DNA of 64,000 bases, taken from NCBI RefSeq assembly GCF_011059185.1, contig NZ_JAALFE010000011.1:62001-126000 (forward strand). The letters are read 5' to 3'. The notes beneath the pieces are model-generated. The model made no database searches and had not been told where the DNA came from. It worked only from the letters and a program-made list of their open reading frames with translations. How positions within the stretch are numbered: position 1 is the stretch's first letter; the number at the start of each line of letters is the position of its first letter. A program made the position numbers and the translations under genes. Source of the stretch: Paragemmobacter kunshanensis (GTDB lineage: Bacteria; Pseudomonadota; Alphaproteobacteria; Rhodobacterales; Rhodobacteraceae). Positions 1 to 64,000 of the stretch are shown here, in pieces.

Positions 1-1109
1 TTCGACCCGTCAAGGCAGAGCCTGCGTTCGGTATCGGCCACCTCGGGGTTCGAGAAACGCTCGCGGATCAAGGTGAAGTAATCGTTAATATTCGTGTCCG
101 GCACGGGGGGGGCGATCGGGATGATTTCCTCGCGTTCCACCTTTTCCAGAAAGCCCGCGATCAGCGGTTCGGCCATCGCCTCATGCACATATTCGATATC
201 CATCAGGCCGCCGGGATAGGCGATGATCGCATGGCCGCCGTTCAGGATGCGGATCTTCATCGCCTCATAGGCGTGGACATGGGGGGTGAAGGTGACGCCG
301 ACCTTTTCCAGCGCCGGGCGGCCTGCGGGGAAATTGTCCTCAAGCACCCATTGGCGGAAAGGTTCGCAGGTGACGGGCACGGGATCATCGGCAAGGCCGA
401 AGGCCGCGGCCATGGCGCGTTCGCGCGGGCCGGTGGCGGGGGTGATGCGGTCCACCATGCCGTTGGGGAAGGCGACCTCTGTCTCGACCCAATCCGCCAG
501 CGCGGGATCGGAGAGGCGCGCAAGGCCCGCGACTGCGGCCCGGGTGACATGGCCGTTGCCGGGAAGGTTGTCGCAGGACATCACGGTGAAGGGCGCAAGA
601 CCCGCCGCGCGACGCGCCTTGAGCGCGGCCAGGATCGCGCCGAAGACGGTGGCGGGGCGGTCGAGATGCTGCGCATCAGCGACGATGTCAGGATGGGCGG
701 GATCGAAGCGGCCGGTGGCCGGATCGACGTAATAGCCGCCCTCTGTCACGGTGAGCGAGACGATGCGGATCTCGGGGCGGGACATGGCGGCGATGAGCGC
801 GGCATTGTCGGGCTGCACCTCGAGGAAGTCGATCATCGCGCCGATGCGCCGTGCGGTCTTGCCCGCGGGATCGAGTTCGATGACGGTGGACAGACAGTCC
901 TGCGCCTTGAGCGCGTCGCGCATCCGCGCGTCGGTGGCCCGAACGCCTGCGCCGATGATGGCCCAATCCATGCCTTCGCCAAGGGCGAACAGATCGTCCA
1001 GATAGACGGCCATATGCGCGCGGTGGAAATTGCCAAGGCCGATATGCACGATGCCGGGGCTGAGGCGGCTGCGGTCATAGGCGGGAAGCGCATGGGGATG
1101 GACGGTCAT
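1..1109 (-). CDS. mtlK: Mannitol 2-dehydrogenase, C-terminus cut by window edge
   Basis: Polyol-specific long-chain dehydrogenase that oxidises D-mannitol to D-fructose with NAD. About 369 N-terminal residues are visible, translated from the ATG at 1109; family members are about 480-490 aa, so roughly 120 C-terminal residues lie outside. Visible signatures are the N-terminal nucleotide-binding segment HIGLGNFHRAH and the downstream segments MSCDNLPGNG and FPNGMVDRITPAT, typical of mannitol/fructuronate/altronate dehydrogenases. It is the last visible gene of the minus-strand polyol operon and follows smoS by 93 bp, as in the R. sphaeroides operon. D-arabinitol dehydrogenase activity is a close alternative in this family. 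Confidence 0.9.
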   Translation of the reverse strand, partial: MTVHPHALPAYDRSRLSPGIVHIGLGNFHRAHMAVYLDDLFALGEGMDWAIIGAGVRATDARMRDALKAQDCLSTVIELDPAGKTARRIGAMIDFLEVQPDNAALIAAMSRPEIRIVSLTVTEGGYYVDPATGRFDPAHPDIVADAQHLDRPATVFGAILAALKARRAAGLAPFTVMSCDNLPGNGHVTRAAVAGLARLSDPALADWVETEVAFPNGMVDRITPATGPRERAMAAAFGLADDPVPVTCEPFRQWVLEDNFPAGRPALEKVGVTFTPHVHAYEAMKIRILNGGHAIIAYPGGLMDIEYVHEAMAEPLIAGFLEKVEREEIIPIAPPVPDTNINDYFTLIRERFSNPEVADTERRLCLDGS

Positions 1110-1202
1110 TCTGGGCCTCGGGTGGTCTGGGATGACCTGCGGCGGGGGTGCCGCCGCAGGATTAGGCAAAGGTTTACAGCGGGAACGGCGGGCGGCGCAT
1201 GA

Positions 1203-1969
1203 TCAGGCCATCCAGTTGCCGCCATCGACGCCGAAGCATTGGGCGACGATGTATTTCGCCTCGGGCGTGGCAAGGAAGATGGCCATGCCGGTCAGATCCC
1301 CGGCCGTGCCCATGCGCCCGAAGGGAACGGCCGCGCCCACTTCGCGCTTTTTCTGGCCCGGCGCCTTGCCTTCGTATTTGGCGAAGAAGGCATCGACCCC
1401 GTCCCAGTGTTCGCCATCCACGACGCCCGGGGCGATGGCGTTGACGTTGATGCCATGGGCGATGAGGTTCAGCCCGGCGGATTGCGTGAGGCTGATGACG
1501 GCGGCCTTGGTGGCGCAATAGACGGCGACCAGGCTTTCGCCGCGGCGGCCGGCCTGGCTGGCCATGTTGATGATCGTGCCCCCCTGCCCGCGCGCGATCA
1601 TGTGGCGGGCGGCGGCCTGCATGCAGAAGAGCGTGCCCGCGACATTGACGGCGAAGAGCCGGTCATGGTCGGCGCGGGTGATTTCGGCGATGGGGGCTGC
1701 GGAAAAGAGGGCCGCGTTGTTGATCAGGATGTCGAGATGGCCAAGCCCGGCGATGGCCGCGGCAAAGCCTGCCTCGATGCTGTCCTGGCTTGTGACATCC
1801 ATCTGCACGGCGATGGCCTGCGGGCCAAGCGCGGCGGCGGCGGCGGCCACGGCATCGGCGTTGATATCGGCCAGCGCCACGCGCGCGCCTTCAGCGATAT
1901 AGGCGCGGGCGAATTCGAGGCCGATGCCGCGCGCCGCGCCGGTGATCAGGGCGGTCTTGCCTTGCAACC

Positions 1970-1973
<4 letters not shown>
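1203..1973 (-). CDS. smoS: Sorbitol dehydrogenase (short-chain dehydrogenase)
   Basis: Classical SDR of 256 aa, the exact length of R. sphaeroides SmoS, which converts D-glucitol to D-fructose and galactitol to tagatose using NAD. Seen: N-terminal Rossmann motif TGAARGIG (residues about 12-19), NNAAL in the central strand, and the catalytic Tyr-Lys pair in YCATK with an upstream serine in NMASQAG. An aspartate follows the second strand (LADINAD), consistent with NAD preference. Its start overlaps the stop of smoK by four bases (ATGA), so the two are translationally coupled. Placement between the importer ATPase and mannitol dehydrogenase supports polyol oxidation. Confidence 0.92.
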
Positions 1974-2968
<995 letters not shown>

Positions 2969-2975
2969 GGGAACC

Positions 2976-3806
2976 TCACTTCACCGCGCCGAATGTCAGG
3001 CCGCGGACGAGTTGCTTCTGGCTGAACCAGCCAAGGATCAGGATCGGCGCGATGGCCATGGTGCTGGCCGCGCTGAGCTTTGCGTAGAACAGGCCCTGCG
3101 GGGCCGAGAAACTGGCGATGAAGGCGGACAGGGGGGCGGCCTTGGTGGTGGTCAGGATGATCGTCCAGAAGGCCTCGTTCCAGGCGAGGATGACGTTCAG
3201 GAGCAGGGTGGAGGCGATGCCGGGCAGCGCCATGGGGGTAAGGACATAGAGGATCTCCTTGACCAGCCCCGCGCCATCCATGCGGGCCGCTTCGAGGATT
3301 TCGCCCGGGATTTCGCGGAAATAGGTGTAGAGCATCCAGACGATGATCGGCAGGTTCATCAGCATCAGCGCGATGACAAGGCCGAAGCGCGTGTCGATCA
3401 GGCCGAGTTTCAGGAACAGAAGGTAAAGCGGGATCATCACCGCCACGGCGGGCATCATCTTGGTGGAAAGCATCCACATCAGAAGATCCTTGGTCCGCTT
3501 GCCCGGCACGAAGGCCATGGCCCAGGCGGCGGGGATCGCGACGGCAAGGCCCAGCAGGGTGGAGCCGAGCGAGATGACGACCGAGTTCCAGAAGAAGCGC
3601 GGATAGTCGGAGCGCTGCCAGACCTCGGCATAGTTTTCCAGCGTCCAGTCCGCGCCCAAAAGTTCGGGCGGCGAGGCGACGGCGGAGGCTTCGGTCTTGA
3701 AGCTGGTCAGGATCATCCACAGGACGGGGAAGAAGATGATGAAGGCCACCGACCATGCGGCGAGGGTGGTCAGCGTCTTGCGGCGGGGGGAAACGGCGCG
3801 GGCCAT
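2976..3806 (-). CDS. smoG: Polyol ABC importer permease (SmoG-type)
   Basis: Inner-membrane permease of the MalG class, 276 aa, with six predicted membrane segments beginning at about residue 12 ([20 protein letters not shown]). The EAA loop that docks the ATPase is visible as EAARMDGAG near residue 190. Only 7 bases separate its stop from the smoK start. Together with SmoF it forms the heterodimeric channel. A longer overlapping frame starting at 3837 lacks these features and is a shadow. Confidence 0.9.
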
Positions 3807-3814
3807 GGGATACC

Positions 3815-4687
3815 TCAGGCGTCGAGATGGCGGCCAATGCCGCGCATCAGGAAATAGGCGACGATATTGGCAAGGATCACGGCGATGATCCCCCCGGCGG
3901 CGGCGCGGCCGATGTCCTTGGCGGCGATGGCCTGCTTGAAGATCATGTAGGGCAGCGTGGTGGAGGCCGATCCCGGCCCGCCCTGGGTGGTGGTGAAGAT
4001 CTCGCCGAAGATGCCCAGAAGGAAGATGGTCTGGATCAGGATGACCACCGTGATCGCCCGGGTCATGTGGGGCAGGATGATGTGGCGCAGGCGGTTGAGG
4101 GCCGAGGCGCCGTCCATCTCGGCCGCTTCAAGCTGTTCGGAGGACAGCGATTGCAGCGAGGTCAGAAGGATCAGCGTGGCAAAGGGCAGCCATTCCCAGG
4201 ACACGATCCCGATGACGGAGAGCAGCGGATATTCTTCAAGGAACAGGATGGGTTGCGCCCCGAAGCCCCGCGCGACGGCGGCCAGAAGGCCGTTCTGCGG
4301 ATGCATGAACAGGTTTTCCCAGATCGAGGCCGCCACCGGCGGCATCACGAAGAAGGGCGCGATCACGAGGATGCGCAGCATCCCCTGCCCTTTCACCGGC
4401 TGGTCGATCAAGAGCGCGATCAGGATGCCCAGCATCACGGTGATGATCAGCACCCCCCCCACCAGCGCCAGCGTGTTCCACAGCGCCAGCCAGAAATCAG
4501 GGGAATTGAAGAACCAGAGGTAGTTGGTGAAGCCCACCCAGCCCGTCCGGTCCGGCGACAGCAGGCGGTAGAGGCGGAAGGAGTAGTAGAGCGTCATGGC
4601 CAGAGGCACGGCCATCCAGATGAACAGAAGCACCACCGACGGGGCCACCATCACACGTGCGGCAAGACGGCTGGACTGTGTGGACAT
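3815..4687 (-). CDS. smoF: Polyol ABC importer permease (SmoF-type)
   Basis: MalF-class permease of 290 aa without the large periplasmic loop of enteric MalF, usual for CUT1 importers of alphaproteobacteria. The EAA loop reads EAAEMDGAS near residue 187, followed by LPHMT. Hydrophobic segments are evenly spaced from residue about 10 to 285. It is separated from the binding-protein gene by 126 bp that carries a strong hairpin, and from smoG by 8 bp. Function follows from the operon. Confidence 0.9.
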   Translation of the reverse strand: MSTQSSRLAARVMVAPSVVLLFIWMAVPLAMTLYYSFRLYRLLSPDRTGWVGFTNYLWFFNSPDFWLALWNTLALVGGVLIITVMLGILIALLIDQPVKGQGMLRILVIAPFFVMPPVAASIWENLFMHPQNGLLAAVARGFGAQPILFLEEYPLLSVIGIVSWEWLPFATLILLTSLQSLSSEQLEAAEMDGASALNRLRHIILPHMTRAITVVILIQTIFLLGIFGEIFTTTQGGPGSASTTLPYMIFKQAIAAKDIGRAAAGGIIAVILANIVAYFLMRGIGRHLDA

Positions 4688-4742
4688 GGGGTTTCGCCTT
4701 CGGATCGGGGCCAGGGCACCTGGCGCGATGGAGGGGGAATGG

Positions 4743-4771
4743 CTGCCTGCGCCAAGGAGGAGCGCAGGCAG
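4743..4771 (-). terminator. Hairpin between smoE and smoF
   Basis: Perfect 10-bp stem (4743-4752 pairing with 4762-4771) with a 9-nt loop, in the gap after the binding-protein gene. No T-tract follows. Hairpins at this position commonly protect the upstream binding-protein mRNA or attenuate the permease genes; that role is inference. Confidence 0.55.
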
Positions 4772-4813
4772 GCCGGGTGCGGGGCCGGTGGGAGGCCAGC
4801 CCCGCGGATGGGT

Positions 4814-6124
4814 TTACTGGATGTAGCCTGCGGCCTTCATCTCATCCGCGACGGCGGTCTGCGCCTCGGCCAGGGCCTCGTCCGCGGTCTTCTGCCCGGC
4901 CAGCGCGGCCGAGAAGATTTCGCCCACGGTTGTGCCCAGCCCCTGGAATTCCGGGATGGCCACGAATTGCACGCCGACATAGGGAACCGGCTTGACAGTC
5001 GGGGCATTCGGATCGGCCGAGTTGATGCTGTCCAGCGTCATCTTGGCGAAGGGCACCTTCTGGTATTCCGGGTTTTCATAAAGCGAGGTGCGGGTGCCCG
5101 GAGGCACGTTCGCCCAGCCTTCCTTGGAGGCGACGAGTTCCAGATAGCCCTTGCTGGTTGCCCAGTTGACGAAGGTCTTGGCCGCATCCGGCGCATCCGA
5201 CGAGGACGGGATCGCAAGGCTCCAGGCCCAGAGCCAGTTGCCGCGCTTGCCCAGGCCATTGTCGGGAGCGAGCGCGAAGCCGACCTTGTCAGCAACGGTG
5301 CTGTCCTTGCCCGTCACGAAGGAGGCCGCCACGGTGGCGTCGATCCACATGCCGCACTTGCCCTGGTTGAAGAGCGTGAGGTTCTCGTTGAACCCGTTGT
5401 TCGAGGCGCCTGCGGGGCCGTAATTGTTCATCAGGTTCAGGTAGAAATCGAGCGTGGCCTTCCATTCCGGCTGATCGAACTGGGGGTTCCAGTTTTCATC
5501 GAACCAGCGCGCGCCGAAGGAGTTGGACATGGCGGTGAGGAAGGCCATGTTCTCGCCCCAGCCGGCCTTGCCGCGCAGGCAGACGCCGTTGATGTCGGCG
5601 TCGCGGTTGGTCATCGCGGCGGCGGCCTTTTCGATATCGGCCCAGGTCGGCGCGTCGGGCATCGTCAGGCCCGCGGCTTCCATCAGGTCCTTGCGATACA
5701 TGACCATCGAGGATTCGCCGTAGAAGGGCGCGGCATAAAGATTGCCATCCACCGTCAGGCCGCCCCGGATCGCGGGGAGGAGATCGTCCACGTCATATTC
5801 GGCGGGCAGGTCGTTGAGCGAGGTGAGCCAGCCCTGCTTGCCCCAGATCGGAACCTCGTAGGTGCCGATGGTCAGCACGTCATACTGGCCGCCACCGGTG
5901 GCGATGTCGGTGGTCACGTTCTGGCGCAGGACGTTCTCTTCCAGCGTCACCCATTCGACCTTGATGTCGGGATGCTTGGCATAGAAGTCGTCCATCAGAC
6001 CCTGCATGCGGATCATGTCGCCATTGTTCACGGTGGCCACGGTGATGGTGGTTTCGGCCAGAGCGGCACCCGCAAGGGTAAACGAAACCGTCGCGCCGAG
6101 AAGCGCGCGAAGCGAGATGTTCAT
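4814..6124 (-). CDS. smoE: Periplasmic sorbitol/mannitol-binding protein
   Basis: Family 1 extracellular solute-binding protein, 436 aa from the chosen ATG at 6124. A Sec signal peptide is visible (MNISLRALLGATVSFTLAGA, cleavage after AALAE/A-type site near residue 23). An upstream ATG at 6154 would add ten charged residues in front of the signal peptide; the 6124 start is preferred because GGAGG lies 5-6 bases before it. The mature protein shows the usual two-lobe pattern (TIATVNNGDM-like start, TWADIEKAA, WAWSLAIPSSS). It captures polyols for SmoFGK. As first importer gene it is followed by a stabilising hairpin, consistent with higher expression than the permeases. Confidence 0.9.
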   Translation of the reverse strand: MNISLRALLGATVSFTLAGAALAETTITVATVNNGDMIRMQGLMDDFYAKHPDIKVEWVTLEENVLRQNVTTDIATGGGQYDVLTIGTYEVPIWGKQGWLTSLNDLPAEYDVDDLLPAIRGGLTVDGNLYAAPFYGESSMVMYRKDLMEAAGLTMPDAPTWADIEKAAAAMTNRDADINGVCLRGKAGWGENMAFLTAMSNSFGARWFDENWNPQFDQPEWKATLDFYLNLMNNYGPAGASNNGFNENLTLFNQGKCGMWIDATVAASFVTGKDSTVADKVGFALAPDNGLGKRGNWLWAWSLAIPSSSDAPDAAKTFVNWATSKGYLELVASKEGWANVPPGTRTSLYENPEYQKVPFAKMTLDSINSADPNAPTVKPVPYVGVQFVAIPEFQGLGTTVGEIFSAALAGQKTADEALAEAQTAVADEMKAAGYIQ

Positions 6125-6147
6125 TGGTATCCTCCCATAGAAGCGAC

Positions 6148-6172
6148 TGAGCATTTAATCGCTTAATGAGCA
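6148..6172. promoter_or_regulatory. AT-rich inverted repeat upstream of smoE
   Basis: A 25-bp AT-rich imperfect inverted repeat, TGAGCATTT to AATGAGCA, stands out in the GC-rich gap between smoC and smoE, 24 bases before the smoE start. It is a plausible SmoC operator or promoter element; only about 7 of 11 half-site positions match, so this is tentative. Confidence 0.35.
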
Positions 6173-6335
6173 AATACCCACATTCTGCCCGTCTGCGTCA
6201 AGTCGTTTGTCGGGCAAAGATGCATCGACTGGGCAGAAATTCCGCCTGAAAGCTGATCAGAAGGTGAACGGGATCCTGCCCGGACAGGGTTGCCGGACCG
6301 TTAAGGCAGCGTCGCGGCCATGCCGCACTGCGGTA

Positions 6336-7292
6336 TCAGCGCTGCAGCAGAATCGCTCTGGCGGTGGCTTCGTCGGTGACGATGCCGTTCAGGAGACCCG
6401 CCTTCAGCGCCGCACGGATGGCGGGCACCTTGGACGGGCCTGCCGCCACGCCGATGGCAGGGCGGGCCAGGCGCGGCACGATGCGCACCCCGCCATGGCG
6501 GGTGTTTTCGGGCTTTTCCAGGTAGTTGCCTTCGGCATCGAAGACCCAGCCCGCCACCTCGCCCACCGCGCCGCGCTTTTGCAGGGCGGCGAGTTCGGCG
6601 CGGGTGATGAAGCCGTCGGCCAGCAGCGGCGCGTCATCGCCCATCTGGCCCACCCCCACGAAGACGACATCGGCCCGCTGGGCCAGTTCGCGGACGCGGG
6701 CGATGGGGGCAAGCGCGGTGAAGGCGGCAAACTCTTCCACCGTCGAGGAAATCACCGGCATGGCCATGGGGTAATGCGGGGCGCGGACCTTGTCGGCGAT
6801 GCGCATGATGACATCGAAGAACGAGGCCGAGCCGTCGGGGGCGATGTTGCCGATCATGGAAACAAGGCGGTGCTGGGGGGCGTCCATCGTTGTCATGGCA
6901 TCGACCATGCCCCGCAGGGCGCGGCCCGTGCCCAGCGCGATGACCAGCGGATCGGGCATGGAAAGGAAGCGTTCCAGCTCTTGCGCCGCCGCCGGGGCGA
7001 TGGCGCGGACGGCATCCGCGCCGGGGCCGAGGCCGGGGGCCACGCGGGCGCGGATCAGGCCGAAACGGTCCGTAAGTGCCTGTTCCAGTTCAAGACAGGC
7101 CGCGATCGGATGTTCGATGCGGACATGGATCAACCCCTCGGCCATGGCGCGGCTGACGAGGCGCTGGGCGCGTTGGCGGCTGACGCCGAGTTCGCGGGCG
7201 ATCTGGTCCTGCGTGAGCCCCGCGACGTAATAGAGCCAGCCCGCACGGGCGGCATCGTCGCTTTGGCTGGGCTCTGTATCGTGCAGGGTCAT
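6336..7292 (-). CDS. smoC: SorC/DeoR-family sugar-responsive regulator
   Basis: Cytoplasmic transcription regulator of 318 aa. N-terminal helix-turn-helix at about residues 25-55 (GLTQDQIARELGVSRQRAQRLVSRA) and a C-terminal SugarBind/SorC effector domain (ALGTGRALRG, VFVGVGQMGDD, GVAAGPSKVPAIRAAL). Family members bind phosphorylated sugars or free polyols. It sits immediately upstream of smoE on the same strand and its ATG overlaps the HAD gene stop by four bases, so regulator, phosphatase and possibly the importer may share one transcript. The corresponding R. sphaeroides polyol operon also contains a potential regulator; I use smoC by that analogy. Confidence 0.85.
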   Translation of the reverse strand: MTLHDTEPSQSDDAARAGWLYYVAGLTQDQIARELGVSRQRAQRLVSRAMAEGLIHVRIEHPIAACLELEQALTDRFGLIRARVAPGLGPGADAVRAIAPAAAQELERFLSMPDPLVIALGTGRALRGMVDAMTTMDAPQHRLVSMIGNIAPDGSASFFDVIMRIADKVRAPHYPMAMPVISSTVEEFAAFTALAPIARVRELAQRADVVFVGVGQMGDDAPLLADGFITRAELAALQKRGAVGEVAGWVFDAEGNYLEKPENTRHGGVRIVPRLARPAIGVAAGPSKVPAIRAALKAGLLNGIVTDEATARAILLQR

Positions 7293-7975
7293 GGCGTCAC
7301 TCGTTCGGCGGCGAAAAGCCCCGGATGCGCGGCGCGCAGGGCGGGGAAATCGCAGAAACTCGCCTCAGGAATGGCATCTTCGGGCGGGGTGAGGTCAAGC
7401 CCTTTCAGATGGCTGCCCCCGGTGAAGCGCCAGACGCGCATGCCGGCGGCAAGGCCCGCGCGGATGCCGTTCAGGCTGTCTTCCAACACGATGCAGGCGG
7501 CGGGGTCCGCCCCCATGCGGGCGGCGGCATGGAGGAAGAGATCCGGCGCGGGCTTGCCGCGCGCCACTTCCGAGGCGGTGAAGGCGCGGCCCTGGAACAG
7601 GGCGGAAAGCCCCGTGATTTCAAGGGATTTGCGCATGCGTTCGGGGCTGGAGGAGGTGGCGAGGCAATAGGGAATCGCCAGATCGCGAAGGGTTTCGCGG
7701 ATCCCCGGCATGGGCGCGAGATCGCGTTCGAAGGCCGCAAGAAGGCGGGCGCGGTAATCGGCCTCGAACCTGTCGGGCAGTTGCACGCCCCAGCCTTCGC
7801 GCACTTCCTTCAGCACGACGGGATAGGAGCGGCCGAGGAAATGACGGGAGACGAAGGCCATGTCCATCTCGACCCCGTAGCCCTTGAGTTCGGCGATGAG
7901 TTGGCGGGCGGAGATGACTTCGCTGTCGATCAACACGCCATCGCAATCGAAGATGAGGAGCTGGGGAGTGGTCAT
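7289..7975 (-). CDS. HAD-family sugar-phosphate phosphatase/mutase
   Basis: HAD subfamily IA hydrolase of 228 aa, resembling beta-phosphoglucomutase and CbbY/Gph-like phosphatases. Motif I is FDCDGVLIDSE near the N-terminus, motif II is ATSSS, motif III is the lysine in RGKPAPDLF, and motif IV is VLEDSLNGIRAG. The start at 7975 is chosen because the sequence upstream (17 residues from 8023) is proline-rich and non-conserved. It is the promoter-proximal gene of the polyol operon, overlaps smoC and probably acts on a hexitol or ketose phosphate; the substrate cannot be told from sequence. Confidence 0.82.
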   Translation of the reverse strand: MTTPQLLIFDCDGVLIDSEVISARQLIAELKGYGVEMDMAFVSRHFLGRSYPVVLKEVREGWGVQLPDRFEADYRARLLAAFERDLAPMPGIRETLRDLAIPYCLATSSSPERMRKSLEITGLSALFQGRAFTASEVARGKPAPDLFLHAAARMGADPAACIVLEDSLNGIRAGLAAGMRVWRFTGGSHLKGLDLTPPEDAIPEASFCDFPALRAAHPGLFAAERVTP

Positions 7976-8187
7976 GGGCGGAGAGTGGGGCGCGGGGAAC
8001 GGGGTGTCAACGGGATGGCGCAAGGCATTGGGAACGCTGGATTAATCTGCGGGATTTTGGCGGATTCCGGGGGCAGCGGCCGGTGCAGCGGCGCAGTGCA
8101 GACGGCGGTGCAGGCGCGCGCTGGCCGAAAGTTTCGTTAACCATCGGGTCACCGAGCGATTCCATCGGGATTTCGGGCGGCAGGAAG
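7976..8187. other. Non-coding gap upstream of the polyol operon
   Basis: The 325-bp gap from 7976 to 8300 separates the polyol operon from the sugar island. Its left part must hold the promoter of the HAD gene but I see no clear -35/-10. Its right part is the hairpin array described separately. Translated frames here are low-complexity and not supported. Confidence 0.5.
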
Positions 8188-8301
8188 GCGGAATTTGACG
8201 CAAATTCCGCGACGGTTTCTGACACAGAAACCGGAAGGGCCGCGAGGCGCGGCCCCGGAATTTGCGTCAAATTCCGTCGCGGTTCCTGCGTCAGGAACCG
8301 C
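8188..8301. repeat. Array of five tandem triloop hairpins
   Basis: Five nearly perfect palindromes follow each other with 1-3 spare bases: stems 8188-8197/8201-8210 (loop ACG), 8213-8221/8225-8233 (ACA), 8237-8244/8248-8255 (AGG), 8256-8264/8268-8276 (CGT), 8279-8288/8292-8301 (CGT). Stems are 8-10 bp. Hairpins 1 and 4 share GGAATTTG/CAAATTCC with reverse-complementary loops; 2 and 5 share GGTTTCTG/GGTTCCTG-type stems. The last stem touches the ribokinase stop codon. There is no T-tract, so a simple terminator is not the obvious reading. Confidence 0.85.
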
Positions 8302-9224
8302 TACCCCTGGGCCGCCAGAAGCGCGTCGATTTCGGCCCGTGCGGGCATGGCCGGGGCGGTGCCTGCCCGCGTCACCGATATGCCTGCCGTCGCACAACCG
8401 AAGCGGACGGCATCGGGCAGGTCGCGCCCTTCGGTCAGCGCCACGGCGAAGCCGCCGTTGAAGGCATCCCCTGCCCCCGTCGTATCCAGCACCTTGCCCG
8501 CGCTGATGACGGGGACGTGGAAGCTGCGATCGCGGTCCACATAGAGCGCGCCGCGTTCGCCCAGCGTGATCAGGCAGGCGCCCACCCCCCGGGCCAGCAG
8601 CGCGCGGGCGGCGGTCTCGGCCTCGGGGATGGTCGTCACGGGCAGGCCGGTCAGGCTTTCGGTTTCCGACTCGTTCGGGGTGACGATGTCGCAAAGCGCA
8701 AGGAAGGCATCGTCGAGTTCGGCGGCGGGCGCGGGGTTCAGGATCGTGCGGACCCCGGCCGCGCGGGCGATTTCCAGCGCGCGGCGGGCGGCCGGGATCG
8801 GCTGTTCGAGTTGGGTGATGAAGACCTTGGCGCCTTCGATCAGGGAACGGTTCGCCTCGACATCCTGAGCCGAGATGCGGCCTGCGGCGCCTGCGGCCAC
8901 GATGATGGCGTTGTTGCCGGTGGCGTTTTCAAGGAAGATATAGGCCGCGCCCGTATAGCTCTCGCCGTCTTCGGTGATGGCGGATTTCACCCCGGCCTTG
9001 GCCCATGTCGCCCGCGCGATATCGGCGAAGGCGTCCTTGCCCAGACGGCTGATGAAGGTGACATCCCCCCCGGCCATGGCAGCGGCGACGGATTGGTTCG
9101 ACCCCTTCCCCCCCGGCCCGAGGGCGAAGGAGGTGCCGAGGATGGTTTCGCCCATCTTCGGCTGGCGGTCGGCGCGATAGGCGGTGTCGGCCACGAAGAT
9201 GCCGAGGATGACGATGTCGGACAT
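8301..9224 (-). CDS. Ribokinase-like PfkB-family sugar kinase
   Basis: PfkB carbohydrate kinase of 307 aa, ribokinase length. N-terminal GPGGKGSNQSVAAA-like substrate loop (GGKGSNQ) near residue 40, and the C-terminal anion-hole motif DTTGAGDAFNGGF with the catalytic Asp near residue 250. Start chosen at the ATG at 9224; the 42 residues encoded upstream belong to the shadow of the neighbouring gene. It lies 16 bp after the RbsD/FucU gene and would be co-transcribed with it and with the ABC ATPase from the operator at 10894. Ribokinase and RbsD together suit ribose or deoxy-aldose use; the true sugar is unknown. Confidence 0.85.
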   Translation of the reverse strand: MSDIVILGIFVADTAYRADRQPKMGETILGTSFALGPGGKGSNQSVAAAMAGGDVTFISRLGKDAFADIARATWAKAGVKSAITEDGESYTGAAYIFLENATGNNAIIVAAGAAGRISAQDVEANRSLIEGAKVFITQLEQPIPAARRALEIARAAGVRTILNPAPAAELDDAFLALCDIVTPNESETESLTGLPVTTIPEAETAARALLARGVGACLITLGERGALYVDRDRSFHVPVISAGKVLDTTGAGDAFNGGFAVALTEGRDLPDAVRFGCATAGISVTRAGTAPAMPARAEIDALLAAQG

Positions 9225-9240
9225 GGGGGAACCTATCGGA

Positions 9241-9693
9241 TCAGGATTCGGGCGGGATGACGCCCTTGCGGAACATGAAGCAGCCGTAGAAGCGACGCTC
9301 GCCCGTCTGGATGACGGCATAGGACTGGCGGGCCATGTCGTAGAAGGCAAAGCGTTCGATGCCGATCATCGGGCGGTGGCGGCCTTCGGCGTGGTCGATC
9401 TCGGCCTGCACCTCTTGCTGGACGGGGGGGAGTTCGGCGGGATTGCCCACCACCTCCATCCGTCCGGCGAAATCATCGACGAAGGTGTCGAGCGGCAGGA
9501 CGGAGAGGATGGCCTGCACGGCCTCGGCGCAGGTGAGGTTTTCCATGCGGAGGAGTTCGCCGGTCACGGTGGCGCGGGCCACGCTGTCGGAGGGGAAGTT
9601 GGTATCGGCCACGATCAGCACATCGCCATGGCCCATGGCGCGCAGCACGCGCAGCACATCGGCATTCAGCCGGTTGTCTATACCCTTGAGCAT
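9241..9693 (-). CDS. RbsD/FucU-family sugar mutarotase (copy 1)
   Basis: Small cytoplasmic protein of 150 aa of the RbsD/FucU family, which interconverts anomers of fucose or ribose. Visible signature residues are MLKGIDNRL, MGHGDVLIVADTNFP (catalytic His in MGHGD) and the C-terminal YGCFMFRKGV. FucU-type length (about 140-150 aa) and the terminal YGC-F-xKGV favour FucU over RbsD. Two adjacent ATGs occur; the second (9693) has GGAGG at a better distance. A second, clearly related gene lies at 15930-16385 in the same island. Confidence 0.88.
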   Translation of the reverse strand: MLKGIDNRLNADVLRVLRAMGHGDVLIVADTNFPSDSVARATVTGELLRMENLTCAEAVQAILSVLPLDTFVDDFAGRMEVVGNPAELPPVQQEVQAEIDHAEGRHRPMIGIERFAFYDMARQSYAVIQTGERRFYGCFMFRKGVIPPES

Positions 9694-9774
9694 CATTCCT
9701 CCCTCGGCGGTGGTCCGCCCTGTTGCTGCGAAACGTGCCGCGCCGGGGCGGCGGGGTCAAGCCGTGGCGGGGCG

Positions 9775-10827
9775 TCAGAAGCGGGTGCCGGTCGCCTTGT
9801 CGAAAAGGTGGACGCCGGCCGGATCGACAGGGGCGAGCGTGATCTGGTCGCCGGGGCGGTGGCTGATCCGGTCGCGGAAGACGGCGACAAGTTCGCGGCC
9901 TTCGATGCGGACGACGACATGGGTTTCCGATCCGGTCGGTTCGACCACGGCGATGGTGCCCCTGATCCCGTCGGGCGAGTCCCCGAGGTTTTCGGGGCGG
10001 ATGCCATAGATCACCTCGCGCCCCTCGGCCACCTTCATGCCCGGCGGCAGCGGCAGGGTCGCGCCCCCTGCCCTGACGGTGCCGCCCTGCACGGTGCCTT
10101 CGATCATGTTCATCGAGGGCGAGCCGATGAAGCTTGCCACGAAGGTATTGGCGGGCCGGTCGTAGAGTTCCAGGGGCGCGCCGACCTGTTCGATCCGGCC
10201 GCCCTGCATGACGACGATCTTGTCGGCCATGGTCATGGCTTCGATCTGGTCATGGGTGACGTAGACGGTGGTGGTTTTCAGCCGCTGGTGCAGTTCGCGG
10301 ATTTCGGTGCGCATCTGGACGCGGAGTTTCGCGTCGAGGTTGGAGAGCGGTTCATCGAAGAGGAACACCTGCGGATCGCGCACGATGGCGCGGCCCATGG
10401 CGACGCGCTGGCGCTGCCCGCCCGAGAGGGCGCGGGGGAAACGGTCGAGATAGGGCGTCAGGCCCAGGACTTCGGCCGCGCGCTTGACGCGTTGGTCGAT
10501 CTCGGCCTTGTCCATCCCGCGCATCTTGAGCGCGAAGCCCATATTGGCGGCCACCGTCTTGTGCGGGTAGAGCGCGTAGTTCTGGAACACCATCGCGATG
10601 TCGCGCTCGGAGGGCGGCAGGTTGTTCACCCGCCGCTCGCCGATGCGGATATCGCCCGAGGTCACCTCTTCCAGCCCTGCGATCATGCGCAGGAGCGTGG
10701 ACTTGCCGCAGCCCGAGGGGCCGACCAGCACGACGAATTCGCCATCCACGATATCGAGATCCAGACCATGGACGACCTGCAGCCCGCCATAGGACTTTTT
10801 CAGCGCGCGGATCGTGACTTCGGCCAT
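9775..10827 (-). CDS. Sugar ABC importer ATP-binding subunit (UgpC type)
   Basis: CUT1 importer ATPase of 350 aa. Walker [10 protein letters not shown], signature LSGGQRQR, Walker [13 protein letters not shown]-loop VTHDQ, then a TOBE domain (FIGSPSMN, YGIRPENLG). The ATG at 10827 is preferred over 10881 because the extra 18 residues are not conserved and a G-rich ribosome site precedes 10827. It is divergent from the binding-protein gene at 11089, with the palindromic operator 10894-10905 in between, and heads the minus-strand transcript with the mutarotase and kinase. It should energise the permeases at 13812-15838. Confidence 0.9.
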   Translation of the reverse strand: MAEVTIRALKKSYGGLQVVHGLDLDIVDGEFVVLVGPSGCGKSTLLRMIAGLEEVTSGDIRIGERRVNNLPPSERDIAMVFQNYALYPHKTVAANMGFALKMRGMDKAEIDQRVKRAAEVLGLTPYLDRFPRALSGGQRQRVAMGRAIVRDPQVFLFDEPLSNLDAKLRVQMRTEIRELHQRLKTTTVYVTHDQIEAMTMADKIVVMQGGRIEQVGAPLELYDRPANTFVASFIGSPSMNMIEGTVQGGTVRAGGATLPLPPGMKVAEGREVIYGIRPENLGDSPDGIRGTIAVVEPTGSETHVVVRIEGRELVAVFRDRISHRPGDQITLAPVDPAGVHLFDKATGTRF

Positions 10828-10893
10828 GCCACCCCTCCCAAGGTTTCCCTTTTGGTAGCGGGTGAAGCGGGGCCTGTCCACGCACTAATCATA

Positions 10894-10905
10894 CTAACAT
10901 GTTAG
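10894..10905. promoter_or_regulatory. Candidate GntR operator, site 1
   Basis: Perfect 12-bp palindrome CTAACATGTTAG in the divergent promoter between the importer ATPase and its binding protein. An identical palindrome lies at the start of the GntR gene (24477) and variants lie at 13756 and 20736, which makes binding by that regulator likely. Confidence 0.75.
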
Positions 10906-11088
10906 AAACTTGACAGGGGGCCTCCCCCGCGCCAAGGTTCGCGCAGGGAGTGCTGCCGCACGGGGTTGGGAGGCCCTTTTCTGATCGTGAGGACCGCGTC
11001 GCGCGGCCTTGGGCATTCCGGACGTCTCGATCAATCAAGAGGGCTGGCGCCATGGCGGCGACCGGCCGCACCCAGGGAGGATATCGAC

Positions 11089-12720
11089 GTGAAGGTTGGA
11101 GCATATGAGATCATGCAGGCGCGGATGAGCCGCCGCCGCATGCTGCAAGGGGCGACGGCGCTGGGCGCGGTGACGGCGGTTTCCGGCGCGATGGGCCTGC
11201 GTCCGGCCATGGCGCAGGAGGGCAATGTCCGGGCCGAGATCCTGAAGATCCCCGGCGTGGGCATGGGCAGCCCGACCGATGCCGACTGGCAGAAGGTGGG
11301 CGAGATGTGCCTGGGCGCGACCAAGGCCAATGTGGCGGAGGGCGAATTCGCGGGCGTGGAGCTGACCTTCCTCGGCCTGAACAACCAGAACCTGCACAAC
11401 TTCCTGTTCCGCGGCTTTCTCAAGCCGTGGGAGGCCTATACCGGGGCCAAGATCAACTGGATCGACCTGGCGCAGGCCGATTACAACGCGCGCCTGCAGC
11501 AATCCATCGCCACCGGCACGGTCGATTTCGACATCATCGAGATGGGCGCGCCCTTCGAGGGCGACACGGCGGGCCGTGGCCTGCTGGACGAGATGCCCGA
11601 CTGGGTGAAGACGCAGATCGAGGCGGATGACCTGGTGGGTTACCTGCAGCCGCCGGTCGGCACCTGGGATGGCAAGACCTATCGCATCACCATCGACGGC
11701 GACTGCCACACCTTCGCCTATCGGACCGACTATTTCGGCGAGGGCGCCATCGGCGGGGCCGAGGTGCCGAAGACCTGGCAGCAGGTGAACGAGGTGTCGA
11801 AGGCGCTGATCGGGCAGACCGACCCGCTGACCGGGCAGCCCGCGCATGGCTATCTGGATCCGCTGAAGGGCTGGGGCGGGTTCGGGATGTATTTCATCGC
11901 CAACCGCGCCGCGGCCTATGTGAAACACCCCGACGATCCGGCCTGGCTGTTCGACCCCGACACGATGAAGCCGCGCGTGAACAATCCGGGCTGGGTGCAG
12001 GCCATCCAGGACGTGATGGATCTGATCGCGGCAGGCGCCTATCCGGCCGACCAGATCAACGCCGATCCCGGCACCACCGGCTTCAGCCAGTTCCTGGCGG
12101 GCACCGGTTCGATGCTGATGTGGTGGGGCGATATCGGATCGTCGGCGCGCACCTCGGATACCTCGGTCGTGGGGGATGTGGTGGGCTTTGGCATCAACCC
12201 CGGCTCTGACCGCCGCTACAACTCGGCCGCCGGGGCCTGGGAGGAAACCGCCAACGAAGCGCCGCTGATGGCCTATATCGGCTGGGGCATCTATGTCACC
12301 AGCCGCGTTTCGGGCGACGAGAAGAAGCGCAAGGCGGCCTGGTCGGCGGCGGCGCATCTGGGCGGCAAGGACCTGTCGCTGTGGACGGCGGCCTATCCGT
12401 CGGGCTTCCAGCCCTACCGCAACTCGCACTTCCAGTACGAGGAATGGGAAGCGGCGGGCTATGACCGGGCCTATATCGAGGATTATCTGGGATCGAACCT
12501 CGACAGCTACAACCACCCGAACGCGGCCATCGAGCCGCGCATCCCGGGCATCTTCCAGTACTATTCGGTGGCCGAGGACGAATTGTCCAAGGGCTTCGCC
12601 GGGCAGTACGCATCGGCGCAGGAAACGGCGGATGCGATTGCGGCGGCCTGGGAGAAGATCACCGACCAGATCGGCCGCGACAGCCAGATCGCGCTGTACA
12701 AGGCGAGCCTGGGGATGTGA
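11089..12720 (+). CDS. Sugar ABC importer substrate-binding protein, Tat-type leader
   Basis: Family 1 extracellular solute-binding protein of 543 aa, larger than the usual 400-450. The GTG at 11089 is chosen for its ribosome site GGGAGGATATC; upstream codons from 10966 are not protein-like. A twin-arginine leader is visible (MSRRRMLQGATALGAV, then PAMAQ), so export of a folded protein by Tat is likely. The mature part is rich in aromatic residues (WMWW-like patches such as SMLMWWGDIG and GWGGFGMYFI), typical of carbohydrate pockets. It ends with a terminator at 12748-12779, so it may be expressed apart from the permeases. Confidence 0.88.
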   Translation: MKVGAYEIMQARMSRRRMLQGATALGAVTAVSGAMGLRPAMAQEGNVRAEILKIPGVGMGSPTDADWQKVGEMCLGATKANVAEGEFAGVELTFLGLNNQNLHNFLFRGFLKPWEAYTGAKINWIDLAQADYNARLQQSIATGTVDFDIIEMGAPFEGDTAGRGLLDEMPDWVKTQIEADDLVGYLQPPVGTWDGKTYRITIDGDCHTFAYRTDYFGEGAIGGAEVPKTWQQVNEVSKALIGQTDPLTGQPAHGYLDPLKGWGGFGMYFIANRAAAYVKHPDDPAWLFDPDTMKPRVNNPGWVQAIQDVMDLIAAGAYPADQINADPGTTGFSQFLAGTGSMLMWWGDIGSSARTSDTSVVGDVVGFGINPGSDRRYNSAAGAWEETANEAPLMAYIGWGIYVTSRVSGDEKKRKAAWSAAAHLGGKDLSLWTAAYPSGFQPYRNSHFQYEEWEAAGYDRAYIEDYLGSNLDSYNHPNAAIEPRIPGIFQYYSVAEDELSKGFAGQYASAQETADAIAAAWEKITDQIGRDSQIALYKASLGM

Positions 12721-12747
12721 TCGGCCCCTGACGGGGTAGGATGAGAG

Positions 12748-12779
12748 CGCCCGCTGCGGGGAACCGTGGCGGGCGTTTT
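12748..12779 (+). terminator. Terminator after the binding-protein gene
   Basis: Stem CGCCCGC (12748-12754) with GCGGGCG (12769-12775), 14-nt loop, then TTTT. It starts 27 bases after the stop codon and separates the binding protein from the permeases. Confidence 0.75.
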
Positions 12780-12826
12780 GCGAGGCGTAAACAGTAGTCC
12801 ACTGTCGTAAGCTTTAGAGGTGTGGC

Positions 12827-13465
12827 TTGGCTTCAAATCGCCATCTTCAAATCGACCTTTTGTCTGCGAAGATAGAAGAAGTTGACGGCCCAAGCGTAGA
12901 TCAGATTTTGCAAATCGCAGATCAACCCAATGAGCGCACGCCGTTCGGCGATATACTTAAAAACAGCAAGTTCATCAGGACACCCAGCGGAAACTGGATT
13001 ATTGATGCTCGAATGGCAAATTTTAATTTTCAACGTAACGGGTACGAAATCCAGACAGCAGATTTCAGTCTAGATTTCTCATTTGACGCGGCATTGAGCA
13101 AAAAAGATTTAAACGGCGATCAGTTCTTGTATTCATTGTCGCGACAAATCGAACGCCAAACTTGGAAAAATAGACGCAGGTCCATCCCAACGTATTTCCG
13201 CTTGGGTGAGTTATCTGAAGGCTCAATACGTGGTAAACTATATGCCGGATTATTTGCTTTTGGCTCATTTATTGCGGCTTATCCAGAACTCAAGCAAGGC
13301 ATTAGGGAAATTCTAGAAGACAGTTACTCTCTGGTGAATTACCTTCAAACAGCGATCCGCGCGTCAAAGCTTCCGGAGCCAAAACCATCAGACCAAGATG
13401 ATGGCTTTCTTGAAGCGAAAGCTATTATCGACAGACGCAGAAAGCTTATGGAGCGAAAAAGCTAA
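12827..13465 (+). CDS. Low-GC orphan protein inserted in the importer locus
   Basis: I do not recognise this 212-aa protein. Its base composition is plainly lower in GC than everything around it, with A/T-ending codons (AAA, GAA, ATT, TTT) that neighbours avoid, so recent transfer is likely. The start is uncertain: TTG at 12827 with AGAGG upstream is the best candidate. It is mostly polar with one hydrophobic stretch (LYAGLFAFGSFIAAYPELKQ, residues about 140-160) and a charged C-terminus (DRRRKLMERKS). That layout resembles small accessory proteins of mobile or defence islands, but I can assign no family. It lies between the binding-protein terminator and the permease promoter. Confidence 0.7.
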   Translation: MASNRHLQIDLLSAKIEEVDGPSVDQILQIADQPNERTPFGDILKNSKFIRTPSGNWIIDARMANFNFQRNGYEIQTADFSLDFSFDAALSKKDLNGDQFLYSLSRQIERQTWKNRRRSIPTYFRLGELSEGSIRGKLYAGLFAFGSFIAAYPELKQGIREILEDSYSLVNYLQTAIRASKLPEPKPSDQDDGFLEAKAIIDRRRKLMERKS

Positions 13466-13677
13466 GTCACACCAGCACTGAAAAAATAGTTTTACCCTAT
13501 GCGTTTGCTCCCTTTATCAGAAGGGTTCCATCAGCCCAACGCAGCTATGCAATAGCCTATGGCAACATTCTCCGTTGAGAAGCGTATCATGCACTGCTAT
13601 GCCCACCGGCGTCGGGCCGGGGAACATGGTCGGCAGCGCCGCGCAAGCGGTGACGGACCCCCCGTCCTACTGATCAA
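13466..13677. other. Non-coding stretch between orphan gene and permease promoter
   Basis: The 346 bp from 13466 to 13811 hold no convincing gene. The first 100 bp are AT-rich like the orphan gene; from about 13600 the composition returns to that of the chromosome. The GC-rich part 13600-13709 has several short complementary segments and ends in a strong terminator, so a small RNA is possible. Confidence 0.4.
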
Positions 13678-13709
13678 GGCCCGCCCTTCGTGGCGGGCCG
13701 TTTCTTTTT
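13678..13709 (+). terminator. Strong intrinsic terminator
   Basis: Perfect 8-bp stem GGCCCGCC/GGCGGGCC (13678-13685 and 13692-13699), 6-nt loop, then GTTTCTTTTT. It would end any transcript from the orphan gene or an sRNA before the permease promoter. Confidence 0.85.
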
Positions 13710-13755
13710 CGACCCTTGCCCTGCTGGCACGCTTGCCACCCGCCCCACCCCCCGA

Positions 13756-13767
13756 CTAACATGCTAG
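13756..13767. promoter_or_regulatory. Candidate GntR operator, site 2
   Basis: CTAACATGCTAG, one mismatch from the perfect palindrome at 10894 and 24477, 45 bases upstream of the permease start codon. It implies that the permease-mutarotase transcript has its own regulated promoter. Confidence 0.7.
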
Positions 13768-13775
13768 CATGACCC

Positions 13776-13794
13776 GTGCGCCGCTCTGGCGCAC
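13776..13794 (+). other. Leader hairpin before permease start
   Basis: GTGCGCC (13776-13782) pairs with GGCGCAC (13788-13794) around a 5-nt loop, just downstream of the operator and 17 bases before the start codon. It may shape the 5' untranslated leader; function unknown. Confidence 0.5.
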
Positions 13795-13811
13795 CGTTCC
13801 GGGGGGAGCAG

Positions 13812-14918
13812 GTGAGCAGCGAAGGCGATCTTCTTCATGTCGTGACGAACGACAACATCCCCGAAGGGCGCAAGCGCTTTGGCCGGGCGATCATCTGGGG
13901 CACGGCGGGGCTGACGGCTCTGGTGGGGGGATTGCAGTTCCTGCAGGCCACGGGGCAGGCAGAGTTCGGCTTTGCCAACTGGCGGCCCACGCTTTACGCC
14001 TTTTGCACCTGGGCCGTCGCGCTGTGCTGGGGGCAGGTGCTGATCAATGGCGAGCATGGGAAGCGCACGCTCTTCGTGCTGCCGGCAGCGATCTTCGTGG
14101 CGGCGCTGACGATCTTTCCGCTGCTGTTCGGCCTGATCATCGCCTTCAGCGACTGGAACCTGTCGAGCCCGACGGGGCGGCAGTTCAACGGGTTGGACAA
14201 TATCCGGCAGATGTGGACGGACCCGTTCTACTGGAACGCGCTGTGGAACATGGTGCTTTATTCGCTGGCGATCCTTGTGGAATATGCCATCGCATTCGGC
14301 CTTGCGCTGCTTCTGAACGCGCAGATCCGGGCGCGGAAGTTCTTTCGCGTGGCCTTCCTGCTGCCGCTGATGCTGTCGCCGGTGGCGGTGTCCTGGATGA
14401 TCGGCAAATCCATGCTGGAGGCGCGCTATGGCCCGCTGTCGCGGCTGGCGCGGTTCCTTGGGGTGGAGAATCCGTCCTTCTTCGGTTCGCCCGAGATCGC
14501 GCGGGCGACCATCATGGTGATGGATGCCTGGACCTATATCCCCTTCATGATGATCATGATCCTGGCGGGGCTGCAGGCCATCCCCAAGGAGTTGAACGAG
14601 GCGGCGAAGGTTGACGGCGCGAATGGCTGGCGGAATTTCTGGGAGGTGACATTCCCGCTGATGCTGCCCGTGTCGATCACGGCGATCCTGATCCGCATCA
14701 TCTTCAAGCTGAAGCTGGCGGATGTGGTGATCAACGTCACCTCGGGCGGGCCGGGGGGGGCGACGGATACCGTCACCAGCTTCATCTTCCGCGAATATCG
14801 CGAGAGGTCGAATGTGGGTTACGGCACGCTGCTGGCCTTTGTCTATCTGGTGGTCATCGTGATCGCCATGACGATCCTGATGAAACTCGCCGACCGCTGG
14901 ATGAGGCCCCGGACATGA
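13812..14918 (+). CDS. Sugar ABC importer permease 1 (MalF class)
   Basis: Inner-membrane permease of 368 aa from GTG 13812, chosen for the GGGGGGAG ribosome site; the frame extends upstream to 13776 but that part is the leader hairpin. It carries two extra N-terminal membrane helices (AIIWGTAGLTALVGGL and FCTWAVALCWGQVLI, about residues 25-80) before the common six-helix core. The EAA loop reads EAAKVDGAN near residue 262. Its stop overlaps the next permease start by four bases. It pairs with the ATPase at 9775-10827 and the binding protein at 11089-12720. Confidence 0.9.
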   Translation: MSSEGDLLHVVTNDNIPEGRKRFGRAIIWGTAGLTALVGGLQFLQATGQAEFGFANWRPTLYAFCTWAVALCWGQVLINGEHGKRTLFVLPAAIFVAALTIFPLLFGLIIAFSDWNLSSPTGRQFNGLDNIRQMWTDPFYWNALWNMVLYSLAILVEYAIAFGLALLLNAQIRARKFFRVAFLLPLMLSPVAVSWMIGKSMLEARYGPLSRLARFLGVENPSFFGSPEIARATIMVMDAWTYIPFMMIMILAGLQAIPKELNEAAKVDGANGWRNFWEVTFPLMLPVSITAILIRIIFKLKLADVVINVTSGGPGGATDTVTSFIFREYRERSNVGYGTLLAFVYLVVIVIAMTILMKLADRWMRPRT

Positions 14919-15838
14919 CCGCCACCACGCAGATCTTCCGCGATTCCGAGGCCGACCGCCGCCACCGCGCCAAGTGGTGGACCAGCCGGATCGCCATTTA
15001 CGGCGTGCTGATCCTGTGGACGGTGATCTGCCTGTTCCCGATCTACTGGACGATCACGACCAGCTTCAAGATGGCGCCCAACGTGATGAAGGGGAACATG
15101 GTGCCTTGGGTGGATTACCAACCCGCCTGGCTGGGTTGGCGGTCGCTGGGCCTGTCGCCGGATACGATCGGCAATGAAAGCACGGTGCGGGCAGAGTTCA
15201 TGAAGCGCTTCCTGAATTCGGCGGTGATCTCGGTCACGTCCTCGGCGCTGGCGGTGGCCTTGGGCAGCCTGGCGGCCTATGGCCTGTCGCGGTTCAACTA
15301 TCGCTTCGGCTTCATGAAGAACGCCGATATCAGCTTTTTCTTCCTGAGCCAGCTGATCCTGCCGCCGGTGGTTCTGGCCCTGCCCTTCCTGGTGCTGTAC
15401 CGGGAACTGGCGCTCTTGGATACGCGGGTGGGGCTGATCCTGCTTTATACGCTGTCGGTGCTGCCCATCGTGATCTGGATCATGCGCGACCAGTTCGGCT
15501 CGATCCCGACGGAGCTGGAGGAGGCGGCGCTGGTGGACGGGCTTTCGATCTGGGGGGCATTCGCCACGATCATCCTGCCCATCGCCCTGCCGGGGATGGT
15601 GGCGGCCTTCATCCTGTCGCTTGTGCTGACCTGGAACGAGTATTTCTTCGCGGCGCTGCTGACATCGACCTATGCCAATACGCTGCCCGTGATGGTGGCC
15701 AGCCAGACAGGGAGCCAGGGCATATCGTGGTGGTCGATGGCCGCGCTGTCCTTTGCGGCGATCCTGCCCCTGATCGTGATCGGGGTGGTGCTGGAGAAAT
15801 ACATCATCAAGGGAATGGCCGCGGGGGCGGTGAAGTGA
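14915..15838 (+). CDS. Sugar ABC importer permease 2 (MalG class)
   Basis: Permease of 307 aa with an N-terminal cytoplasmic tail of about 25 residues, then six membrane helices starting with IYGVLILWTVICLFPIYW. The EAA loop is EAALVDGLS near residue 205. It overlaps permease 1 (ATGA) and is followed, after a hairpin cluster, by the second mutarotase gene. Ends with the typical GMAAGAVK tail of MalG-like subunits. Confidence 0.9.
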   Translation: MTATTQIFRDSEADRRHRAKWWTSRIAIYGVLILWTVICLFPIYWTITTSFKMAPNVMKGNMVPWVDYQPAWLGWRSLGLSPDTIGNESTVRAEFMKRFLNSAVISVTSSALAVALGSLAAYGLSRFNYRFGFMKNADISFFFLSQLILPPVVLALPFLVLYRELALLDTRVGLILLYTLSVLPIVIWIMRDQFGSIPTELEEAALVDGLSIWGAFATIILPIALPGMVAAFILSLVLTWNEYFFAALLTSTYANTLPVMVASQTGSQGISWWSMAALSFAAILPLIVIGVVLEKYIIKGMAAGAVK

Positions 15839-15854
15839 CGGCCTGCGGGGCCAC

Positions 15855-15922
15855 GATTTTTCTGCGAAAAATCAGCCCCGCGCGGCCTGAATTTTCGCAG
15901 GAAATTCGTTGGCCGCGCGGGG
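15855..15922. repeat. Nested triloop hairpins before mutarotase copy 2
   Basis: Hairpin A: 15855-15862 with 15866-15873, loop TGC. Hairpin B: 15889-15896 with 15900-15907, loop GCA, one G-T pair. Hairpin B is enclosed by a perfect 12-bp outer stem, CCCCGCGCGGCC (15876-15887) with its complement at 15911-15922. The loops of A and B are reverse complements, the same design as the array at 8188-8301. The outer stem ends 7 bases before the mutarotase start codon and could hide its ribosome site. Confidence 0.8.
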
Positions 15923-15929
15923 GGTGGCG

Positions 15930-16385
15930 ATGCTGAAGGGAATGGATCCGCGGCTGTCGGCAGAGATCGTGCATGTGCTGATGCTGATGGGCCATGGCGA
16001 CGATCTGGTGATCTGCGATGTGAACCATCCTGCGGCGACGATCGCGGCGGAAACGACCTATGGGCGGCTGGTCGACATGGCGGGCTGCGACATCCCAACG
16101 GCGGCGCGGGCAATCCTGACGCTGATGCCGCTGGATAGCTTCGTTCCCGCGCCGGTCAGCCGGATGCAGGTGGTGGGCGACCCCGACGGGGTGGTGCCGA
16201 TCTTCGCGCGGATGCAGGCGGTGGTGGATCTGGCCGAGGGGCGGGCCGTGCAGGTGCAGGCGCTGGAGCGGTTCGCCTTCTACGAGGCGGCGAAGCGGTC
16301 CTTCGCCATCATCCGCACCAGCGATAGCGGGCCTTACGGGTGCTTCATCCTGAAGAAGGGCGTGGTGGACTTGCCAGAGCTTTAG
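15930..16385 (+). CDS. RbsD/FucU-family sugar mutarotase (copy 2)
   Basis: 151-aa mutarotase paralogous to 9241-9693. Same signatures: MLKGMDPRL, MGHGDDLVICDVNHP with the catalytic His, and C-terminal YGCFILKKGV. It is transcribed behind the two permeases, so each half of the split importer locus carries its own anomer-interconverting enzyme. The ATG at 15930 is preferred over a TTG at 15909 that would lie inside the hairpin stem. Anomer or substrate specificity may differ from copy 1; that cannot be read from sequence. Confidence 0.88.
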   Translation: MLKGMDPRLSAEIVHVLMLMGHGDDLVICDVNHPAATIAAETTYGRLVDMAGCDIPTAARAILTLMPLDSFVPAPVSRMQVVGDPDGVVPIFARMQAVVDLAEGRAVQVQALERFAFYEAAKRSFAIIRTSDSGPYGCFILKKGVVDLPEL

Positions 16386-16397
16386 GCGGGCGCTGTC

Positions 16398-17132
16398 TCA
16401 GAGGCCAAGCACCTTGCGCAGATGCGCCAGCGCCAGCTGCACCCCTTCTTCTCCCCTTGCCGCCGTGGCGCGGGGGGCGGTTTCGGTCCACCAGGGATCA
16501 CCCTCCCCTGCCCGTTCCATCGCAACGGTGTCGGGGGCAAGGGCCAGCATGAGTGCCGTCTCGCCCTCTCCCGCATGATCGAAGGGAAAGACGTCGTTCT
16601 TCGGAAACAGCGGATGCAGGCGGATCCAGTTGAAAGGGTCGGTTCCCTGCCCGTGTTGGGCATAGTAATCTGCCATGTCGCGCCGGCCCCACCAGCCCGC
16701 GCCGCGCTCCGCCTCCAGATGCCGGAAGATCGCGTTGCGGGCGGCAAGGCGGAAGGCAAGGTCGGTGGGCATGCCCTGCGCGATGTTTTCCGACTGGTGG
16801 TGGATCACCGCATGGACATTGCGGAACCCCGCGCGGATGAGCGAGGCACACAGCGCCTCGAAAAACGGCACGAGGGCGGATGCATCCACATGCAGCGTCG
16901 TGCCATGCTCCGGCCCCGCGACGGCATGGGAGGCCGCGCCATAGGCGAAGGGCGGCAGGGTGACGATCTCATCCCCCAGACGGTCGAGGATTTCGGTCAC
17001 GGCCAGCAGGTCCACCCCTGCGGGCAGGTGGCCACCGTGATGTTCCATTACACCCAGCGGCAGGACGACCGGTGTCCCTGCGGCAATCGCCGCCTGCACC
17101 TGATGCGGGCGCATGCGGTCATAGCGCATCAC
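16398..17132 (-). CDS. Creatininase-family amidohydrolase
   Basis: 244-aa protein of the creatinine amidohydrolase family, two-metal enzymes that open cyclic or linear amides (creatininase, MftE and ArfB belong here). Metal-ligand motifs are visible: LGVMEHHGGHLPAGVD (Glu, His, Asp) near residues 26-41 and the HAGEGETALML segment near residue 185. A second histidine patch VIHHQSEN is where the family usually has GHGGN, so the active site is modified. Its start overlaps the kinase stop by four bases, so it is the last gene of the BtpA-M42-kinase-creatininase transcript. Its presence in a sugar operon is unusual and suggests an amide or lactam intermediate. Confidence 0.8.
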   Translation of the reverse strand: MMRYDRMRPHQVQAAIAAGTPVVLPLGVMEHHGGHLPAGVDLLAVTEILDRLGDEIVTLPPFAYGAASHAVAGPEHGTTLHVDASALVPFFEALCASLIRAGFRNVHAVIHHQSENIAQGMPTDLAFRLAARNAIFRHLEAERGAGWWGRRDMADYYAQHGQGTDPFNWIRLHPLFPKNDVFPFDHAGEGETALMLALAPDTVAMERAGEGDPWWTETAPRATAARGEEGVQLALAHLRKVLGL

Positions 17133-18610
17133 GCACCGCCCAGTTCATGCGCTATGTCGCGGGTCTGGGCGTAAAGCCGCTTGAACAGCGGATATTGCCG
17201 CGCATAGGCCGCCACGGTTTCGGGCCGCACCGTCCGCGCGACGGGGTTCCATTCCACGATCTGGTCGGGCAGCGCCTTGCCCACGGCGGTGGCGGCAAGG
17301 AAGGCGTTCCCGTAGCTCGCCCCCACCGTCTTTTCGCAGACGATCTGCCCCGCCCCGCCGATATCGGATGTGGCCTGCATCCAGACCGCGTTCTTCGTCC
17401 CGCCCCCCACGGCGAGGATGCGGTCGGGAAAGGCCCCAAGCGCGCGATAGGTGTCCAGCACATGGGCGGTGCCGGATGCGATCCCCTCCAGCACCGCGCG
17501 GAACATGTCGCCGCGCGTATGGGTGAGGTCGAGCCCGAAGAAGGCGCCCTTGGCGAGGGGGTCGTGGATCGGCGTCCGTTCCCCGCTGAAATAGGGCAGG
17601 CAGATCAACCCCTTCGCGCCCTTCGGACTTGCCGCCGCCTCTGCCGCCAGGTTGCCGAAGGACGTATCCCGCGCGAACTGGTCGCGGAACCAATGCGTCA
17701 GCGTGCCGGATGTCGCCAGCCCCGCCATCGAGGCATGCATGCCGGGCCACAACCACGGCGCATACCACAGCCGCGCATCGCGGACGGGGTCCGACGTCAC
17801 CTGGATGATGAATATGGTCGACCCGTACATCATCATCATCTCGCCCGGCCGCTGCACGCCCACGCTGACGGCTTCCGCCGCCGCGTCGATGGTGCCGCAG
17901 GTGACGGGCGTGCCGATCGCCAGCCCCGTCTCGGCCGCCGCCGCCGCTGTCACATGGCCCGCGATGTCGGTGGACCACATCAGGCGCGGCAGCTTCTCCA
18001 GAGGCAGGATGTCGGGCGCCAGCGCATCGGTCCAGGCCAGCGCGTTCACGTCGTAAAGGGGCGAGAAATTGGCCGCCGTATAGTGGTCGATGACATATTC
18101 CCCCGTCAGCTTCCACGTGATGTAGGAGGTGGAGGTGAGGACTTTCGCCGTCCGCGCGTAAAGCTCGGGTTGCCGGTTCTTCAACCACAGGATCTTCGGC
18201 CCCACGGATTGCGAGGTCAGCGCATTGCCGCAGACCTGCATGATCCGATCCGCGCCGATGCGGGTGGTCAGATCCTCGATCTCCACCGCCGCCCGCGTAT
18301 CGACACCGTAGAGGACGCCGTTCATCAACGGCGCACCATCCGCATCCACGGGCAGCATGCAGGGCCCTATCGCCGATGCCGCGACGCAGGCGATATCCGT
18401 CGCCGCCACCCCCGACTCTGCCAGAAGCGCGCGGGTGATGTGGACGAAATCGCCCCACCAATCCTCCTCCGCGCGATGCTCCGCCCAGCCGGGACGCGGC
18501 ACCAGCATCCTGTGGGGTCGCGTGGCGGTGGCGACGATGCGGCCCGTGCCGTCCACCAGAACGCCCTTGGATTCGAAGGTTCCTATGTCGATGCCGAGCG
18601 TGTGTGTCAT
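17129..18610 (-). CDS. FGGY-family carbohydrate kinase
   Basis: 493-aa kinase of the FGGY (xylulokinase/fuculokinase/ribulokinase) family. N-terminal phosphate-1 motif GIDIGTFESKGVLVD, catalytic Asp in TIDAAAEA (about residue 240), and the C-terminal adenosine motif AVGGGTKNAVWMQ with ASYGNAFLAA. It phosphorylates a ketose or polyol produced by the island. The subfamily cannot be assigned with confidence: it is nearest in pattern to xylulokinase-like members. It is 4 bp from the M42 gene and overlaps the creatininase gene, indicating tight coupling. Confidence 0.88.
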   Translation of the reverse strand: MTHTLGIDIGTFESKGVLVDGTGRIVATATRPHRMLVPRPGWAEHRAEEDWWGDFVHITRALLAESGVAATDIACVAASAIGPCMLPVDADGAPLMNGVLYGVDTRAAVEIEDLTTRIGADRIMQVCGNALTSQSVGPKILWLKNRQPELYARTAKVLTSTSYITWKLTGEYVIDHYTAANFSPLYDVNALAWTDALAPDILPLEKLPRLMWSTDIAGHVTAAAAAETGLAIGTPVTCGTIDAAAEAVSVGVQRPGEMMMMYGSTIFIIQVTSDPVRDARLWYAPWLWPGMHASMAGLATSGTLTHWFRDQFARDTSFGNLAAEAAASPKGAKGLICLPYFSGERTPIHDPLAKGAFFGLDLTHTRGDMFRAVLEGIASGTAHVLDTYRALGAFPDRILAVGGGTKNAVWMQATSDIGGAGQIVCEKTVGASYGNAFLAATAVGKALPDQIVEWNPVARTVRPETVAAYARQYPLFKRLYAQTRDIAHELGGA

Positions 18611-18614
18611 GGGA

Positions 18615-19694
18615 TCAGCGGATCAGGTTGAAGCCGGGGGTGATGCGGGCGATGGCCGATTGCAGCAGCAGCACCATCTGCGCGACATCGGCAGGGTCCA
18701 CCACCTCCAGCGCGGAATGGGTGTAGCGCATGGGGAAGCCGACATCGAGACAGGCCACCCCCTCTTCGCCCATGAACTGGATATAGGACAGGTCTGTCAG
18801 CGCGCCGGTATGGGCGGACCGTTGCAGGGGGAGCCCCTCGGCCTGTGCCGTGTCCTCCATCAGGGCCACCAGCGCCGGATGCGGGATCACCCCATTCAGC
18901 GTGCCGCGCCCGTGGAAGGAATAGAGGCTGATGCCGGGGCCGCCACCCAAGGTCACGTCGCCCCGCGCCACCATGTCCGGCGTGTCGCAGGCCAGCAGCA
19001 GGTCGATCTGGAAGGCGATGTCGGGCTTTGCCGCCGCCGCCGCGGGCAAGACGCCGCGCAGGTTGTATTCCTCCTGCACCGACCAGACGAGGTGGACGGC
19101 CGGCCCCGGCGCCCGATCCCGCAGCCGCGCCGCAAGATCGACCAGCGCGGCACAGCCCGCGCGGTCATCCGCACTGGTCCCCGCCAGCCGCCCATTGGCC
19201 AGTTCCATCACATGCGGGCGATAGACGACCGGATCGCCGATGCGCAGGCCCGCCGCCTCCGCCTCGGCCTTCGAGGCGAAACCGGCATCAACGTAAAGCT
19301 CGGCGTAAGGCACCACGCGATACTTCTCCTCGGGCGTGGTCGCATGGTGGCTCTTGTTGGCGATCAGCGCGGGGATATCGCCCTTGCGGGAACAGATCAC
19401 CACCGCCTGCGCCGCCAGCGCCCGCTCTGGCACGCCGCCCAGCCGTTCCAGCCGGATCAGCCCCGACGCCTCCACCTTCCGCACGATGAACCCCAACTGG
19501 TCCATATGGGTGAAGACCAATACCGAAGGCGCCGCCGGATCGCCCTCCAGCGTGGCCGACAGGTTCCCCAGCCGATCCGTCCGATGCGCAATCCCCAGCG
19601 CATCCAGATCTGCCGCAATGCGCGCGCGGATGCGATCTTCATGCCCCGCAAGACCGGGGATCAGCATGTAATCGCGGATGAGATCACGCAGCAT
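18615..19694 (-). CDS. M42-family metallohydrolase (SgcX/FrvX-like)
   Basis: 359-aa co-catalytic metallohydrolase of peptidase family M42, usually di-zinc aminopeptidases but also the poorly understood SgcX and FrvX of enteric sugar operons. Metal ligands are visible in order: FTHMDQLG (His), TSADDRAG (Asp), VQEEYNLRG (catalytic Glu pair), DLLLACDTPD (Asp) and MRYTHS (His). It is cytoplasmic, with no signal peptide. It stands between a BtpA/SgcQ gene and an FGGY kinase gene, the kind of context seen for SgcX. Either peptide-like or glycosidic substrates are possible; the sugar context favours the latter or an N-linked sugar. Confidence 0.85.
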   Translation of the reverse strand: MLRDLIRDYMLIPGLAGHEDRIRARIAADLDALGIAHRTDRLGNLSATLEGDPAAPSVLVFTHMDQLGFIVRKVEASGLIRLERLGGVPERALAAQAVVICSRKGDIPALIANKSHHATTPEEKYRVVPYAELYVDAGFASKAEAEAAGLRIGDPVVYRPHVMELANGRLAGTSADDRAGCAALVDLAARLRDRAPGPAVHLVWSVQEEYNLRGVLPAAAAAKPDIAFQIDLLLACDTPDMVARGDVTLGGGPGISLYSFHGRGTLNGVIPHPALVALMEDTAQAEGLPLQRSAHTGALTDLSYIQFMGEEGVACLDVGFPMRYTHSALEVVDPADVAQMVLLLQSAIARITPGFNLIR

Positions 19695-19710
19695 CCTGCT
19701 TCCCCTGCCC

Positions 19711-19732
19711 CTTCATCCTGGCAAAAATACCC
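19711..19732 (-). repeat. Dispersed 22-bp intergenic motif, copy 1
   Basis: CTTCATCCTGGCAAAAATACCC, the minus-strand copy of a motif of the form GGGTATTT..GCCA..GATGAAG that also occurs at 22737, 26284 and 26321. All copies lie at gene 3' ends. It is preceded by CCTGCCC, also common at these sites. Confidence 0.7.
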
Positions 19733-19859
19733 ACAGGGGGTGAATTGGCCGGCACGGCCAAGAGGGGGCGCGTGCGCCCCCTGAACGCGGAGCCGGACGC
19801 GCGGCACGCGCGGGAGGCGACAGGAAAGGCTTGCGCGTCAGCGCTCCGCTTTGCAGGCA

Positions 19860-20672
19860 TCAATACCCCCTCGCCGCGCGGGCCTTGTCCATGAAATCCG
19901 TCGCGCGGTCGGCATCGACGGCGGCCCATGTGTCGCCGCCCTGCTTCAGCGCCGATCCCACGATGCAGCCATCCGCCACGCGCAGCACATCCGCGATGGT
20001 CGCATGTTTCACGCCCGTATTGGCCAGAACCGGCGTCCTGGGCAGGACCCGCTTCACCGCCTCCAGATCGCGCATCTCCGCCGCCTCGCCCGTGATCGCG
20101 CCGGATACCAGCACCGCATCGGGGATGGACGAAAACACCGCCGACCGCGCGCGGTCGGGCAGTGAACGGGGATCAAGCGAGCCTGCGAATTCCGCCGAGA
20201 CGTTGTAGAGCAGCGCGCAATCCGTGTTGCCCAGACGGTGCTGGTAGCGCTGCGCGGCCCCCGCGTCGGGCGCCCATATCCCCATGTCGCTGGCGTAAGT
20301 CCCCGTGAATATCTCGCGCAGGAAGGCCGCGCCCGTCGCGGCAGCCAGCGCCACGCTGGCCAGCGGGTCCCACAGCACGTTCACGCCGAAGGGCACGGTG
20401 ATCCGGTCGCGCAGGCGGCCGATCACATAGGCCATCGTCGCGGTCGAGGCGGTGTCCACCTTCAACTCGTAAGGCCTGTCATTCTCGTTCCCGAACATCA
20501 CGGCATCGACGCCCGCCGCCTGCAACGCGGCAAGGTCGGCGGCGGCACCCGCGATGATCGCCTCCACCCCGCCCGCCTTGTCATGCAGGGGCGTTCCGGG
20601 CAGCGCGCCCAGATGCACCATGGCGATGACGGGCTTCCTGCCCGCACCGAAGACCTTTTCGAACCGTGACAT
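19860..20672 (-). CDS. BtpA/SgcQ-family protein
   Basis: 270-aa TIM-barrel-like protein of the BtpA family, which includes SgcQ of the E. coli sgc operon and cyanobacterial BtpA. The start at 20672 is preferred over 20678 because GGGAGG then lies 6 bases away instead of none. Family hallmarks visible are VIAMVHLGALPGTP near the N-terminus, DAVMFGNENDRPY (about residue 60), FGVNVLWDP and the C-terminal VGSALKQGGDTWAAVD. No enzymatic reaction is firmly established for the family. It is the first gene of the minus-strand operon leading to M42, FGGY kinase and creatininase, and faces the aldose dehydrogenase gene across the operator at 20736. Confidence 0.85.
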   Translation of the reverse strand: MSRFEKVFGAGRKPVIAMVHLGALPGTPLHDKAGGVEAIIAGAAADLAALQAAGVDAVMFGNENDRPYELKVDTASTATMAYVIGRLRDRITVPFGVNVLWDPLASVALAAATGAAFLREIFTGTYASDMGIWAPDAGAAQRYQHRLGNTDCALLYNVSAEFAGSLDPRSLPDRARSAVFSSIPDAVLVSGAITGEAAEMRDLEAVKRVLPRTPVLANTGVKHATIADVLRVADGCIVGSALKQGGDTWAAVDADRATDFMDKARAARGY

Positions 20673-20735
20673 TCTCATCCTCCCGAGATGGGCGAAGGCT
20701 AGACGGAAAGGGATTGGACCGGAAGGGGGAACATA

Positions 20736-20747
20736 CTAGCATGTCAG
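20736..20747. promoter_or_regulatory. Candidate GntR operator, site 3
   Basis: CTAGCATGTCAG, differing from CTAACATGTTAG at two positions that keep the core CATG, in the 93-bp divergent promoter between the BtpA gene and the aldo/keto reductase gene. Weaker match than the other sites; position supports it. Confidence 0.6.
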
Positions 20748-20765
20748 TTACGGGCGGAGGGAAAG

Positions 20766-21788
20766 ATGCAGGACACGCGGCACTGGGACAGGTTGGGCAA
20801 CGGGGGCTTGGACTTTACCGTTCTGGGATTCGGGTCGGCCCCGATCGGCAACCTCTTCCGCGCGATTTCGGATGACGATGCCCATGCGGTGCTACAGGCG
20901 GCATGGGACGGCGGTATCCGCTATTACGACACCGCGCCGCTTTACGGGCTGGGTCTGTCGGAGACGCGGTTGAACCGTTTCCTTCGGGGGAAGCCGCGGG
21001 ATGAATATGTCATCTCGTCAAAGATCGGGCGGCTGTTCAGGGCGACGACACCTGACAAGCGCGACGGGTTCGGCAAGTGGTTCGACGTGCCATCGCGGAA
21101 CGAGGTTTACGATTACGGTTACGATGCCGTATTCCGGTCAGTGGAGTTTTCGCTGGAGCGGTTGGGAATAGACCGGATCGACATCCTCTATGCCCATGAT
21201 CTGGACATCTTCAACCACGGCTCTCAGGCGGCGCTGGATGCGCGCTTGGCAGAGTTCATGGCAGGCGGCTATCGCGCGCTGGTGAAGCTGCGGGAAGAAG
21301 GGGTGATCCGGGCCTTCGGCGCGGGGGTGAATGAGTGGGAACCCTGCCGCTGGCTGCTGGATCGGGGGGATTTCGACATCTTCCTGCTGGCGGGGGAATA
21401 TTCGCTGCTGCGGACCGAGTCGCTGACGGGCTTCATGGACCCCGCCGCCGCGCGGGGGGTCGGGGTGGTCGTGGGTGGACCTTACAATTCCGGCATCCTT
21501 GCCACGGGGCCACGGCCGGGGGCGCAGTACCGCTATAACGACGCGCCGGATTGGGCGATGGAAAAGGCGGGGCGTTTGCAGGCGCTGTGTCAGGCGCATG
21601 GCGTGCGGCTGGTCGATGCGGCCTTCCAGTTCTGCACGCGGCATCCCGCCGTCGTGTCTGTGATCCCCGGCGGGCAGAGCCTGTTCGAGATGGAAAGCAA
21701 CCTCGCGGCAGCGGCGGCAGAGATACCGCCCGCGCTGTGGGAGGCGATGAAGGCCGAGGGGTTGATCCACCCCGACGCGCCGGTATGA
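20766..21788 (+). CDS. Aldose 1-dehydrogenase (aldo/keto reductase; L-fucose dehydrogenase type)
   Basis: 340-aa aldo/keto reductase resembling D-threo-aldose 1-dehydrogenase, which oxidises L-fucose, D-arabinose and related sugars to lactones. Seen: GFGSAPIGNLF at the N-terminus, catalytic-loop YYDTAPLYGLGLSE with Asp and Tyr (about residue 58), SSKIGRLF with the Lys, and YAHDLD, where the usual catalytic His of the strand is present. C-terminal SVIPGGQS binds the cofactor phosphate region. It is followed by a lactonase gene, which fits the first two steps of an oxidative aldose pathway. L-fucose is the best guess because of the FucU-like neighbours. Confidence 0.85.
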   Translation: MQDTRHWDRLGNGGLDFTVLGFGSAPIGNLFRAISDDDAHAVLQAAWDGGIRYYDTAPLYGLGLSETRLNRFLRGKPRDEYVISSKIGRLFRATTPDKRDGFGKWFDVPSRNEVYDYGYDAVFRSVEFSLERLGIDRIDILYAHDLDIFNHGSQAALDARLAEFMAGGYRALVKLREEGVIRAFGAGVNEWEPCRWLLDRGDFDIFLLAGEYSLLRTESLTGFMDPAAARGVGVVVGGPYNSGILATGPRPGAQYRYNDAPDWAMEKAGRLQALCQAHGVRLVDAAFQFCTRHPAVVSVIPGGQSLFEMESNLAAAAAEIPPALWEAMKAEGLIHPDAPV

Positions 21789-21799
21789 GGGGGAAGGCC

Positions 21800-22633
21800 A
21801 TGCAGATCGACGCGCATCAGCATTTCTGGCACCCCGGGCGGGGCGATTACGGCTGGATGCCGAAGGACGATCCCGTCCTGTCGCGGCCCTATGCGCCCTT
21901 CGAGCTGTGGCCGCAATTGCAGGCGGCAGGGGTGGAGGGCACGGTTCTGGTGCAGGCCGCGCCGACCGTGGCCGAGACGGAATACATGCTGGGCATCGCC
22001 GATGCGACGCCTTGGGTTCTGGGCGTGGTGGGCTGGGTGGATTTCGAACGGCCCGCCGACCTTGCCGAATTGCAGCGCCTGTCGGGGCATCCGAAGTTCA
22101 AGGGCGTCCGGCCCATGATCCAGGACCTGCCGGATGACGGCTGGATGCTGCGCGAGGATGTGCAATGGGCCTTCCGCGCGTTGTGCGACCTTGGCTTGCG
22201 CTTCGATGCGCTGGGATTTCCCCGCCATCTGGCGAATTTCCTGACGATCCTGAAGCGCTATCCGACGATGCAGGTCGTGGTCGATCACTGCATGAAGCCG
22301 CAGATCCGTGAGAAGTCGGAGGCGCATTTCCGCTTCTGGGCCGACGGCATGAGCCGGATCGCGGATGAGACGGCGGCAGTGGTGAAGTTCTCCGCCCTGA
22401 TCACCGAGGCGGATGCGGATTGGACGGTGGAGGATTTGCGGCCTTACGTGGACCACGTCTTCGCGGCCTTCGGGGCAGAGCGGGTGATGTGGGGGTCGGA
22501 CTGGCCGGTCTGCCGGTTGCGCGGGGAATATGCGGATTGGCGGGCGGCGGCGCTGGAGTTGACGGCGGGCCTGTCGGATGTGGACCGCGCGTTGGTCTTT
22601 GGCGGGACGGCGGCGGGGTTTTACGGGTTGTGA
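21800..22633 (+). CDS. Sugar lactonase of the amidohydrolase superfamily
   Basis: 277-aa metal-dependent hydrolase of the amidohydrolase 2 group, like L-fuconolactonase and L-rhamnono-lactonase. N-terminal metal motif DAHQHFWHP, then the VLVQAAPTVAET and VVDHCMKP (His) segments, and the C-terminal MWGSDWPVCRL with the catalytic Asp. Start at 21800 follows GGGGGAAGG; an ATG at 21785 overlapping the upstream stop is an alternative that adds five residues. It directly follows the aldose dehydrogenase and would open its lactone product to the aldonate. Confidence 0.88.
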   Translation: MQIDAHQHFWHPGRGDYGWMPKDDPVLSRPYAPFELWPQLQAAGVEGTVLVQAAPTVAETEYMLGIADATPWVLGVVGWVDFERPADLAELQRLSGHPKFKGVRPMIQDLPDDGWMLREDVQWAFRALCDLGLRFDALGFPRHLANFLTILKRYPTMQVVVDHCMKPQIREKSEAHFRFWADGMSRIADETAAVVKFSALITEADADWTVEDLRPYVDHVFAAFGAERVMWGSDWPVCRLRGEYADWRAAALELTAGLSDVDRALVFGGTAAGFYGL

Positions 22634-22736
22634 AGCGGAGCGCCGCGCGAAGGGCGCGGCGCAAGTTCTTTGCCTCGCCTGCGCGCATTCGCGCTTCGGC
22701 TCAGGGCGGGGGCGCTTCGCCCCCCGCACCCCCCGA

Positions 22737-22758
22737 GGGTATTTGAGCCAAGACGAAG
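22737..22758 (+). repeat. Dispersed 22-bp intergenic motif, copy 2
   Basis: GGGTATTTGAGCCAAGACGAAG between the convergent lactonase and isomerase genes, preceded by a GGGGGCG..TTCG..CCCCC hairpin. Same family as 19711, 26284 and 26321. Confidence 0.75.
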
Positions 22759-22767
22759 GGGATTGCC

Positions 22768-23733
22768 TCAGGCGCCGTAAAGGGCGCGGGCGATGAGGCG
22801 GGTGGCGGTGGCCGCGTCCTGTTTTGCCATGGCGGCGGTGAGGGTGGGGTCGTCCTTGAGGGAGGCGGCGACGGCGCGCAGGCGTTCGGTGAGGGCGAGA
22901 TTGGCGCGGGATTCCTGCACCGGGTCCATGCCGCCGTGATCGGGGAAGGTGTCGAAATAGATGACGCCGTCATAGCCGATACGGTCAAGCGTCCAGAAGA
23001 GTTCGACCGTCTGGATCGGGTGGACAGTGCCCGCGATCAGCCCATCGTCGCGTTTGGCATAGCCATCGTTCAGGTGGACGCCCATGATGCGGCAGTGGCG
23101 GGCGGCGAGGGTGGCGGATTTCGCGGGCATCTCTCCGGCGAAAAGCATGTGGCAGAAGTCGAGCGTGACGCCGAGATTGGGGCGGTTCAGGTCGCGGATG
23201 GCATGAAGCGTCGTGGCCATGTCGGGCAGGACGGACCAGGAGCGCGGCTCGTTCGGTTTGTATTCGATGGAGATGTCGAGGGCGGGGTTGTGGTCGCAGA
23301 TTTCCGCAAGGCCCGAGAGGGTGTCATCCCACATGCGATTGTAGTCGCCCTGGAAGCTGTAATCGAAGCCGTCCTGGCCCAGCCAGATGGTCATCACCTG
23401 CCCGCCCATCTGCGCCAAGGCGTCGAGACCCTGCTTCGTGATGTCGATGGCGGCGCGGCGGACGGTGGCATCGGGATGGGTGAAGGCACCCAGTTTGAAA
23501 CCCGGGTCGGTGTAATAGCGCATGGCGAGGCCGTTCAGCGCCATGTTCGAATCTTGCAAGATTCCGGTCAGTTCTTCCGGGGTGTGATGATCGAAATGGT
23601 CGGGAAAGTTCAGGTCGGCGGCGTTCAATCCACCCACCTCCCCTGCCCTTGTGATCATGTCGGCCACCGTGTCGCCCTTGCGTTTGAAGGCATTCAGGCG
23701 CGTTGCATAGCGCGGGCGATTGGGGATCGTCAT
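22768..23733 (-). CDS. Xylose-isomerase-like TIM-barrel protein
   Basis: 321-aa sugar isomerase/epimerase of the AP-endonuclease-2 TIM-barrel fold. Likely metal and substrate residues sit in SIEYKPNEPR (Glu), TLDFCHML (Asp, His), GVHLNDGY (His, Asp) and YFDTFPD. The length and pattern are closer to RhaI-type isomerases than to the short 260-aa epimerases, so an aldose-ketose isomerase is plausible. It lies 13 bp downstream of the GntR gene on the same strand. It would feed a ketose to the FGGY kinase; the sugar is unknown. Confidence 0.8.
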   Translation of the reverse strand: MTIPNRPRYATRLNAFKRKGDTVADMITRAGEVGGLNAADLNFPDHFDHHTPEELTGILQDSNMALNGLAMRYYTDPGFKLGAFTHPDATVRRAAIDITKQGLDALAQMGGQVMTIWLGQDGFDYSFQGDYNRMWDDTLSGLAEICDHNPALDISIEYKPNEPRSWSVLPDMATTLHAIRDLNRPNLGVTLDFCHMLFAGEMPAKSATLAARHCRIMGVHLNDGYAKRDDGLIAGTVHPIQTVELFWTLDRIGYDGVIYFDTFPDHGGMDPVQESRANLALTERLRAVAASLKDDPTLTAAMAKQDAATATRLIARALYGA

Positions 23734-23746
23734 GGGGGCAAGCCTT

Positions 23747-24475
23747 TCAGGCCGGATCGAAGAGATCGGGCCGGTCGCGTTCCAGCGGTTCGAGATAGGT
23801 GATCAATTGCCGCAGATGGTGCTGCGTGGCAAGCCGCGCGGCCTGGGGATCGCGCGCCTCGAGTGCGGTGAGGATGGCGCGGTGTTCGTCCAGTGTCGCG
23901 GCGATGCGGCCCGGGACGGGCAGGATGAGTTGCCGCGCGCGGTTGACATGGAGCCAGGCCGTCTCGCTGACCTGGGCAAGTTTGCGGAAGCCGGTGAAGG
24001 AGAGCAGCAGTTCGTGCATGCGGGCATCGGTCTGGTAGAAGCCCGGCACATCCCCATCGGCAATCAGCGCCGCCTGCACGGTGAGGTTGCGGCGCAGTTG
24101 GGTGAGCTGATCCTCGGTGATCGTTTCGGCCACGCGTTCGATTGCGGCCACTTCGATCGCCTCGCGCAGGAAGGCGCCTTCGCGGATCTCTTCCATCGAG
24201 AAACGGGCGACGAAGGTGCCCGCCTGCGGGACGACATCCACCAACCCCTCGGCCGCCAGCCGCGCCACGGCATCGGCGACGGGGCTGCGCGAGACGCCGA
24301 GCGCATCGCAGATTTCCGGTTTGCGCAGGATCTCGCCCGGGCGATAGGCGAGCGAGAGGATCGCCTCGCGCAGGGTCTGGTAGACGCGCTGGCCAAGGCT
24401 GCCGGAGAAATGGTCAAGCGGCGCGAGGCGCGCTTCGGAAGGCACTTGTGAAGAGGGTTCGGGCGGCTGTAACAT
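23747..24475 (-). CDS. GntR-family regulator with FCD domain
   Basis: 242-aa transcription factor. Winged helix-turn-helix at about residues 30-95 (LREAILSLAYRPGEILRKPE, then LGVSRSPVADAVARLAAEGLV) and an all-helical FCD effector domain with probable metal-binding histidines (DARMHELLLSF, HRAILTALEARD, HHLRQL). The ATG at 24475 overlaps the outer part of the palindromic operator and has no ribosome site, so a leaderless transcript is likely. It probably represses the whole island through the CTAACATGTTAG-like sites and is relieved by a sugar acid or sugar. It is cotranscribed with the isomerase gene. Confidence 0.9.
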   Translation of the reverse strand: MLQPPEPSSQVPSEARLAPLDHFSGSLGQRVYQTLREAILSLAYRPGEILRKPEICDALGVSRSPVADAVARLAAEGLVDVVPQAGTFVARFSMEEIREGAFLREAIEVAAIERVAETITEDQLTQLRRNLTVQAALIADGDVPGFYQTDARMHELLLSFTGFRKLAQVSETAWLHVNRARQLILPVPGRIAATLDEHRAILTALEARDPQAARLATQHHLRQLITYLEPLERDRPDLFDPA

Positions 24476-24476
24476 G

Positions 24477-24488
24477 CTAACATGTTAG
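24477..24488. promoter_or_regulatory. Candidate GntR operator, site 4 (autoregulatory)
   Basis: Perfect palindrome CTAACATGTTAG one base from the GntR start codon, with an overlapping half-copy TAACATG just upstream of it on the plus strand (24470-24476). It serves both the regulator gene and the divergent dehydratase gene. Confidence 0.8.
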
Positions 24489-24531
24489 GCATGCACGGCC
24501 CCCTGTCAAGGAAGGGCTGCAAGGGGGGCAT

Positions 24532-26040
24532 ATGGCGGAAGGCGTGATCCGGTTGCACGGGGCGGATAATGTGGTGATCGCGCTGGCCGATCTGCCGAAG
24601 GGGGCCGTGGTGGAGGGGATTGCGCTGACGGGGCCGGTGCCGCGCGGGCACAAGATCGCGGCGCGGGGGATCGCGCGGGGCGAGAACGTGCTGCGCTATG
24701 GCCAGATCATCGGGCAGGCGGTGGAGGAGATCGCGGCCGGGGCGCATGTGCATTCGCATAATCTGGGCATGGCGCCGCATACGGACGATTATGCCATCGG
24801 GGCGGAATGCAGGCCCCTGCCCTCGCTGCAACCGCTTGAATTCATGGGGTATCATCGGGCGGATGGGCAGGTCGGCACGCGGAATTACATCGGTATCCTG
24901 ACGAGCGTGAACTGTTCGGGTTCGGTCGCGCGTTTCATTGCGGAAGCGGCGGAGAAGGACCCGGTGCTGAACGGGATGCCGAATGTCGATGGCATCGTGC
25001 CCATCGTCCACCAGACGGGCTGCGGCATGTCGGGGACGAATGAGGGATATCAGACCCTGATGCGGACGCTGAAGGGCTATGCCCGCAACGCCAATTTCGG
25101 GGGCATCCTGCTGGTGGGGCTGGGATGCGAGGTGATGCAGGTGCCGGACCTTGTGGGCCAGGGGCGGCTGCGGCCGGACGGGAATTTCCGCTACATGACC
25201 ATCCAGGGCACGGGCGGGACGCGGGCGACGATTGCCAAGGCGTTGGAAATACTTCGGGAAATGGCAGAGGTTGCGTCGCGGGTAGAGCGGCGTCCCGCGC
25301 CTGTGTCCAAGCTGATCGTGGGGCTGCAATGCGGGGGGTCGGATGGCTATTCCGGTATCACGGCGAACCCGGCCTTGGGACATGCATCCGACCTGCTGGT
25401 CAGGATGGGGGGAACGACGATCCTGTCCGAGACGCCGGAGATCTATGGGGCGGAGCATCTGTTGACGCGCCGGGCCGTGCGGCCGGAGGTGGGGGAGCGG
25501 TTGATCGAACGCATCCGCTGGTGGGAGGACTATACCGCCAGGAATGATGGGGAGATGGACAACAACCCGTCACCGGGGAACAAGAAGGGCGGGTTGACGA
25601 CGATCCTTGAAAAGTCGCTGGGTGCCGTGGCGAAGGGGGGGACCGCGCCCTTGGCGGCTGTCTACAAGTTCGGGGAACCCATTGATACCAATGGGTTTGT
25701 CTATATGGACAGCCCCGGCTACGACCCCTGTTCGGTGACCGGGCAGATTGCCAGCGGGGCCACGATGATCGTCTTCACCACGGGGCGGGGGTCGGTGTCG
25801 GGCTACAAGCCCAGCCCCTGCATCAAGCTGGCGACGAATTCCGAGATGTATGCGCGGATGGCGGAGGACATGGATATCAACTGCGGGGATATCCTGACCG
25901 AAGGCGTCAGCATCGAGGCCAAGGGCGAAGAGATCCTGGCCCGGATTGTCGAGGTCGCTTCGGGGAAGAAGACGCTGTCGGAGGAATTGGGCTTTGGCGG
26001 GGCGGAATTCGTGCCCTGGCAGATCGGGGCGGTGATGTGA
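24532..26040 (+). CDS. UxaA-family sugar-acid dehydratase
   Basis: 502-aa dehydratase of the altronate/galactarate family, combining an N-terminal SAF domain (residues about 1-95) with the large iron-dependent catalytic domain. Hallmarks: HQTGCGMSGTNEGYQ, a glycine-rich LVGLGCEVMQ, CGGSDGYSGITANPALG and MDNNPSPGNKKGGLTT, which closely matches the altronate dehydratase pattern. It would dehydrate the aldonate made by the dehydrogenase and lactonase to a 2-keto-3-deoxy acid, taking the place of the enolase-type L-fuconate dehydratase. The aldolase for the product is not in this window. Confidence 0.88.
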   Translation: MAEGVIRLHGADNVVIALADLPKGAVVEGIALTGPVPRGHKIAARGIARGENVLRYGQIIGQAVEEIAAGAHVHSHNLGMAPHTDDYAIGAECRPLPSLQPLEFMGYHRADGQVGTRNYIGILTSVNCSGSVARFIAEAAEKDPVLNGMPNVDGIVPIVHQTGCGMSGTNEGYQTLMRTLKGYARNANFGGILLVGLGCEVMQVPDLVGQGRLRPDGNFRYMTIQGTGGTRATIAKALEILREMAEVASRVERRPAPVSKLIVGLQCGGSDGYSGITANPALGHASDLLVRMGGTTILSETPEIYGAEHLLTRRAVRPEVGERLIERIRWWEDYTARNDGEMDNNPSPGNKKGGLTTILEKSLGAVAKGGTAPLAAVYKFGEPIDTNGFVYMDSPGYDPCSVTGQIASGATMIVFTTGRGSVSGYKPSPCIKLATNSEMYARMAEDMDINCGDILTEGVSIEAKGEEILARIVEVASGKKTLSEELGFGGAEFVPWQIGAVM

Positions 26041-26283
26041 CGGTGCCGGAGGCTGTGCCGCCTTCTGTGCCGCTAGCCGTGGGCACGCGGCGGGCGTTGG
26101 GTTGACGTGGCGTTAAGGTTAACGCGGGGCGGCGACGGACGGTGATCCGGCGGAGCGCGCCCCCCTTTCGGGGGACGCGCAAGCCTTTTGGGTCGCGTGC
26201 CGCGCGGGGCGCGCTCATCCCGCTCCACGTCAAAAGGGGCGTGCCGCCCCCTCTGTCCGCTGGCGCGGCCATTCACCCCCTGC
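26041..26283. other. Non-coding gap with GC-rich hairpins
   Basis: The 330-bp gap between the convergent dehydratase and phosphomannomutase genes has no supported gene. It includes GC-rich self-complementary stretches (for example a CCCCCCTTTCGGGGG hairpin near 26160-26176) and then the paired dispersed motif. Confidence 0.5.
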
Positions 26284-26342
26284 GGGTATTTCGGCCAAGA
26301 TGAAGGGGAACTGTCATGGTCTTCATCTTGGCCCAAATACCC
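26284..26342. repeat. Inverted pair of the dispersed 22-bp motif
   Basis: Two copies face each other: 26284-26305 on the plus strand and 26321-26342 on the minus strand, with one mismatch over 22 bp and a 15-bp spacer. Together they form a long hairpin between two convergent genes and may act as a bidirectional 3'-end element. Confidence 0.8.
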
Positions 26343-26370
26343 AAATTCAACGGCCGGGCCAGATACGCGG

Positions 26371-27741
26371 TCAGGCAAGAAGCGCCGTGATCTCGGCCAC
26401 GGCCTGTTCCACCAGATCGGGGCGGGCGCGGGATTCGACGTTGAGGCGCAGGAGCGGTTCGGTATTCGAGCCGCGCAGGTTCATCCGCCAGGTCCCGAAA
26501 TCGAGCGAGAGGCCATCGGTTTCGTCGCGGCTTTCGGCGCGGGGGGCGTAGCGGGCATCGACCATGGCGATGGCGGCGCGGACGTCGGGGACGCGGAAGT
26601 TGATCTCTCCGGACGACGGGAAGGCCGCGCGGCGGTCGGCCAGAAGGGCGGCCAGCGACTGGCCGCTGCGGCCCATCAGTTCGGCCACCAGAAGCCAGGG
26701 GATCATGCCGCTGTCGCAGGCGAAGAAATCGCGGAAATAGTGATGCGCCGACATTTCGCCGCCATAGACGGCGTCATGGTCGCGGAGCGCCTGTTTCAGG
26801 AAGGCATGGCCCGTGCGGGCCATGATGGCGCGGCCCCCTGCCCGGGCGACGGCGGCCCGGGTGGCGAGGATCACGCGCGGATCGTGGACGATGGCGGCGC
26901 CGGGTTCCTTGGCGCAGAAGACCTCGGCCAGGAGGCCCACGACATATTCGCCCGGCACGAAGCCGCCTTCGTGATCGAAGAAGAAGCAGCGGTCGAAATC
27001 GCCGTCGAAGGCGACGCCGAGATCGGCCCCCTCGGCGATCACGGCGCGCGCGGTGACCGGCTGGTTTTCCGGCAGGAGCGGGTTGGGGATGCCGTTCGGA
27101 AAGCTGCCGTCGGGGGTGTGATGGAGCCGGGTGAAGCGCAGCGGCGCGCCGCGGCGGGCCAGTTCGGCGGCGATGGCATCGAAGGTCGGCCCGGCCGCGC
27201 CATTGCCGGCATTGACGAGGATATGGAGCGGGCGCAGCGCGGCGGGATCGACGAAGGAAAGCACGCGTTCGACATAGGCCGCGCGGGTGGCAGAGGCATC
27301 GCTGCGGCGGCCGCCCGGGCGGGCGGGGGCGAAGTCCTGCGATTCCGCCAGCGCGCGGATCGCGGCAAGGCCGGTTGCGGCATCCAGCGGCGCGGATCCG
27401 GCGCGGACCATCTTCATCCCGTTGTAATCCATCGGATTATGCGAGGCGGTGACGCAGATGCCACCATCCGCGCCCAGATGGCCGGTGGCGAAATAGACCT
27501 CTTCGGTGCCGCAAAGCCCGAGATCGAGCACCTCTGCCCCGGCCTCCATCAGGCCCTGCGCCACGGCATCGGCCAGGCTTTGCGACGAGGCGCGGATGTC
27601 GCGGCCCAGCACCACGCGGGTGGTGCCCAGCACTTCGGCGAAGGCGCGGCCGATGCGGGCGGCGATGGCTTCGTCGAGGTCATGGCCAAGGCGGCCACGC
27701 ACATCATAGGCCTTGAAGCAGGTCAGGCTGTCGGCAGGCAT
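26371..27741 (-). CDS. manB: Phosphomannomutase/phosphoglucomutase
   Basis: 456-aa alpha-D-phosphohexomutase interconverting mannose 6-phosphate and 1-phosphate for GDP-mannose. Phosphoserine loop TASHNPMDYN at about residue 100, magnesium loop FDGDFDR near residue 245, substrate loop GGEMSAHHYF near 330, and the C-terminal phosphate-binding RGSNTEPLLR. Start at 27741 chosen because the upstream 28 residues are proline-rich and non-conserved and the KAYDVRG-type N-terminus fits. With manC at 31811-33241 it supplies GDP-mannose to the envelope glycosyltransferase nearby. Confidence 0.92.
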   Translation of the reverse strand: MPADSLTCFKAYDVRGRLGHDLDEAIAARIGRAFAEVLGTTRVVLGRDIRASSQSLADAVAQGLMEAGAEVLDLGLCGTEEVYFATGHLGADGGICVTASHNPMDYNGMKMVRAGSAPLDAATGLAAIRALAESQDFAPARPGGRRSDASATRAAYVERVLSFVDPAALRPLHILVNAGNGAAGPTFDAIAAELARRGAPLRFTRLHHTPDGSFPNGIPNPLLPENQPVTARAVIAEGADLGVAFDGDFDRCFFFDHEGGFVPGEYVVGLLAEVFCAKEPGAAIVHDPRVILATRAAVARAGGRAIMARTGHAFLKQALRDHDAVYGGEMSAHHYFRDFFACDSGMIPWLLVAELMGRSGQSLAALLADRRAAFPSSGEINFRVPDVRAAIAMVDARYAPRAESRDETDGLSLDFGTWRMNLRGSNTEPLLRLNVESRARPDLVEQAVAEITALLA

Positions 27742-27936
27742 GGGAAGCTCCGGTTTTTGTGCGATCTGGTTAGCAGGCGGCGGGGGGCGGGGAAAGGGTG
27801 TGCTGCGGGAGGAAAAGCTTAGCAAAAGAATCAGGTTTACATTCCCGACTGTTTTGATAGGTTACTTGCATCTCCCAGCCAGCCCATGCGGTCAGCCCGG
27901 CGCCCCTGCCCCTTCATCCCAGAGAAAGTTGGCGAG

Positions 27937-28116
27937 ATGATCCGTTTTCCCCGCATGACATACCGACCGCTGGCCGCAGGTCCGTCCCCGGCACTGGTCC
28001 CGAACCTTTCCCCGGACATGGCCGATCTGCTGCGCCAGGCGCTGACGGGTTGGATGCCCGGCAGCGCCGCTTCGGGGCTGGAGGCCCTGTTCGACCGGAT
28101 GGAGGCAGGCCGATGA
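27937..28116 (+). CDS. Small protein encoded just upstream of hemP
   Basis: Possible 59-aa protein (MIRFPRMTYRPLAAG start) whose stop codon overlaps the hemP ATG by four bases, which suggests translational coupling. No family recognised; no membrane segment. The preceding 27810-27872 is AT-rich and could hold an iron-regulated promoter. The ribosome site is weak, so the ORF may be only a leader. Confidence 0.45.
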   Translation: MIRFPRMTYRPLAAGPSPALVPNLSPDMADLLRQALTGWMPGSAASGLEALFDRMEAGR

Positions 28117-28307
28117 ACATGCGTCCCGATCCGATGCGCCTGCAGGGCGCGCAGCCCCGCCCGGTGGTGACGCTGCCGCAGGATGCGGCCCCGATGCATG
28201 ATGCCCGCGTCCTGACGCGGGGGGGCGTGCAGGCCCGCATCCTGCTGGATGGACAGGTCTATGCCCTGCGCATCACGCGGGCGGGCAAGCTGATCCTGAC
28301 GAAATAG
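28113..28307 (+). CDS. hemP: Hemin uptake protein HemP
   Basis: 64-aa protein with the conserved HemP core ILLDGQVYALRITRAGKLIL at its C-terminus, preceded by a variable region (residues 1-35). HemP/HmuP-type proteins are linked to heme uptake, acting in some bacteria as small activators of the heme receptor gene. No other heme uptake gene is nearby, so it is a solitary copy. Start at 28113 fits the coupling with the small ORF; the frame extends upstream but without similarity. Confidence 0.8.
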   Translation: MNMRPDPMRLQGAQPRPVVTLPQDAAPMHDARVLTRGGVQARILLDGQVYALRITRAGKLILTK

Positions 28308-28380
28308 GCACGCCCCCTGCGGTGGTGCCCGCGCTTCGGGGTGAAGTGACAGGGCGCGCGGGGCGGTGTAAGGCTCCGGC

Positions 28381-29715
28381 ATGACCGATGCGCGCGCCGT
28401 TTCCCCGCCCGATGCACCGCCGCCTTCGGCGGTGCTGTCGGTCGTGCTGGGGCTGGGGCGGGTGCTGGGGCCTGCCCTTGCGGCGGTGGCTTTGCGGGTG
28501 CGGCGGGCGCGTGGCAAGGAAGACCCGGCGCGCTGGCGCGAGAAGCTGGGGCGGACCGCCCTGCCACGCCCGGACGGGGCGCTGATCTGGGTTCATGCGG
28601 TAAGTGTGGGGGAAAGCCTGTCGGTGCTGCCCCTGTTGCAGGCGCTGACGGCGCGGGGCGACCTGCATGTGCTGCTGACCTGCACCACGGTGACGGCGAT
28701 GGATCTGATGCAGGGCCGCGTGCCGGATCGGGTGATCCTGCAATATCTGCCGGTGGATGTGCCGGGGCCGGTGGAGCGGTTCCTCGCGCATTGGCGGCCC
28801 GATGTCGCGGTGATGGTGGAGAGCGAGTTCTGGCCGCGGCTGATCCATTCCACCCATCGGCGGGGCATCCCGCTGATTCTGGCCAATGCGCGGATGTCGG
28901 ACCGGTCGGCCGCGCGCTGGGCGCGGATGCGGGGCGTGGCGGCGGCGATCCTTGGGCGCTTTGCCGCACTGGTGGCAACGGATGGCGCGATGGCCGAACG
29001 TCTGGTGGCGCTGGGCGCGGATCCGGCGCGGGTGCGGGTGACGGGCACGCTGAAGCGGGGGGCGGCGCGGCTGCCGGTGGATGCGGCGGAACGGGCGCGG
29101 CTGGGCGCGGCGCTGGCGGGCCGGCCGGTCTGGCTGGCGGCATCGACCCATCCGGGCGAGGAGGCGGCGGTGCTGGCGGCGCATCGCGCGCTTTGCGCGG
29201 AGCGGCCCGAGGCGATGCTGATCCTGGCCCCGCGCCATCCGCCGCGCGGCGACGAGGTGGCGGGGCTGGTCGCGGCGGCGGGGCTGGAACAGAGCCGCCG
29301 CAGCCAGGGCGAGGCCCCGGGGGGACAGGTCTACCTGGCCGATACGCTGGGCGAGATGGGGCTTTGGTTCGATCTCTGCCCGGTCTCTTTCATCGGGGGG
29401 TCGCTGGTGCAGGGGATCGGGGGCCACAATGCCTATGAGCCGGCGCTGCATGGCTCGGCCATCCTGCATGGGCCGCATGTGGGCAATTTCGCCGATCTCT
29501 ATGCCCGGCTGGACGGCGCGGGCGCGGCGCGGGTGGTGGGCGATGCGGCGGCGCTGGCGCATGCGGTGGCGGCGTTGAGCGGCGATCCCGCGGCGCGGGC
29601 GGGCCTGACGGCGGCGGCCGAGGCGGTGCTGGCGGCCGAGGCGGACGGGGTGGCCGAGACGGCGGGCCTGATCCTGGGGCTGCTGCCGGTGGCAACACCT
29701 ACCAGGTCTTGTTGA
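28381..29715 (+). CDS. waaA: 3-deoxy-D-manno-octulosonic acid (Kdo) transferase
   Basis: 444-aa GT30 enzyme that adds Kdo to lipid IVA at the inner membrane. N-terminal hydrophobic anchor (residues about 16-38), then WVHAVSVGESLSVLPLL, LLTCTTVTAMDLM, and VESEFWPRLI with the probable catalytic Glu, and C-terminal FIGGSLVQGIGGHNAYEPAL. Length is within the family range of about 420-450. The 3' end overlaps the convergent lipid A acyltransferase gene by 17 bp. Both act on lipid A. Confidence 0.92.
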   Translation: MTDARAVSPPDAPPPSAVLSVVLGLGRVLGPALAAVALRVRRARGKEDPARWREKLGRTALPRPDGALIWVHAVSVGESLSVLPLLQALTARGDLHVLLTCTTVTAMDLMQGRVPDRVILQYLPVDVPGPVERFLAHWRPDVAVMVESEFWPRLIHSTHRRGIPLILANARMSDRSAARWARMRGVAAAILGRFAALVATDGAMAERLVALGADPARVRVTGTLKRGAARLPVDAAERARLGAALAGRPVWLAASTHPGEEAAVLAAHRALCAERPEAMLILAPRHPPRGDEVAGLVAAAGLEQSRRSQGEAPGGQVYLADTLGEMGLWFDLCPVSFIGGSLVQGIGGHNAYEPALHGSAILHGPHVGNFADLYARLDGAGAARVVGDAAALAHAVAALSGDPAARAGLTAAAEAVLAAEADGVAETAGLILGLLPVATPTRSC

Positions 29716-30589
29716 TCATCTTCCAGCGCCTGTGCGTCCAGAGCCACTGGTCCATATGGGCGCGGACCTGTGCCTCGAGGCTGTCGTTCAGGGCCTGGGT
29801 CATGGTTTCGGGATCGCCATGGGGGATCGGGGCCTCGATCACCATGTCGAAGCCGCCATCGGGGCGGCGGATGCCATAGGTGGGCACCACCAGCGCGTCG
29901 TAGCGCAGCGCCATTTCGGCGGGGGAGAGGGCGGTGAGCGCCTCATGCCCGAAGAAGCGCAGGATCGCGCCGTCGCCCATCGACTGATCCAGCACCACGC
30001 CGACCATGCCCCCGCCCTTGAGGAAGCGGACCATATCGGCGAGCCCCTTGCGCCCGCGCGGGAAAAGCGGCGTGCCGATGCGCGAGATGGCGGCGACGTA
30101 GTGATGGTTGAAGAAGGGGTTGTCCATCGGGCGGTAAAGGCCGCCCACGCGGTAGCCGCGGGCGATCAGGCCGCCGCGGATGGCGTCGTAATTGCCCAGA
30201 TGCCCGGTGACGAGCAGGACGGGGCGGCCGGTGCGATGCGCCTCTTCCAGGGCGGCAACCCCGGCGCCTTGCAGGGGTTCGCGCGCCACGCGGGCCACGA
30301 ATTCCGGGCCGGAATAGAGTTCGGCCAGCGTGCGGCCGATGCTGCGCGGCACGTCGCGGACAAGGCGCGCGACTTCGGCTTCGGGCAGGTCGGGGCGGAC
30401 GAGGGCGAGGTTTTCGCGGATGCGTTTGCGCCAGCCTGCCAGGGGGGCGACGATGCGCGTCATCAGCGCGGCGGCAAGGCTGCGGCGGGCGTCGAAGGGC
30501 AGGCTGAGGACAAGCCAGAGCGCGGCGCGGATCAGGCGATCCGTGATCCATGCGCCGATGCGGCCTGCTTTGTCGGACCTGACGGCCAT
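29699..30589 (-). CDS. Lipid A/lysophospholipid acyltransferase (LpxL/HtrB family)
   Basis: 296-aa inner-membrane acyltransferase. N-terminal hydrophobic helix (LIRAALWLVLSLPF) and the HxxxxD motif in TGHLGNYDAIRGG, then the second block FPRGRKGLADMV and DQSMGDGA. It adds a late acyl chain to Kdo-lipid A or a related lipid. The convergent waaA gene supports the lipid A role. Substrate chain length cannot be told. Confidence 0.85.
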   Translation of the reverse strand: MAVRSDKAGRIGAWITDRLIRAALWLVLSLPFDARRSLAAALMTRIVAPLAGWRKRIRENLALVRPDLPEAEVARLVRDVPRSIGRTLAELYSGPEFVARVAREPLQGAGVAALEEAHRTGRPVLLVTGHLGNYDAIRGGLIARGYRVGGLYRPMDNPFFNHHYVAAISRIGTPLFPRGRKGLADMVRFLKGGGMVGVVLDQSMGDGAILRFFGHEALTALSPAEMALRYDALVVPTYGIRRPDGGFDMVIEAPIPHGDPETMTQALNDSLEAQVRAHMDQWLWTHRRWKMINKTW

Positions 30590-30735
30590 GCTTCCCCTGC
30601 CCCTTTACGGACCTTGCGGGATATATCGCCCCCCTGCCGTCGCCACAACCCGACCGCTTTGCCTGCGCCGGTCGGGGGCGTTGACATCGGGCCTTGGGGC
30701 AAGGTCTATGGGCCAGAGCCCCAGCGGATGACCCC

Positions 30736-31800
30736 ATGACCAAGGCGCCCGAGCTTTATGTCACCAACCTCAATCCCCGGTTCACCGGGGTATCGGCCAC
30801 GGCGGCGGCGGTGCTGGCCTGTCAGGCGCGGCAGATGCGGGTGGTGCTGGTGGGCCATGCCCTGCCCGGCTGCCCGGAGCCGGTGACGCGGCGGGCGGCG
30901 CTGGCCTTGGCGCGCGAGGCGCCCGAGGGGCGGGCCTTTTCCATCTGGCATGTGCGCCGCAACCCCGAGATGCAGCTTGCGCTTTTCGCCCGCGATGTGC
31001 TGCGCCTGCCGGTGCGGATCGTCTTTACCAGCGCGGCGCAGCGGCGGCATTCGGCCTGGCCGCGCTGGCTGATCTCGCGGATGGATGCGGTGATCGCGAC
31101 GACGGAAGCGGCAGCGGGTTTCGTGCCGGACTGCCGGGCGGTGGTGCCGCATGGGGTGGATACGGCGCGCTTCGCCCCGGCGGCGGACAGGGCGGCGGCC
31201 TGGCGGGCGAGCGGGTTTCCGGGCGACTATGGCATCCTGACCGTGGGGCGCATCCGGCCCGAGAAGGGGACGGATCTTTTCGTGCGGGCGATGATCCGGG
31301 CGCTGCCCGCCCTGCCCGGCGCGGTGGCGGTGGTGGCAGGAATGGCCAAGGGCGGGGATGAGGCATTCCTCGAGGGGCTGAAGGCGGAGGTGGCGGCGGC
31401 GGGGCTGGGGGGCCGGATCCTTTTTCCCGGCGAAGTGGCGGCGGAGCGGATGCCCGCGCTGATGCAGGGGGCGGGCCTTCTGATGGCGCTGCCGCGATAT
31501 GAGGGCTATGGCGTGACGCCGATCGAGGCGATGGCCTGCGGCGTGCCGATCATCGCCTCGCGGACCGGGCATTTCCAGGAATTCGCGGGCCGCGCGGGGG
31601 GGAATGATCAGGCGGGGCTGGTGGTGCCGCTGGAGGATTGGCAGGCGGCGGCAGAGGCGGCGGTGGCGCTGCTGTCGGACGCGCCGCGCCATGCCGCATG
31701 GGCCGCGGCGGCGCGGGAGCGCGCGCTGCGCCTGTTCGGGGTGGAGCGGGAGGCCGCGGGGATCCGGGCCGTCTATGACGATCTCTGGGCGGGACGGTGA
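30736..31800 (+). CDS. GT4-family glycosyltransferase
   Basis: 354-aa GT-B glycosyltransferase. Start at 30736 is chosen over 30694, whose extra residues are not conserved. Donor-binding features: VPHGVDTARF, LTVGRIRPEKGTDLF and the EX7E region PRYEGYGVTPIEAMACGVP. The pattern is close to LpsD/LpcC-like core mannosyltransferases. Neighbouring manC and manB make GDP-mannose a likely donor and an LPS core or capsule a likely acceptor; this is inference. Confidence 0.82.
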   Translation: MTKAPELYVTNLNPRFTGVSATAAAVLACQARQMRVVLVGHALPGCPEPVTRRAALALAREAPEGRAFSIWHVRRNPEMQLALFARDVLRLPVRIVFTSAAQRRHSAWPRWLISRMDAVIATTEAAAGFVPDCRAVVPHGVDTARFAPAADRAAAWRASGFPGDYGILTVGRIRPEKGTDLFVRAMIRALPALPGAVAVVAGMAKGGDEAFLEGLKAEVAAAGLGGRILFPGEVAAERMPALMQGAGLLMALPRYEGYGVTPIEAMACGVPIIASRTGHFQEFAGRAGGNDQAGLVVPLEDWQAAAEAAVALLSDAPRHAAWAAAARERALRLFGVEREAAGIRAVYDDLWAGR

Positions 31801-31810
31801 ACCCGCAGGC

Positions 31811-33241
31811 TCAGCCCTTCGCCCCCTGCCCGCGGGAATAGATATCCTCGTAGCGGATGATGTCATCCTCGCCCAGATAGGCGCCGGTCTGCACCTCGAT
31901 CAGGACCATGGGCACCTTGCCGGGGTTCTCCATCCGGTGCTTGGCCCCAAGGGGGATGTAGACGGACTGGTTTTCCGTCACCAGATGGACGCTGTCATCC
32001 ACGGTGACGCGGGCGGTGCCGTTGACCACGATCCAGTGTTCGGACCGGTGCATGTGCGATTGCAGGGACAGCGCCGCGCCGGGTTTGACGACGATCCGCT
32101 TGACCTGAAAGCGGTCGGACAGGGCAAGGGTTTCGAACCAGCCCCAGGGGCGGTGATCGCGGGGGAAAGCCTCGGCCTGTTTGGCGCCCTTGGCCTGCAG
32201 CACCTCGACCGCGCGCTTCACATCCTGCGCGCGGGACCGGTCGGCCACGAGGACAGCATCGCCGGTGGCGATGGCAATGATGTCCTTCAGCCCGATCCCC
32301 ACCAGTTCGACATCGCCATCCTCGGCCCTGAGGAGGGTGTTGTCGCAGTCGATGGCCACGGCATTGCCGCCCAGCGCATTGCCGCGCGCGTCAGCGGCCA
32401 TTTCCGTGGCCACCGCATCCCAGCCGCCCAGATCGGACCAGCCCGCGCCAAAGGGCACGGCCACCAGATTGCCCGCCCGTTCCATCACCGCATAGTCGAT
32501 CGAGATCGCCTCGGCCCCTTTCCAGGCGGTTTCCTCAAGGCGGAGGAAGCCCAGATCAGGGCGCGCGGCATCGACCGCCGCGCGGACCGGGGGCAATAGG
32601 CCCGGCGCATGGGTGGCGAAGGCGTCGATCATGGTGCCGGCGGTAAAGAGGAAGATCCCCGCATTCCACAGGAAATTGCCTGAGGCGAGCATCGCCTCGG
32701 CGGCGTCGCGCTTCGGTTTCTCGACAAAGCGGGCCAGATCGACGGGCACGCCATCGGCGGCGGGGCCGGTGAGTTCCAGCCAGCCATAGCCGGTTTCGGC
32801 CCGGGTGGGGCGGATGCCGAAGGTGACGATGCGGCCCGCGCGGGCCGCGGTTTCGCCCGCGCGGACGGCGGCCCGGAAGGCCGCGGCATCGGGGACCACA
32901 TGATCGGAAGGCGCGACCAGCATCAGCGCCGAAGGATCGGTCTGCGCCAAATGCAGGGCGGCGGCCAGCACCGCGGGCGCGGTGTTGCGGCCTTCGGGTT
33001 CGATCAGCACGGTGCCGGGATCGACGCCCGCGGCCTGCAGCTGTTCGGTCACGATGAAGCGGTAATCCGAACCGGTGATCACGAGGGGGGCCGCAAAACC
33101 TTCGCCGGAAAGGCGGCGGGCCGAGGCCTGGAACAGGCTTTCCTCGCCGATCAGGCGGGTGAACTGCTTGGGAAAGCTCTTGCGCGACAGCGGCCAGAGC
33201 CGGGTTCCCGAACCCCCGCACAACAGAACCGGATGGATCAT
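31811..33241 (-). CDS. manC: Mannose-1-phosphate guanylyltransferase/mannose-6-phosphate isomerase
   Basis: 476-aa bifunctional GMP-PMI enzyme. Nucleotidyltransferase signature LCGGSGTRLWPLSRKSFPKQ at the N-terminus, FVEKPKRD near residue 165, and a C-terminal cupin mannose-6-phosphate isomerase domain (RPWGWFETL at about 345, then SLQSHMHRSEHWIVVNGTA with metal-binding histidines). Standard family length. It faces the glycosyltransferase gene, 10 bp between the stops. Produces GDP-mannose. Confidence 0.93.
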   Translation of the reverse strand: MIHPVLLCGGSGTRLWPLSRKSFPKQFTRLIGEESLFQASARRLSGEGFAAPLVITGSDYRFIVTEQLQAAGVDPGTVLIEPEGRNTAPAVLAAALHLAQTDPSALMLVAPSDHVVPDAAAFRAAVRAGETAARAGRIVTFGIRPTRAETGYGWLELTGPAADGVPVDLARFVEKPKRDAAEAMLASGNFLWNAGIFLFTAGTMIDAFATHAPGLLPPVRAAVDAARPDLGFLRLEETAWKGAEAISIDYAVMERAGNLVAVPFGAGWSDLGGWDAVATEMAADARGNALGGNAVAIDCDNTLLRAEDGDVELVGIGLKDIIAIATGDAVLVADRSRAQDVKRAVEVLQAKGAKQAEAFPRDHRPWGWFETLALSDRFQVKRIVVKPGAALSLQSHMHRSEHWIVVNGTARVTVDDSVHLVTENQSVYIPLGAKHRMENPGKVPMVLIEVQTGAYLGEDDIIRYEDIYSRGQGAKG

Positions 33242-33485
33242 CTGGCCTTACCCTTTTGAAAGGCGAAAAATATCGCAGCATCGTTGCCGGATTTTGGCGG
33301 CCGGGGCAACCCCGGCGCGGGGGGGGGAAGGACTCGCGACCAAAGTCGTCTTGTGGGGGTTGCGGAGGCGATATACCGCATTGGCCATATCCGGCCCTGC
33401 GCGGCGCGGGCATTTGTCCAGGATCAAGGCGCACTGTGCCGGGGGGCCGCAGGGTGGCCAGGTCGGCGGGGGCAGAGGGGGCGAC

Positions 33486-34445
33486 ATGCAGATTTCGGCC
33501 AGCCAGCATATCGAGCGGATCGAAAGCGCCATTCGGGGCGGGCTGGCGGCGCGGTCGCCGGTGGCGGCATCCTGGGCGCGGTCGGCCACGCTGCACCGGC
33601 TGGACCCGGCGGCGCGCAAGGCCGAGGGGCGGCTGACCGCGGGGGAAATCGCGCTGGCGCGCGAAAGGCTGGGCGCGCTGCTGCCGCTGGCCGCGCCGCA
33701 TCTGGACCGTCTGTTCCTGACGGTGGGCGGACTGGGGGCCTGCATCGTGCTGGCTGATGCCGAAGGGATCGCGCTGGAGCGGCGGGGCCATGCGGGGGAT
33801 GACGCGGCCTTCGAGGCGGCCGGGCTGTGGACGGGAACCCTGTGGTCCGAGGCGCAGGCGGGCACGAACGGGATCGGCACCTGCCTGGCCGAGGGGCGGG
33901 CGGTGACGATCCATCGCGACCAGCATTTCCTGGCGCGCAATATCGGGCTCAGCTGTTCCTCGGCGCCGGTGCATGGGCCGGGGGGGCAGATGCTGGCGGT
34001 GATCGACGTCTCGACCGCGCGGATGGACCTGCCCGAGGCGATCGGCGGGCTGATCGGCGCAACCGTGGCCGAGGCGGCGCGGCGGCTGGAGGCGGATCTG
34101 TTCGCCGCGGAATTCCCGGGCGCGCGGCTGGTTCTGGTGCCGGGAACGGACCGGGCGGGCGGCGCGCTGCTGGCGGTGGATGCGGATGACCTGGTGATCG
34201 GGGCGACGCGGGCGGCGCGGGTGCAGTTGAACCTGACGGGGGATCTGGCGGCGACGCCGCGCCCGGTGGCGGATGTGCTGGGCCTTGAGGCGCGGGACGG
34301 GTTCGATGCGGCGGAACGGGCGGTGCTGACACGGGCGCTGGCGCGGTCCGGGGGGAATGTCTCGGCCGCGGCGCGCGCGCTGGGGCTGAGCCGGGCGACC
34401 CTGCATCGCAAGCTGGAGCGCCGCCCTTCGGGGCGGGGCTGCTAG
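33486..34445 (+). CDS. AcoR-like regulator lacking the AAA+ domain
   Basis: 319-aa transcription factor. The N-terminal part (residues about 1-180) resembles the GAF sensory region of acetoin activator AcoR: AASWARS, TNGIGTCLAEGRAVTIHRDQHFL and SAPVHGPGGQMLAVIDVST. The C-terminus carries a Fis-type helix-turn-helix (RSGGNVSAAARALGLSRATLHRKL). The central sigma-54 AAA+ ATPase found in full-length AcoR is absent, so it should not open sigma-54 promoters by itself. The 244-bp gap before it carries no other gene. Target unknown. Confidence 0.8.
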   Translation: MQISASQHIERIESAIRGGLAARSPVAASWARSATLHRLDPAARKAEGRLTAGEIALARERLGALLPLAAPHLDRLFLTVGGLGACIVLADAEGIALERRGHAGDDAAFEAAGLWTGTLWSEAQAGTNGIGTCLAEGRAVTIHRDQHFLARNIGLSCSSAPVHGPGGQMLAVIDVSTARMDLPEAIGGLIGATVAEAARRLEADLFAAEFPGARLVLVPGTDRAGGALLAVDADDLVIGATRAARVQLNLTGDLAATPRPVADVLGLEARDGFDAAERAVLTRALARSGGNVSAAARALGLSRATLHRKLERRPSGRGC

Positions 34446-34515
34446 GGCCGCGCGGCGAAGGGATCGGGCACGGGCCGGAGGGTTTCCCGTCCCCCGGCCC
34501 GGCCTGACCCACGTC

Positions 34516-36222
34516 CTAGCCTGTCTGCGCCATGCGACAGGTTCCGACGCGGTCAAGGGCGGGGTCGCGGGCCTTGGTGGAGATGTCCAGAAGGCCCAGG
34601 ACGGAGTGGAAGAGATTGTCCTGGCTGGCGGGTTCCTGCGCGCGGGCGCGCAGGCAATCCATGTCGAGCCCAAGCGCATCGCGGAAACCTTCGCCCAGCC
34701 ACAGCACCATCGGCACGCGGGTCTGTGTCTCGGGTGCCATGAAGAGCGGGGCGGCATGCAGGTAGAGCCCGCCTTCGCCCAGCGATTCGCCATGGTCGGA
34801 GAGATAGAGCATGGCCGTCAGGGCCTTGTCGGTGGCGGCCAGCATGTCGATGCTGCGCGACAGGACGTGATCGGTTTCCAGCATGCCGTTGTCATAGGCG
34901 TTGACGATTTCGGGAAGGGTGCAATCGGCGAATTCGACGCTTTGGCAATCGGGGGTGAATTGCGCCCTTTCGCGGGGATAGCGCAGGTAATAGGCCGGGC
35001 CGTGATTGCCGATCATGTGCAGGACAAGGACGGTGTTCTGCGTGATCCCGGCCAGGGTGCTTTCGATGACGGGCAGGAAGACCTCATCGGTGCATTCGAC
35101 GGCGCAGGCGGCGGGATCGAGCGTGGCATCCACCCTGTCCCATCCGGTGCGGGCGGCGATCTGCTGATCGCCGGTATTGTTGTCGATCCAGCGGGTGGCA
35201 AAACCCGCGCGGGCCAGCACGTCGAGCAGGTTTTCCTGCGACAGGAAGCCGTCACGGGAATAATCGGCCTGGGCAAGCGGCGAGAACATGCAGGGCAGCG
35301 AGACAGCGGTAGAGGTGCCGCAGGAGGCGACATCGGGGAAGTTGATCACCCCGCGTTCGGCAAGGCCAGGCGTTGTCTGCCGGTCATAACCGTTCAGCCC
35401 GAAATTCTGCGCCCGCGCCGTTTCGCCTGCAAAGAGGACGAGGAGGACGGGCTTTTGCGCGGCAGCCAGCAGCGGCCCGGGGCGGGCATCGGTGGCGACG
35501 GTGCGCAGTTCCACCCGGCCGGATTTCCATTGCTGCTTGCCATAGCGGGCGACGGCGCCGATGGTTGCGCCTGGCTGATAGGCGGCGAGAAGTTCCTTCC
35601 TTTCGCGAAGAACGGCAGAGAATGTTTTGAAATCGCTGAACAAACCGCCAACAAGGACGGCAAGGCACAGGGTCACGCCAAGGGGCCAGCGCCAAAGCTG
35701 GTGCCAGCGCCCGACGCGCGCGACGCGCGGCCAGAAGACCAGCGCGGCGGGCAGGACCCCGGTCAGGATGATGGCGCGCAGCGCGCCCGGCGTGACGAGG
35801 TGGCGCGATTCCGTGACGGTGGTTTCGAAGATGTTGCGCACCATCTCGCGGTCGATGAGGATGCCCATGCTCTGTTCGAAATGGTTCGCGCTGGCCGATA
35901 CCAGGATCAGCAGGGCGGCGATGGGGCGCTGCAGGCGGCCGGGTCCGAAGAATTCCAGCGTGAGCATGGTCAGCGCGAAGATCGACAGGGTGAAAAGCGC
36001 GTATTGCAGCGGCGTGTCACCGAAGATTTCCCCCATATGCCGCCAGAAGCCCGCATTCAGCATGGCAAGGATATAGGCCGAGACGATCAGGTTGAGCGCG
36101 GTATGGCCGATGATGGGGCGCGGCAGCGGGTGGGAGCGGAGGCCCGCGAGAAGGCCCGGCAGGCGGGTGGCAAGGGCGGCGCCCGAAAGGGGGGCGCGGC
36201 TGTCATCGGGATGGTCGGTCAT
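34516..36222 (-). CDS. eptA: Phosphoethanolamine transferase for lipid A
   Basis: 568-aa inner-membrane enzyme with five N-terminal membrane helices (residues about 38-200) and a periplasmic sulfatase-like domain. Zinc/nucleophile motif AGETARAQNFGLNGY (catalytic Thr), CGTSTAVSLPCMFS, HMIGNHGPAYYLRYP and LSDHGESLGEGGLYLHAAP match EptA/MCR enzymes. Conserved cysteines (CAVEC, CQSVEFADC) would form disulfides. It transfers phosphoethanolamine to lipid A and lowers sensitivity to cationic peptides. It is divergent from a PmrAB-like two-component system, as in enteric bacteria. Confidence 0.92.
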   Translation of the reverse strand: MTDHPDDSRAPLSGAALATRLPGLLAGLRSHPLPRPIIGHTALNLIVSAYILAMLNAGFWRHMGEIFGDTPLQYALFTLSIFALTMLTLEFFGPGRLQRPIAALLILVSASANHFEQSMGILIDREMVRNIFETTVTESRHLVTPGALRAIILTGVLPAALVFWPRVARVGRWHQLWRWPLGVTLCLAVLVGGLFSDFKTFSAVLRERKELLAAYQPGATIGAVARYGKQQWKSGRVELRTVATDARPGPLLAAAQKPVLLVLFAGETARAQNFGLNGYDRQTTPGLAERGVINFPDVASCGTSTAVSLPCMFSPLAQADYSRDGFLSQENLLDVLARAGFATRWIDNNTGDQQIAARTGWDRVDATLDPAACAVECTDEVFLPVIESTLAGITQNTVLVLHMIGNHGPAYYLRYPRERAQFTPDCQSVEFADCTLPEIVNAYDNGMLETDHVLSRSIDMLAATDKALTAMLYLSDHGESLGEGGLYLHAAPLFMAPETQTRVPMVLWLGEGFRDALGLDMDCLRARAQEPASQDNLFHSVLGLLDISTKARDPALDRVGTCRMAQTG

Positions 36223-36337
36223 GGGTCTTTCGCGGCTTGCTGTTGGATCGTCTTTCGCGCCCTGTCGCAGCCGAAGCTTGCAGCAAGCTTACGGAATGCC
36301 CCCTCGCGCGGTGGGGCGGGCTGCGCTAGAAGGGGGC

Positions 36338-36991
36338 ATGCGGCTCTTGCTGGTGGAAGATACCGAGGATCTGGCGCAGACCGTCCTGCGGTTCCTGCGG
36401 GGCGAAGGGCATGCGGTGGACCATGCCGCCGATGCCGAAACGGCCGAGGCCGCGCTGGCGGTGGCGGACTATGCCTGCGTCATCCTCGATCTGGGCCTGC
36501 CGGACAGGCCGGGGATCGAGGTGCTGAAGGCGCTGCGCCGGGCCGGGGACCGGACGCCGGTACTGATCGCCACGGCGCGCGACCAGATCAGCGACCGGAT
36601 CGCAGGGCTGGATGCGGGGGCGGATGACTATGTGGTGAAGCCCTTTGACCTGCGCGAATTGTCGGCCCGCATCCGCGCCCATGCGCGGCGCGGCCAGGGG
36701 CTGCCGGAAACGCGGATCGGGCTGGCGGGGCTGGAAGTGGACCGGGCCGCCGCGCGGCTGTGGCGCGACGGGGCGGAGATCCGCCTGACATCGCGCGAAT
36801 GGGCCCTGTTCGATGCGCTGCTGGGCGCGCGGGGCCGGGTGCTGAGCAAGGCCGCGCTGGAAGAGGTGCTGGGCAGTTTCGACGCGATCATCGAGGGGAA
36901 TGCGGTGGAGGTCTATGTCTCGCGTCTGAGGGGCAAGCTGGGCGCGGGCGTGATCGAGACGCGGCGCGGGCTGGGATATGTGCTGCCATGA
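36338..36991 (+). CDS. OmpR-family response regulator (PmrA/QseB-like)
   Basis: 217-aa response regulator. Receiver domain residues 1-115 with acidic pocket VEDTED, phosphoacceptor Asp in VILDLGLPD and conserved Lys in YVVKPF; winged-helix output domain in the C-terminal half (LTSREWALFDALL, GNAVEVYVSRLRGKL). Start at 36338 follows AAGGGGGC. It overlaps the kinase start by four bases and probably controls the divergent eptA promoter 115 bp away. Confidence 0.9.
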   Translation: MRLLLVEDTEDLAQTVLRFLRGEGHAVDHAADAETAEAALAVADYACVILDLGLPDRPGIEVLKALRRAGDRTPVLIATARDQISDRIAGLDAGADDYVVKPFDLRELSARIRAHARRGQGLPETRIGLAGLEVDRAAARLWRDGAEIRLTSREWALFDALLGARGRVLSKAALEEVLGSFDAIIEGNAVEVYVSRLRGKLGAGVIETRRGLGYVLP

Positions 36992-38265
36992 CGAAGGGGG
37001 CCGCGCCATCGCCTGAACCCGCTTCCGCGCCCGCCTGGTCGCTGCGGCGGCGGCTGACGCGGCGGGTGCTGGCGCTGGTGGCGGTAGGGTGGCTGGCCAC
37101 GATCCTGGCGTCAGCGGTGGTGCTGGACCACGAGATGACCGAGATGTTCGACGGCGAGTTGCAGGCGCTGGTCGAGACGACGGTTCTGTATCTGGACACC
37201 GCGCAGGCAGGCAGCATCCCCCGCACTTTGGGCGTGCAGACCAGCGACAGCGAGCGTGTGCTGCGTATCCTGCCCGCGGATCAGCCCCCTGCCCCGGCGC
37301 CCTGGCCCGCGCTGGAGGGGGATGGCTTCCATGATCTGCCGGGCTGGCGCGTGTTGCGGCGCAGCGCCGAGGGGGTGGTGATCGAGGCCGCCCATGCCAC
37401 CGATCTGCGGCGCGAGGAAAAGCTTGAGGCGGCCTCGGCCTTCCTTCTGCTGGCCCTGCCGCTGATCGGGTTTCTGGTCTGGGGCCTGCGGCGGATCGTG
37501 GCCGAGGCCACGGCGCCGGTCGCGCGGCTGGCGGGGGCGGTGTCGGGGCGCAGCACGGACGACCTGTCGCCGGTGGGGGCCGAGGGGCTGCCGCGGGAAT
37601 TGCGGCCGCTGGCGCTGGCCTTCGACCATTATCTGGGCCGGATCGAGGCGCTGCGCCGGTCAGAGCGGGATTTCATCGCCAATGCCGCGCATGAATTGCG
37701 CACGCCGCTGGCGGCCCTGCGCGGGCGGCTGGAGCTTTCGCCCGATCCCGATGCCGCGGCGGCGGTGGAGGCGGTGGACGGGCTGAGCCGACGGGTGGAG
37801 CGGCTGCTGCAACTGGCGCGGCAGGAAGCGGGGCTGGGCCTTGGCCGGGGGCCCTGCGACCTGCGGCGGGTGCTGGATCTGGTGGTGGCCGATCTGCGAG
37901 CGGGTGGCGGCCAGCCGATCCGGCTGGATGACGGGGATCTGGAGCGGCTGGACGTGGCGGCGGATGCGGATGCGGTGGCGATCCTGCTGCGCAACCTGAT
38001 CGAGAACGCCCAGCAGCACGGAACCGGCCCTGTCGATCTGCAATTGCGGGGCGACGGGCGACTGAGCATCGCCAATCCCGCCGCCGTGACGGACCTGCCC
38101 GAAGGGCGCTTTGCGCGGGGGGCAGGGTCGGCGGGGCTTGGCCTTGGCCTGTCGATCTCGGAGGCGCTGGTGCGCAGCATGGGGGTGCGCATGGCGCGGC
38201 GCGCCGGGAACGGCCGGGTGCAGATCGACCTCGACTTCCCGCTTCCGCCCGACGCGGCGGCCTGA
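36988..38265 (+). CDS. Sensor histidine kinase (PmrB/QseC-like)
   Basis: 425-aa membrane kinase. Two membrane helices ([20 protein letters not shown] at about 27-46 and [17 protein letters not shown] at about 155-172) flank a small periplasmic domain of about 105 residues, then HAMP, DHp with the phosphoacceptor in [19 protein letters not shown], and a degenerate HATPase region ([10 protein letters not shown]-box, [13 protein letters not shown]-box). The periplasmic domain is of a size typical of PmrB/QseC. Coupled to the regulator gene. Confidence 0.9.
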
Positions 38266-38308
38266 GCGGCGGCGTCCCGGGGCCCGCAGCGGCGGGTTTT
38301 GGAAAAGC

Positions 38309-38318
38309 TTCATCAAAG
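38309..38318 (+). promoter_or_regulatory. Motif shared by phnC and phnG/phnF upstream regions
   Basis: TTCATCAAAG, 63 bases before phnC; the near-identical TTCACCAAAG lies at 45049-45058 between phnF and phnG, each inside AAG(C/T)TTCA(T/C)CAAAG. It may be part of a Pho box-like element, but agreement with the CTGTCAT consensus is weak. Confidence 0.3.
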
Positions 38319-38380
38319 TGCAGCCTGCCTGTCACCTTCCCCGCCTAGGGAGGGGGCAGTCAATTCCGAAGGGGGTTCGG

Positions 38381-39205
38381 ATGCTGCTCGATGTCAGGAA
38401 TGTCTCGCGTCTGTTCGGGACGAAGGCCGCGGTCGACCGGATCAGCTTTTCGGTGGAGCGGACGGGCTTTGTCGGGGTGATCGGGCGGTCGGGGGCGGGG
38501 AAATCCACCTTCCTTCGCATGATGAACCGCCTGACCGATGCCAGCGCGGGGGAAATCCGTTTCGAGGGGCGGGATATCCTTGCCCTGCGCGGGGCCGAGA
38601 TGCGGGCCTGGCAGAGCCAATGCGCGATGATCTTCCAGCAGTTCAATCTGGTGCCGCGGATGGATGTCGTCTCGAACGTGCTGCACGGGCGGCTGGCGCA
38701 TCGGGCGACGCTGCCTTCGATCTTTGGCTTCTGGCCGGATGACGACGTGCTGAAGGCGCTGGCGATCCTTGACCGGCTGGGCATCGCCGAACAGGCCGCC
38801 AAGCGGGCCGAGGCGCTTTCGGGTGGGCAGCAGCAGCGCGTGGCCATTGCGCGGGCGCTGATGCAGGATCCGAAGGTGATCCTGGCCGATGAGCCCATCG
38901 CCAGCCTTGATCCGATGAATGCCCAGGTGGTGATGGATACCCTGCGGCGCATCCATGACGAGGACAACCGCCTGGTCATCGCCAACCTGCACACGCTGGA
39001 TACCGCGCGGCGCTATTGCGACCGGGTGATCGGGATGCGCGACGGGCGGATCGTCTTTGACGGCACGCCCGACCAGCTGACCACCGGCGTGGCGCGCGAC
39101 ATCTACGGGGCCGATGCCTCGTTTTCCGAGACGGCGACATCGACCTCGATCGAGGCGCTCGGGACGCGGGGCGACGATGCCTATGCCCGCGAATTGCTGG
39201 CCTGA
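38381..39205 (+). CDS. phnC: Phosphonate ABC importer ATPase
   Basis: 274-aa ATPase of the phosphonate importer. Walker [11 protein letters not shown]-loop in [12 protein letters not shown], signature LSGGQQQR, Walker [14 protein letters not shown] and H-loop NLHTLD, the His-containing variant typical of PhnC. First gene of the phosphonate importer operon; ribosome site GAAGGGGG precedes the ATG. Confidence 0.93.
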
Positions 39206-39246
39206 CTTCCCCCCCCCCGCGCCCCGGCGACCGGGGCCCTTTCCAG

Positions 39247-40158
39247 ATGGAGACGAAGATGAAGAAGCTGCTTGCCCTTCTTGTGGCCACCTCTGCCCTT
39301 TCCGGGGCTGCCGCCGCGCAGGAGATCGCCGAATTCAACATCGGCATCCTTGGCGGCGAGAATGCCCAGGACCGTCTGACCAACCAGGAATGCTTTCGCG
39401 TCAAGATCGAAGAGGCGCTTGGCGTTCCGGTCAAGCTTTTTGCCCCGGCCGATTATGATGGCGTGATCCAGGGCCTGCTGGGCGGGACGCTGGATTTCGG
39501 ATGGCTGGGGGCCTCGGCCTATGCCAAGACCTATCTGACCGATCCCGAAGCGGTCGAGGTGCGGCTGACCAAGCAGAATGTGGACGGCACCACCGGCTAT
39601 TACGCCTTCGGCTTTGCCCGCGCCGACAGCGGCATCACCTCGATGGAAGAGGCCAAGGGCAAGACCTTTGCCTTTGCCGATCCGAACTCCACCTCGGGCT
39701 ATCTGGTGCCTGCGGCGGAACTGCAGGGGCAGTTGGGCGACCTGAAGCAGTATTTCGCGGATGTGAAATTCTCGGGCGGGCATGAGCAATCCATCGTGGG
39801 CGTCGCCAATGGCGATTTCGACGCAGGCGTGAGCTGGGCCGACGGGCTGGGCAACTGGGAGGACGGCTTCAATTCGGGGGCCTTCCGCAAGGCTTCGGAT
39901 GCCGGGCTGGTGGACATGAACGATCTGGTCCAGATCTGGCAGTCGGCGCTGATCCCGGAAGGCCCGGTCGTGCTGCGCAAGGCGCTGCCAGAGGCGGTGA
40001 AGGACAAGGTCACCCAGATCGTCGCCGACCTGCACGAGACCGACAAGGACTGTGCCTATAACGTGGCGGCGGGCGAGGCGCTGGATTTCGTGCCGGTGCG
40101 GCATGAGGACTATCTGGGCATCATCGAGGCGCGCAAGCTGCAGGAAGCCTCGAACTGA
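39247..40158 (+). CDS. phnD: Phosphonate-binding periplasmic protein
   Basis: 303-aa solute-binding protein with a Sec leader (MKKLLALLVATSALSGAAAA, start at 39247 or the downstream Met at 39259). Substrate-loop patterns FNIGILGGENAQD, DFGWLGASAYA and FADPNSTSGYLVP match PhnD, which binds 2-aminoethylphosphonate and other phosphonates. Located between the ATPase and permeases, followed by an attenuator hairpin. Confidence 0.92.
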   Translation: METKMKKLLALLVATSALSGAAAAQEIAEFNIGILGGENAQDRLTNQECFRVKIEEALGVPVKLFAPADYDGVIQGLLGGTLDFGWLGASAYAKTYLTDPEAVEVRLTKQNVDGTTGYYAFGFARADSGITSMEEAKGKTFAFADPNSTSGYLVPAAELQGQLGDLKQYFADVKFSGGHEQSIVGVANGDFDAGVSWADGLGNWEDGFNSGAFRKASDAGLVDMNDLVQIWQSALIPEGPVVLRKALPEAVKDKVTQIVADLHETDKDCAYNVAAGEALDFVPVRHEDYLGIIEARKLQEASN

Positions 40159-40173
40159 GACGGATGCAATCCT

Positions 40174-40209
40174 GGCCGGGCCCTGCGACGGGTCCGGCCG
40201 TTTCATTTC
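40174..40209 (+). terminator. Attenuator hairpin after phnD
   Basis: GGCCGGGCCC (40174-40183) pairs with GGGTCCGGCC (40190-40199), one G-T pair, 6-nt loop, followed by GTTTCATTTCT. Placed 15 bases after the phnD stop, it could limit permease expression relative to the binding protein. Confidence 0.65.
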
Positions 40210-40219
40210 TGGGGGGAGC

Positions 40220-41098
40220 ATGGTCGATATCGCCTTCGGACCGGAACCGGGCAAGCGCCCCGATGCGGGCACGCCCGGGGCGGCCTATCTGGCCGCGACG
40301 CGCAGGAAGCGGCTTTATGGCGGGGTTCTGTTCGTCTTCTTCGCGGCAAGCATGGCGTCCGGCTTCCTTGTGGCGCAGGAGCGCAATGCCGGGGGGTTCC
40401 TCGACGGGTTGCACCGGCTGGACGATTTTCCGGCCGAGGTTCTGACAGAGGCCTGGGACAAGCGGGCCAACCTGCCGGGGCTGATGTGGCAGAATGCGGG
40501 ATCGTTGCTGGAGACGATCAATATCGCGCTGGTCTCCACCCTGCTGGGGGTGATCGGGGCGGGGGTCCTGTCGCTGCTGATCACGCGCGGGCTGGCGCGC
40601 TGGCCGCGGCTGATCGGGCTGTTGCGCCGGGTGACCGATGCGCTGCGCGCCATCCCGGAAATCGTGATCGCGCTGGTCTTGATCTATATCCTGGGCGGCG
40701 GGCCGGTTCCGGCCATGATCGCCATCACGATCCATACGCTGGGCGTGCTGGGCAAGCTGTTTTCGGAAGTGGCGGAGAATGCCGATCTGCGACCGGTCGA
40801 GGGGCTGGCCTCGGTCGGGGCGACCTGGGCGCAGCGGATGTGGTTCGGGGTGATCCCGCAGGTGGCGCCGAACTGGCTGTCCTATGCGCTGCTCAGGCTG
40901 GAGATCAACCTGCGGGCCTCGGCCATCCTGGGTTTCGTGGGGGCCGGGGGTATCGGATACGAGCTGAAGATCGCGATGCAATGGGGCGGCGGGCGCTATG
41001 ACCAGGTCGTCGCGATCTTCCTGCTGCTGTTCCTGACCATCGTGGTGATCGACCGGCTGTCGGATCACTGGCGGCACCGGCTTGTGAAAGGGTCCTGA
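40220..41098 (+). CDS. phnE: Phosphonate ABC importer permease 1
   Basis: 292-aa permease with an N-terminal cytoplasmic stretch, a first helix (LYGGVLFVFFAASMASGFLV) and a C-terminal transport core. The EAA-like loop is in GLASVGATWAQRMWFGVIP. Start at 40220 follows GGGGGGAG. Forms a heterodimer with the longer permease downstream, 2 bp away. Two PhnE subunits are common in alphaproteobacterial phn loci. Confidence 0.92.
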   Translation: MVDIAFGPEPGKRPDAGTPGAAYLAATRRKRLYGGVLFVFFAASMASGFLVAQERNAGGFLDGLHRLDDFPAEVLTEAWDKRANLPGLMWQNAGSLLETINIALVSTLLGVIGAGVLSLLITRGLARWPRLIGLLRRVTDALRAIPEIVIALVLIYILGGGPVPAMIAITIHTLGVLGKLFSEVAENADLRPVEGLASVGATWAQRMWFGVIPQVAPNWLSYALLRLEINLRASAILGFVGAGGIGYELKIAMQWGGGRYDQVVAIFLLLFLTIVVIDRLSDHWRHRLVKGS

Positions 41099-41100
41099 CC

Positions 41101-42426
41101 ATGACCACCATTCCCTATGCCCCGTCGGGGGCAGAGGCGCTGCTGGACAGGCTGCGCCGCCGCCGCAGGATCGCGTTGGCGATCCCGGCGCTGCTGCTGG
41201 TCTATCTGGGCTATGTCGTGCTGGCCTTTGACATTCCGGGCCTTGCCCAGCGCGCGCGGATGGAGAATGCCGCGATCCTGCTGTCGGATTTCCTGTCGCA
41301 CAAGGTGCATGTCACCCGCGACAATCGCAGCGGCGCGGTCAGCGCCGCCGTCGAGGGCGAGGCGAAGGGGCGCTATCCCGACGGCAGCTATCCCGACTGG
41401 GTGCGCGTGCAGGGCGCAGTCACGACCATTGATCTGGGCGCGGGCCATGTCGTGACCTATGATCCGGCGGGGGCGCGCTATGTGGTGCCGGGATACGGGA
41501 CCATCGACATCGCCCCGGAAGGCGGCGGTCTGCGGCTGACCGCGCCGCTGCCCCTGCCCGACTGGATCAGCGCAACGGACAACCGCGTCTCGGTGACCAC
41601 GGCGCAGGGCCGTTTCGCCTATACCCGCGCGAAGGTGGAGACCTTCCGCTATTTCCCGGGGTGGGAGCTGTTCTTCTTCACGCTGGACAGCCCCTTTCAC
41701 GGCAAGGGGCCGCTGGAACTGGCCGGGCTGGTGCTGTGGGGAGAGAGGGTCGATCCGGCGCGCGCCAATATCGCGGCCATGGCAGGGGATTTCTGGTTCA
41801 ACCCGATGTGGCGGCATGGCGATGTGGCCTGGGCGATCTTCGAGACGATGCTGATGGCGATCCTTGGCACTTTCGGGGCGGCGGTGCTGTCGCTGCCCCT
41901 GGCCTTTCTGGCGGCGCGCGGTGTCAATCCGCTGGGCCCTGCCCGCTTTGCCCTGCGCCGCGTCTTCGATTTCGTGCGCGGGGTGGACGGGCTGATCTGG
42001 ACGATCATCCTGTCGCGCGCCTGGGGGCCGGGGCCGATGACGGGGGCGCTGGCGATCCTGATCACGGATATGGGCAGTTTCGGCAAGACGTTCTCGGAAG
42101 CGGTGGAGAACATCGACGAGAAGCAGGTCGAGGGCATCCGGTCGACCGGCGCAAACGGCGTGCAGCGGGCGCGGTTCGGGATGCTGCCGCAGATCCTGCC
42201 GGTGTTGCTGTCGCAGGTTCTTTATGCGCTGGAATCGAACACCCGCAGCGCGACGGTGGTGGGGGCCATTGTCGGCGGCGGGATCGGGCTGCTGCTGACC
42301 CAGGCGATCCAGACCCAGAAGGACTGGGAGGAGGTCTGTTATTACATGGTGCTGATCGTGCTGATGGTGATGGCGATGGACAGCCTTTCGGGCTGGTTGC
42401 GCCGCAAGCTGATCAAGGGGGCGTGA
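41101..42426 (+). CDS. phnE: Phosphonate ABC importer permease 2
   Basis: 441-aa PhnE-type permease, longer than permease 1 because of an extended periplasmic domain (residues about 55-245) between the first helix and the core. The core contains GIRSTGANGVQRARFGMLP near residue 345 and further helices to the C-terminus. Stop and next start overlap (TGATG), linking it to the acetyltransferase pseudogene. Confidence 0.92.
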   Translation: MTTIPYAPSGAEALLDRLRRRRRIALAIPALLLVYLGYVVLAFDIPGLAQRARMENAAILLSDFLSHKVHVTRDNRSGAVSAAVEGEAKGRYPDGSYPDWVRVQGAVTTIDLGAGHVVTYDPAGARYVVPGYGTIDIAPEGGGLRLTAPLPLPDWISATDNRVSVTTAQGRFAYTRAKVETFRYFPGWELFFFTLDSPFHGKGPLELAGLVLWGERVDPARANIAAMAGDFWFNPMWRHGDVAWAIFETMLMAILGTFGAAVLSLPLAFLAARGVNPLGPARFALRRVFDFVRGVDGLIWTIILSRAWGPGPMTGALAILITDMGSFGKTFSEAVENIDEKQVEGIRSTGANGVQRARFGMLPQILPVLLSQVLYALESNTRSATVVGAIVGGGIGLLLTQAIQTQKDWEEVCYYMVLIVLMVMAMDSLSGWLRRKLIKGA

Positions 42427-43049
42427 TGCCGAAGCTTTCCGCAACCGACCCCCTGCTGCATCCCGGCGCGACGGTGGAGAACGCCACCTTCGGCGCATGG
42501 GTGGAGATCGGCGCGGGCGCGCGTGTCCTGAATTCCAGCTTCGGGGACTATGCCTATTGCGACCGCTTCGCCGATATCGCGAATACCTCGGTGGGGCAGT
42601 TCTCGAACATCGCGGCGATGACGCGGATCGGGCCGACCGACCATCCCTTCAGCCATGCCGCGCAGCATCATTTCCTGTATCGTTCGAGCTATTACTGGGA
42701 GGATGCGTCGGATGACGATGCCTTCTTCGCCGCCCGCGCGGCGCGGCGCACGGTGCTGGGCGCGGATTGCTGAATCGGCCATGGCGCGATCATCAAGCCC
42801 GAGGTGACGGTGGGCATCGGTGCCATCGTGGCGGCGGGGGCGGTGGTGACGCGGGATGTCGCGCCCTTCATGATCGTCGCGGGCGTGCCGGCCCAACCAC
42901 TGCGCGCGCGCTTTGCGCCCGGGGTGATCGACCGCCTGCTGGCGCTGGCCTGGTGGGACTGGGACCATGCGCGCTTGCGCGCGGCGCTGGCCGATTTCCG
43001 CAGGCTGAGGGCGGAAGAATTCCTCGACCGTCACGAAGGCGCGACCTGA
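42426..43049 (+). pseudogene. Hexapeptide-repeat acetyltransferase of the phn locus, stop at codon 116
   Basis: Left-handed beta-helix acetyltransferase of the type often found beside phn genes (DapH/CatB-like). The reading frame is in phase throughout 42426-43049, but codon 116 is TGA (42771-42773), where the family pattern D-x-W-I-G-H-G expects tryptophan (TGG). The sequence continues immediately in the same frame as IGHGAIIKPEVTVGIGAIV and ends normally at HEGAT. One G-to-A change explains it. The N-terminal piece of 115 aa lacks half of the helix and the acetyl-CoA site. Sequencing error or readthrough cannot be excluded. Confidence 0.85.
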
Positions 43050-43050
43050 C

Positions 43051-44259
43051 CTATTCGGCAGCCAGTCGGGCCAGGTCTGGCAGGCGCAGGAAGCGCTCTG
43101 CCACCCGGCCTGCGAGATGTGACAGCCGCCCGCCTGCAATGGTTGCCACCACCTCGCGGCGGGCCGGATCGACGATGGCCAGATCGGCGCGCAGCCCTTC
43201 GGCGATGGTGCCACGATCCACCATGCGCAACACCCGCGTCGGACCCGAGGACACCAGAGCCCAGGCCCGGGCAAAGGGCAGGATCCCGTCATCGGCCAGC
43301 CGCCAGGGCGCCAGCGGCAGGGCGGGCATGTGGTAATCCGACAGAAGCCCGTCGCAGGCCCCGGCGCGGATCAGCTCGGCCGCCGCGACATTGCCCGCCT
43401 GCGAGCCGCCGCGCACCACATTGGGCGCACCCAGAAGGACCGGATCGCCTGCCGCGCGGGCAGCGGCGGCGGCGCGGCGGGTGGTCGGGAATTCCGCCAC
43501 GCGCGCGCCGATCATGCGATAGACCTCGCGGGTTTCGGCATCGGGATCGTCATGGCTGCCATAGGTGACACCCAGCCTGTCGAAGGCATCGGCCATCAGG
43601 CAAAGAGCGCGCGGCACCTGCCGGGCGGCAAGGCGCGCGGCCTCCATCCTTGCGGTGAGCGCGGCGGTATCCAGCCCGGCCTTCCGCGCCCAATGGGCAA
43701 AGGCATCGGGGTTGTCGCGCCGCATGCGGAAGCCTTCTTCCAGATGATCATTGAAGATGACGTAATCGACGCGGAAGCGTTCCACGGCGGCGATCAGGCG
43801 CGGCGCTTCGGCCACGAGATGGGTTTCGGCGCGCAGTTGCACGCGCAGATCCGTCAGCGCCCGGGCGCGATGATCCAGCACCGCCTGCATCAGGGTTTCG
43901 GCCTGATCGGGGCCACGCAGGCCGCCTTCCCAGCTCCAGCCCTGGGCGAGATAGGCGGTGGTGATGCCATGGGCCGCGGCCTCGCGATCCACGGCGTCCA
44001 GCGCGGCGGTCAGCGGGAAGGCCGCGCCGGGGCGGGGAAACAGCTGGCGTTCGAAGCCGTCGCCATGCAGGTCGATGATGCCGGGCAGGAGGAGGAAGCC
44101 CGAGAGATCGACCGCAGGCAGGCCCTGCCCCTGCGCGCCCTGCGCCGCGACGATCTGGCCTGCCGCAATCCCGACGGGGCGCGGAACGAGAGTGTCGCCG
44201 GTCAGGACCTCGGCACCGGTCAGGCAGAGCGGGGGCAGGAAGGGCGGCATGGTGATCAT
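43051..44259 (-). CDS. PhnM-like amidohydrolase (paralogue 1)
   Basis: 402-aa amidohydrolase of the PhnM group, which releases pyrophosphate from ribose 1-methylphosphonate 5-triphosphate. Metal-site motif PGIIDLHGDGFERQ, then DYVIFNDHLEEG, GSHDDPD (His-Asp-Asp), LGAPNVVRGGSQAGN and LLSDYHMPAL. Starts at 44259 or 44250 are both possible; neither has a strong ribosome site. It is convergent with the pseudogene (1 bp gap) and on the strand of phnF. A second PhnM is at 51486-52628, so one may have shifted substrate. Confidence 0.8.
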   Translation of the reverse strand: MITMPPFLPPLCLTGAEVLTGDTLVPRPVGIAAGQIVAAQGAQGQGLPAVDLSGFLLLPGIIDLHGDGFERQLFPRPGAAFPLTAALDAVDREAAAHGITTAYLAQGWSWEGGLRGPDQAETLMQAVLDHRARALTDLRVQLRAETHLVAEAPRLIAAVERFRVDYVIFNDHLEEGFRMRRDNPDAFAHWARKAGLDTAALTARMEAARLAARQVPRALCLMADAFDRLGVTYGSHDDPDAETREVYRMIGARVAEFPTTRRAAAAARAAGDPVLLGAPNVVRGGSQAGNVAAAELIRAGACDGLLSDYHMPALPLAPWRLADDGILPFARAWALVSSGPTRVLRMVDRGTIAEGLRADLAIVDPARREVVATIAGGRLSHLAGRVAERFLRLPDLARLAAE

Positions 44260-44305
44260 CCGGAGGTTGCGGTTCGCCTGTGGATAACCGGGCCATGCAA
44301 CATGG

Positions 44306-45022
44306 CTATGACGATGCGTCGTCACCGATGGTGAGCGAGACGCGATCCCCGGCGAACCATGTGGTGCCGTATTCCACGGGCCGCCCGGCGGGATCGACAT
44401 TGATCGCCACGGCCCGCAGGATGGGCGCGCCTTCGGGCAGGTGCAGACGCAGCGCCAGCACCGCCCGGGCCGATTTGGCCGTAAGCCGGGTGACGGCGCG
44501 GGTATAATCGGCCACGCCGCAGGCCGCCAGCGCCGCGGTGACCGAGTTGCCCTGCCGCAGCGCCTCGGGCAGGCCATCAAGCCAGCCGGGAAAGACCGAG
44601 CGGAAGGCGGCGAGCGGCTGGCCATCCGCGCTGGAGACGCCCTCGACGACATGGACAGGGTCGCCGGGGGCAAGCGCCAGCGCCTCGGCCTCGGCCCGGT
44701 CGGCGGGGTGGGTTTCGATCCGGGTCAACTGGCGCGAGGGCACCTGCCCCTGAGCCTCGACCGCCTGGTGAAAGCGGACGCGGCGGCCCAGCGGATAATC
44801 GACCGGGCGCGCGGTGACGAAGACCCCTGCCCCGCGCCGGGCATGGACTAGGCCGCGCGCGGCCAGATCGGCCAGCGCATGGCGGACGGTGTGGCGGTTC
44901 ACCCCGAACCGCGCGGCAAGGTCGGCCTCGGTCGGCAGGCGGTCGCCGGGGCGGGCATGGCCGCGGGCGATTTCCTGCGCCAGGGTTTCGGCAATCTCGT
45001 GCCAGATCGCCGGTCTGCCCAT
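44306..45022 (-). CDS. phnF: Phosphonate-operon GntR/HutC regulator
   Basis: 238-aa regulator. N-terminal winged helix (residues about 8-72: LPTEADLAARFGVNRHTVRHA) and a C-terminal UTRA ligand domain (PGDPVHVVEGVSSADGQPLA). Divergent from phnG with a 107-bp promoter region containing an inverted repeat. PhnF represses phosphonate genes in other bacteria and responds to a phosphate-containing ligand or phosphate itself. Confidence 0.88.
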   Translation of the reverse strand: MGRPAIWHEIAETLAQEIARGHARPGDRLPTEADLAARFGVNRHTVRHALADLAARGLVHARRGAGVFVTARPVDYPLGRRVRFHQAVEAQGQVPSRQLTRIETHPADRAEAEALALAPGDPVHVVEGVSSADGQPLAAFRSVFPGWLDGLPEALRQGNSVTAALAACGVADYTRAVTRLTAKSARAVLALRLHLPEGAPILRAVAINVDPAGRPVEYGTTWFAGDRVSLTIGDDASS

Positions 45023-45095
45023 CTGCCCCCCGCCATCGTCATGGAAGTTTCACCAAAGCTTCGCACCGGCGACATGCGGCCTGCGCTATAGGGAT

Positions 45096-45113
45096 TTGTA
45101 TAGTTGTCTATAA
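45096..45113. promoter_or_regulatory. Candidate PhnF operator between phnF and phnG
   Basis: AT-rich imperfect inverted repeat TTGTATAGTTGTCTATAA, 16 bases before the phnG start. HutC-type regulators bind sites of this layout. It stands out in a GC-rich context and would cover the phnG promoter. Confidence 0.55.
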
Positions 45114-45129
45114 ATGGCGGCAAGCCCTG

Positions 45130-45618
45130 ATGTCCGACACTGGCCCTGATCCCGAAACGCCTCCTGAAAGCGCGGCCGATGCACCGCCGATGTCGCGGCA
45201 GGGCTGGATGTCGCTTTTGGCCCGGGCGCGGCCCGCGCGGCTTGCCGCGCTGTTCCCCGCGCCCTTGCCCGCGCATGATCTGCTGCGCGCGCCTGAAATC
45301 GGGTCAGTGATGGTGCAGGGGCGGATCGGCGGGACAGGGGCACCCTTCAATCTGGGCGAAATGACGGTGACGCGCTGTTCGCTGCGCATCGCCTCGGGCG
45401 CGGTGGGCCATGCCTATGTTCAGGGGCGCGACCGCGACCATGCCCTGCGGGCAGCGCTGATCGACGCGCTGATGCAGACCGAAGCGGCGGAGGTGCTGCG
45501 GGTGCGATGCTTGGCCCCGCTGGCACGGGACGAGGCCGCGCGGCGACAGGTGGCGGCCGAGAAGGCGGCGGCGACGAAGGTCGAATTCTTCACCATGGTC
45601 AGGGGAGAGGACAGATGA
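45130..45618 (+). CDS. phnG: C-P lyase subunit PhnG
   Basis: 162-aa subunit of the PhnGHIJ core complex. The conserved region begins at RQGWMSLLARA after a 20-residue acidic leader; NLGEMTVTRCSLRI and GHAYVQGRDRDHA are family hallmarks. First gene of the lyase operon, overlapping phnH by four bases. Confidence 0.93.
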   Translation: MSDTGPDPETPPESAADAPPMSRQGWMSLLARARPARLAALFPAPLPAHDLLRAPEIGSVMVQGRIGGTGAPFNLGEMTVTRCSLRIASGAVGHAYVQGRDRDHALRAALIDALMQTEAAEVLRVRCLAPLARDEAARRQVAAEKAAATKVEFFTMVRGEDR

Positions 45619-46184
45619 CGCCCGAAGCGCTTGCCGGTGGCTTTGCCCGGCCCGCGGAAGAGGCCGCGCGCGGCTTTCGCGGGCTGCTGGAGGTTCTGGC
45701 GCGGCCGGGGCTGATCCTGCGGCTGGGGGGGGCTGCGCCCCCGGCACCGCTGGGGGCCGCTGCGGGGGTGCTGGCGCTGGTGCTGCTCGACCGGACGACG
45801 CCGGTCCATCTGGCGGGGGGGCATGATTGCCCCGACCTGCGCGACTGGCTGGCCTTTCACTGCGGCGCGCCGCTGGTCGGGGCAGAGGAGGCGGCCTTCG
45901 CCTTTGGCCGCTGGGAGGATCTGCACCCTGTCGCGCGCTTTGCCATCGGCACGCCCGACTATCCCGACCGGGCGGCCACGCTGGTGATCGATTGCCCGCG
46001 GCTGGAGGCAGAGGGCGCGCGCCTGCGCGGCCCGGGCATTCGCGGCGAGGCGCGGCTGTCGCTGCCCGAGATCGCCGCCTTCCGCGCCAACCGGGCGCGG
46101 TTCCCGCTGGGGTTTGATGCCTTTCTGACCTGTGGCGACCGGATCGCCGGCCTGCCCCGATCAACCCGCGTGGAGGACGTCTGA
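45615..46184 (+). CDS. phnH: C-P lyase subunit PhnH
   Basis: 189-aa PhnH. Family features: FRGLLEVLARPG near the N-terminus, LLDRTTPVHL, FGRWEDLHPVA and the C-terminal PLGFDAFLTCGDRIAGLPRS. Coupled to phnG (ATGA overlap) and to phnI (TGATG). Confidence 0.93.
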   Translation: MTPEALAGGFARPAEEAARGFRGLLEVLARPGLILRLGGAAPPAPLGAAAGVLALVLLDRTTPVHLAGGHDCPDLRDWLAFHCGAPLVGAEEAAFAFGRWEDLHPVARFAIGTPDYPDRAATLVIDCPRLEAEGARLRGPGIRGEARLSLPEIAAFRANRARFPLGFDAFLTCGDRIAGLPRSTRVEDV

Positions 46185-47278
46185 TGTATGTCGCGGTGAA
46201 GGGTGGCGAGCGGGCCATCGACAATGCCCATGCCCTGCTGGCCGAGGCGCGGCGCGGCGATCCGGGCGTGGCGGAACTGACGGTCGCGCAGATCCGCGCA
46301 CAACTGCACCTGGCGGTGACGCGCGTCATGGCCGAGGGCAGCCTGCATGATCCGGATCTGGCGGCGCTGGCCATCAAGCAGGCCCGGGGCGATCTGATCG
46401 AGGCGATCTTCCTGATCCGCGCCTATCGGACCACCCTGCCCCGGCTTGGCGCGTCGCAGCCGATCGACACCGCCGCGATGCGGCTGATGCGCCGGATCAG
46501 CGCCACCTTCAAGGATGTGCCGGGTGGCCAGATGCTGGGGCCGACCTTCGACTATACCCACCGGCTGCTGGATTTCCGGCTGGCCGCCGATGGCCCCGGC
46601 GCCGTTCCCCCCTCTGATACCCCGCGTGCCATGGCGGCGGCGGGGCCGGTGCCGCATGTGGCGGCACTGCTGGAGCGGGACGATCTGATCGAAGGCGCAC
46701 CCCGCGACGACACGCCGCCGCCCGATTTGACGCGGATGCCGATGGAACTGCCCGCGACACGGGCGCTGCGGTTGCAGGCGCTGGCGCGGGGGGATGAGGG
46801 GTTCCTGCTGTCGCTCGCCTATTCGACGCAGCGCGGCTATGGCCGCACCCATGCTTTTGTGGGCGAATTGCGCATCGGTTGGGTGGATGTCGCGATGGAG
46901 ATCCCGGAACTGGGCCTTGCCGTGACCATCGGCGAGGTGGAGGTGACGGAATGCGAGACGGTCAACCAGTTTCTGGGATCGCGCGGCGCGCCGCCCCGGT
47001 TTACCCGGGGCTACGGGCTGACCTTTGGCCAGACCGAGCGGAAGGCCATCGCCATGAGCCTGGTGGACCGTGCGCTGCGCTGGAAGGAATTGGGCGAGGA
47101 TGGCACCGGTGCCCCGGCGCAGGACGAGGAATTCGTGCTGATGCATGCCGACAATGTGCAGGCGACGGGCTTTCTGGAACATATCAAGCTGCCCCATTAC
47201 GTGGATTTCCAGAGCGAGCTTGAACTGCTGCGCAGGCTGCGGGCCGAAACGGCCGCAGAGCCGGAGGCGGCGGAATGA
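46184..47278 (+). CDS. phnI: C-P lyase subunit PhnI (nucleosidase)
   Basis: 364-aa PhnI, which with PhnG, PhnH and PhnL swaps the adenine of ATP for the phosphonate. Conserved blocks MYVAVKGGERAIDNAH, EAIFLIRAYRTTLPR, FLLSLAYSTQRGYGRTH and the C-terminal HIKLPHYVDFQSEL. Its stop codon lies in ATGA; normally phnJ would follow at once, but here a 529-bp segment with an inverted repeat and a DUF559 gene intervenes. Confidence 0.94.
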   Translation: MYVAVKGGERAIDNAHALLAEARRGDPGVAELTVAQIRAQLHLAVTRVMAEGSLHDPDLAALAIKQARGDLIEAIFLIRAYRTTLPRLGASQPIDTAAMRLMRRISATFKDVPGGQMLGPTFDYTHRLLDFRLAADGPGAVPPSDTPRAMAAAGPVPHVAALLERDDLIEGAPRDDTPPPDLTRMPMELPATRALRLQALARGDEGFLLSLAYSTQRGYGRTHAFVGELRIGWVDVAMEIPELGLAVTIGEVEVTECETVNQFLGSRGAPPRFTRGYGLTFGQTERKAIAMSLVDRALRWKELGEDGTGAPAQDEEFVLMHADNVQATGFLEHIKLPHYVDFQSELELLRRLRAETAAEPEAAE

Positions 47279-47310
47279 GATGCGTCACCCCCTCCTCGGC
47301 GACGTGCGCC

Positions 47311-47459
47311 ACCCCCTCCCCGACCCTCCCCCGTTCCGGGGGAGGGAGAGTCTGGCCTGCGATCACCCGGGGCGCGCTTCACATGACGTTAACCCTGACA
47401 TGCGAAAGCCTGGCCTGCACACTCCCTCCCCCGGAACGGGGGAGGGTCGGGGAGGGGGT
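47311..47459. repeat. Perfect 38-bp inverted repeat upstream of the DUF559 gene
   Basis: Arms at 47311-47348 and 47422-47459 are exact reverse complements over 38 bp, separated by 73 bp. Each arm also contains its own palindrome CTCCCCC-GTTCC-GGGGGAG. Runs like CCCTCCCCGACCCTCCCCC are unlike any other spacer here. The spacer begins and ends with a CTGGCCTGC direct repeat. The right arm ends 7 bases before the DUF559 start codon, so gene and palindrome look like one unit. Confidence 0.92.
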
Positions 47460-47466
47460 ATCCGGG

Positions 47467-47811
47467 ATGCCGGCCTATCGCAACGACAGCCAGCGTTTGC
47501 ATGCCCGCGCCCTGCGCGCGTCGATGACCCCGGCGGAGCAGGCCCTGTGGCAGGCCCTGCGGAGCCATCGCTTCCATGGGCTTGCGGTGCGCAGGCAGGC
47601 CCCGGTGGGGCCCTGGATCGTGGATTTCCTGATCCCTGCCCATCGCTTCGCGATCGACCTGATCGACGAGACCCATGACCGCGCAGCGGATCGGGCCCCG
47701 GCATCGGGCCTTGCCCTTCTGGGATATCGCTGTCTGCACCTGCCGCCCCGCGATGTGCTGGGCGACCTTCCCGCAACCCTGCGACGCCTTGCAAGGGAGA
47801 TCACCGCATGA
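47467..47811 (+). CDS. DUF559 (Vsr-like endonuclease fold) protein
   Basis: 114-aa protein of the DUF559 family (YcjD-like), relatives of Vsr-type endonucleases. Family blocks: ARALRASMTPAEQALWQALR, FHGLAVRRQAPVGPWIVDFL, and a C-terminal LLGYRCLHLPPRDVLGDLP. The usual catalytic stretch VxEVDGxxH reads IDLIDETHD, and the region after it is a few residues short, so activity is doubtful. It sits between phnI and phnJ, with its stop overlapping the phnJ ATG, so the operon stays translationally connected. Not a phosphonate enzyme; probably cargo or driver of the palindromic repeat. Confidence 0.85.
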   Translation: MPAYRNDSQRLHARALRASMTPAEQALWQALRSHRFHGLAVRRQAPVGPWIVDFLIPAHRFAIDLIDETHDRAADRAPASGLALLGYRCLHLPPRDVLGDLPATLRRLAREITA

Positions 47812-48686
47812 CCGGGCCGGGCTACAACTTCGCCTATCTGGACGAAGGGACAAAACGCATGATCCGCCGCGCCATCCTGAAGGGGATCGCTGTTCCGGGC
47901 TATCAGGTACCCTTTTCAGCGCGGGAGATGCCCATGCCCTATGGCTGGGGCACCGGCGGGGTGCAGGTGACGGCGGCCTGTCTCTTGCCCGAGGACCGGC
48001 TGAAGGTAATCGACCAGGGGGCGGATGACACCACCAACGCCGTCTCGATCCGGCGGTTCTTCGAACGCACCGCGCATGTTGCCACCACCACCTCTACCAC
48101 CGCGGCGACGGTGATCCAGACCCGCCACCGCATTCCGGAACATCCGCTGCGCGAGGGGCAGATCCTGGTCTTCCAGGTCCCGATCCCCGAACCCCTGCGC
48201 TTTCTGGAACCACGCGAGACCGAGACGCGCAGGATGCACAGCCTGGAGGAATACGGCCTGATGCATGTGAAGCTCTATGAAGACATCGCCCGGCATGGCA
48301 CCATCGCCACCTCCTATGCCTATCCGGTGCGGGTGGAGGGGCGCTATGTCATGGATCCCTCGCCCATCCCGAAATTCGACAATCCCCGGCTGTCGGACTG
48401 CGCGGCGATCCAGCTTTTCGGGGCGGGGCGCGAGCAGCGCATCTATGCGCTGCCGCCCCATACGCAGGTGGTGAGCCTGGATTTCGAGGATCACCCCTTC
48501 GATCCCGGCAAGGCCCCGCATGACTGCGACCTCTGCGGTGCGGTGGACAGTTATCTGGACGAGGTGATCACCGATGACCGGGGCGGGCGGATGTTCGTCT
48601 GTTCCGATACGGATCACTGCACGTGCCGCCGGGCGGCGGGGCATTCGGGGCGGTTGGCCGCACCCCTGCCCGCGGGGAGGGCGTGA
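47808..48686 (+). CDS. phnJ: C-P lyase catalytic subunit PhnJ
   Basis: 292-aa radical SAM-type enzyme that breaks the carbon-phosphorus bond. Core blocks YNFAYLDEGTKRMIRRAIL, PMPYGWGTGGVQVTAACL and DTTNAVSIRRFF. Near the C-terminus the four cysteines are intact in the spacing CDLC ... FVCSDTDHC: three for the 4Fe-4S cluster and one for the thiyl radical. Reading frame undisturbed despite the upstream insertion. Confidence 0.95.
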   Translation: MTGPGYNFAYLDEGTKRMIRRAILKGIAVPGYQVPFSAREMPMPYGWGTGGVQVTAACLLPEDRLKVIDQGADDTTNAVSIRRFFERTAHVATTTSTTAATVIQTRHRIPEHPLREGQILVFQVPIPEPLRFLEPRETETRRMHSLEEYGLMHVKLYEDIARHGTIATSYAYPVRVEGRYVMDPSPIPKFDNPRLSDCAAIQLFGAGREQRIYALPPHTQVVSLDFEDHPFDPGKAPHDCDLCGAVDSYLDEVITDDRGGRMFVCSDTDHCTCRRAAGHSGRLAAPLPAGRA

Positions 48687-49495
48687 TGGGGGCCGTGGAA
48701 TTGGGTATTTCCGCCGGGATGAAGCCCGAGGGTCCGCTGCTTTCGGTTCGCGGGCTGACGCGGTTTTACGGCGCGCGGATCGGCTGTGCGGATGTGTCCT
48801 TCGATCTGTGGCCGGGCGAGGTGATGGGGATCGTGGGCGAGAGCGGATCGGGGAAATCGACGCTGCTTTCCTGTCTGGCGGGGCATCTGGTGCCGGATGC
48901 GGGCGAGGTGATCCTTGCCACCGGCGCGGGCCCGCGCGACGTGCTGGCCATGTCCGAAGCGGAACGGCGGCGGTTGTCGCGCGGCGACTGGGCCTTCGTG
49001 CATCAGAATCCGCGCGACGGGTTGCGCATGGGGGTGAGCGCGGGCGGCAATGTGGGCGAGCGGCTGATGGCTGTCGGCGCGCGCCATTACGGCGACATCC
49101 GCGCCCGGGCGACGGACTGGCTGGAGCGGGTGGAGATCGCCGCCGAGCGGATCGACGACCGGCCGAGCGCCTTTTCGGGCGGCATGCAGCAGCGGCTGCA
49201 GATCGCGCGGAGCCTTGTCACCGGGCCGCGGCTTGTCTTCATGGATGAACCGACCGGCGGGCTGGATGTCAGCGTGCAGGCGCGGCTTCTGGATCTGCTG
49301 CGCGGGCTGGTGCGCGAGATGGGGCTTTCGGCGATCATCGTCACCCATGACCTTGCGGTGGTGCGTCTGCTGGCGGATCGGCTGATGGTGATGAAATCGG
49401 GCCGGGTGGTGGAACAGGGGCTGACGGATCAGGTGCTGGACGATCCGCAGCATGGCTATACGCAACTTCTCGTCTCTTCCGTGCTGCAGGTGTGA
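48686..49495 (+). CDS. phnK: C-P lyase ABC protein PhnK
   Basis: 269-aa ABC-type ATPase that docks on the lyase core. Walker [22 protein letters not shown], signature [10 protein letters not shown], Walker [13 protein letters not shown] and H-loop VTHDLAV. Starts within TGATG overlapping phnJ. An internal Met (about residue 12) is an alternative start. Confidence 0.93.
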
Positions 49496-49496
49496 C

Positions 49497-50180
49497 ATGA
49501 TCCGGATTTCTGACCTTTCCAAGACCTTCACCCTGCACAATCAGGGCCGCGCGCGGATCCCCGTCATGGCGGGGGCGAGTCTGCAGGTGGCGGCGGGGGA
49601 ATGCGTGGGGCTGGTGGGGGCATCGGGCGCGGGGAAATCCACGCTGATGCGCCTGATCTGGGGCAACTACCTGGCCGATGGCGGCCGGATCGAGGTGGGC
49701 GATCTGGACATCGTCCGCGCCGCGCCGCGCGAGATCATCGCGCTGCGCCGGGCGACGCTGGGCTATGTGAGCCAGTTCCTGCGCGTGGTGCCGCGGGTGC
49801 CGGTGCTGGATGTGGTGGCCGAGCCGCTGCGCGTGCTGGGCCGCCCCGCCGAAGAGGCCCGGGCGGTGGCGGCGGGCCTGTTGGAGCGGCTGAACCTGCC
49901 CTCCCGGCTCTGGTCGCTGTCACCCACGACCTTTTCGGGCGGCGAGCAGCAGCGGGTGAACATCGCGCGCGGCTTTGCCCATCCCTATCCCGCGCTGCTG
50001 CTGGACGAACCGACGGCAAGCCTCGATGCCGCCAACCGGGCGGTGGTGCTGGAGATGATCGCCGAGGCCAAGGCGCGCGGTGCGGCGATCCTGGGGATCT
50101 TTCACGACGAGGGGGCGCGGGCGCAGGTCTGCGACCGGCTGGTGGATGTGACCGCCTTTGCGCCAAGGGGCGTGGCATGA
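49497..50180 (+). CDS. phnL: C-P lyase ABC protein PhnL
   Basis: 227-aa ABC ATPase needed for phosphonate ribosylation. Starts [17 protein letters not shown], Walker [25 protein letters not shown], signature [10 protein letters not shown], Walker [12 protein letters not shown], and IFHDEG at the H-loop as usual for PhnL. One base separates it from phnK; overlaps phnN by four bases. Confidence 0.94.
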
Positions 50181-50725
50181 GCGCCCTTGGGCGGATCTTC
50201 GCGGTGGTCGGGCCATCGGGGGCGGGCAAGGACACGCTGATCGAGGCGGCGCGAAAGGCGCGGCCCGATCTGGTGATCGTCCGCCGTGTCATCACCCGGC
50301 CCGCAGCCCGGGGCGGCGAGGATTTCGAAGGGGTGACGGAAGAGGAATTCGCGCGCCGCAGGCGGCGGGGGGAATTCGCGCTGGACTGGCGGGCGCATGG
50401 GTTGCGCTATGGCCTGCCCGAAGCGCAGATCGCCGAACGGCAGGCGGGGCGGGACGTGCTGTTCAACGGATCGCGCGCCGCGCTGGAGGCGGCGGTGCAG
50501 CTGTTTCCCGACTTGCGGGTGATCCGCGTCTCGGCCCCGTCAGAGGTGCTGCGCGAGCGGCTGATGGCGCGGGGGCGCGAGAGTGCCGCCGATATCGAAG
50601 CCCGCATCAGCCGGGCGGCGATCGAGGTGCCGGCGGCGCTGGCGGTGATGGATGTGGTGAATGGCGGGGCGCTGGCCACGGGGATAGACCGGTTCCTGGC
50701 GGCGCTTCAGCCGGTCAGGGCATGA
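50177..50725 (+). CDS. phnN: Ribose 1,5-bisphosphate phosphokinase
   Basis: 182-aa guanylate-kinase-like enzyme that converts ribose 1,5-bisphosphate to PRPP, closing the C-P lyase pathway. P-loop [10 protein letters not shown], then [17 protein letters not shown] and [13 protein letters not shown]. Its 3' end overlaps the convergent DUF1045 gene by 19 bp. Confidence 0.93.
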
Positions 50726-51399
50726 CGGGACAGAAGATGGAAGCGCTGCGCGGTATCCTCGGCGAACAGGCAGAGATCCTCGATCACGAAGGGGCGCGGC
50801 AGCAGGGGCGCGAGCCAGGGCCCGAGGGCCACGGCGACGCCCTCGGCCAGGTTGGGCGAGAGCCGGTCCGTCAGGGTGAGGTGGAAGCGGAATTCCTCCA
50901 TCACATGCGGATAGCCCCATGCCGCCAGCAGGTCGCGCTGGCGCGGGCTGAGGGTTGCGGGGTTGCGGCGTGCGATCTCGGCTTCGGTCAGGGGCGCGCG
51001 GAGCGGGTCGAGGCGGGTGACGACCTCGGCCGCGAAGGCGCGGAGGGGGGCCTCATCCCCTGCGGGGCAAAGCGCGAGGAAGCCGTCGATGGGACGCAGG
51101 GCAAGGCCCGGAAGGACAGGCGGCTGAAGCTGTGCCGCAAGGCGGGCGAGCGCGGCATCGAGATCGGCCCGCGTCAGGCCGGGGGCAAGGCGGAACGGCG
51201 CCTTGAGCGTGCCGTGAAAGCCATAGCGCCGGGGCGCGCGGATCAGATCGGCCAGGGGCGCAGGCAGGCGCGGCAGATCGGGCGGGGGGGCGATGGCCCG
51301 ACCGGCCCGGGGATCCCAGCCCAGCCAGCCCGCCATGGCGCGGGCGAAGGCCCCCTCGCGCGGGGCGTAATAGATGGCGTAACGTCGATCCTGTTCCAT
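50707..51399 (-). CDS. DUF1045 2H-phosphoesterase-like protein
   Basis: 230-aa protein of the DUF1045 family, which recurs in alphaproteobacterial phn loci without phnP. Two HxT-type motifs of the 2H phosphoesterase superfamily are visible: GFHGTLKAPF near residue 60 and FRFHLTLTDR near residue 175. By position it likely opens the cyclic ribose phosphate released by PhnJ, the step PhnP does elsewhere. No phnP is seen in this locus, consistent with replacement. Confidence 0.82.
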   Translation of the reverse strand: MEQDRRYAIYYAPREGAFARAMAGWLGWDPRAGRAIAPPPDLPRLPAPLADLIRAPRRYGFHGTLKAPFRLAPGLTRADLDAALARLAAQLQPPVLPGLALRPIDGFLALCPAGDEAPLRAFAAEVVTRLDPLRAPLTEAEIARRNPATLSPRQRDLLAAWGYPHVMEEFRFHLTLTDRLSPNLAEGVAVALGPWLAPLLPRPFVIEDLCLFAEDTAQRFHLLSRHALTG

Positions 51400-51422
51400 G
51401 CGCCCTGCCCTAGCGCCGCTCT

Positions 51423-51438
51423 GTCACATGCATGTGAC
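51423..51438. promoter_or_regulatory. 16-bp palindrome upstream of phnM
   Basis: GTCACATGCATGTGAC, a perfect palindrome 47 bases before the phnM start and 23 bases from the divergent DUF1045 start, so it could serve both promoters. CTGTCAC at its left edge resembles a Pho half-site. Confidence 0.5.
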
Positions 51439-51485
51439 GAAAGCGGGGCATCCCCGTCTTCTCCTGACCCTTGCGGAATCCTGAC

Positions 51486-52628
51486 ATGACCGAAACCCTG
51501 CTGTCCAATGCCCGCATCCTTCTGGCCGACCGGATCCTGCACGGCTGCCTGCTGATCCGCGACGGAAGGATCGCCGCGGTCGAGGCCGGCCCCACGGCGG
51601 CGGCGGGGGCCGAGGATCTGGAGGGCGATCTGCTGCTGCCCGGCCTGATCGAATTGCACACCGACAATCTGGAGCGCCATATCGAGCCGCGCCCCAAGGT
51701 GGACTGGCCGCATGCCGCGGCGATCATCGCACATGATGCGGAATTGGCCTCTGTCGGGATCACCACCGTCTTCGATGCGCTGCGCGTCGGATCGGTGACG
51801 TCGCGGGCGAAATCGAACTATGGCGAATATGCCCGCGCGCTGGCCTGCGAAATCGCGGCGCTGCGCCGGGTGGGGGCGCTGCGGATCAGCCATGCCCTGC
51901 ATCTGCGGGCCGAGGTCTGTTCCGAGACGCTGGTCGAGGAACTGGCGAAGTTCGGCCCCGAGGACGGGGTGGGGATCGTCAGCCTGATGGACCACACGCC
52001 GGGACAGCGGCAGTTCCGCGACCTGACGCAGCTGCGGAACTATGTCTGCGGCAAGCACGGGTTTTCAGAAGCGGAATTCGCCGATCACGTCGCCGGGCAG
52101 AAGGATCTGTCGGCGCGCTTTGGTGCGGTGCATGAGGCGGCCACCGTCAGCGGGGCGCGCCGTCTGGGCGCGGTGCTGGCCAGCCATGACGACACGACCG
52201 GGGATCAGGTGGCGCGGTCCGCCCTGCATGGCGCCCGCCTGGCCGAGTTTCCCACCACGCCCGAGGCTGCCCGCGCCTGCCGCGACCATGGCATCGCGGT
52301 GATGATGGGGGCGCCCAATCTGGTGCGGGGCGGATCGCATTCGGGCAATGTCGCGGCACAGGCGCTGGCCGAGGCGGATCTGCTGGACATCCTGTCATCG
52401 GATTACGTGCCCTCCTCGCTTTTGTCGGGGGCGCTGATGCTGGGCGATCTCTGGGGGGATCTGCCGCGCGGGCTGGCCACCGTCACGCGCGCGCCGGCCA
52501 TGGCCGCGCAGTTGCACGACCGGGGCGAGATTGCGCCGGGCAAGCGGGCCGATCTGATCCGCGTGCGCCGTTTCGGGACGGCGGGGATGCTGCGGGCGAC
52601 ATGGGTGGCGGGGCAGCGCGTGGCCTGA
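51486..52628 (+). CDS. phnM: Ribose 1-methylphosphonate 5-triphosphate diphosphatase
   Basis: 380-aa canonical PhnM of the amidohydrolase superfamily, standard length. Metal motif PGLIELHTDNLERH, then VTSRAKSNYGEY, DHTPGQRQF, ASHDDTT, MGAPNLVRGGSHSGN and LSSDYVPSSLL match characterised PhnM more closely than the paralogue at 43051-44259. Divergent from the DUF1045 gene with the palindrome between them. Confidence 0.94.
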   Translation: MTETLLSNARILLADRILHGCLLIRDGRIAAVEAGPTAAAGAEDLEGDLLLPGLIELHTDNLERHIEPRPKVDWPHAAAIIAHDAELASVGITTVFDALRVGSVTSRAKSNYGEYARALACEIAALRRVGALRISHALHLRAEVCSETLVEELAKFGPEDGVGIVSLMDHTPGQRQFRDLTQLRNYVCGKHGFSEAEFADHVAGQKDLSARFGAVHEAATVSGARRLGAVLASHDDTTGDQVARSALHGARLAEFPTTPEAARACRDHGIAVMMGAPNLVRGGSHSGNVAAQALAEADLLDILSSDYVPSSLLSGALMLGDLWGDLPRGLATVTRAPAMAAQLHDRGEIAPGKRADLIRVRRFGTAGMLRATWVAGQRVA

Positions 52629-52637
52629 CGCGCCGGG

Positions 52638-53495
52638 CTACCACGTCACATGGGCGGGCCAGCGGAACACCTCGTCCCCCTGCCCGCCCAGATGCATCAC
52701 CTGCCGCCGCAGATGCGGCGCGACCTCGTCCTTCGGCAGGCGGGCCAGATCTTCGGGGTCAAGCGGCGCGCCAATGTGCATGGCGATCCGCGCGCCCATC
52801 AGGCGGCGGGTTTCGTGAAAGATCATCGCGATGCGCAGCGGATAGGACAGGTGGCTTGCGATCTGGAACAGGCGCGAATTGCGGCCTTCGAAGAAGACCG
52901 GCAGCGTGGTGACGCCCGGCTCTGTCGCCAGACGACCGACGAAGCCATGCCAGGGCGCATCAAGGGCCGGGCCGCGCAGGGGGGCGTTGGCGGTGGCAAT
53001 CCCCCCGGCAGGAAAGACCGCGACGACCTTGCCCGCCGCCAGCAGATCGACGGCCAGCCTGCGGCTGCGGGCCGAGGCGCGGCGGGCCTCGGCGCTGCCC
53101 GAGAAATCAATGGGCAGAAGATGGGGGCCGATCTCGGGCGGCTGGCAAAGGACACTGTTCGTCAGGATCTGGACATTGCCGCGCAGGCGCATCCCCAACT
53201 GGCCCAAAAGCAGCCCATCGACGATGCCAAAGGGGTGATTGGCCACGAGAAGAAGGCCGCCAGAGGCCCGGATCGCCCCGGCGGGGGCGTGCCAGACAGG
53301 CTCTGCCCCGATCCGCAGAAGGCGAAGTGCTGCGTCGAAGACCGTCTCGCCCGGTGGCGGGGCGGCGGCCCAGTCGAGATAGAGATTGCGCAGCATCGGC
53401 TGGCCGGTTGCCCGTTCGACGCTGCGGATCAGCGCGCGCCGAAAGGCGGATTGGCCGGGATGGGAATAGGTAAAGCCGGGGGCTGTCTGGTCCAT
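52638..53495 (-). CDS. PlsC-type acyltransferase (possibly OlsA-like)
   Basis: 285-aa lysophospholipid acyltransferase-like protein. HxxxxD motif in VANHPFGIVDG (about residue 90), FPAGGIATA as the glycerol-phosphate block and LPVFFEGRNSRLFQ further on. It ends 9 bp from the phnM stop, convergent. The setting beside phosphonate genes and a Pho-like site upstream suggest phosphate-limitation lipid remodelling, for example ornithine lipid synthesis, but no OlsB gene is present, so this is inference. Confidence 0.75.
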   Translation of the reverse strand: MDQTAPGFTYSHPGQSAFRRALIRSVERATGQPMLRNLYLDWAAAPPPGETVFDAALRLLRIGAEPVWHAPAGAIRASGGLLLVANHPFGIVDGLLLGQLGMRLRGNVQILTNSVLCQPPEIGPHLLPIDFSGSAEARRASARSRRLAVDLLAAGKVVAVFPAGGIATANAPLRGPALDAPWHGFVGRLATEPGVTTLPVFFEGRNSRLFQIASHLSYPLRIAMIFHETRRLMGARIAMHIGAPLDPEDLARLPKDEVAPHLRRQVMHLGGQGDEVFRWPAHVTW

Positions 53496-53544
53496 CGAGG
53501 CGCGCCCTTCATCTGGATGATGGGGCAGTGCCTAGCCGAAACAC

Positions 53545-53562
53545 ATGACATTGTGGTTACGG
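53545..53562 (-). promoter_or_regulatory. Candidate Pho box upstream of the acyltransferase
   Basis: On the minus strand CCGTAAC-CACA-ATGTCAT: two 7-mers similar to CTGT(C/A)A(T/C) spaced by four bases, the PhoB site layout, 50-67 bp before the acyltransferase start. Confidence 0.4.
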
Positions 53563-53961
53563 TCCGGCGACAGGGGGATGACACCGCCCCCCTTGGCGCG
53601 GCTGGCAAGGAACCGCCGAGGCGGCAGCGATCAGACCCATGGCCGGGTTGCAGGGCGGATCGGAGGGGCGAATCATTCTTGCGTGATCCGTAACCCTTGA
53701 TTGATTCTTATGAGATTGAACAATCTTGTATGGTAACCTAACCGATTTCACATGGCCCCTTCGCCACAATCGCGCGCAGTTTGCGAAAGGGTTACGCCTT
53801 CTGGTTGCCGGGACGGAAACAGTCGGGGGGGCAAAGGCGCCCTTATCGCTGCGAACCGTGTGAATTGGGGCTTTTTGATGTCCGGATTCCGGCTTTTTCC
53901 AAACTTTCGTTTAGACCGAGCCAGCAATTAAGATAGATTTACAGATGGGGGACGAAGGGGG
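53563..53961. other. Long non-coding region before the NarL-type regulator
   Basis: Most of the 507 bp between the acyltransferase and regulator starts is AT-richer than the rest of the window and has no supported gene. It includes the hairpin-like AGATTGAACAATCT (53713-53726) and several T-rich tracts near 53870-53940. It probably holds the regulator promoter with a long leader. Confidence 0.5.
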
Positions 53962-53982
53962 GTGACCGGTCCTGCCGGTCAC
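53962..53982 (+). other. Leader hairpin before the response regulator
   Basis: GTGACCGG (53962-53969) pairs with CCGGTCAC (53975-53982) around TCCTG, ending 20 bases before the start codon and just upstream of the GGGAG ribosome site. Confidence 0.5.
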
Positions 53983-54002
53983 ATGCTGCCAGTGGGAGAC
54001 CA

Positions 54003-54650
54003 ATGACCAAGCTCATCCTGATTGATGACCACCCGATCGTTCTTGCCGGTCTGGTGGACATCCTGACATCGCAAGGGAAATACGAAATCGTCGCCACCGG
54101 GGCCACCGCCGATGCCGCGCTGCATCTGGTCCGGACCCATGACTGCGACGTTCTGGTCGCCGATCTGAACCTGCCCGGGGACATGGTGGAAACCATCCGT
54201 CAGATCCGCATCGACCGGCCCTCGGTCCGCATCCTCGCCTTCACGGCCAATGGCAATGTCGAATGCTGCATGCAGCTGCTGGCGGCAGGGGCCACGGGCT
54301 ATGTGCTGAAGGGCAGTTCCGGCGGGGATCTGTTCTATGCGCTGGAAGAGGTGGCGGCGGGCAAGGAATACGTGTCCTCGGCCATGGCCACCAAGATGGT
54401 GCGCGAGATGCGCCAGGCCCAGCAGCGCAAGGCGGAACGGGCCTCGGTCGCGTTGAATGCGCGGGAAGATCAGGTCGTGCGCGAATTGATGAGCGGCGCG
54501 TCCAACAAGGAAATCGCGACGAAGCTGAACCTGTCGGACAAGACGGTGAAGCATTACATGACCCAGATCATGCAGAAATACAACGCGCGCAACCGCGTCG
54601 AGGTGATCCTCGAGGCGCAGCGGCTGAGCGGGCATCAGATGCGCCAGTGA
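54003..54650 (+). CDS. NarL/LuxR-family response regulator
   Basis: 215-aa regulator. Receiver residues 1-120 with acidic pair IDDHP, phosphoacceptor in VLVADLNLPG and Lys in GYVLKGSS; C-terminal LuxR helix-turn-helix (LMSGASNKEIATKLNLSDKT, then VKHYMTQIMQKYNARNRVE). Its likely partner kinase is convergent, across a strong terminator. Target genes are unknown; the type I secretion operon is the nearest candidate. Confidence 0.9.
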   Translation: MTKLILIDDHPIVLAGLVDILTSQGKYEIVATGATADAALHLVRTHDCDVLVADLNLPGDMVETIRQIRIDRPSVRILAFTANGNVECCMQLLAAGATGYVLKGSSGGDLFYALEEVAAGKEYVSSAMATKMVREMRQAQQRKAERASVALNAREDQVVRELMSGASNKEIATKLNLSDKTVKHYMTQIMQKYNARNRVEVILEAQRLSGHQMRQ

Positions 54651-54704
54651 CGGCCGCGCCCCGCACGGGTGGCGCATGACGGAAGGCAGGGGGGCGGGGC
54701 GCAG

Positions 54705-54733
54705 GCACCGCCCCTTTTCGCAAGGGGCGGTGC
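54705..54733. terminator. Bidirectional terminator between regulator and kinase
   Basis: Perfect 12-bp stem (54705-54716 with 54722-54733) closing a TTCGC loop, between two convergent genes. The arms carry AAGGGG/CCCCTT, giving short U-runs in both directions. Confidence 0.75.
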
Positions 54734-54751
54734 GGCTGCGCGCGGCCTGCC

Positions 54752-56362
54752 CTAACCCTTGCCCCGCAACGCATGCAGCGCGTCGCTGCCAGAGGCGGCC
54801 GGAGAGTGCATCCTGTCAGCCGGGCCTTCCCCTGCATCGGGGCGGGGGTTGTTCTCCAGTTGATCGAGGTCGATCAGCAGGGCAACCTCGGTTCCCCGGC
54901 CCGGGCGGCTGGTCAGGCGCAGATCGGCCCCGATGCTGCGCGCGCGGTTGCGCATCCCGGCAAGACCCAGTGCCACGTGATCGCCTTCGGCGGCCTCTTC
55001 ACCACCAAGGCCTGGCCCCCTGTCGGAAACCGCGATGCGCAGGATGCCGTTGCCTTCCTCTGCCGTCACGGCCAGCCCCTGCCCCCCGGCATGGGCCTGG
55101 GCATTGTGCAGCGCCTCGCAGACCACGCGGTAGATGGCGGTGCGCATCTCGTCATCCGGGAAGGCGCGGATCGGGCCGATGTCCACGCGGACCTCGGAAT
55201 CGAATTCGGTGCGGAAATTCTCGACCGCGCGGCGCACGGTCTGCCCCACGTCCAGCCCTTCGAGCGTCGGCAGCACAAGCCCGGTGGAGATGACGCGCAG
55301 TTCCGCGATGGCCTGATCGAGCAGGTCGCTGGCCTTGGCGGCAATCGGGCTGTCGGCTTCGGCATGGGCAAGCTGGCTGCGATAGAGGGCCGCGATGCTG
55401 AGCAGCTGGATCGGGCCATCATGCAGATCCGAGCCGATGCGGTTCAGCACCGCCTCGGAGATCTGGCCGGCCTGGCGGCGCAGCTCTTCGGATTCCTGGA
55501 ACAGCCGCTGATTGGCCAGCGCCAGCGCATCGGCCTTGCGCAGGCTTTCGCCCAGGGCGGCCTCTTGTGCGGTGATGCGACGCTGGGCGAAGGCCACGAG
55601 GACGGCCAGCCCCACGATGCCCAGGACGAGCGAGCCGAGACGGATGGCATCGGTATCCTCGAGCATCCGCGAGATGCGGGCGAGCAGGAGTTCCACGCTG
55701 CAATAGATTTCCCCGACGGCGATCACCTGTCCGTCGCGGTTCACCAGCGGGATATAGACTTCATAGACGACGGTGCCCAGCGCGCCATCCCAGAGGTTTT
55801 CCGGCGTGGAGCCGTCGGCCTCGACGATCACCGTCTCGCCATGCAGGGCACGCAGGACGGCGGGTTCGGGCCGGCCCTGGTGTTCGACCGCCCCGCGCGA
55901 GTTGTAGACCAGCGCGCCGTGCAGATCCCACAGCTTCACGCGGTCGATATAGGCCGGGTCGATCTGGCCGGTGACGGCTTCCTGCACGCGGCGCTGGGTT
56001 TCCGCCGAGAGAGGGCCGCGCACGGCTTCGTTGCCCAGCGCCGCGATCAGCACACCGCGCGCAAGGGCCTGTTCGATCTCGAGCGAACCTTCGACCATGC
56101 GCCCGGCAATGACCTGGTTCTGCAGCTTGCCGGTAAGAACGGCCAGTCCGGTAAAGAGGATCGCGGCCAGAAGCAGGAACTGGCCCGTCAGGCCGATGGA
56201 GCGCAGGAACGTGGAAAACTGTGTCATGGAGTCGCCGACAAGGCCGGAAGGGGACGGATCCAAAGGCCCGGTCCAGCGCCGCGGGCGGGATGCGCCGGAT
56301 GTCCTGTCATTCGTCCCTCGCAGTTCCGGTCTATGGGCATCGGGCAAGCTGTCGCGCGTCAT
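54752..56362 (-). CDS. Sensor histidine kinase of the NarX/DegS class
   Basis: 536-aa kinase from the ATG at 56362, chosen for the GGAAGAAGG ribosome site; ATG 56227 (MTQFSTFLRS) is a possible later start without one. Two membrane helices (about residues 57-74 and 230-250 of the chosen protein) enclose a periplasmic sensing domain. The HisKA_3 phosphoacceptor is in GSDLHDGPIQLLS, and the HATPase has ALHNAQAHA and DRGPGLGG, then GLAGMRNRA. Such kinases pair with LuxR-type regulators, matching 54003-54650. Confidence 0.87.
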   Translation of the reverse strand: MTRDSLPDAHRPELRGTNDRTSGASRPRRWTGPLDPSPSGLVGDSMTQFSTFLRSIGLTGQFLLLAAILFTGLAVLTGKLQNQVIAGRMVEGSLEIEQALARGVLIAALGNEAVRGPLSAETQRRVQEAVTGQIDPAYIDRVKLWDLHGALVYNSRGAVEHQGRPEPAVLRALHGETVIVEADGSTPENLWDGALGTVVYEVYIPLVNRDGQVIAVGEIYCSVELLLARISRMLEDTDAIRLGSLVLGIVGLAVLVAFAQRRITAQEAALGESLRKADALALANQRLFQESEELRRQAGQISEAVLNRIGSDLHDGPIQLLSIAALYRSQLAHAEADSPIAAKASDLLDQAIAELRVISTGLVLPTLEGLDVGQTVRRAVENFRTEFDSEVRVDIGPIRAFPDDEMRTAIYRVVCEALHNAQAHAGGQGLAVTAEEGNGILRIAVSDRGPGLGGEEAAEGDHVALGLAGMRNRARSIGADLRLTSRPGRGTEVALLIDLDQLENNPRPDAGEGPADRMHSPAASGSDALHALRGKG

Positions 56363-56438
56363 GGCCTTCTTCCGGTGAGTATGAACATGTTCCCGCGTCA
56401 TCCGCAAAGCCGTTGATCGCGGCGCGGGGCGGGGGCGG

Positions 56439-57764
56439 CTATTCCTCGCGCATGGCCCGTTGCATCTGATCCATGACAGGCTGGACAATGTAGGAAATCG
56501 CCAGCCGTTCGGCGGTGGGCACGAAGACCTCGACCGGCATGCCGGGCACGAGGCCCCGATTGCCGAGCGCCGCCATGTCGCCGGTCGGACGGGCGCGGGC
56601 GATGAAATGCGGCTGGCCGGTGGCAGGGTCGATCACGGCGGCGGCCGAGACGGTTTCGACGACGGCGTCGATTTCCGGGGTCAGGCGCTGGTTGAAGGCC
56701 GGAAAGCGCAGGCGCGCGGCCTGGCCGGGGGCGATGGCGTCGATATCGGTGGGCGCGATGCGGAATTCGATCACCATGTCCTCGGCCCCCGGAACGATGG
56801 AAACCAGCGTCTTGCCCGGGGGGACCACTTCGCCCAGCGTGGTGACCTTCACCTCGTTCACCGTGCCCGCGACCGGGGCGCGCAGGACGGCGCGGGCCAG
56901 CCTTTCGCGCGCGGCGCGCAGTTGCAGATCCAGATCGACGATCTGGGGTTCGAGACTGCGCAGGTCGCGATGGGCATCCGTCCGCGCGGTGGTGACAAGG
57001 CGTTCGCGCTCCAGCGCGATTTCGGCCTGACGGATTTCGTTGCGCGCAAGGTTGGCCGCGATCTGGCCCATCTCGCCCTGCATGCGCGTCAGGTCGCGCA
57101 GGATCTCGTCCAGCCGGGTCTGTTCCACCGCGCCGCCCTTCAGCAGTTTTTCAAAGCGGGCATGGGCGGCCTCGACCAGAGCCAGTTCCTCGGTCAGCGA
57201 GGTTTGGCGGGCCATCAGCGCATCGCTGTCGAAACGCAGTTGATCGGCCTGCAGCGCCAATGCGGCAAGCTGGGCCTCGCGGTTGCGGCGGGCCTCCTGC
57301 ATCAGGCGGTTCTCGCCCTGGACGATACGCAGCCAGTCGGGATCGTCGGCGGCATGGCGCGAGGACAGCACCATCTCGCCACCGCTGCGTTCGGCGGCAA
57401 GGCGGGCGGCGCGGGCCTCGGCCTCGCGCAGTTGCGAGGCGAGCATGGCGATCCGGCTTTCGATCTCGAAGGTGTCGAGGGTCAGGACAGGCTGGCCCGC
57501 CGCAACCGTCTGGCCGCGGGTGACATGGATCGCGGCCAGCGTGCCGCCATCCAGATGCTGCACCGTCTGCAGATCGGACCGCACGAGGACCGAGCCGGAT
57601 CCGATGACGACGGAATCGAGCCGCGCCGTCGCGGCCCATAATCCGATGCCACCAAAGAGCAGTGCCGACAGGGCGGCGGCGGCGACCAGTCGTCCGCGCA
57701 GGGAAAAGAGGCCGGCATCCTCGGCGGAAGGGCGGCTGGGGCTTTGTGCGGCGGTCATCATCAT
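56439..57764 (-). CDS. Type I secretion membrane fusion protein (HlyD family)
   Basis: 441-aa periplasmic adaptor. One N-terminal membrane helix (LVAAAALSALLFGGIGLWAA, about residues 22-42), a lipoyl-like strand (GGTLAAIHVTRGQTVAAGQP), a long coiled coil (about 100-290) and a second lipoyl half plus beta-barrel (APVAGTVNEVKVTTLGEVV, VFVPTAERLAISYIVQP). Three consecutive Met codons begin at 57764. It links the ABC transporter at 58790-60613 to an outer-membrane channel that is not in the window. Confidence 0.88.
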   Translation of the reverse strand: MMMTAAQSPSRPSAEDAGLFSLRGRLVAAAALSALLFGGIGLWAATARLDSVVIGSGSVLVRSDLQTVQHLDGGTLAAIHVTRGQTVAAGQPVLTLDTFEIESRIAMLASQLREAEARAARLAAERSGGEMVLSSRHAADDPDWLRIVQGENRLMQEARRNREAQLAALALQADQLRFDSDALMARQTSLTEELALVEAAHARFEKLLKGGAVEQTRLDEILRDLTRMQGEMGQIAANLARNEIRQAEIALERERLVTTARTDAHRDLRSLEPQIVDLDLQLRAARERLARAVLRAPVAGTVNEVKVTTLGEVVPPGKTLVSIVPGAEDMVIEFRIAPTDIDAIAPGQAARLRFPAFNQRLTPEIDAVVETVSAAAVIDPATGQPHFIARARPTGDMAALGNRGLVPGMPVEVFVPTAERLAISYIVQPVMDQMQRAMREE

Positions 57765-57828
57765 GCTGTCACCCGTTCTGTCTGGGTCAGGCGGGGGCAT
57801 CCCGCCAGACCGGCTGTCATGCGGCCCG

Positions 57829-58785
57829 TCACAAGAGGCCCGCCGGGCTGTCCGGCACAAGGGAAGAGGTCGCCTCGGCCCCGGTCTCGGTCAGGGCGAC
57901 GGGTGGCGGGGCGTCGGCATCGGCGGCCGGGAAATGCGACTGCAGGAACGCCTCGCGCGAGTCGGGGTTGGACAGCAGGTCATGGCTGCGATCCTCGCGC
58001 AGGCGGAGGGCGGCAAGGCCGGGATCGGCGGTCTCTTCCCCCCTCAGGCGGCGCAGTTCGTGCTGGCTGATCCAGTCGCCGATGGCGAGTGTGCCGATGT
58101 CGCGCAGGGTTTCGGGGCCGAAGGGGGCCACAACCTGGGCCAGGCGGGCGAACAGCTGTTCAAAGGCGATCGGGCCGGGATCGGTTTCGGCAGGGTTGTC
58201 GGGGGCCGTGCCCGCGCCCGTTCCGGGGCCAGTTCCGGGGCTCCCGCCCCGGCTGCCCGGCCCCTCTGCCGGACCCGGCGCCGCGCCCGCCCCCGGGAAC
58301 GCGGCACCGTCCGGCAGGGGGCCGGGCCCCCGCGCCCCCGGCCGGCCCGCGCCCGGATCCCCGCCTGGAAGGGCGGGCAGATCCGGCACGGGCTCGGCCT
58401 GCGGAAAGAAACGCGACAGATCGAGCGCGCCCGGGCCACGGCCTATGCGGCCCAGATCGGCCACCATCCCGGCCTCGGGCAGGTCGCCCGGCGCGGGCGG
58501 CTCTTCCAGGACAGGGGTCTGGGCCAGCAGGGGCTTGACCGGCGCGGGGGCCATGTCGGCACGGGCCGCCGTCGCCTGATCCGGTGCTGCGGGCGCGCCC
58601 GGCCCTTCGGGGGCAGAGAGTTCCGCCGCGCCGAAAGCCGATTTCACCCAGGCCGCCATGCCGATCATCACACCGGCGAAGATTGCGGCGAAGGGGGCTT
58701 CGCGCCGGTCGGCCAGGGCAAAGAGCGCGCGCCCCTTGGGCTGGCGGTCGGCGGCGGATTTGCGGTTGCGGGTCTGGATCTGCAT
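57829..58785 (-). CDS. Proline/glycine-rich membrane protein of the secretion operon
   Basis: 318-aa protein that I do not recognise. It begins MQIQTRNRKSAADRQ, has one membrane helix (PFAAIFAGVMIGMAAWV, about residues 35-52), then about 150 residues very rich in Pro, Gly and Ala, and a more ordered C-terminus with IAFEQLFARLAQVVAPFGP and IGDWISQHELRRLRG. The start lies 4 bp after the transporter stop and the adaptor begins 64 bp later, so it is cotranscribed with them. It may be a periplasmic helper or regulator of type I export. Confidence 0.75.
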   Translation of the reverse strand: MQIQTRNRKSAADRQPKGRALFALADRREAPFAAIFAGVMIGMAAWVKSAFGAAELSAPEGPGAPAAPDQATAARADMAPAPVKPLLAQTPVLEEPPAPGDLPEAGMVADLGRIGRGPGALDLSRFFPQAEPVPDLPALPGGDPGAGRPGARGPGPLPDGAAFPGAGAAPGPAEGPGSRGGSPGTGPGTGAGTAPDNPAETDPGPIAFEQLFARLAQVVAPFGPETLRDIGTLAIGDWISQHELRRLRGEETADPGLAALRLREDRSHDLLSNPDSREAFLQSHFPAADADAPPPVALTETGAEATSSLVPDSPAGLL

Positions 58786-58789
58786 GGGC

Positions 58790-60613
58790 CTATCCCCGCG
58801 CCATCGCGTTGCGGGATTTCCGGTCGCGGGCCTTGTCCTCGCCCGGCTGCGGGGCCGTGGCTTCCAGCGCGATGTCATCGCTGCCCGAAACGGTGGACGG
58901 GGCGACGACCTGCCCGTCGCGGTTGGACAGCACCTCTTCCTTGGTGCCGAAGGCCACCAGCTTGCCCGCATGAATCGCGGCCACCATGTCAACCGCCGCA
59001 AGCACGCTGGGCCTGTGGGCCACGATGACGGCGATGCCGCCCCGGTCACGGATGCTGCGGATGGTGTCGTTCAGCGCGCGTTCGCCCGCTGCATCCAGCG
59101 CGGCATTGGGTTCATCCAGCAGCACGACAAAGGGATCGCGATAGAGCGCGCGGGCCAGCCCGATACGCTGGCGCTGGCCTGCCGAAAGGGCAGTGCCCAG
59201 CGCGCCCACCTCGGTGTCATAGCCCTCGGGCAGTTGCGAGATCATCTTGTGGACATTGGCCGCCGAGGCCGCCTTGAAGATGGCGTCGCTGGTGCGGTCG
59301 CTGTCGAAGCGGCTGATATTGTCGCGCACCGTGCCGTTGAACAGGCCCACTTCCTGCGGCAGATAGCCGATGATTTCGCCCGCGCGGGCCGGATCCCACT
59401 GGGTCAGTTCCACATCATCAAAGCGGATCGCGCCGCGCAGCACCGGCCAGACGCCGGCCAGCGCGCGGATCAGCGTGGATTTCCCCCCGCCCGACGGCCC
59501 CAGCACGGCCAGCGCCTGCCCGGCCTTCAGTTCGAAGCTGACATCCGACAGAAGCACGCGGCCATTGGCGGGCGAGGCGATGGTGACATTCTCCACCCGC
59601 AGCGAGCGGCTGGGGCTGGGCAGCATCAGGGGCGTGCGTTCGACCGAAAGCGCAACCAGCGTGTCGCGCAACTGGCCCCAGGCCTGACGGGCGCCGACGA
59701 TGCCCTTCCAGTTGCCGATGATCTGGTCGATCGGCGCCATGGCCCGCCCCGAAGCCACCGAGACGGCGATGATCGCGCCTGCGGACAACTCGCCCTTGAT
59801 GGTGAAATAGGCCCCCAGCCCCAGCAGCCCCGATTGCAGCAGCATCCGCAGCACGCGCGACATGGCGGCCATGGTGCCGGTGATGTCGGAGGCGCGGGTG
59901 TTCAGCGACAGATGGTCATGGTTGGCCTGGGCAAAGCGTTCCACCGCGCGGCCCGTCGCCCCCATGGCGATCAGCACCTCGGAATTGCGGGTGTTGGAAT
60001 CCGAGATGGTGTTGCGCAGCACCAGCGCGCGATGCGCCGATTTCGCAAGGTCGCGCGACTTCACCTCGGCGATGACGGTGAGCAGGGCCAGCGTCACCAG
60101 CCCGGCCAGCGTGACCGCGCCCAGAACCGGGTGCAGCAGATAGACGAAGATCAGGAAGACCGGCACGAAGGGCAGATCGAAGATCGCCCCGGGCGCCTGC
60201 GAGCCGAGGAAGTTGCGCAGGGTATCGACGCCGCGGCTGCGCTCTTGCGCCTCGGTCGGGGAAAAGCCGTAGCGCGGCATGTCGATGGCCACGCGATGCG
60301 ACAGCGGCGCAAGGCGGCGGTCGAGCCGCGCCCCGATGCGCACCAGAAGCTGCGCGCGGATCGTGTCGAAACCGCCCTGCACCAGGTAAAGCGCCAGCGC
60401 GAGGATGGAGAGGAAGACCAGCGTCTGCACCGAGCCGGAGGTCAGCGCGCGGTCATAGACCTGCAGCATGTAGAAGGAGCCGGTCAGCGCCAGCACGCTG
60501 ATCAGCCCGGAAATGGCGAAAAGCGCCCAGCCGAAGCGGCGAAGATCGGCGTTCAAAAGATCGCGCGCCTTCTTCAGGGCAAGGGGATCGGAGGGGGAAT
60601 TCGGTTGTGCCAT
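58790..60613 (-). CDS. Type I secretion ABC transporter/ATPase (PrtD-like)
   Basis: 607-aa exporter with a six-helix membrane domain (about residues 40-320) and a C-terminal ATPase: Walker A GPSGGGKST, signature LSAGQRQR, Walker B VVLLDEPNAALD and H-loop VAHRPS. No N-terminal C39-like domain, as in PrtD/AprD transporters for RTX enzymes. Start at 60613 is chosen; an ATG at 60649 would add 12 residues. It is transcribed downstream of the RTX peroxidase gene and is its probable exporter. Confidence 0.9.
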   Translation of the reverse strand: MAQPNSPSDPLALKKARDLLNADLRRFGWALFAISGLISVLALTGSFYMLQVYDRALTSGSVQTLVFLSILALALYLVQGGFDTIRAQLLVRIGARLDRRLAPLSHRVAIDMPRYGFSPTEAQERSRGVDTLRNFLGSQAPGAIFDLPFVPVFLIFVYLLHPVLGAVTLAGLVTLALLTVIAEVKSRDLAKSAHRALVLRNTISDSNTRNSEVLIAMGATGRAVERFAQANHDHLSLNTRASDITGTMAAMSRVLRMLLQSGLLGLGAYFTIKGELSAGAIIAVSVASGRAMAPIDQIIGNWKGIVGARQAWGQLRDTLVALSVERTPLMLPSPSRSLRVENVTIASPANGRVLLSDVSFELKAGQALAVLGPSGGGKSTLIRALAGVWPVLRGAIRFDDVELTQWDPARAGEIIGYLPQEVGLFNGTVRDNISRFDSDRTSDAIFKAASAANVHKMISQLPEGYDTEVGALGTALSAGQRQRIGLARALYRDPFVVLLDEPNAALDAAGERALNDTIRSIRDRGGIAVIVAHRPSVLAAVDMVAAIHAGKLVAFGTKEEVLSNRDGQVVAPSTVSGSDDIALEATAPQPGEDKARDRKSRNAMARG

Positions 60614-60811
60614 GGCCGTTGCTGCCTGCCTTGATCCTGCGCCGGTCATCCGGCCTGTTCCGTGCCGTCCCGGTCTGGCTTCGCGTGGGTTTCCGCGTCG
60701 TCGTCCGGGGGCGCTGGGCCAAGGCTAGACCCGCGCAGCCTGGCCCGTTACGGGAATGGGTCCGGCATTTCGTTGGACAAAGGTCCGATGGGATGCCCGA
60801 CCGTGCGAAAG

Positions 60812-60842
60812 GCAACCCGGCCGGGGGGACCGGCCGGGTTGC
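60812..60842 (-). terminator. Terminator after the RTX peroxidase gene
   Basis: Perfect 13-bp stem (60812-60824 with 60830-60842) and 5-nt loop, followed on the minus strand by CTTTCG. It starts 9 bases after the peroxidase stop, so the secretion genes downstream need readthrough or their own promoter. Confidence 0.75.
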
Positions 60843-60850
60843 GCCCTGGT

Positions 60851-63800
60851 TCAGAGGTTGAAGGACGATGCGTCGAGGTTGTGCGCCCCGCGCAGCGTGA
60901 GGCTGAAATCGGCCTCGTCATCGCCGTTGGTGTAGCCTTCGATGATCGTGTCCACGCCATCGGCCGTGGCCACCTCGCGGATCACCAGGCTGCCCGGGCC
61001 AGCGGCCCCCTGTTCGGCAAGCGTGAAGCTCTGGTTGCCGTTCAGGCCGACCCCGGCGTCGATCCCCGAAAGGTCGATCCGGTCACCCGGCTGGAAGTCG
61101 GTGATGACATCGCCATCCGCCGCCCCGGCCGAGGTGAAGACGAAGACATCCGCGCCATCGCCACCCGTCAGCACGTTCACCGAGAGCGAGGCCTTGATGA
61201 CATCCGCGCCCTGGCTGCCGATGACGTTCTCGATGCCCACCAGGCTGTCGGTCACGCCACCGATGCGCACCGTGCCGATGGCCGTGGCGGCACCAAGGTC
61301 GATCGCTGCACCGCCGAGGATGGCCGACAGGTCGATCGTGTCGCTGCCTGCGCCGCCGAAGATCATGTCGGCACCGTCATCGGCCGCGAAGGTGAAGCGG
61401 TCATCGCCCTCTTCGCCCATCAGCACATCGGCCCCCTGCCCGCCCGAGAGCAGGTCATCCCCCGCACCGCCGGTCAGGACATCGTCGCCGCCATGGCCCA
61501 TGAGGATGTCATCCCCGGCCTTGCCCGCCAGGGCATCCGCCGTGGCACCACCGACAAGGACATCCGCCCCTGCCCCGCCCGCCACCATGCCGCTGCCCGA
61601 ACCCGGCATGAGGACTGCGCCTTCGACGACCGGGGGAGTTTGGGGCACTCCGCCACCGCCGCCCGTCCCGGTGCCATTGCCCGGGCCGTTTCCGGCCTCT
61701 TCATCATCCTCCTCGTCCGAGCCAGTGCCAGTGTCAGACTCGTCGCCGCCCTCGTCCTCATCATCCGTGCCGGTGCTGGCATCGTCGTCGTCCGTGGCGC
61801 TGTCTTCGTCGTCATCCGTGGCACTGTCTTCGTCATCGTCCGTGGCCGCGCCGTCATCGCCGCCGGCACCGATGCCATCATCATCGGCATCCGTGTCGTC
61901 GTCGCCCTGGTCGACCCCGGCCGCCCCATCCTCGTCCGACAGTTCGAAGATACGCTCATCAAGGCCCACGAGCCCGGTATTGCGCATCACGATATCGGCA
62001 AAGCTCTGGCCTTCCACGAAGTTGGCATAGAGGTCGAAGTTCTCCAGCCGGTCGACATAGTAGAAGCGGTCGCCTTCCTGCAGGCGGTCAAGCTGTTCGT
62101 GGATCACCACCCAGAAGGTGGACCCGACAAGCCCGCCATTCACCTTGGCCTCGGCCAGCCCGCCGACCCAGAGATCGACACGGTCGATCCCCCGCACGGT
62201 AAAACTGCCGTCGGCATTGGCGATCAGCCCGATATCCGGGTTCAGCGCGCCGAAGGCATCCGCCGCCGCCTGATCTGCCAGAACCAGATCGGGATAGGCC
62301 GCGCGGAACTGGTCCAGCATCGCCGCCGACAGCCCGTTCCGTGCCCCGAAATCCTCCCAGCTTGCATAGGGTTGCAGCAGGACCGGATCGACGAAGCTCA
62401 GCGCCTCGCGGATATAGGGGTTGGTCGAGGCCAGAAGCGACGCCTTGACCTGGTTCAGCGTGCCGATGCCCACATCCCGGCCCCGCGCCACGTTGAAGGC
62501 GAAGAGGTCGGCGCTGACGCGGACAAGGTCATTGCGGATGCCATCGACCACCATCGTGTCGACCTGCTCCGCCGCCTGCCCGGCGATGCCCGACAGCACC
62601 GCCCCCGCGCCAAGCTGGGCATAGCCCGGCTGCGGCACATAGCCATACTGCGCCAGCGTCGCGAGGCTTTGCGTAAAGGCCCCTTCGGCATTGGTCGGGT
62701 TCAGGAAGGCATCGAAGAGCGACACCTGCGACACCGTCCCGTCCGGGTTCGTCACCGAAACCGTCTGCGCCACCATCGTATGGCCAAAGCGATAGACGGC
62801 CGAGGCGAATTCCTGGCTGATCGAGGCATCGGTTTCCGGGTTCCACTCGGCAAAGCCGTGATCCCCCTCGCCCCGGATACCCGCGCCACCCAGCAGCGTC
62901 TCGGCGAATTCGGTGAAGACGACGCGCTGATATTCGGCCTCGTTCACGATCTTGGCCGCCTGGAACAGCTCCTCCAGCGTCAGCACCGTGCCCGATGCCG
63001 CATAGCTGGCCGCAAGCTGATCGACATGGAAGTTGTGGTTGCGGGCAAAGATCGTGTGCATCGAGGTCAGCGTGATGTTCTCGTTCACGCGCCCGTCGCC
63101 CGCCACCACGTGATCCAGCAGGTTGATGAAGGGGTTGGTATCCAGAAGCAGGGGTTGCCCCTCGCCCATGAAGTTCGACACCAGCCCCGGCAGGACCGCC
63201 GCATTGATGGACCCGTCGGCATTCAAGAGATCGGGATAGAACTCCACCAAGGTCTGCGCCCCGCCCGCCAGATGGGCAGCACGGAAGACAGTCCCCGCCT
63301 CGATATGGTGCATCAGCACATCGCGCAGCGTGGGCAGCAGTTCGAACCCTGCGGCAGAGGGGTCCTCTGCCCCCATCAGCACCCGCGCCCCGAGACCGCC
63401 CGCCCCATCGCTTTCGCGCAGAAGCTGACCGATCAGGTTGGTCGACCCATAGACCTGGTTCTGGTCCACGAAGGGCGAAGTCAGGTTGCGATGCTGCGCC
63501 GCGCCATCGGCGTCAAAGCCCATCACGCTGGCCCGCGTCAGGTCGGCCGGATTTTCCGCCCGCGCCCCCGCGCCCGGAGCCCCGATCTGCACGGTGCCAT
63601 TGCCGCCCTTCGGAATGAAGCTCAGCCCGTGGTCGAAATACTGGGCAAAGGCGGTGAAGAAGGCATTGGCAGTCGCGCTCGGCGCCGTCCCCGGTGCCTG
63701 CGCACCAAGGATGTCCGAGATCGTCCGCGTATCCAGCCCGTCGAAGATCGGGTTGATCGCATTGTTGCCCGTGGCGGCGTCATAGTCGCCCGAACGGTTT

Positions 63801-64000
63801 TCGGTGATGCGGATGAAGGCCTCGCCCTGCGCGCCCTGCGTCGGGTTGGCCGGGTTGTTGCCCACCCCCGTCAGCGTCCGCACGCCCAGCGCATTGGCCC
63901 CGTCATCGTTGCCGTCCGCGCTGACCCCACGCACCAGCGCCAGCAGGCCCGCCGCATCGTTCGCGGTCAGGACAGGCGCGGGCGTCTCGTTGCCGCCCTC
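60851..64000 (-). CDS. Secreted heme peroxidase with RTX repeats, N-terminus beyond window
   Basis: About 1049 residues are visible and the frame is open to the right edge, so the N-terminus is missing. The first part is an animal-type heme peroxidase: FAQYFDHGLSF (distal His), SPFVDQNQVYGST (calcium loop), MHTIFARNHNF (catalytic Arg), AVYRFGHTMVAQ (proximal His) and NVARGRDVGIGTLN. A very acidic linker of about 100 residues (Asp/Glu/Thr/Ser repeats, about 61630-61930) follows, then RTX calcium repeats such as GGAGDDLLSGGQGADVLMG, and a type I export tail ending LDASSFNL. No Sec leader is expected for such cargo. Adjacent transporter and adaptor support export through them. Confidence 0.9.
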   Translation of the reverse strand, partial: EGGNETPAPVLTANDAAGLLALVRGVSADGNDDGANALGVRTLTGVGNNPANPTQGAQGEAFIRITENRSGDYDAATGNNAINPIFDGLDTRTISDILGAQAPGTAPSATANAFFTAFAQYFDHGLSFIPKGGNGTVQIGAPGAGARAENPADLTRASVMGFDADGAAQHRNLTSPFVDQNQVYGSTNLIGQLLRESDGAGGLGARVLMGAEDPSAAGFELLPTLRDVLMHHIEAGTVFRAAHLAGGAQTLVEFYPDLLNADGSINAAVLPGLVSNFMGEGQPLLLDTNPFINLLDHVVAGDGRVNENITLTSMHTIFARNHNFHVDQLAASYAASGTVLTLEELFQAAKIVNEAEYQRVVFTEFAETLLGGAGIRGEGDHGFAEWNPETDASISQEFASAVYRFGHTMVAQTVSVTNPDGTVSQVSLFDAFLNPTNAEGAFTQSLATLAQYGYVPQPGYAQLGAGAVLSGIAGQAAEQVDTMVVDGIRNDLVRVSADLFAFNVARGRDVGIGTLNQVKASLLASTNPYIREALSFVDPVLLQPYASWEDFGARNGLSAAMLDQFRAAYPDLVLADQAAADAFGALNPDIGLIANADGSFTVRGIDRVDLWVGGLAEAKVNGGLVGSTFWVVIHEQLDRLQEGDRFYYVDRLENFDLYANFVEGQSFADIVMRNTGLVGLDERIFELSDEDGAAGVDQGDDDTDADDDGIGAGGDDGAATDDDEDSATDDDEDSATDDDDASTGTDDEDEGGDESDTGTGSDEEDDEEAGNGPGNGTGTGGGGGVPQTPPVVEGAVLMPGSGSGMVAGGAGADVLVGGATADALAGKAGDDILMGHGGDDVLTGGAGDDLLSGGQGADVLMGEEGDDRFTFAADDGADMIFGGAGSDTIDLSAILGGAAIDLGAATAIGTVRIGGVTDSLVGIENVIGSQGADVIKASLSVNVLTGGDGADVFVFTSAGAADGDVITDFQPGDRIDLSGIDAGVGLNGNQSFTLAEQGAAGPGSLVIREVATADGVDTIIEGYTNGDDEADFSLTLRGAHNLDASSFNL

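Follow-up and report, generated by a model that had tools for sequence, protein, structure and literature searches.

DUF559 genes and the pyrimidine-run repeats of the BoxC/PIT/triplex type probably make up one two-part system, resembling REPIN-RAYT but built on an unrelated enzyme; we put the probability of this reading at roughly 0.6. Because DUF559 genes usually adjoin dispersed GC-rich hairpin repeats, the family is a candidate mobiliser of the orphan BoxC-type repeat. The reading draws on the proximity of gene and repeat, the inverted pairing of the repeats, their co-occurrence across genomes, the presence or absence of cassettes and repeat pairs among relatives, and the predicted fold of the protein; that the DUF559 protein mobilises the repeats is our inference. 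One such unit lies in the window, a stretch of 64,000 nucleotides of Paragemmobacter kunshanensis on contig C13 of a genome of 4.46 Mb (G000). Should the reading hold, two unrelated enzymes stand at the origin of REP-type repeat systems.

The unit in the window stands between phnI (46184–47278, plus strand; PF05861, E 8.4e-159) and phnJ (47808–48686, plus strand; PF06007, E 6.4e-140), with 529 bases between the phnI stop and the phnJ ATG. The phnI stop TGA falls inside a left ATGA (47275–47278, plus strand) and overlaps the ATG of a long DUF559 frame. After 32 bp come an outer REP/BoxC-like copy (47311–47348, with a hairpin at 47324–47346 and its third-strand side towards phnI), a 73-nt spacer (47349–47421), an inner, inverted copy (47422–47459), and the 114-aa form of the DUF559 gene (47467–47811, plus strand), whose stop overlaps the phnJ start in a right ATGA (47808–47811, plus strand). 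The two copies are the left and right arms of a 38-bp inverted repeat, complementary at 38 of 38 positions and extendable to 41 nt at 98%, and each arm holds a nested perfect 10-bp hairpin. From ATGA to ATGA (47275–47811, plus strand) a frame of 178 aa is open through both repeats, and the unit is without a downstream repeat. A first-pass annotation of this DNA had described a perfect 38-bp inverted repeat with nested palindromes, an ATGA at each joint, and an insert of about 530 bp carrying a 114-aa DUF559 gene. All of this was borne out, with the refinement that the frame itself is open for 178 aa.

In the inner copy, the hairpin (47424–47446) is followed by TCG and then by GGGAGGGGG (47450–47458), an exact mirror of the purine arm GGGGGAGGG. 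DUF559-flanking repeats resemble the pattern published for the BoxC/PIT/TM-ECO repeat, given in the available text of PMC4666352 as 5'-CCCTCNCCCN3-6GGGNGAGGGN3GGGNGAGGG-3'. The inner arm of the window has the C-arm, the G-arm, and the second G-run (the third strand) of this motif, and it fits the pattern with one mismatch, which lies in the third strand. When up to three mismatches are allowed, the hairpin pattern occurs twice in the window, against 0.04 expected per shuffled window. The hairpin family is not confined to this site, in keeping with the REP-like unit that had been proposed: the genome holds 42 exact pattern matches and none to a reversed control pattern, and eight close repeat pairs were found among 41 tallied positions (another count gave 42).

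The statement in the first-pass annotation that DUF559 genes elsewhere lie beside C/G-run palindromes was likewise substantiated. One locus was taken from each of 60 of the 66 alphaproteobacterial genomes with strong DUF559 matches. A hairpin stood within 300 bp of the gene in 54 of these 60 loci and on both sides in 30, three loci having less than 300 bp on one side, and hairpin density was 2.96 per kb near DUF559 against a background of 0.052 per kb, 57 times lower. G291 is among the six strong-match genomes outside this set, and locus L006, also from a genome outside it, has no perfect hairpin. A further set comprised the best 80 of 569 confirmed loci. Their record titles place most of them in the Alpha-, Beta-, Gamma-, and Deltaproteobacteria; a small number represent other phyla, for example a Dehalococcoidia and two cyanobacterial records. 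Here a pyrimidine-run hairpin lay at most 300 bp from DUF559 in 58 of the 80 loci and on both sides in 35, at a density of 2.39 per kb near the gene and 0.056 beyond 1 kb; this count was made with false poly-N hairpins removed and a pyrimidine filter added, without which 63 of the 80 loci would have scored as having a hairpin. The DUF559 proteins used as queries contained no hairpin, and the two sets may share organisms.

Hairpins on the two sides of a gene are inverted copies of each other. Among 80 two-sided elements from both sets, the reverse-complement match of a repeat to its own partner was 0.52, compared with 0.24 for other partners, 0.26 in direct orientation, and 0.284 in the best of 5000 permutations. 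The element's own downstream repeat was the best partner in 36 of the 80. For the third strand, compared over 256 DUF559-associated repeats, the mirror match is 5.48 of 9 positions with the element's own arm and at most 5.14 with the arms of other elements in 500 permutations; the effect is small, the unmirrored match of 5.13 being only slightly lower, and at least seven of nine positions agree in 105 of the 256 mirrored and 81 of the 256 unmirrored. Several DUF559 proteins run into the downstream repeat, and their C-terminus is translated repeat.

The window protein scores 63 bits against PF04480, whose curated cut-off is 20.6, and its predicted fold is of the Vsr type. NGO0050 (3hrl), E. coli YcjD, and Caulobacter VsrA belong to the same family or share the predicted fold, and among structures of proteins known to be mobile the closest is that of the homing endonuclease I-Bth0305I (EDxHD, 3r3p). 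I-Bth0305I has DNA-binding extensions, as described in the available text of PMC3943268, for which a DUF559 protein of about 115 aa would leave no room. An active-site-like motif, E-x-DG-x-x-H, defined from our own alignments and not from Pfam, is kept in 76 of 76 stop-free proteins of one set and in 59 of 60 of the other. DUF559 copies with a stop within the matched domain were seen at L109, L114, L146, and L151. In the window protein the motif is replaced by DLIDETH, and it is missing from all eight phn-site proteins (the window copy and seven orthologues). Yet six genomes whose sole DUF559 match is motif-less (G000, G005, G008, G011, G013, and G016) hold 20–51 repeats each, so either the motif residues are not needed or the link between DUF559 and the repeats is not catalytic. 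The motif-less proteins could work through different residues, or could bind the repeat and leave it uncut; alternatively, something else could spread the repeats in those genomes.

This persistence of repeats beside a gene that has lost its usual motif would also suit a different role, in which DUF559 is a nuclease of repair or structure processing that keeps the repeats tolerable, or a gene controlled by them; the repeats would then serve it as substrate or operator, and it would not spread them. The predicted Vsr fold agrees with such a role, as does the proposal that Caulobacter VsrA, a DUF559 protein, is a mismatch-repair endonuclease (PMC12907096); in the main text of that paper, as far as it is available, the string "palindrom" is absent and no repeat role is proposed for VsrA. 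By itself, however, a repair or processing role leaves unexplained both the inverted-copy relation of the flanking repeats and the presence and absence of cassettes and repeat pairs, and we consider it unlikely, while ranking it first among the alternatives to a two-part mobile system.

The phn site offers a view of how old such a unit can be. Among 19 genomes of the same genus, phnI was located in 18. DUF559 is at the phnI–phnJ joint in eight of the genus (G013 shows the DUF559–phnJ side only, at a contig start), nine of the 18 have a clean 4-bp ATGA overlap of phnI and phnJ with nothing between, and G009 has about 320 bp of unrelated sequence there. In records from other genera of the same family (L048, L051, and L054), a different gene, which we take from its translation to be a HAD-type hydrolase, starts at the same ATGA, indicating that the joint accepts unrelated genes. 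The first-pass annotation had called for joints without the unit, and they exist at this site and at carA–carB (below); its suggestion of ATGA as a possible 4-bp target duplication is not supported, since relatives use ATGA as the phnI–phnJ coupling overlap, other genera have unrelated genes that start at it, and the carA–carB insertion shows no clean duplication.

The frame from ATGA to ATGA is open in all seven complete copies, which differ in length only by multiples of three. All seven complete orthologous inserts retain a recognisable inner repeat, in degenerate form in L009 and L013; the outer repeat is of a different type in L012 and L014 and has lost its hairpin in L011 and L013. L013 is without ATG or GTG at the start position of the short form, making an upstream start likely there. 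In L009 and L010, the loop reads GTGCC on both arms where the window has GTTCC, which indicates concerted change of the two arms. The insert has a scattered distribution on phnI trees, with six changes, at least four of them forced by well-supported branches, and an rpoB tree built from 14 genomes forces four changes. Among the eight carriers, DUF559 and phnI give congruent trees. For DUF559, dN/dS is 0.16–0.47 over 28 pairs, with dS high in many, and 0.16–0.36 inside two clades, compared with 0.06–0.24 for phnI (seven pairs). From the phnI, rpoB, and DUF559 trees together with these ratios, we conclude that the insert probably derives from one or two old insertions followed by vertical descent and several scarless losses, and that the protein at this site is evidently under purifying selection. 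The scarless losses could be due either to selection that preserves the ATGA coupling or to recombinational replacement. The window copy stays an intact, translationally coupled gene.

Change is also seen in the genus of G299, where two inverted repeats and a DUF559 gene, built like the unit in the window, lie between genes that we take from their translations to be carA and carB. G073 has a clearly different unit at carA–carB, between near-identical flanks, and four genomes (G328, G325, G201, and G327) are without a unit; in G326 the flanks are apart. G328 has lost the unit, for its joint retains a 36-bp remnant that agrees at 30 positions with the end of the DUF559 gene of G299, a match equalled by 0 of 2000 shuffles. 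No significant remnant of the unit was found in the G325 joint (572 of 2000 shuffles as good), and the joints of G201 and G327 are of 7 bp. A repeat pair of about 130 bp is dispersed in G299, G073, and G328, with 93, 73, and 87 match rows, respectively, figures that include flank matches and count many copies on both strands; the other four genomes of the genus have 3–8 rows. That G328 keeps its dispersed pairs though its carA–carB unit is gone fits a recent loss. It tells against the two-part reading that G073, though rich in pairs of the G299 type, has a different repeat type at its own carA–carB unit. In a 12-kb part of G299, a script found five repeat pairs and inspection by eye a sixth; of these six, G073 is without three, has half of one, carries another repeat type at one, and shares one. 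Given the carA–carB presence and absence and these pair differences, repeat pairs and cassettes come and go between related species. In G073 (L281), one hairpin loop of the shared pair is interrupted by an additional insertion of 28 bp.

On another reading, DUF559 is a homing-endonuclease-like gene that cuts an empty operon joint such as the ATGA of phnI–phnJ and is copied in by recombination, the repeats being its ends or recombination aids. Scattered presence at a single site speaks for this, and so does carA–carB, where two species with near-identical flanks hold clearly different units. The structural kinship with I-Bth0305I is in favour of homing, and the overlap of stop and start is repeated at a second gene: the gene after DUF559 in L250, L251, and L253, presumably hemW from its translation, has its start in an ATGA or GTGA that also contains the DUF559 stop, just as phnJ does. 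Homing does not, however, explain dispersed repeats without a gene, and the agreement of the phn-site DUF559 tree with the phnI tree argues against repeated recent homing. We judge it to be less probable again than a repair or processing role.

Across genomes, repeat number goes with the presence of DUF559. Exact copies of the pattern CCCTCYCCCN{3,10}GGGRGAGGG were counted in a class sample of 289 genomes, 66 of which have a strong DUF559 match (E up to 1e-20). At least three copies occur in 48 of these 66 genomes and in 19 of the 223 others (odds ratio 29; Fisher 2e-24, uncorrected for descent), and in two of 22 genomes with only weak matches (E above 1e-10). Counting against the link, ten genomes without a DUF559 match have 5–30 repeats, and 12 strong-match genomes have no repeat of the exact pattern. 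Most genomes with DUF559 have a single copy of the gene or a few copies. Within the genus of the window, carriers hold 42, 6, 24, 29, 20, 26, 51, and 3 copies and non-carriers 6, 1, 0, 5, 3, 1, 16, 0, 5, 4, and 3 (p 0.005 after subtraction of two copies per carrier). Carriers G017 and G002 are repeat-poor and non-carrier G010 has 16 copies, which again counts against the link; non-carriers G001 and G014 have another DUF559 elsewhere in the genome. Phylogenetically independent pairs numbered four on the rpoB tree (two or three differing) and five on the phnI tree (three to five differing), with all differences in the expected direction and too few for significance.

Such an association could arise by hitch-hiking, if repeats spread by other means land or survive near DUF559 genes that themselves lie in variable regions, and the triplex motif is indeed associated with variable loci in E. 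coli, according to the available text of PMC4666352. Ordinary genes in the same neighbourhoods do not show the pattern, however: of 293 control ORFs in the same 80 loci, 27 had a hairpin on either side and none on both, compared with 35 of the 80 DUF559 loci (the best 80 of 569), and in 1000 trials of random placement both-sided flanking reached at most 4 of 80 loci. Moreover, nine of the 12 strong-match genomes without an exact-pattern repeat keep pyrimidine-run hairpins at the DUF559 gene. Hitch-hiking is placed somewhat lower than homing. Movement of ordinary REPs by RAYT (Y1) transposases, with DUF559 as a bystander, would account for the REP-like anatomy and REPIN-like pairs but is largely refuted for these genomes and very improbable, because a profile search for Y1_Tnp (PF01797) in 43 repeat-rich genomes (42 of the 48 with any DUF559 match and at least five repeats, plus G328) gave hits in nine, including G073 (92 copies) and G048 (70), and none in the other 34, nor in 10 of the 12 with at least 42 copies, the genome of the window included.

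The two-part system that we favour shares several features with REPIN-RAYT/REPtron systems as these appear in the available text of PMC3116915 and PMC8266576: the gene occurs in one or few copies, flanked by inverted REPs; REPs or REPINs are dispersed in large numbers; REP number goes with the presence of the gene; and the gene behaves as a resident. The unit in the window has the inverted REPs by the gene, and they are dispersed as pairs. It departs from a REPtron in having no Y1 transposase beside the REPs; the protein there is DUF559, and whereas RAYT is an HUH Y1 transposase, the DUF559 protein has a predicted Vsr-type fold. The CGTC REPs, mostly alphaproteobacterial and seemingly a different repeat, "apparently lack a dedicated transposase" (available text of PMC3733652). 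No published link of DUF559 to these repeats was found in open-access text.

We propose that a nuclease with a Vsr/homing-endonuclease fold is encoded beside or between inverted copies of a repeat, and that further repeats of this kind, often as REPIN-like inverted pairs, are dispersed around the chromosome. The protein would recognise the hairpin or triplex form of the repeat and cut at it, and the cut would be repaired by copying another repeat, in a manner like homing or gene conversion, so that repeats spread. It is unlikely that a hydrolytic nuclease of 115 aa joins strands by itself. Function is the weakest point of this proposal, for no cutting, excision, or new insertion was observed. 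The window copy is an old unit at the phnI–phnJ joint, inherited vertically and lost without a scar in several lineages. A more far-reaching version, which we offer tentatively and at a little under even odds, makes DUF559 the missing partner of BoxC/PIT triplex repeats across bacteria: a transposase-free system in which the nuclease cuts the hairpin or triplex and break repair copies repeats, and rarely the cassette, into operon joints, with YcjD as the model enzyme. The phn copies would then be a domesticated branch without the motif, retained in the phosphonate operon as a coupled gene.

With BoxC repeats paired to DUF559, the Pfam family that includes ycjD, both the spread of the repeats and the role of the family can be tested directly in a laboratory strain. 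Repeats of the BoxC type were already described from E. coli in the 1990s; they are present in over 260 genomes and are linked to genome instability. In the available text of PMC4666352, neither mobility genes close to the motif nor a function shared by its flanking genes is reported. The main text of that paper, so far as it is available, contains neither "DUF" nor "Vsr" nor "endonuclease" and makes no pairing with DUF559. In E. coli K-12, ycjD occupies 1351407–1351760, and one such hairpin lies 167 bp downstream; it is copy 9 (1351204–1351239) of the 23 TM-ECO/BoxC motifs listed in the same source. By our own arithmetic, the chance that one of 23 copies falls within 200 bp of a given 354-bp gene is about 0.004. 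A 111-bp query at the ycjD hairpin gave matches in 5376 of 5426 E. coli genomes, the median genome having 19 places, and ycjD was found in 3365 of the 5426. Among 60 records taken at even steps (59 chromosomes and one plasmid), the 37 chromosomes with the ycjD-side sequence had 15–32 places (median 21) and the 22 others 2–25 (median 5), a contrast that is confounded with lineage, as the low counts may stem from few lineages. In two strains that match on the fabI side only, TetR and efflux genes adjoin fabI instead.

Other settings of DUF559 were also seen. In Bradyrhizobium records L076, L111, and L121, a second palindrome type (CGGA...TCCG) also adjoins the gene. In L002 and L024, from two alphaproteobacterial families, DUF559–hairpin units lie between genes that, as read from their translations, we take to be ruvC and ruvA.
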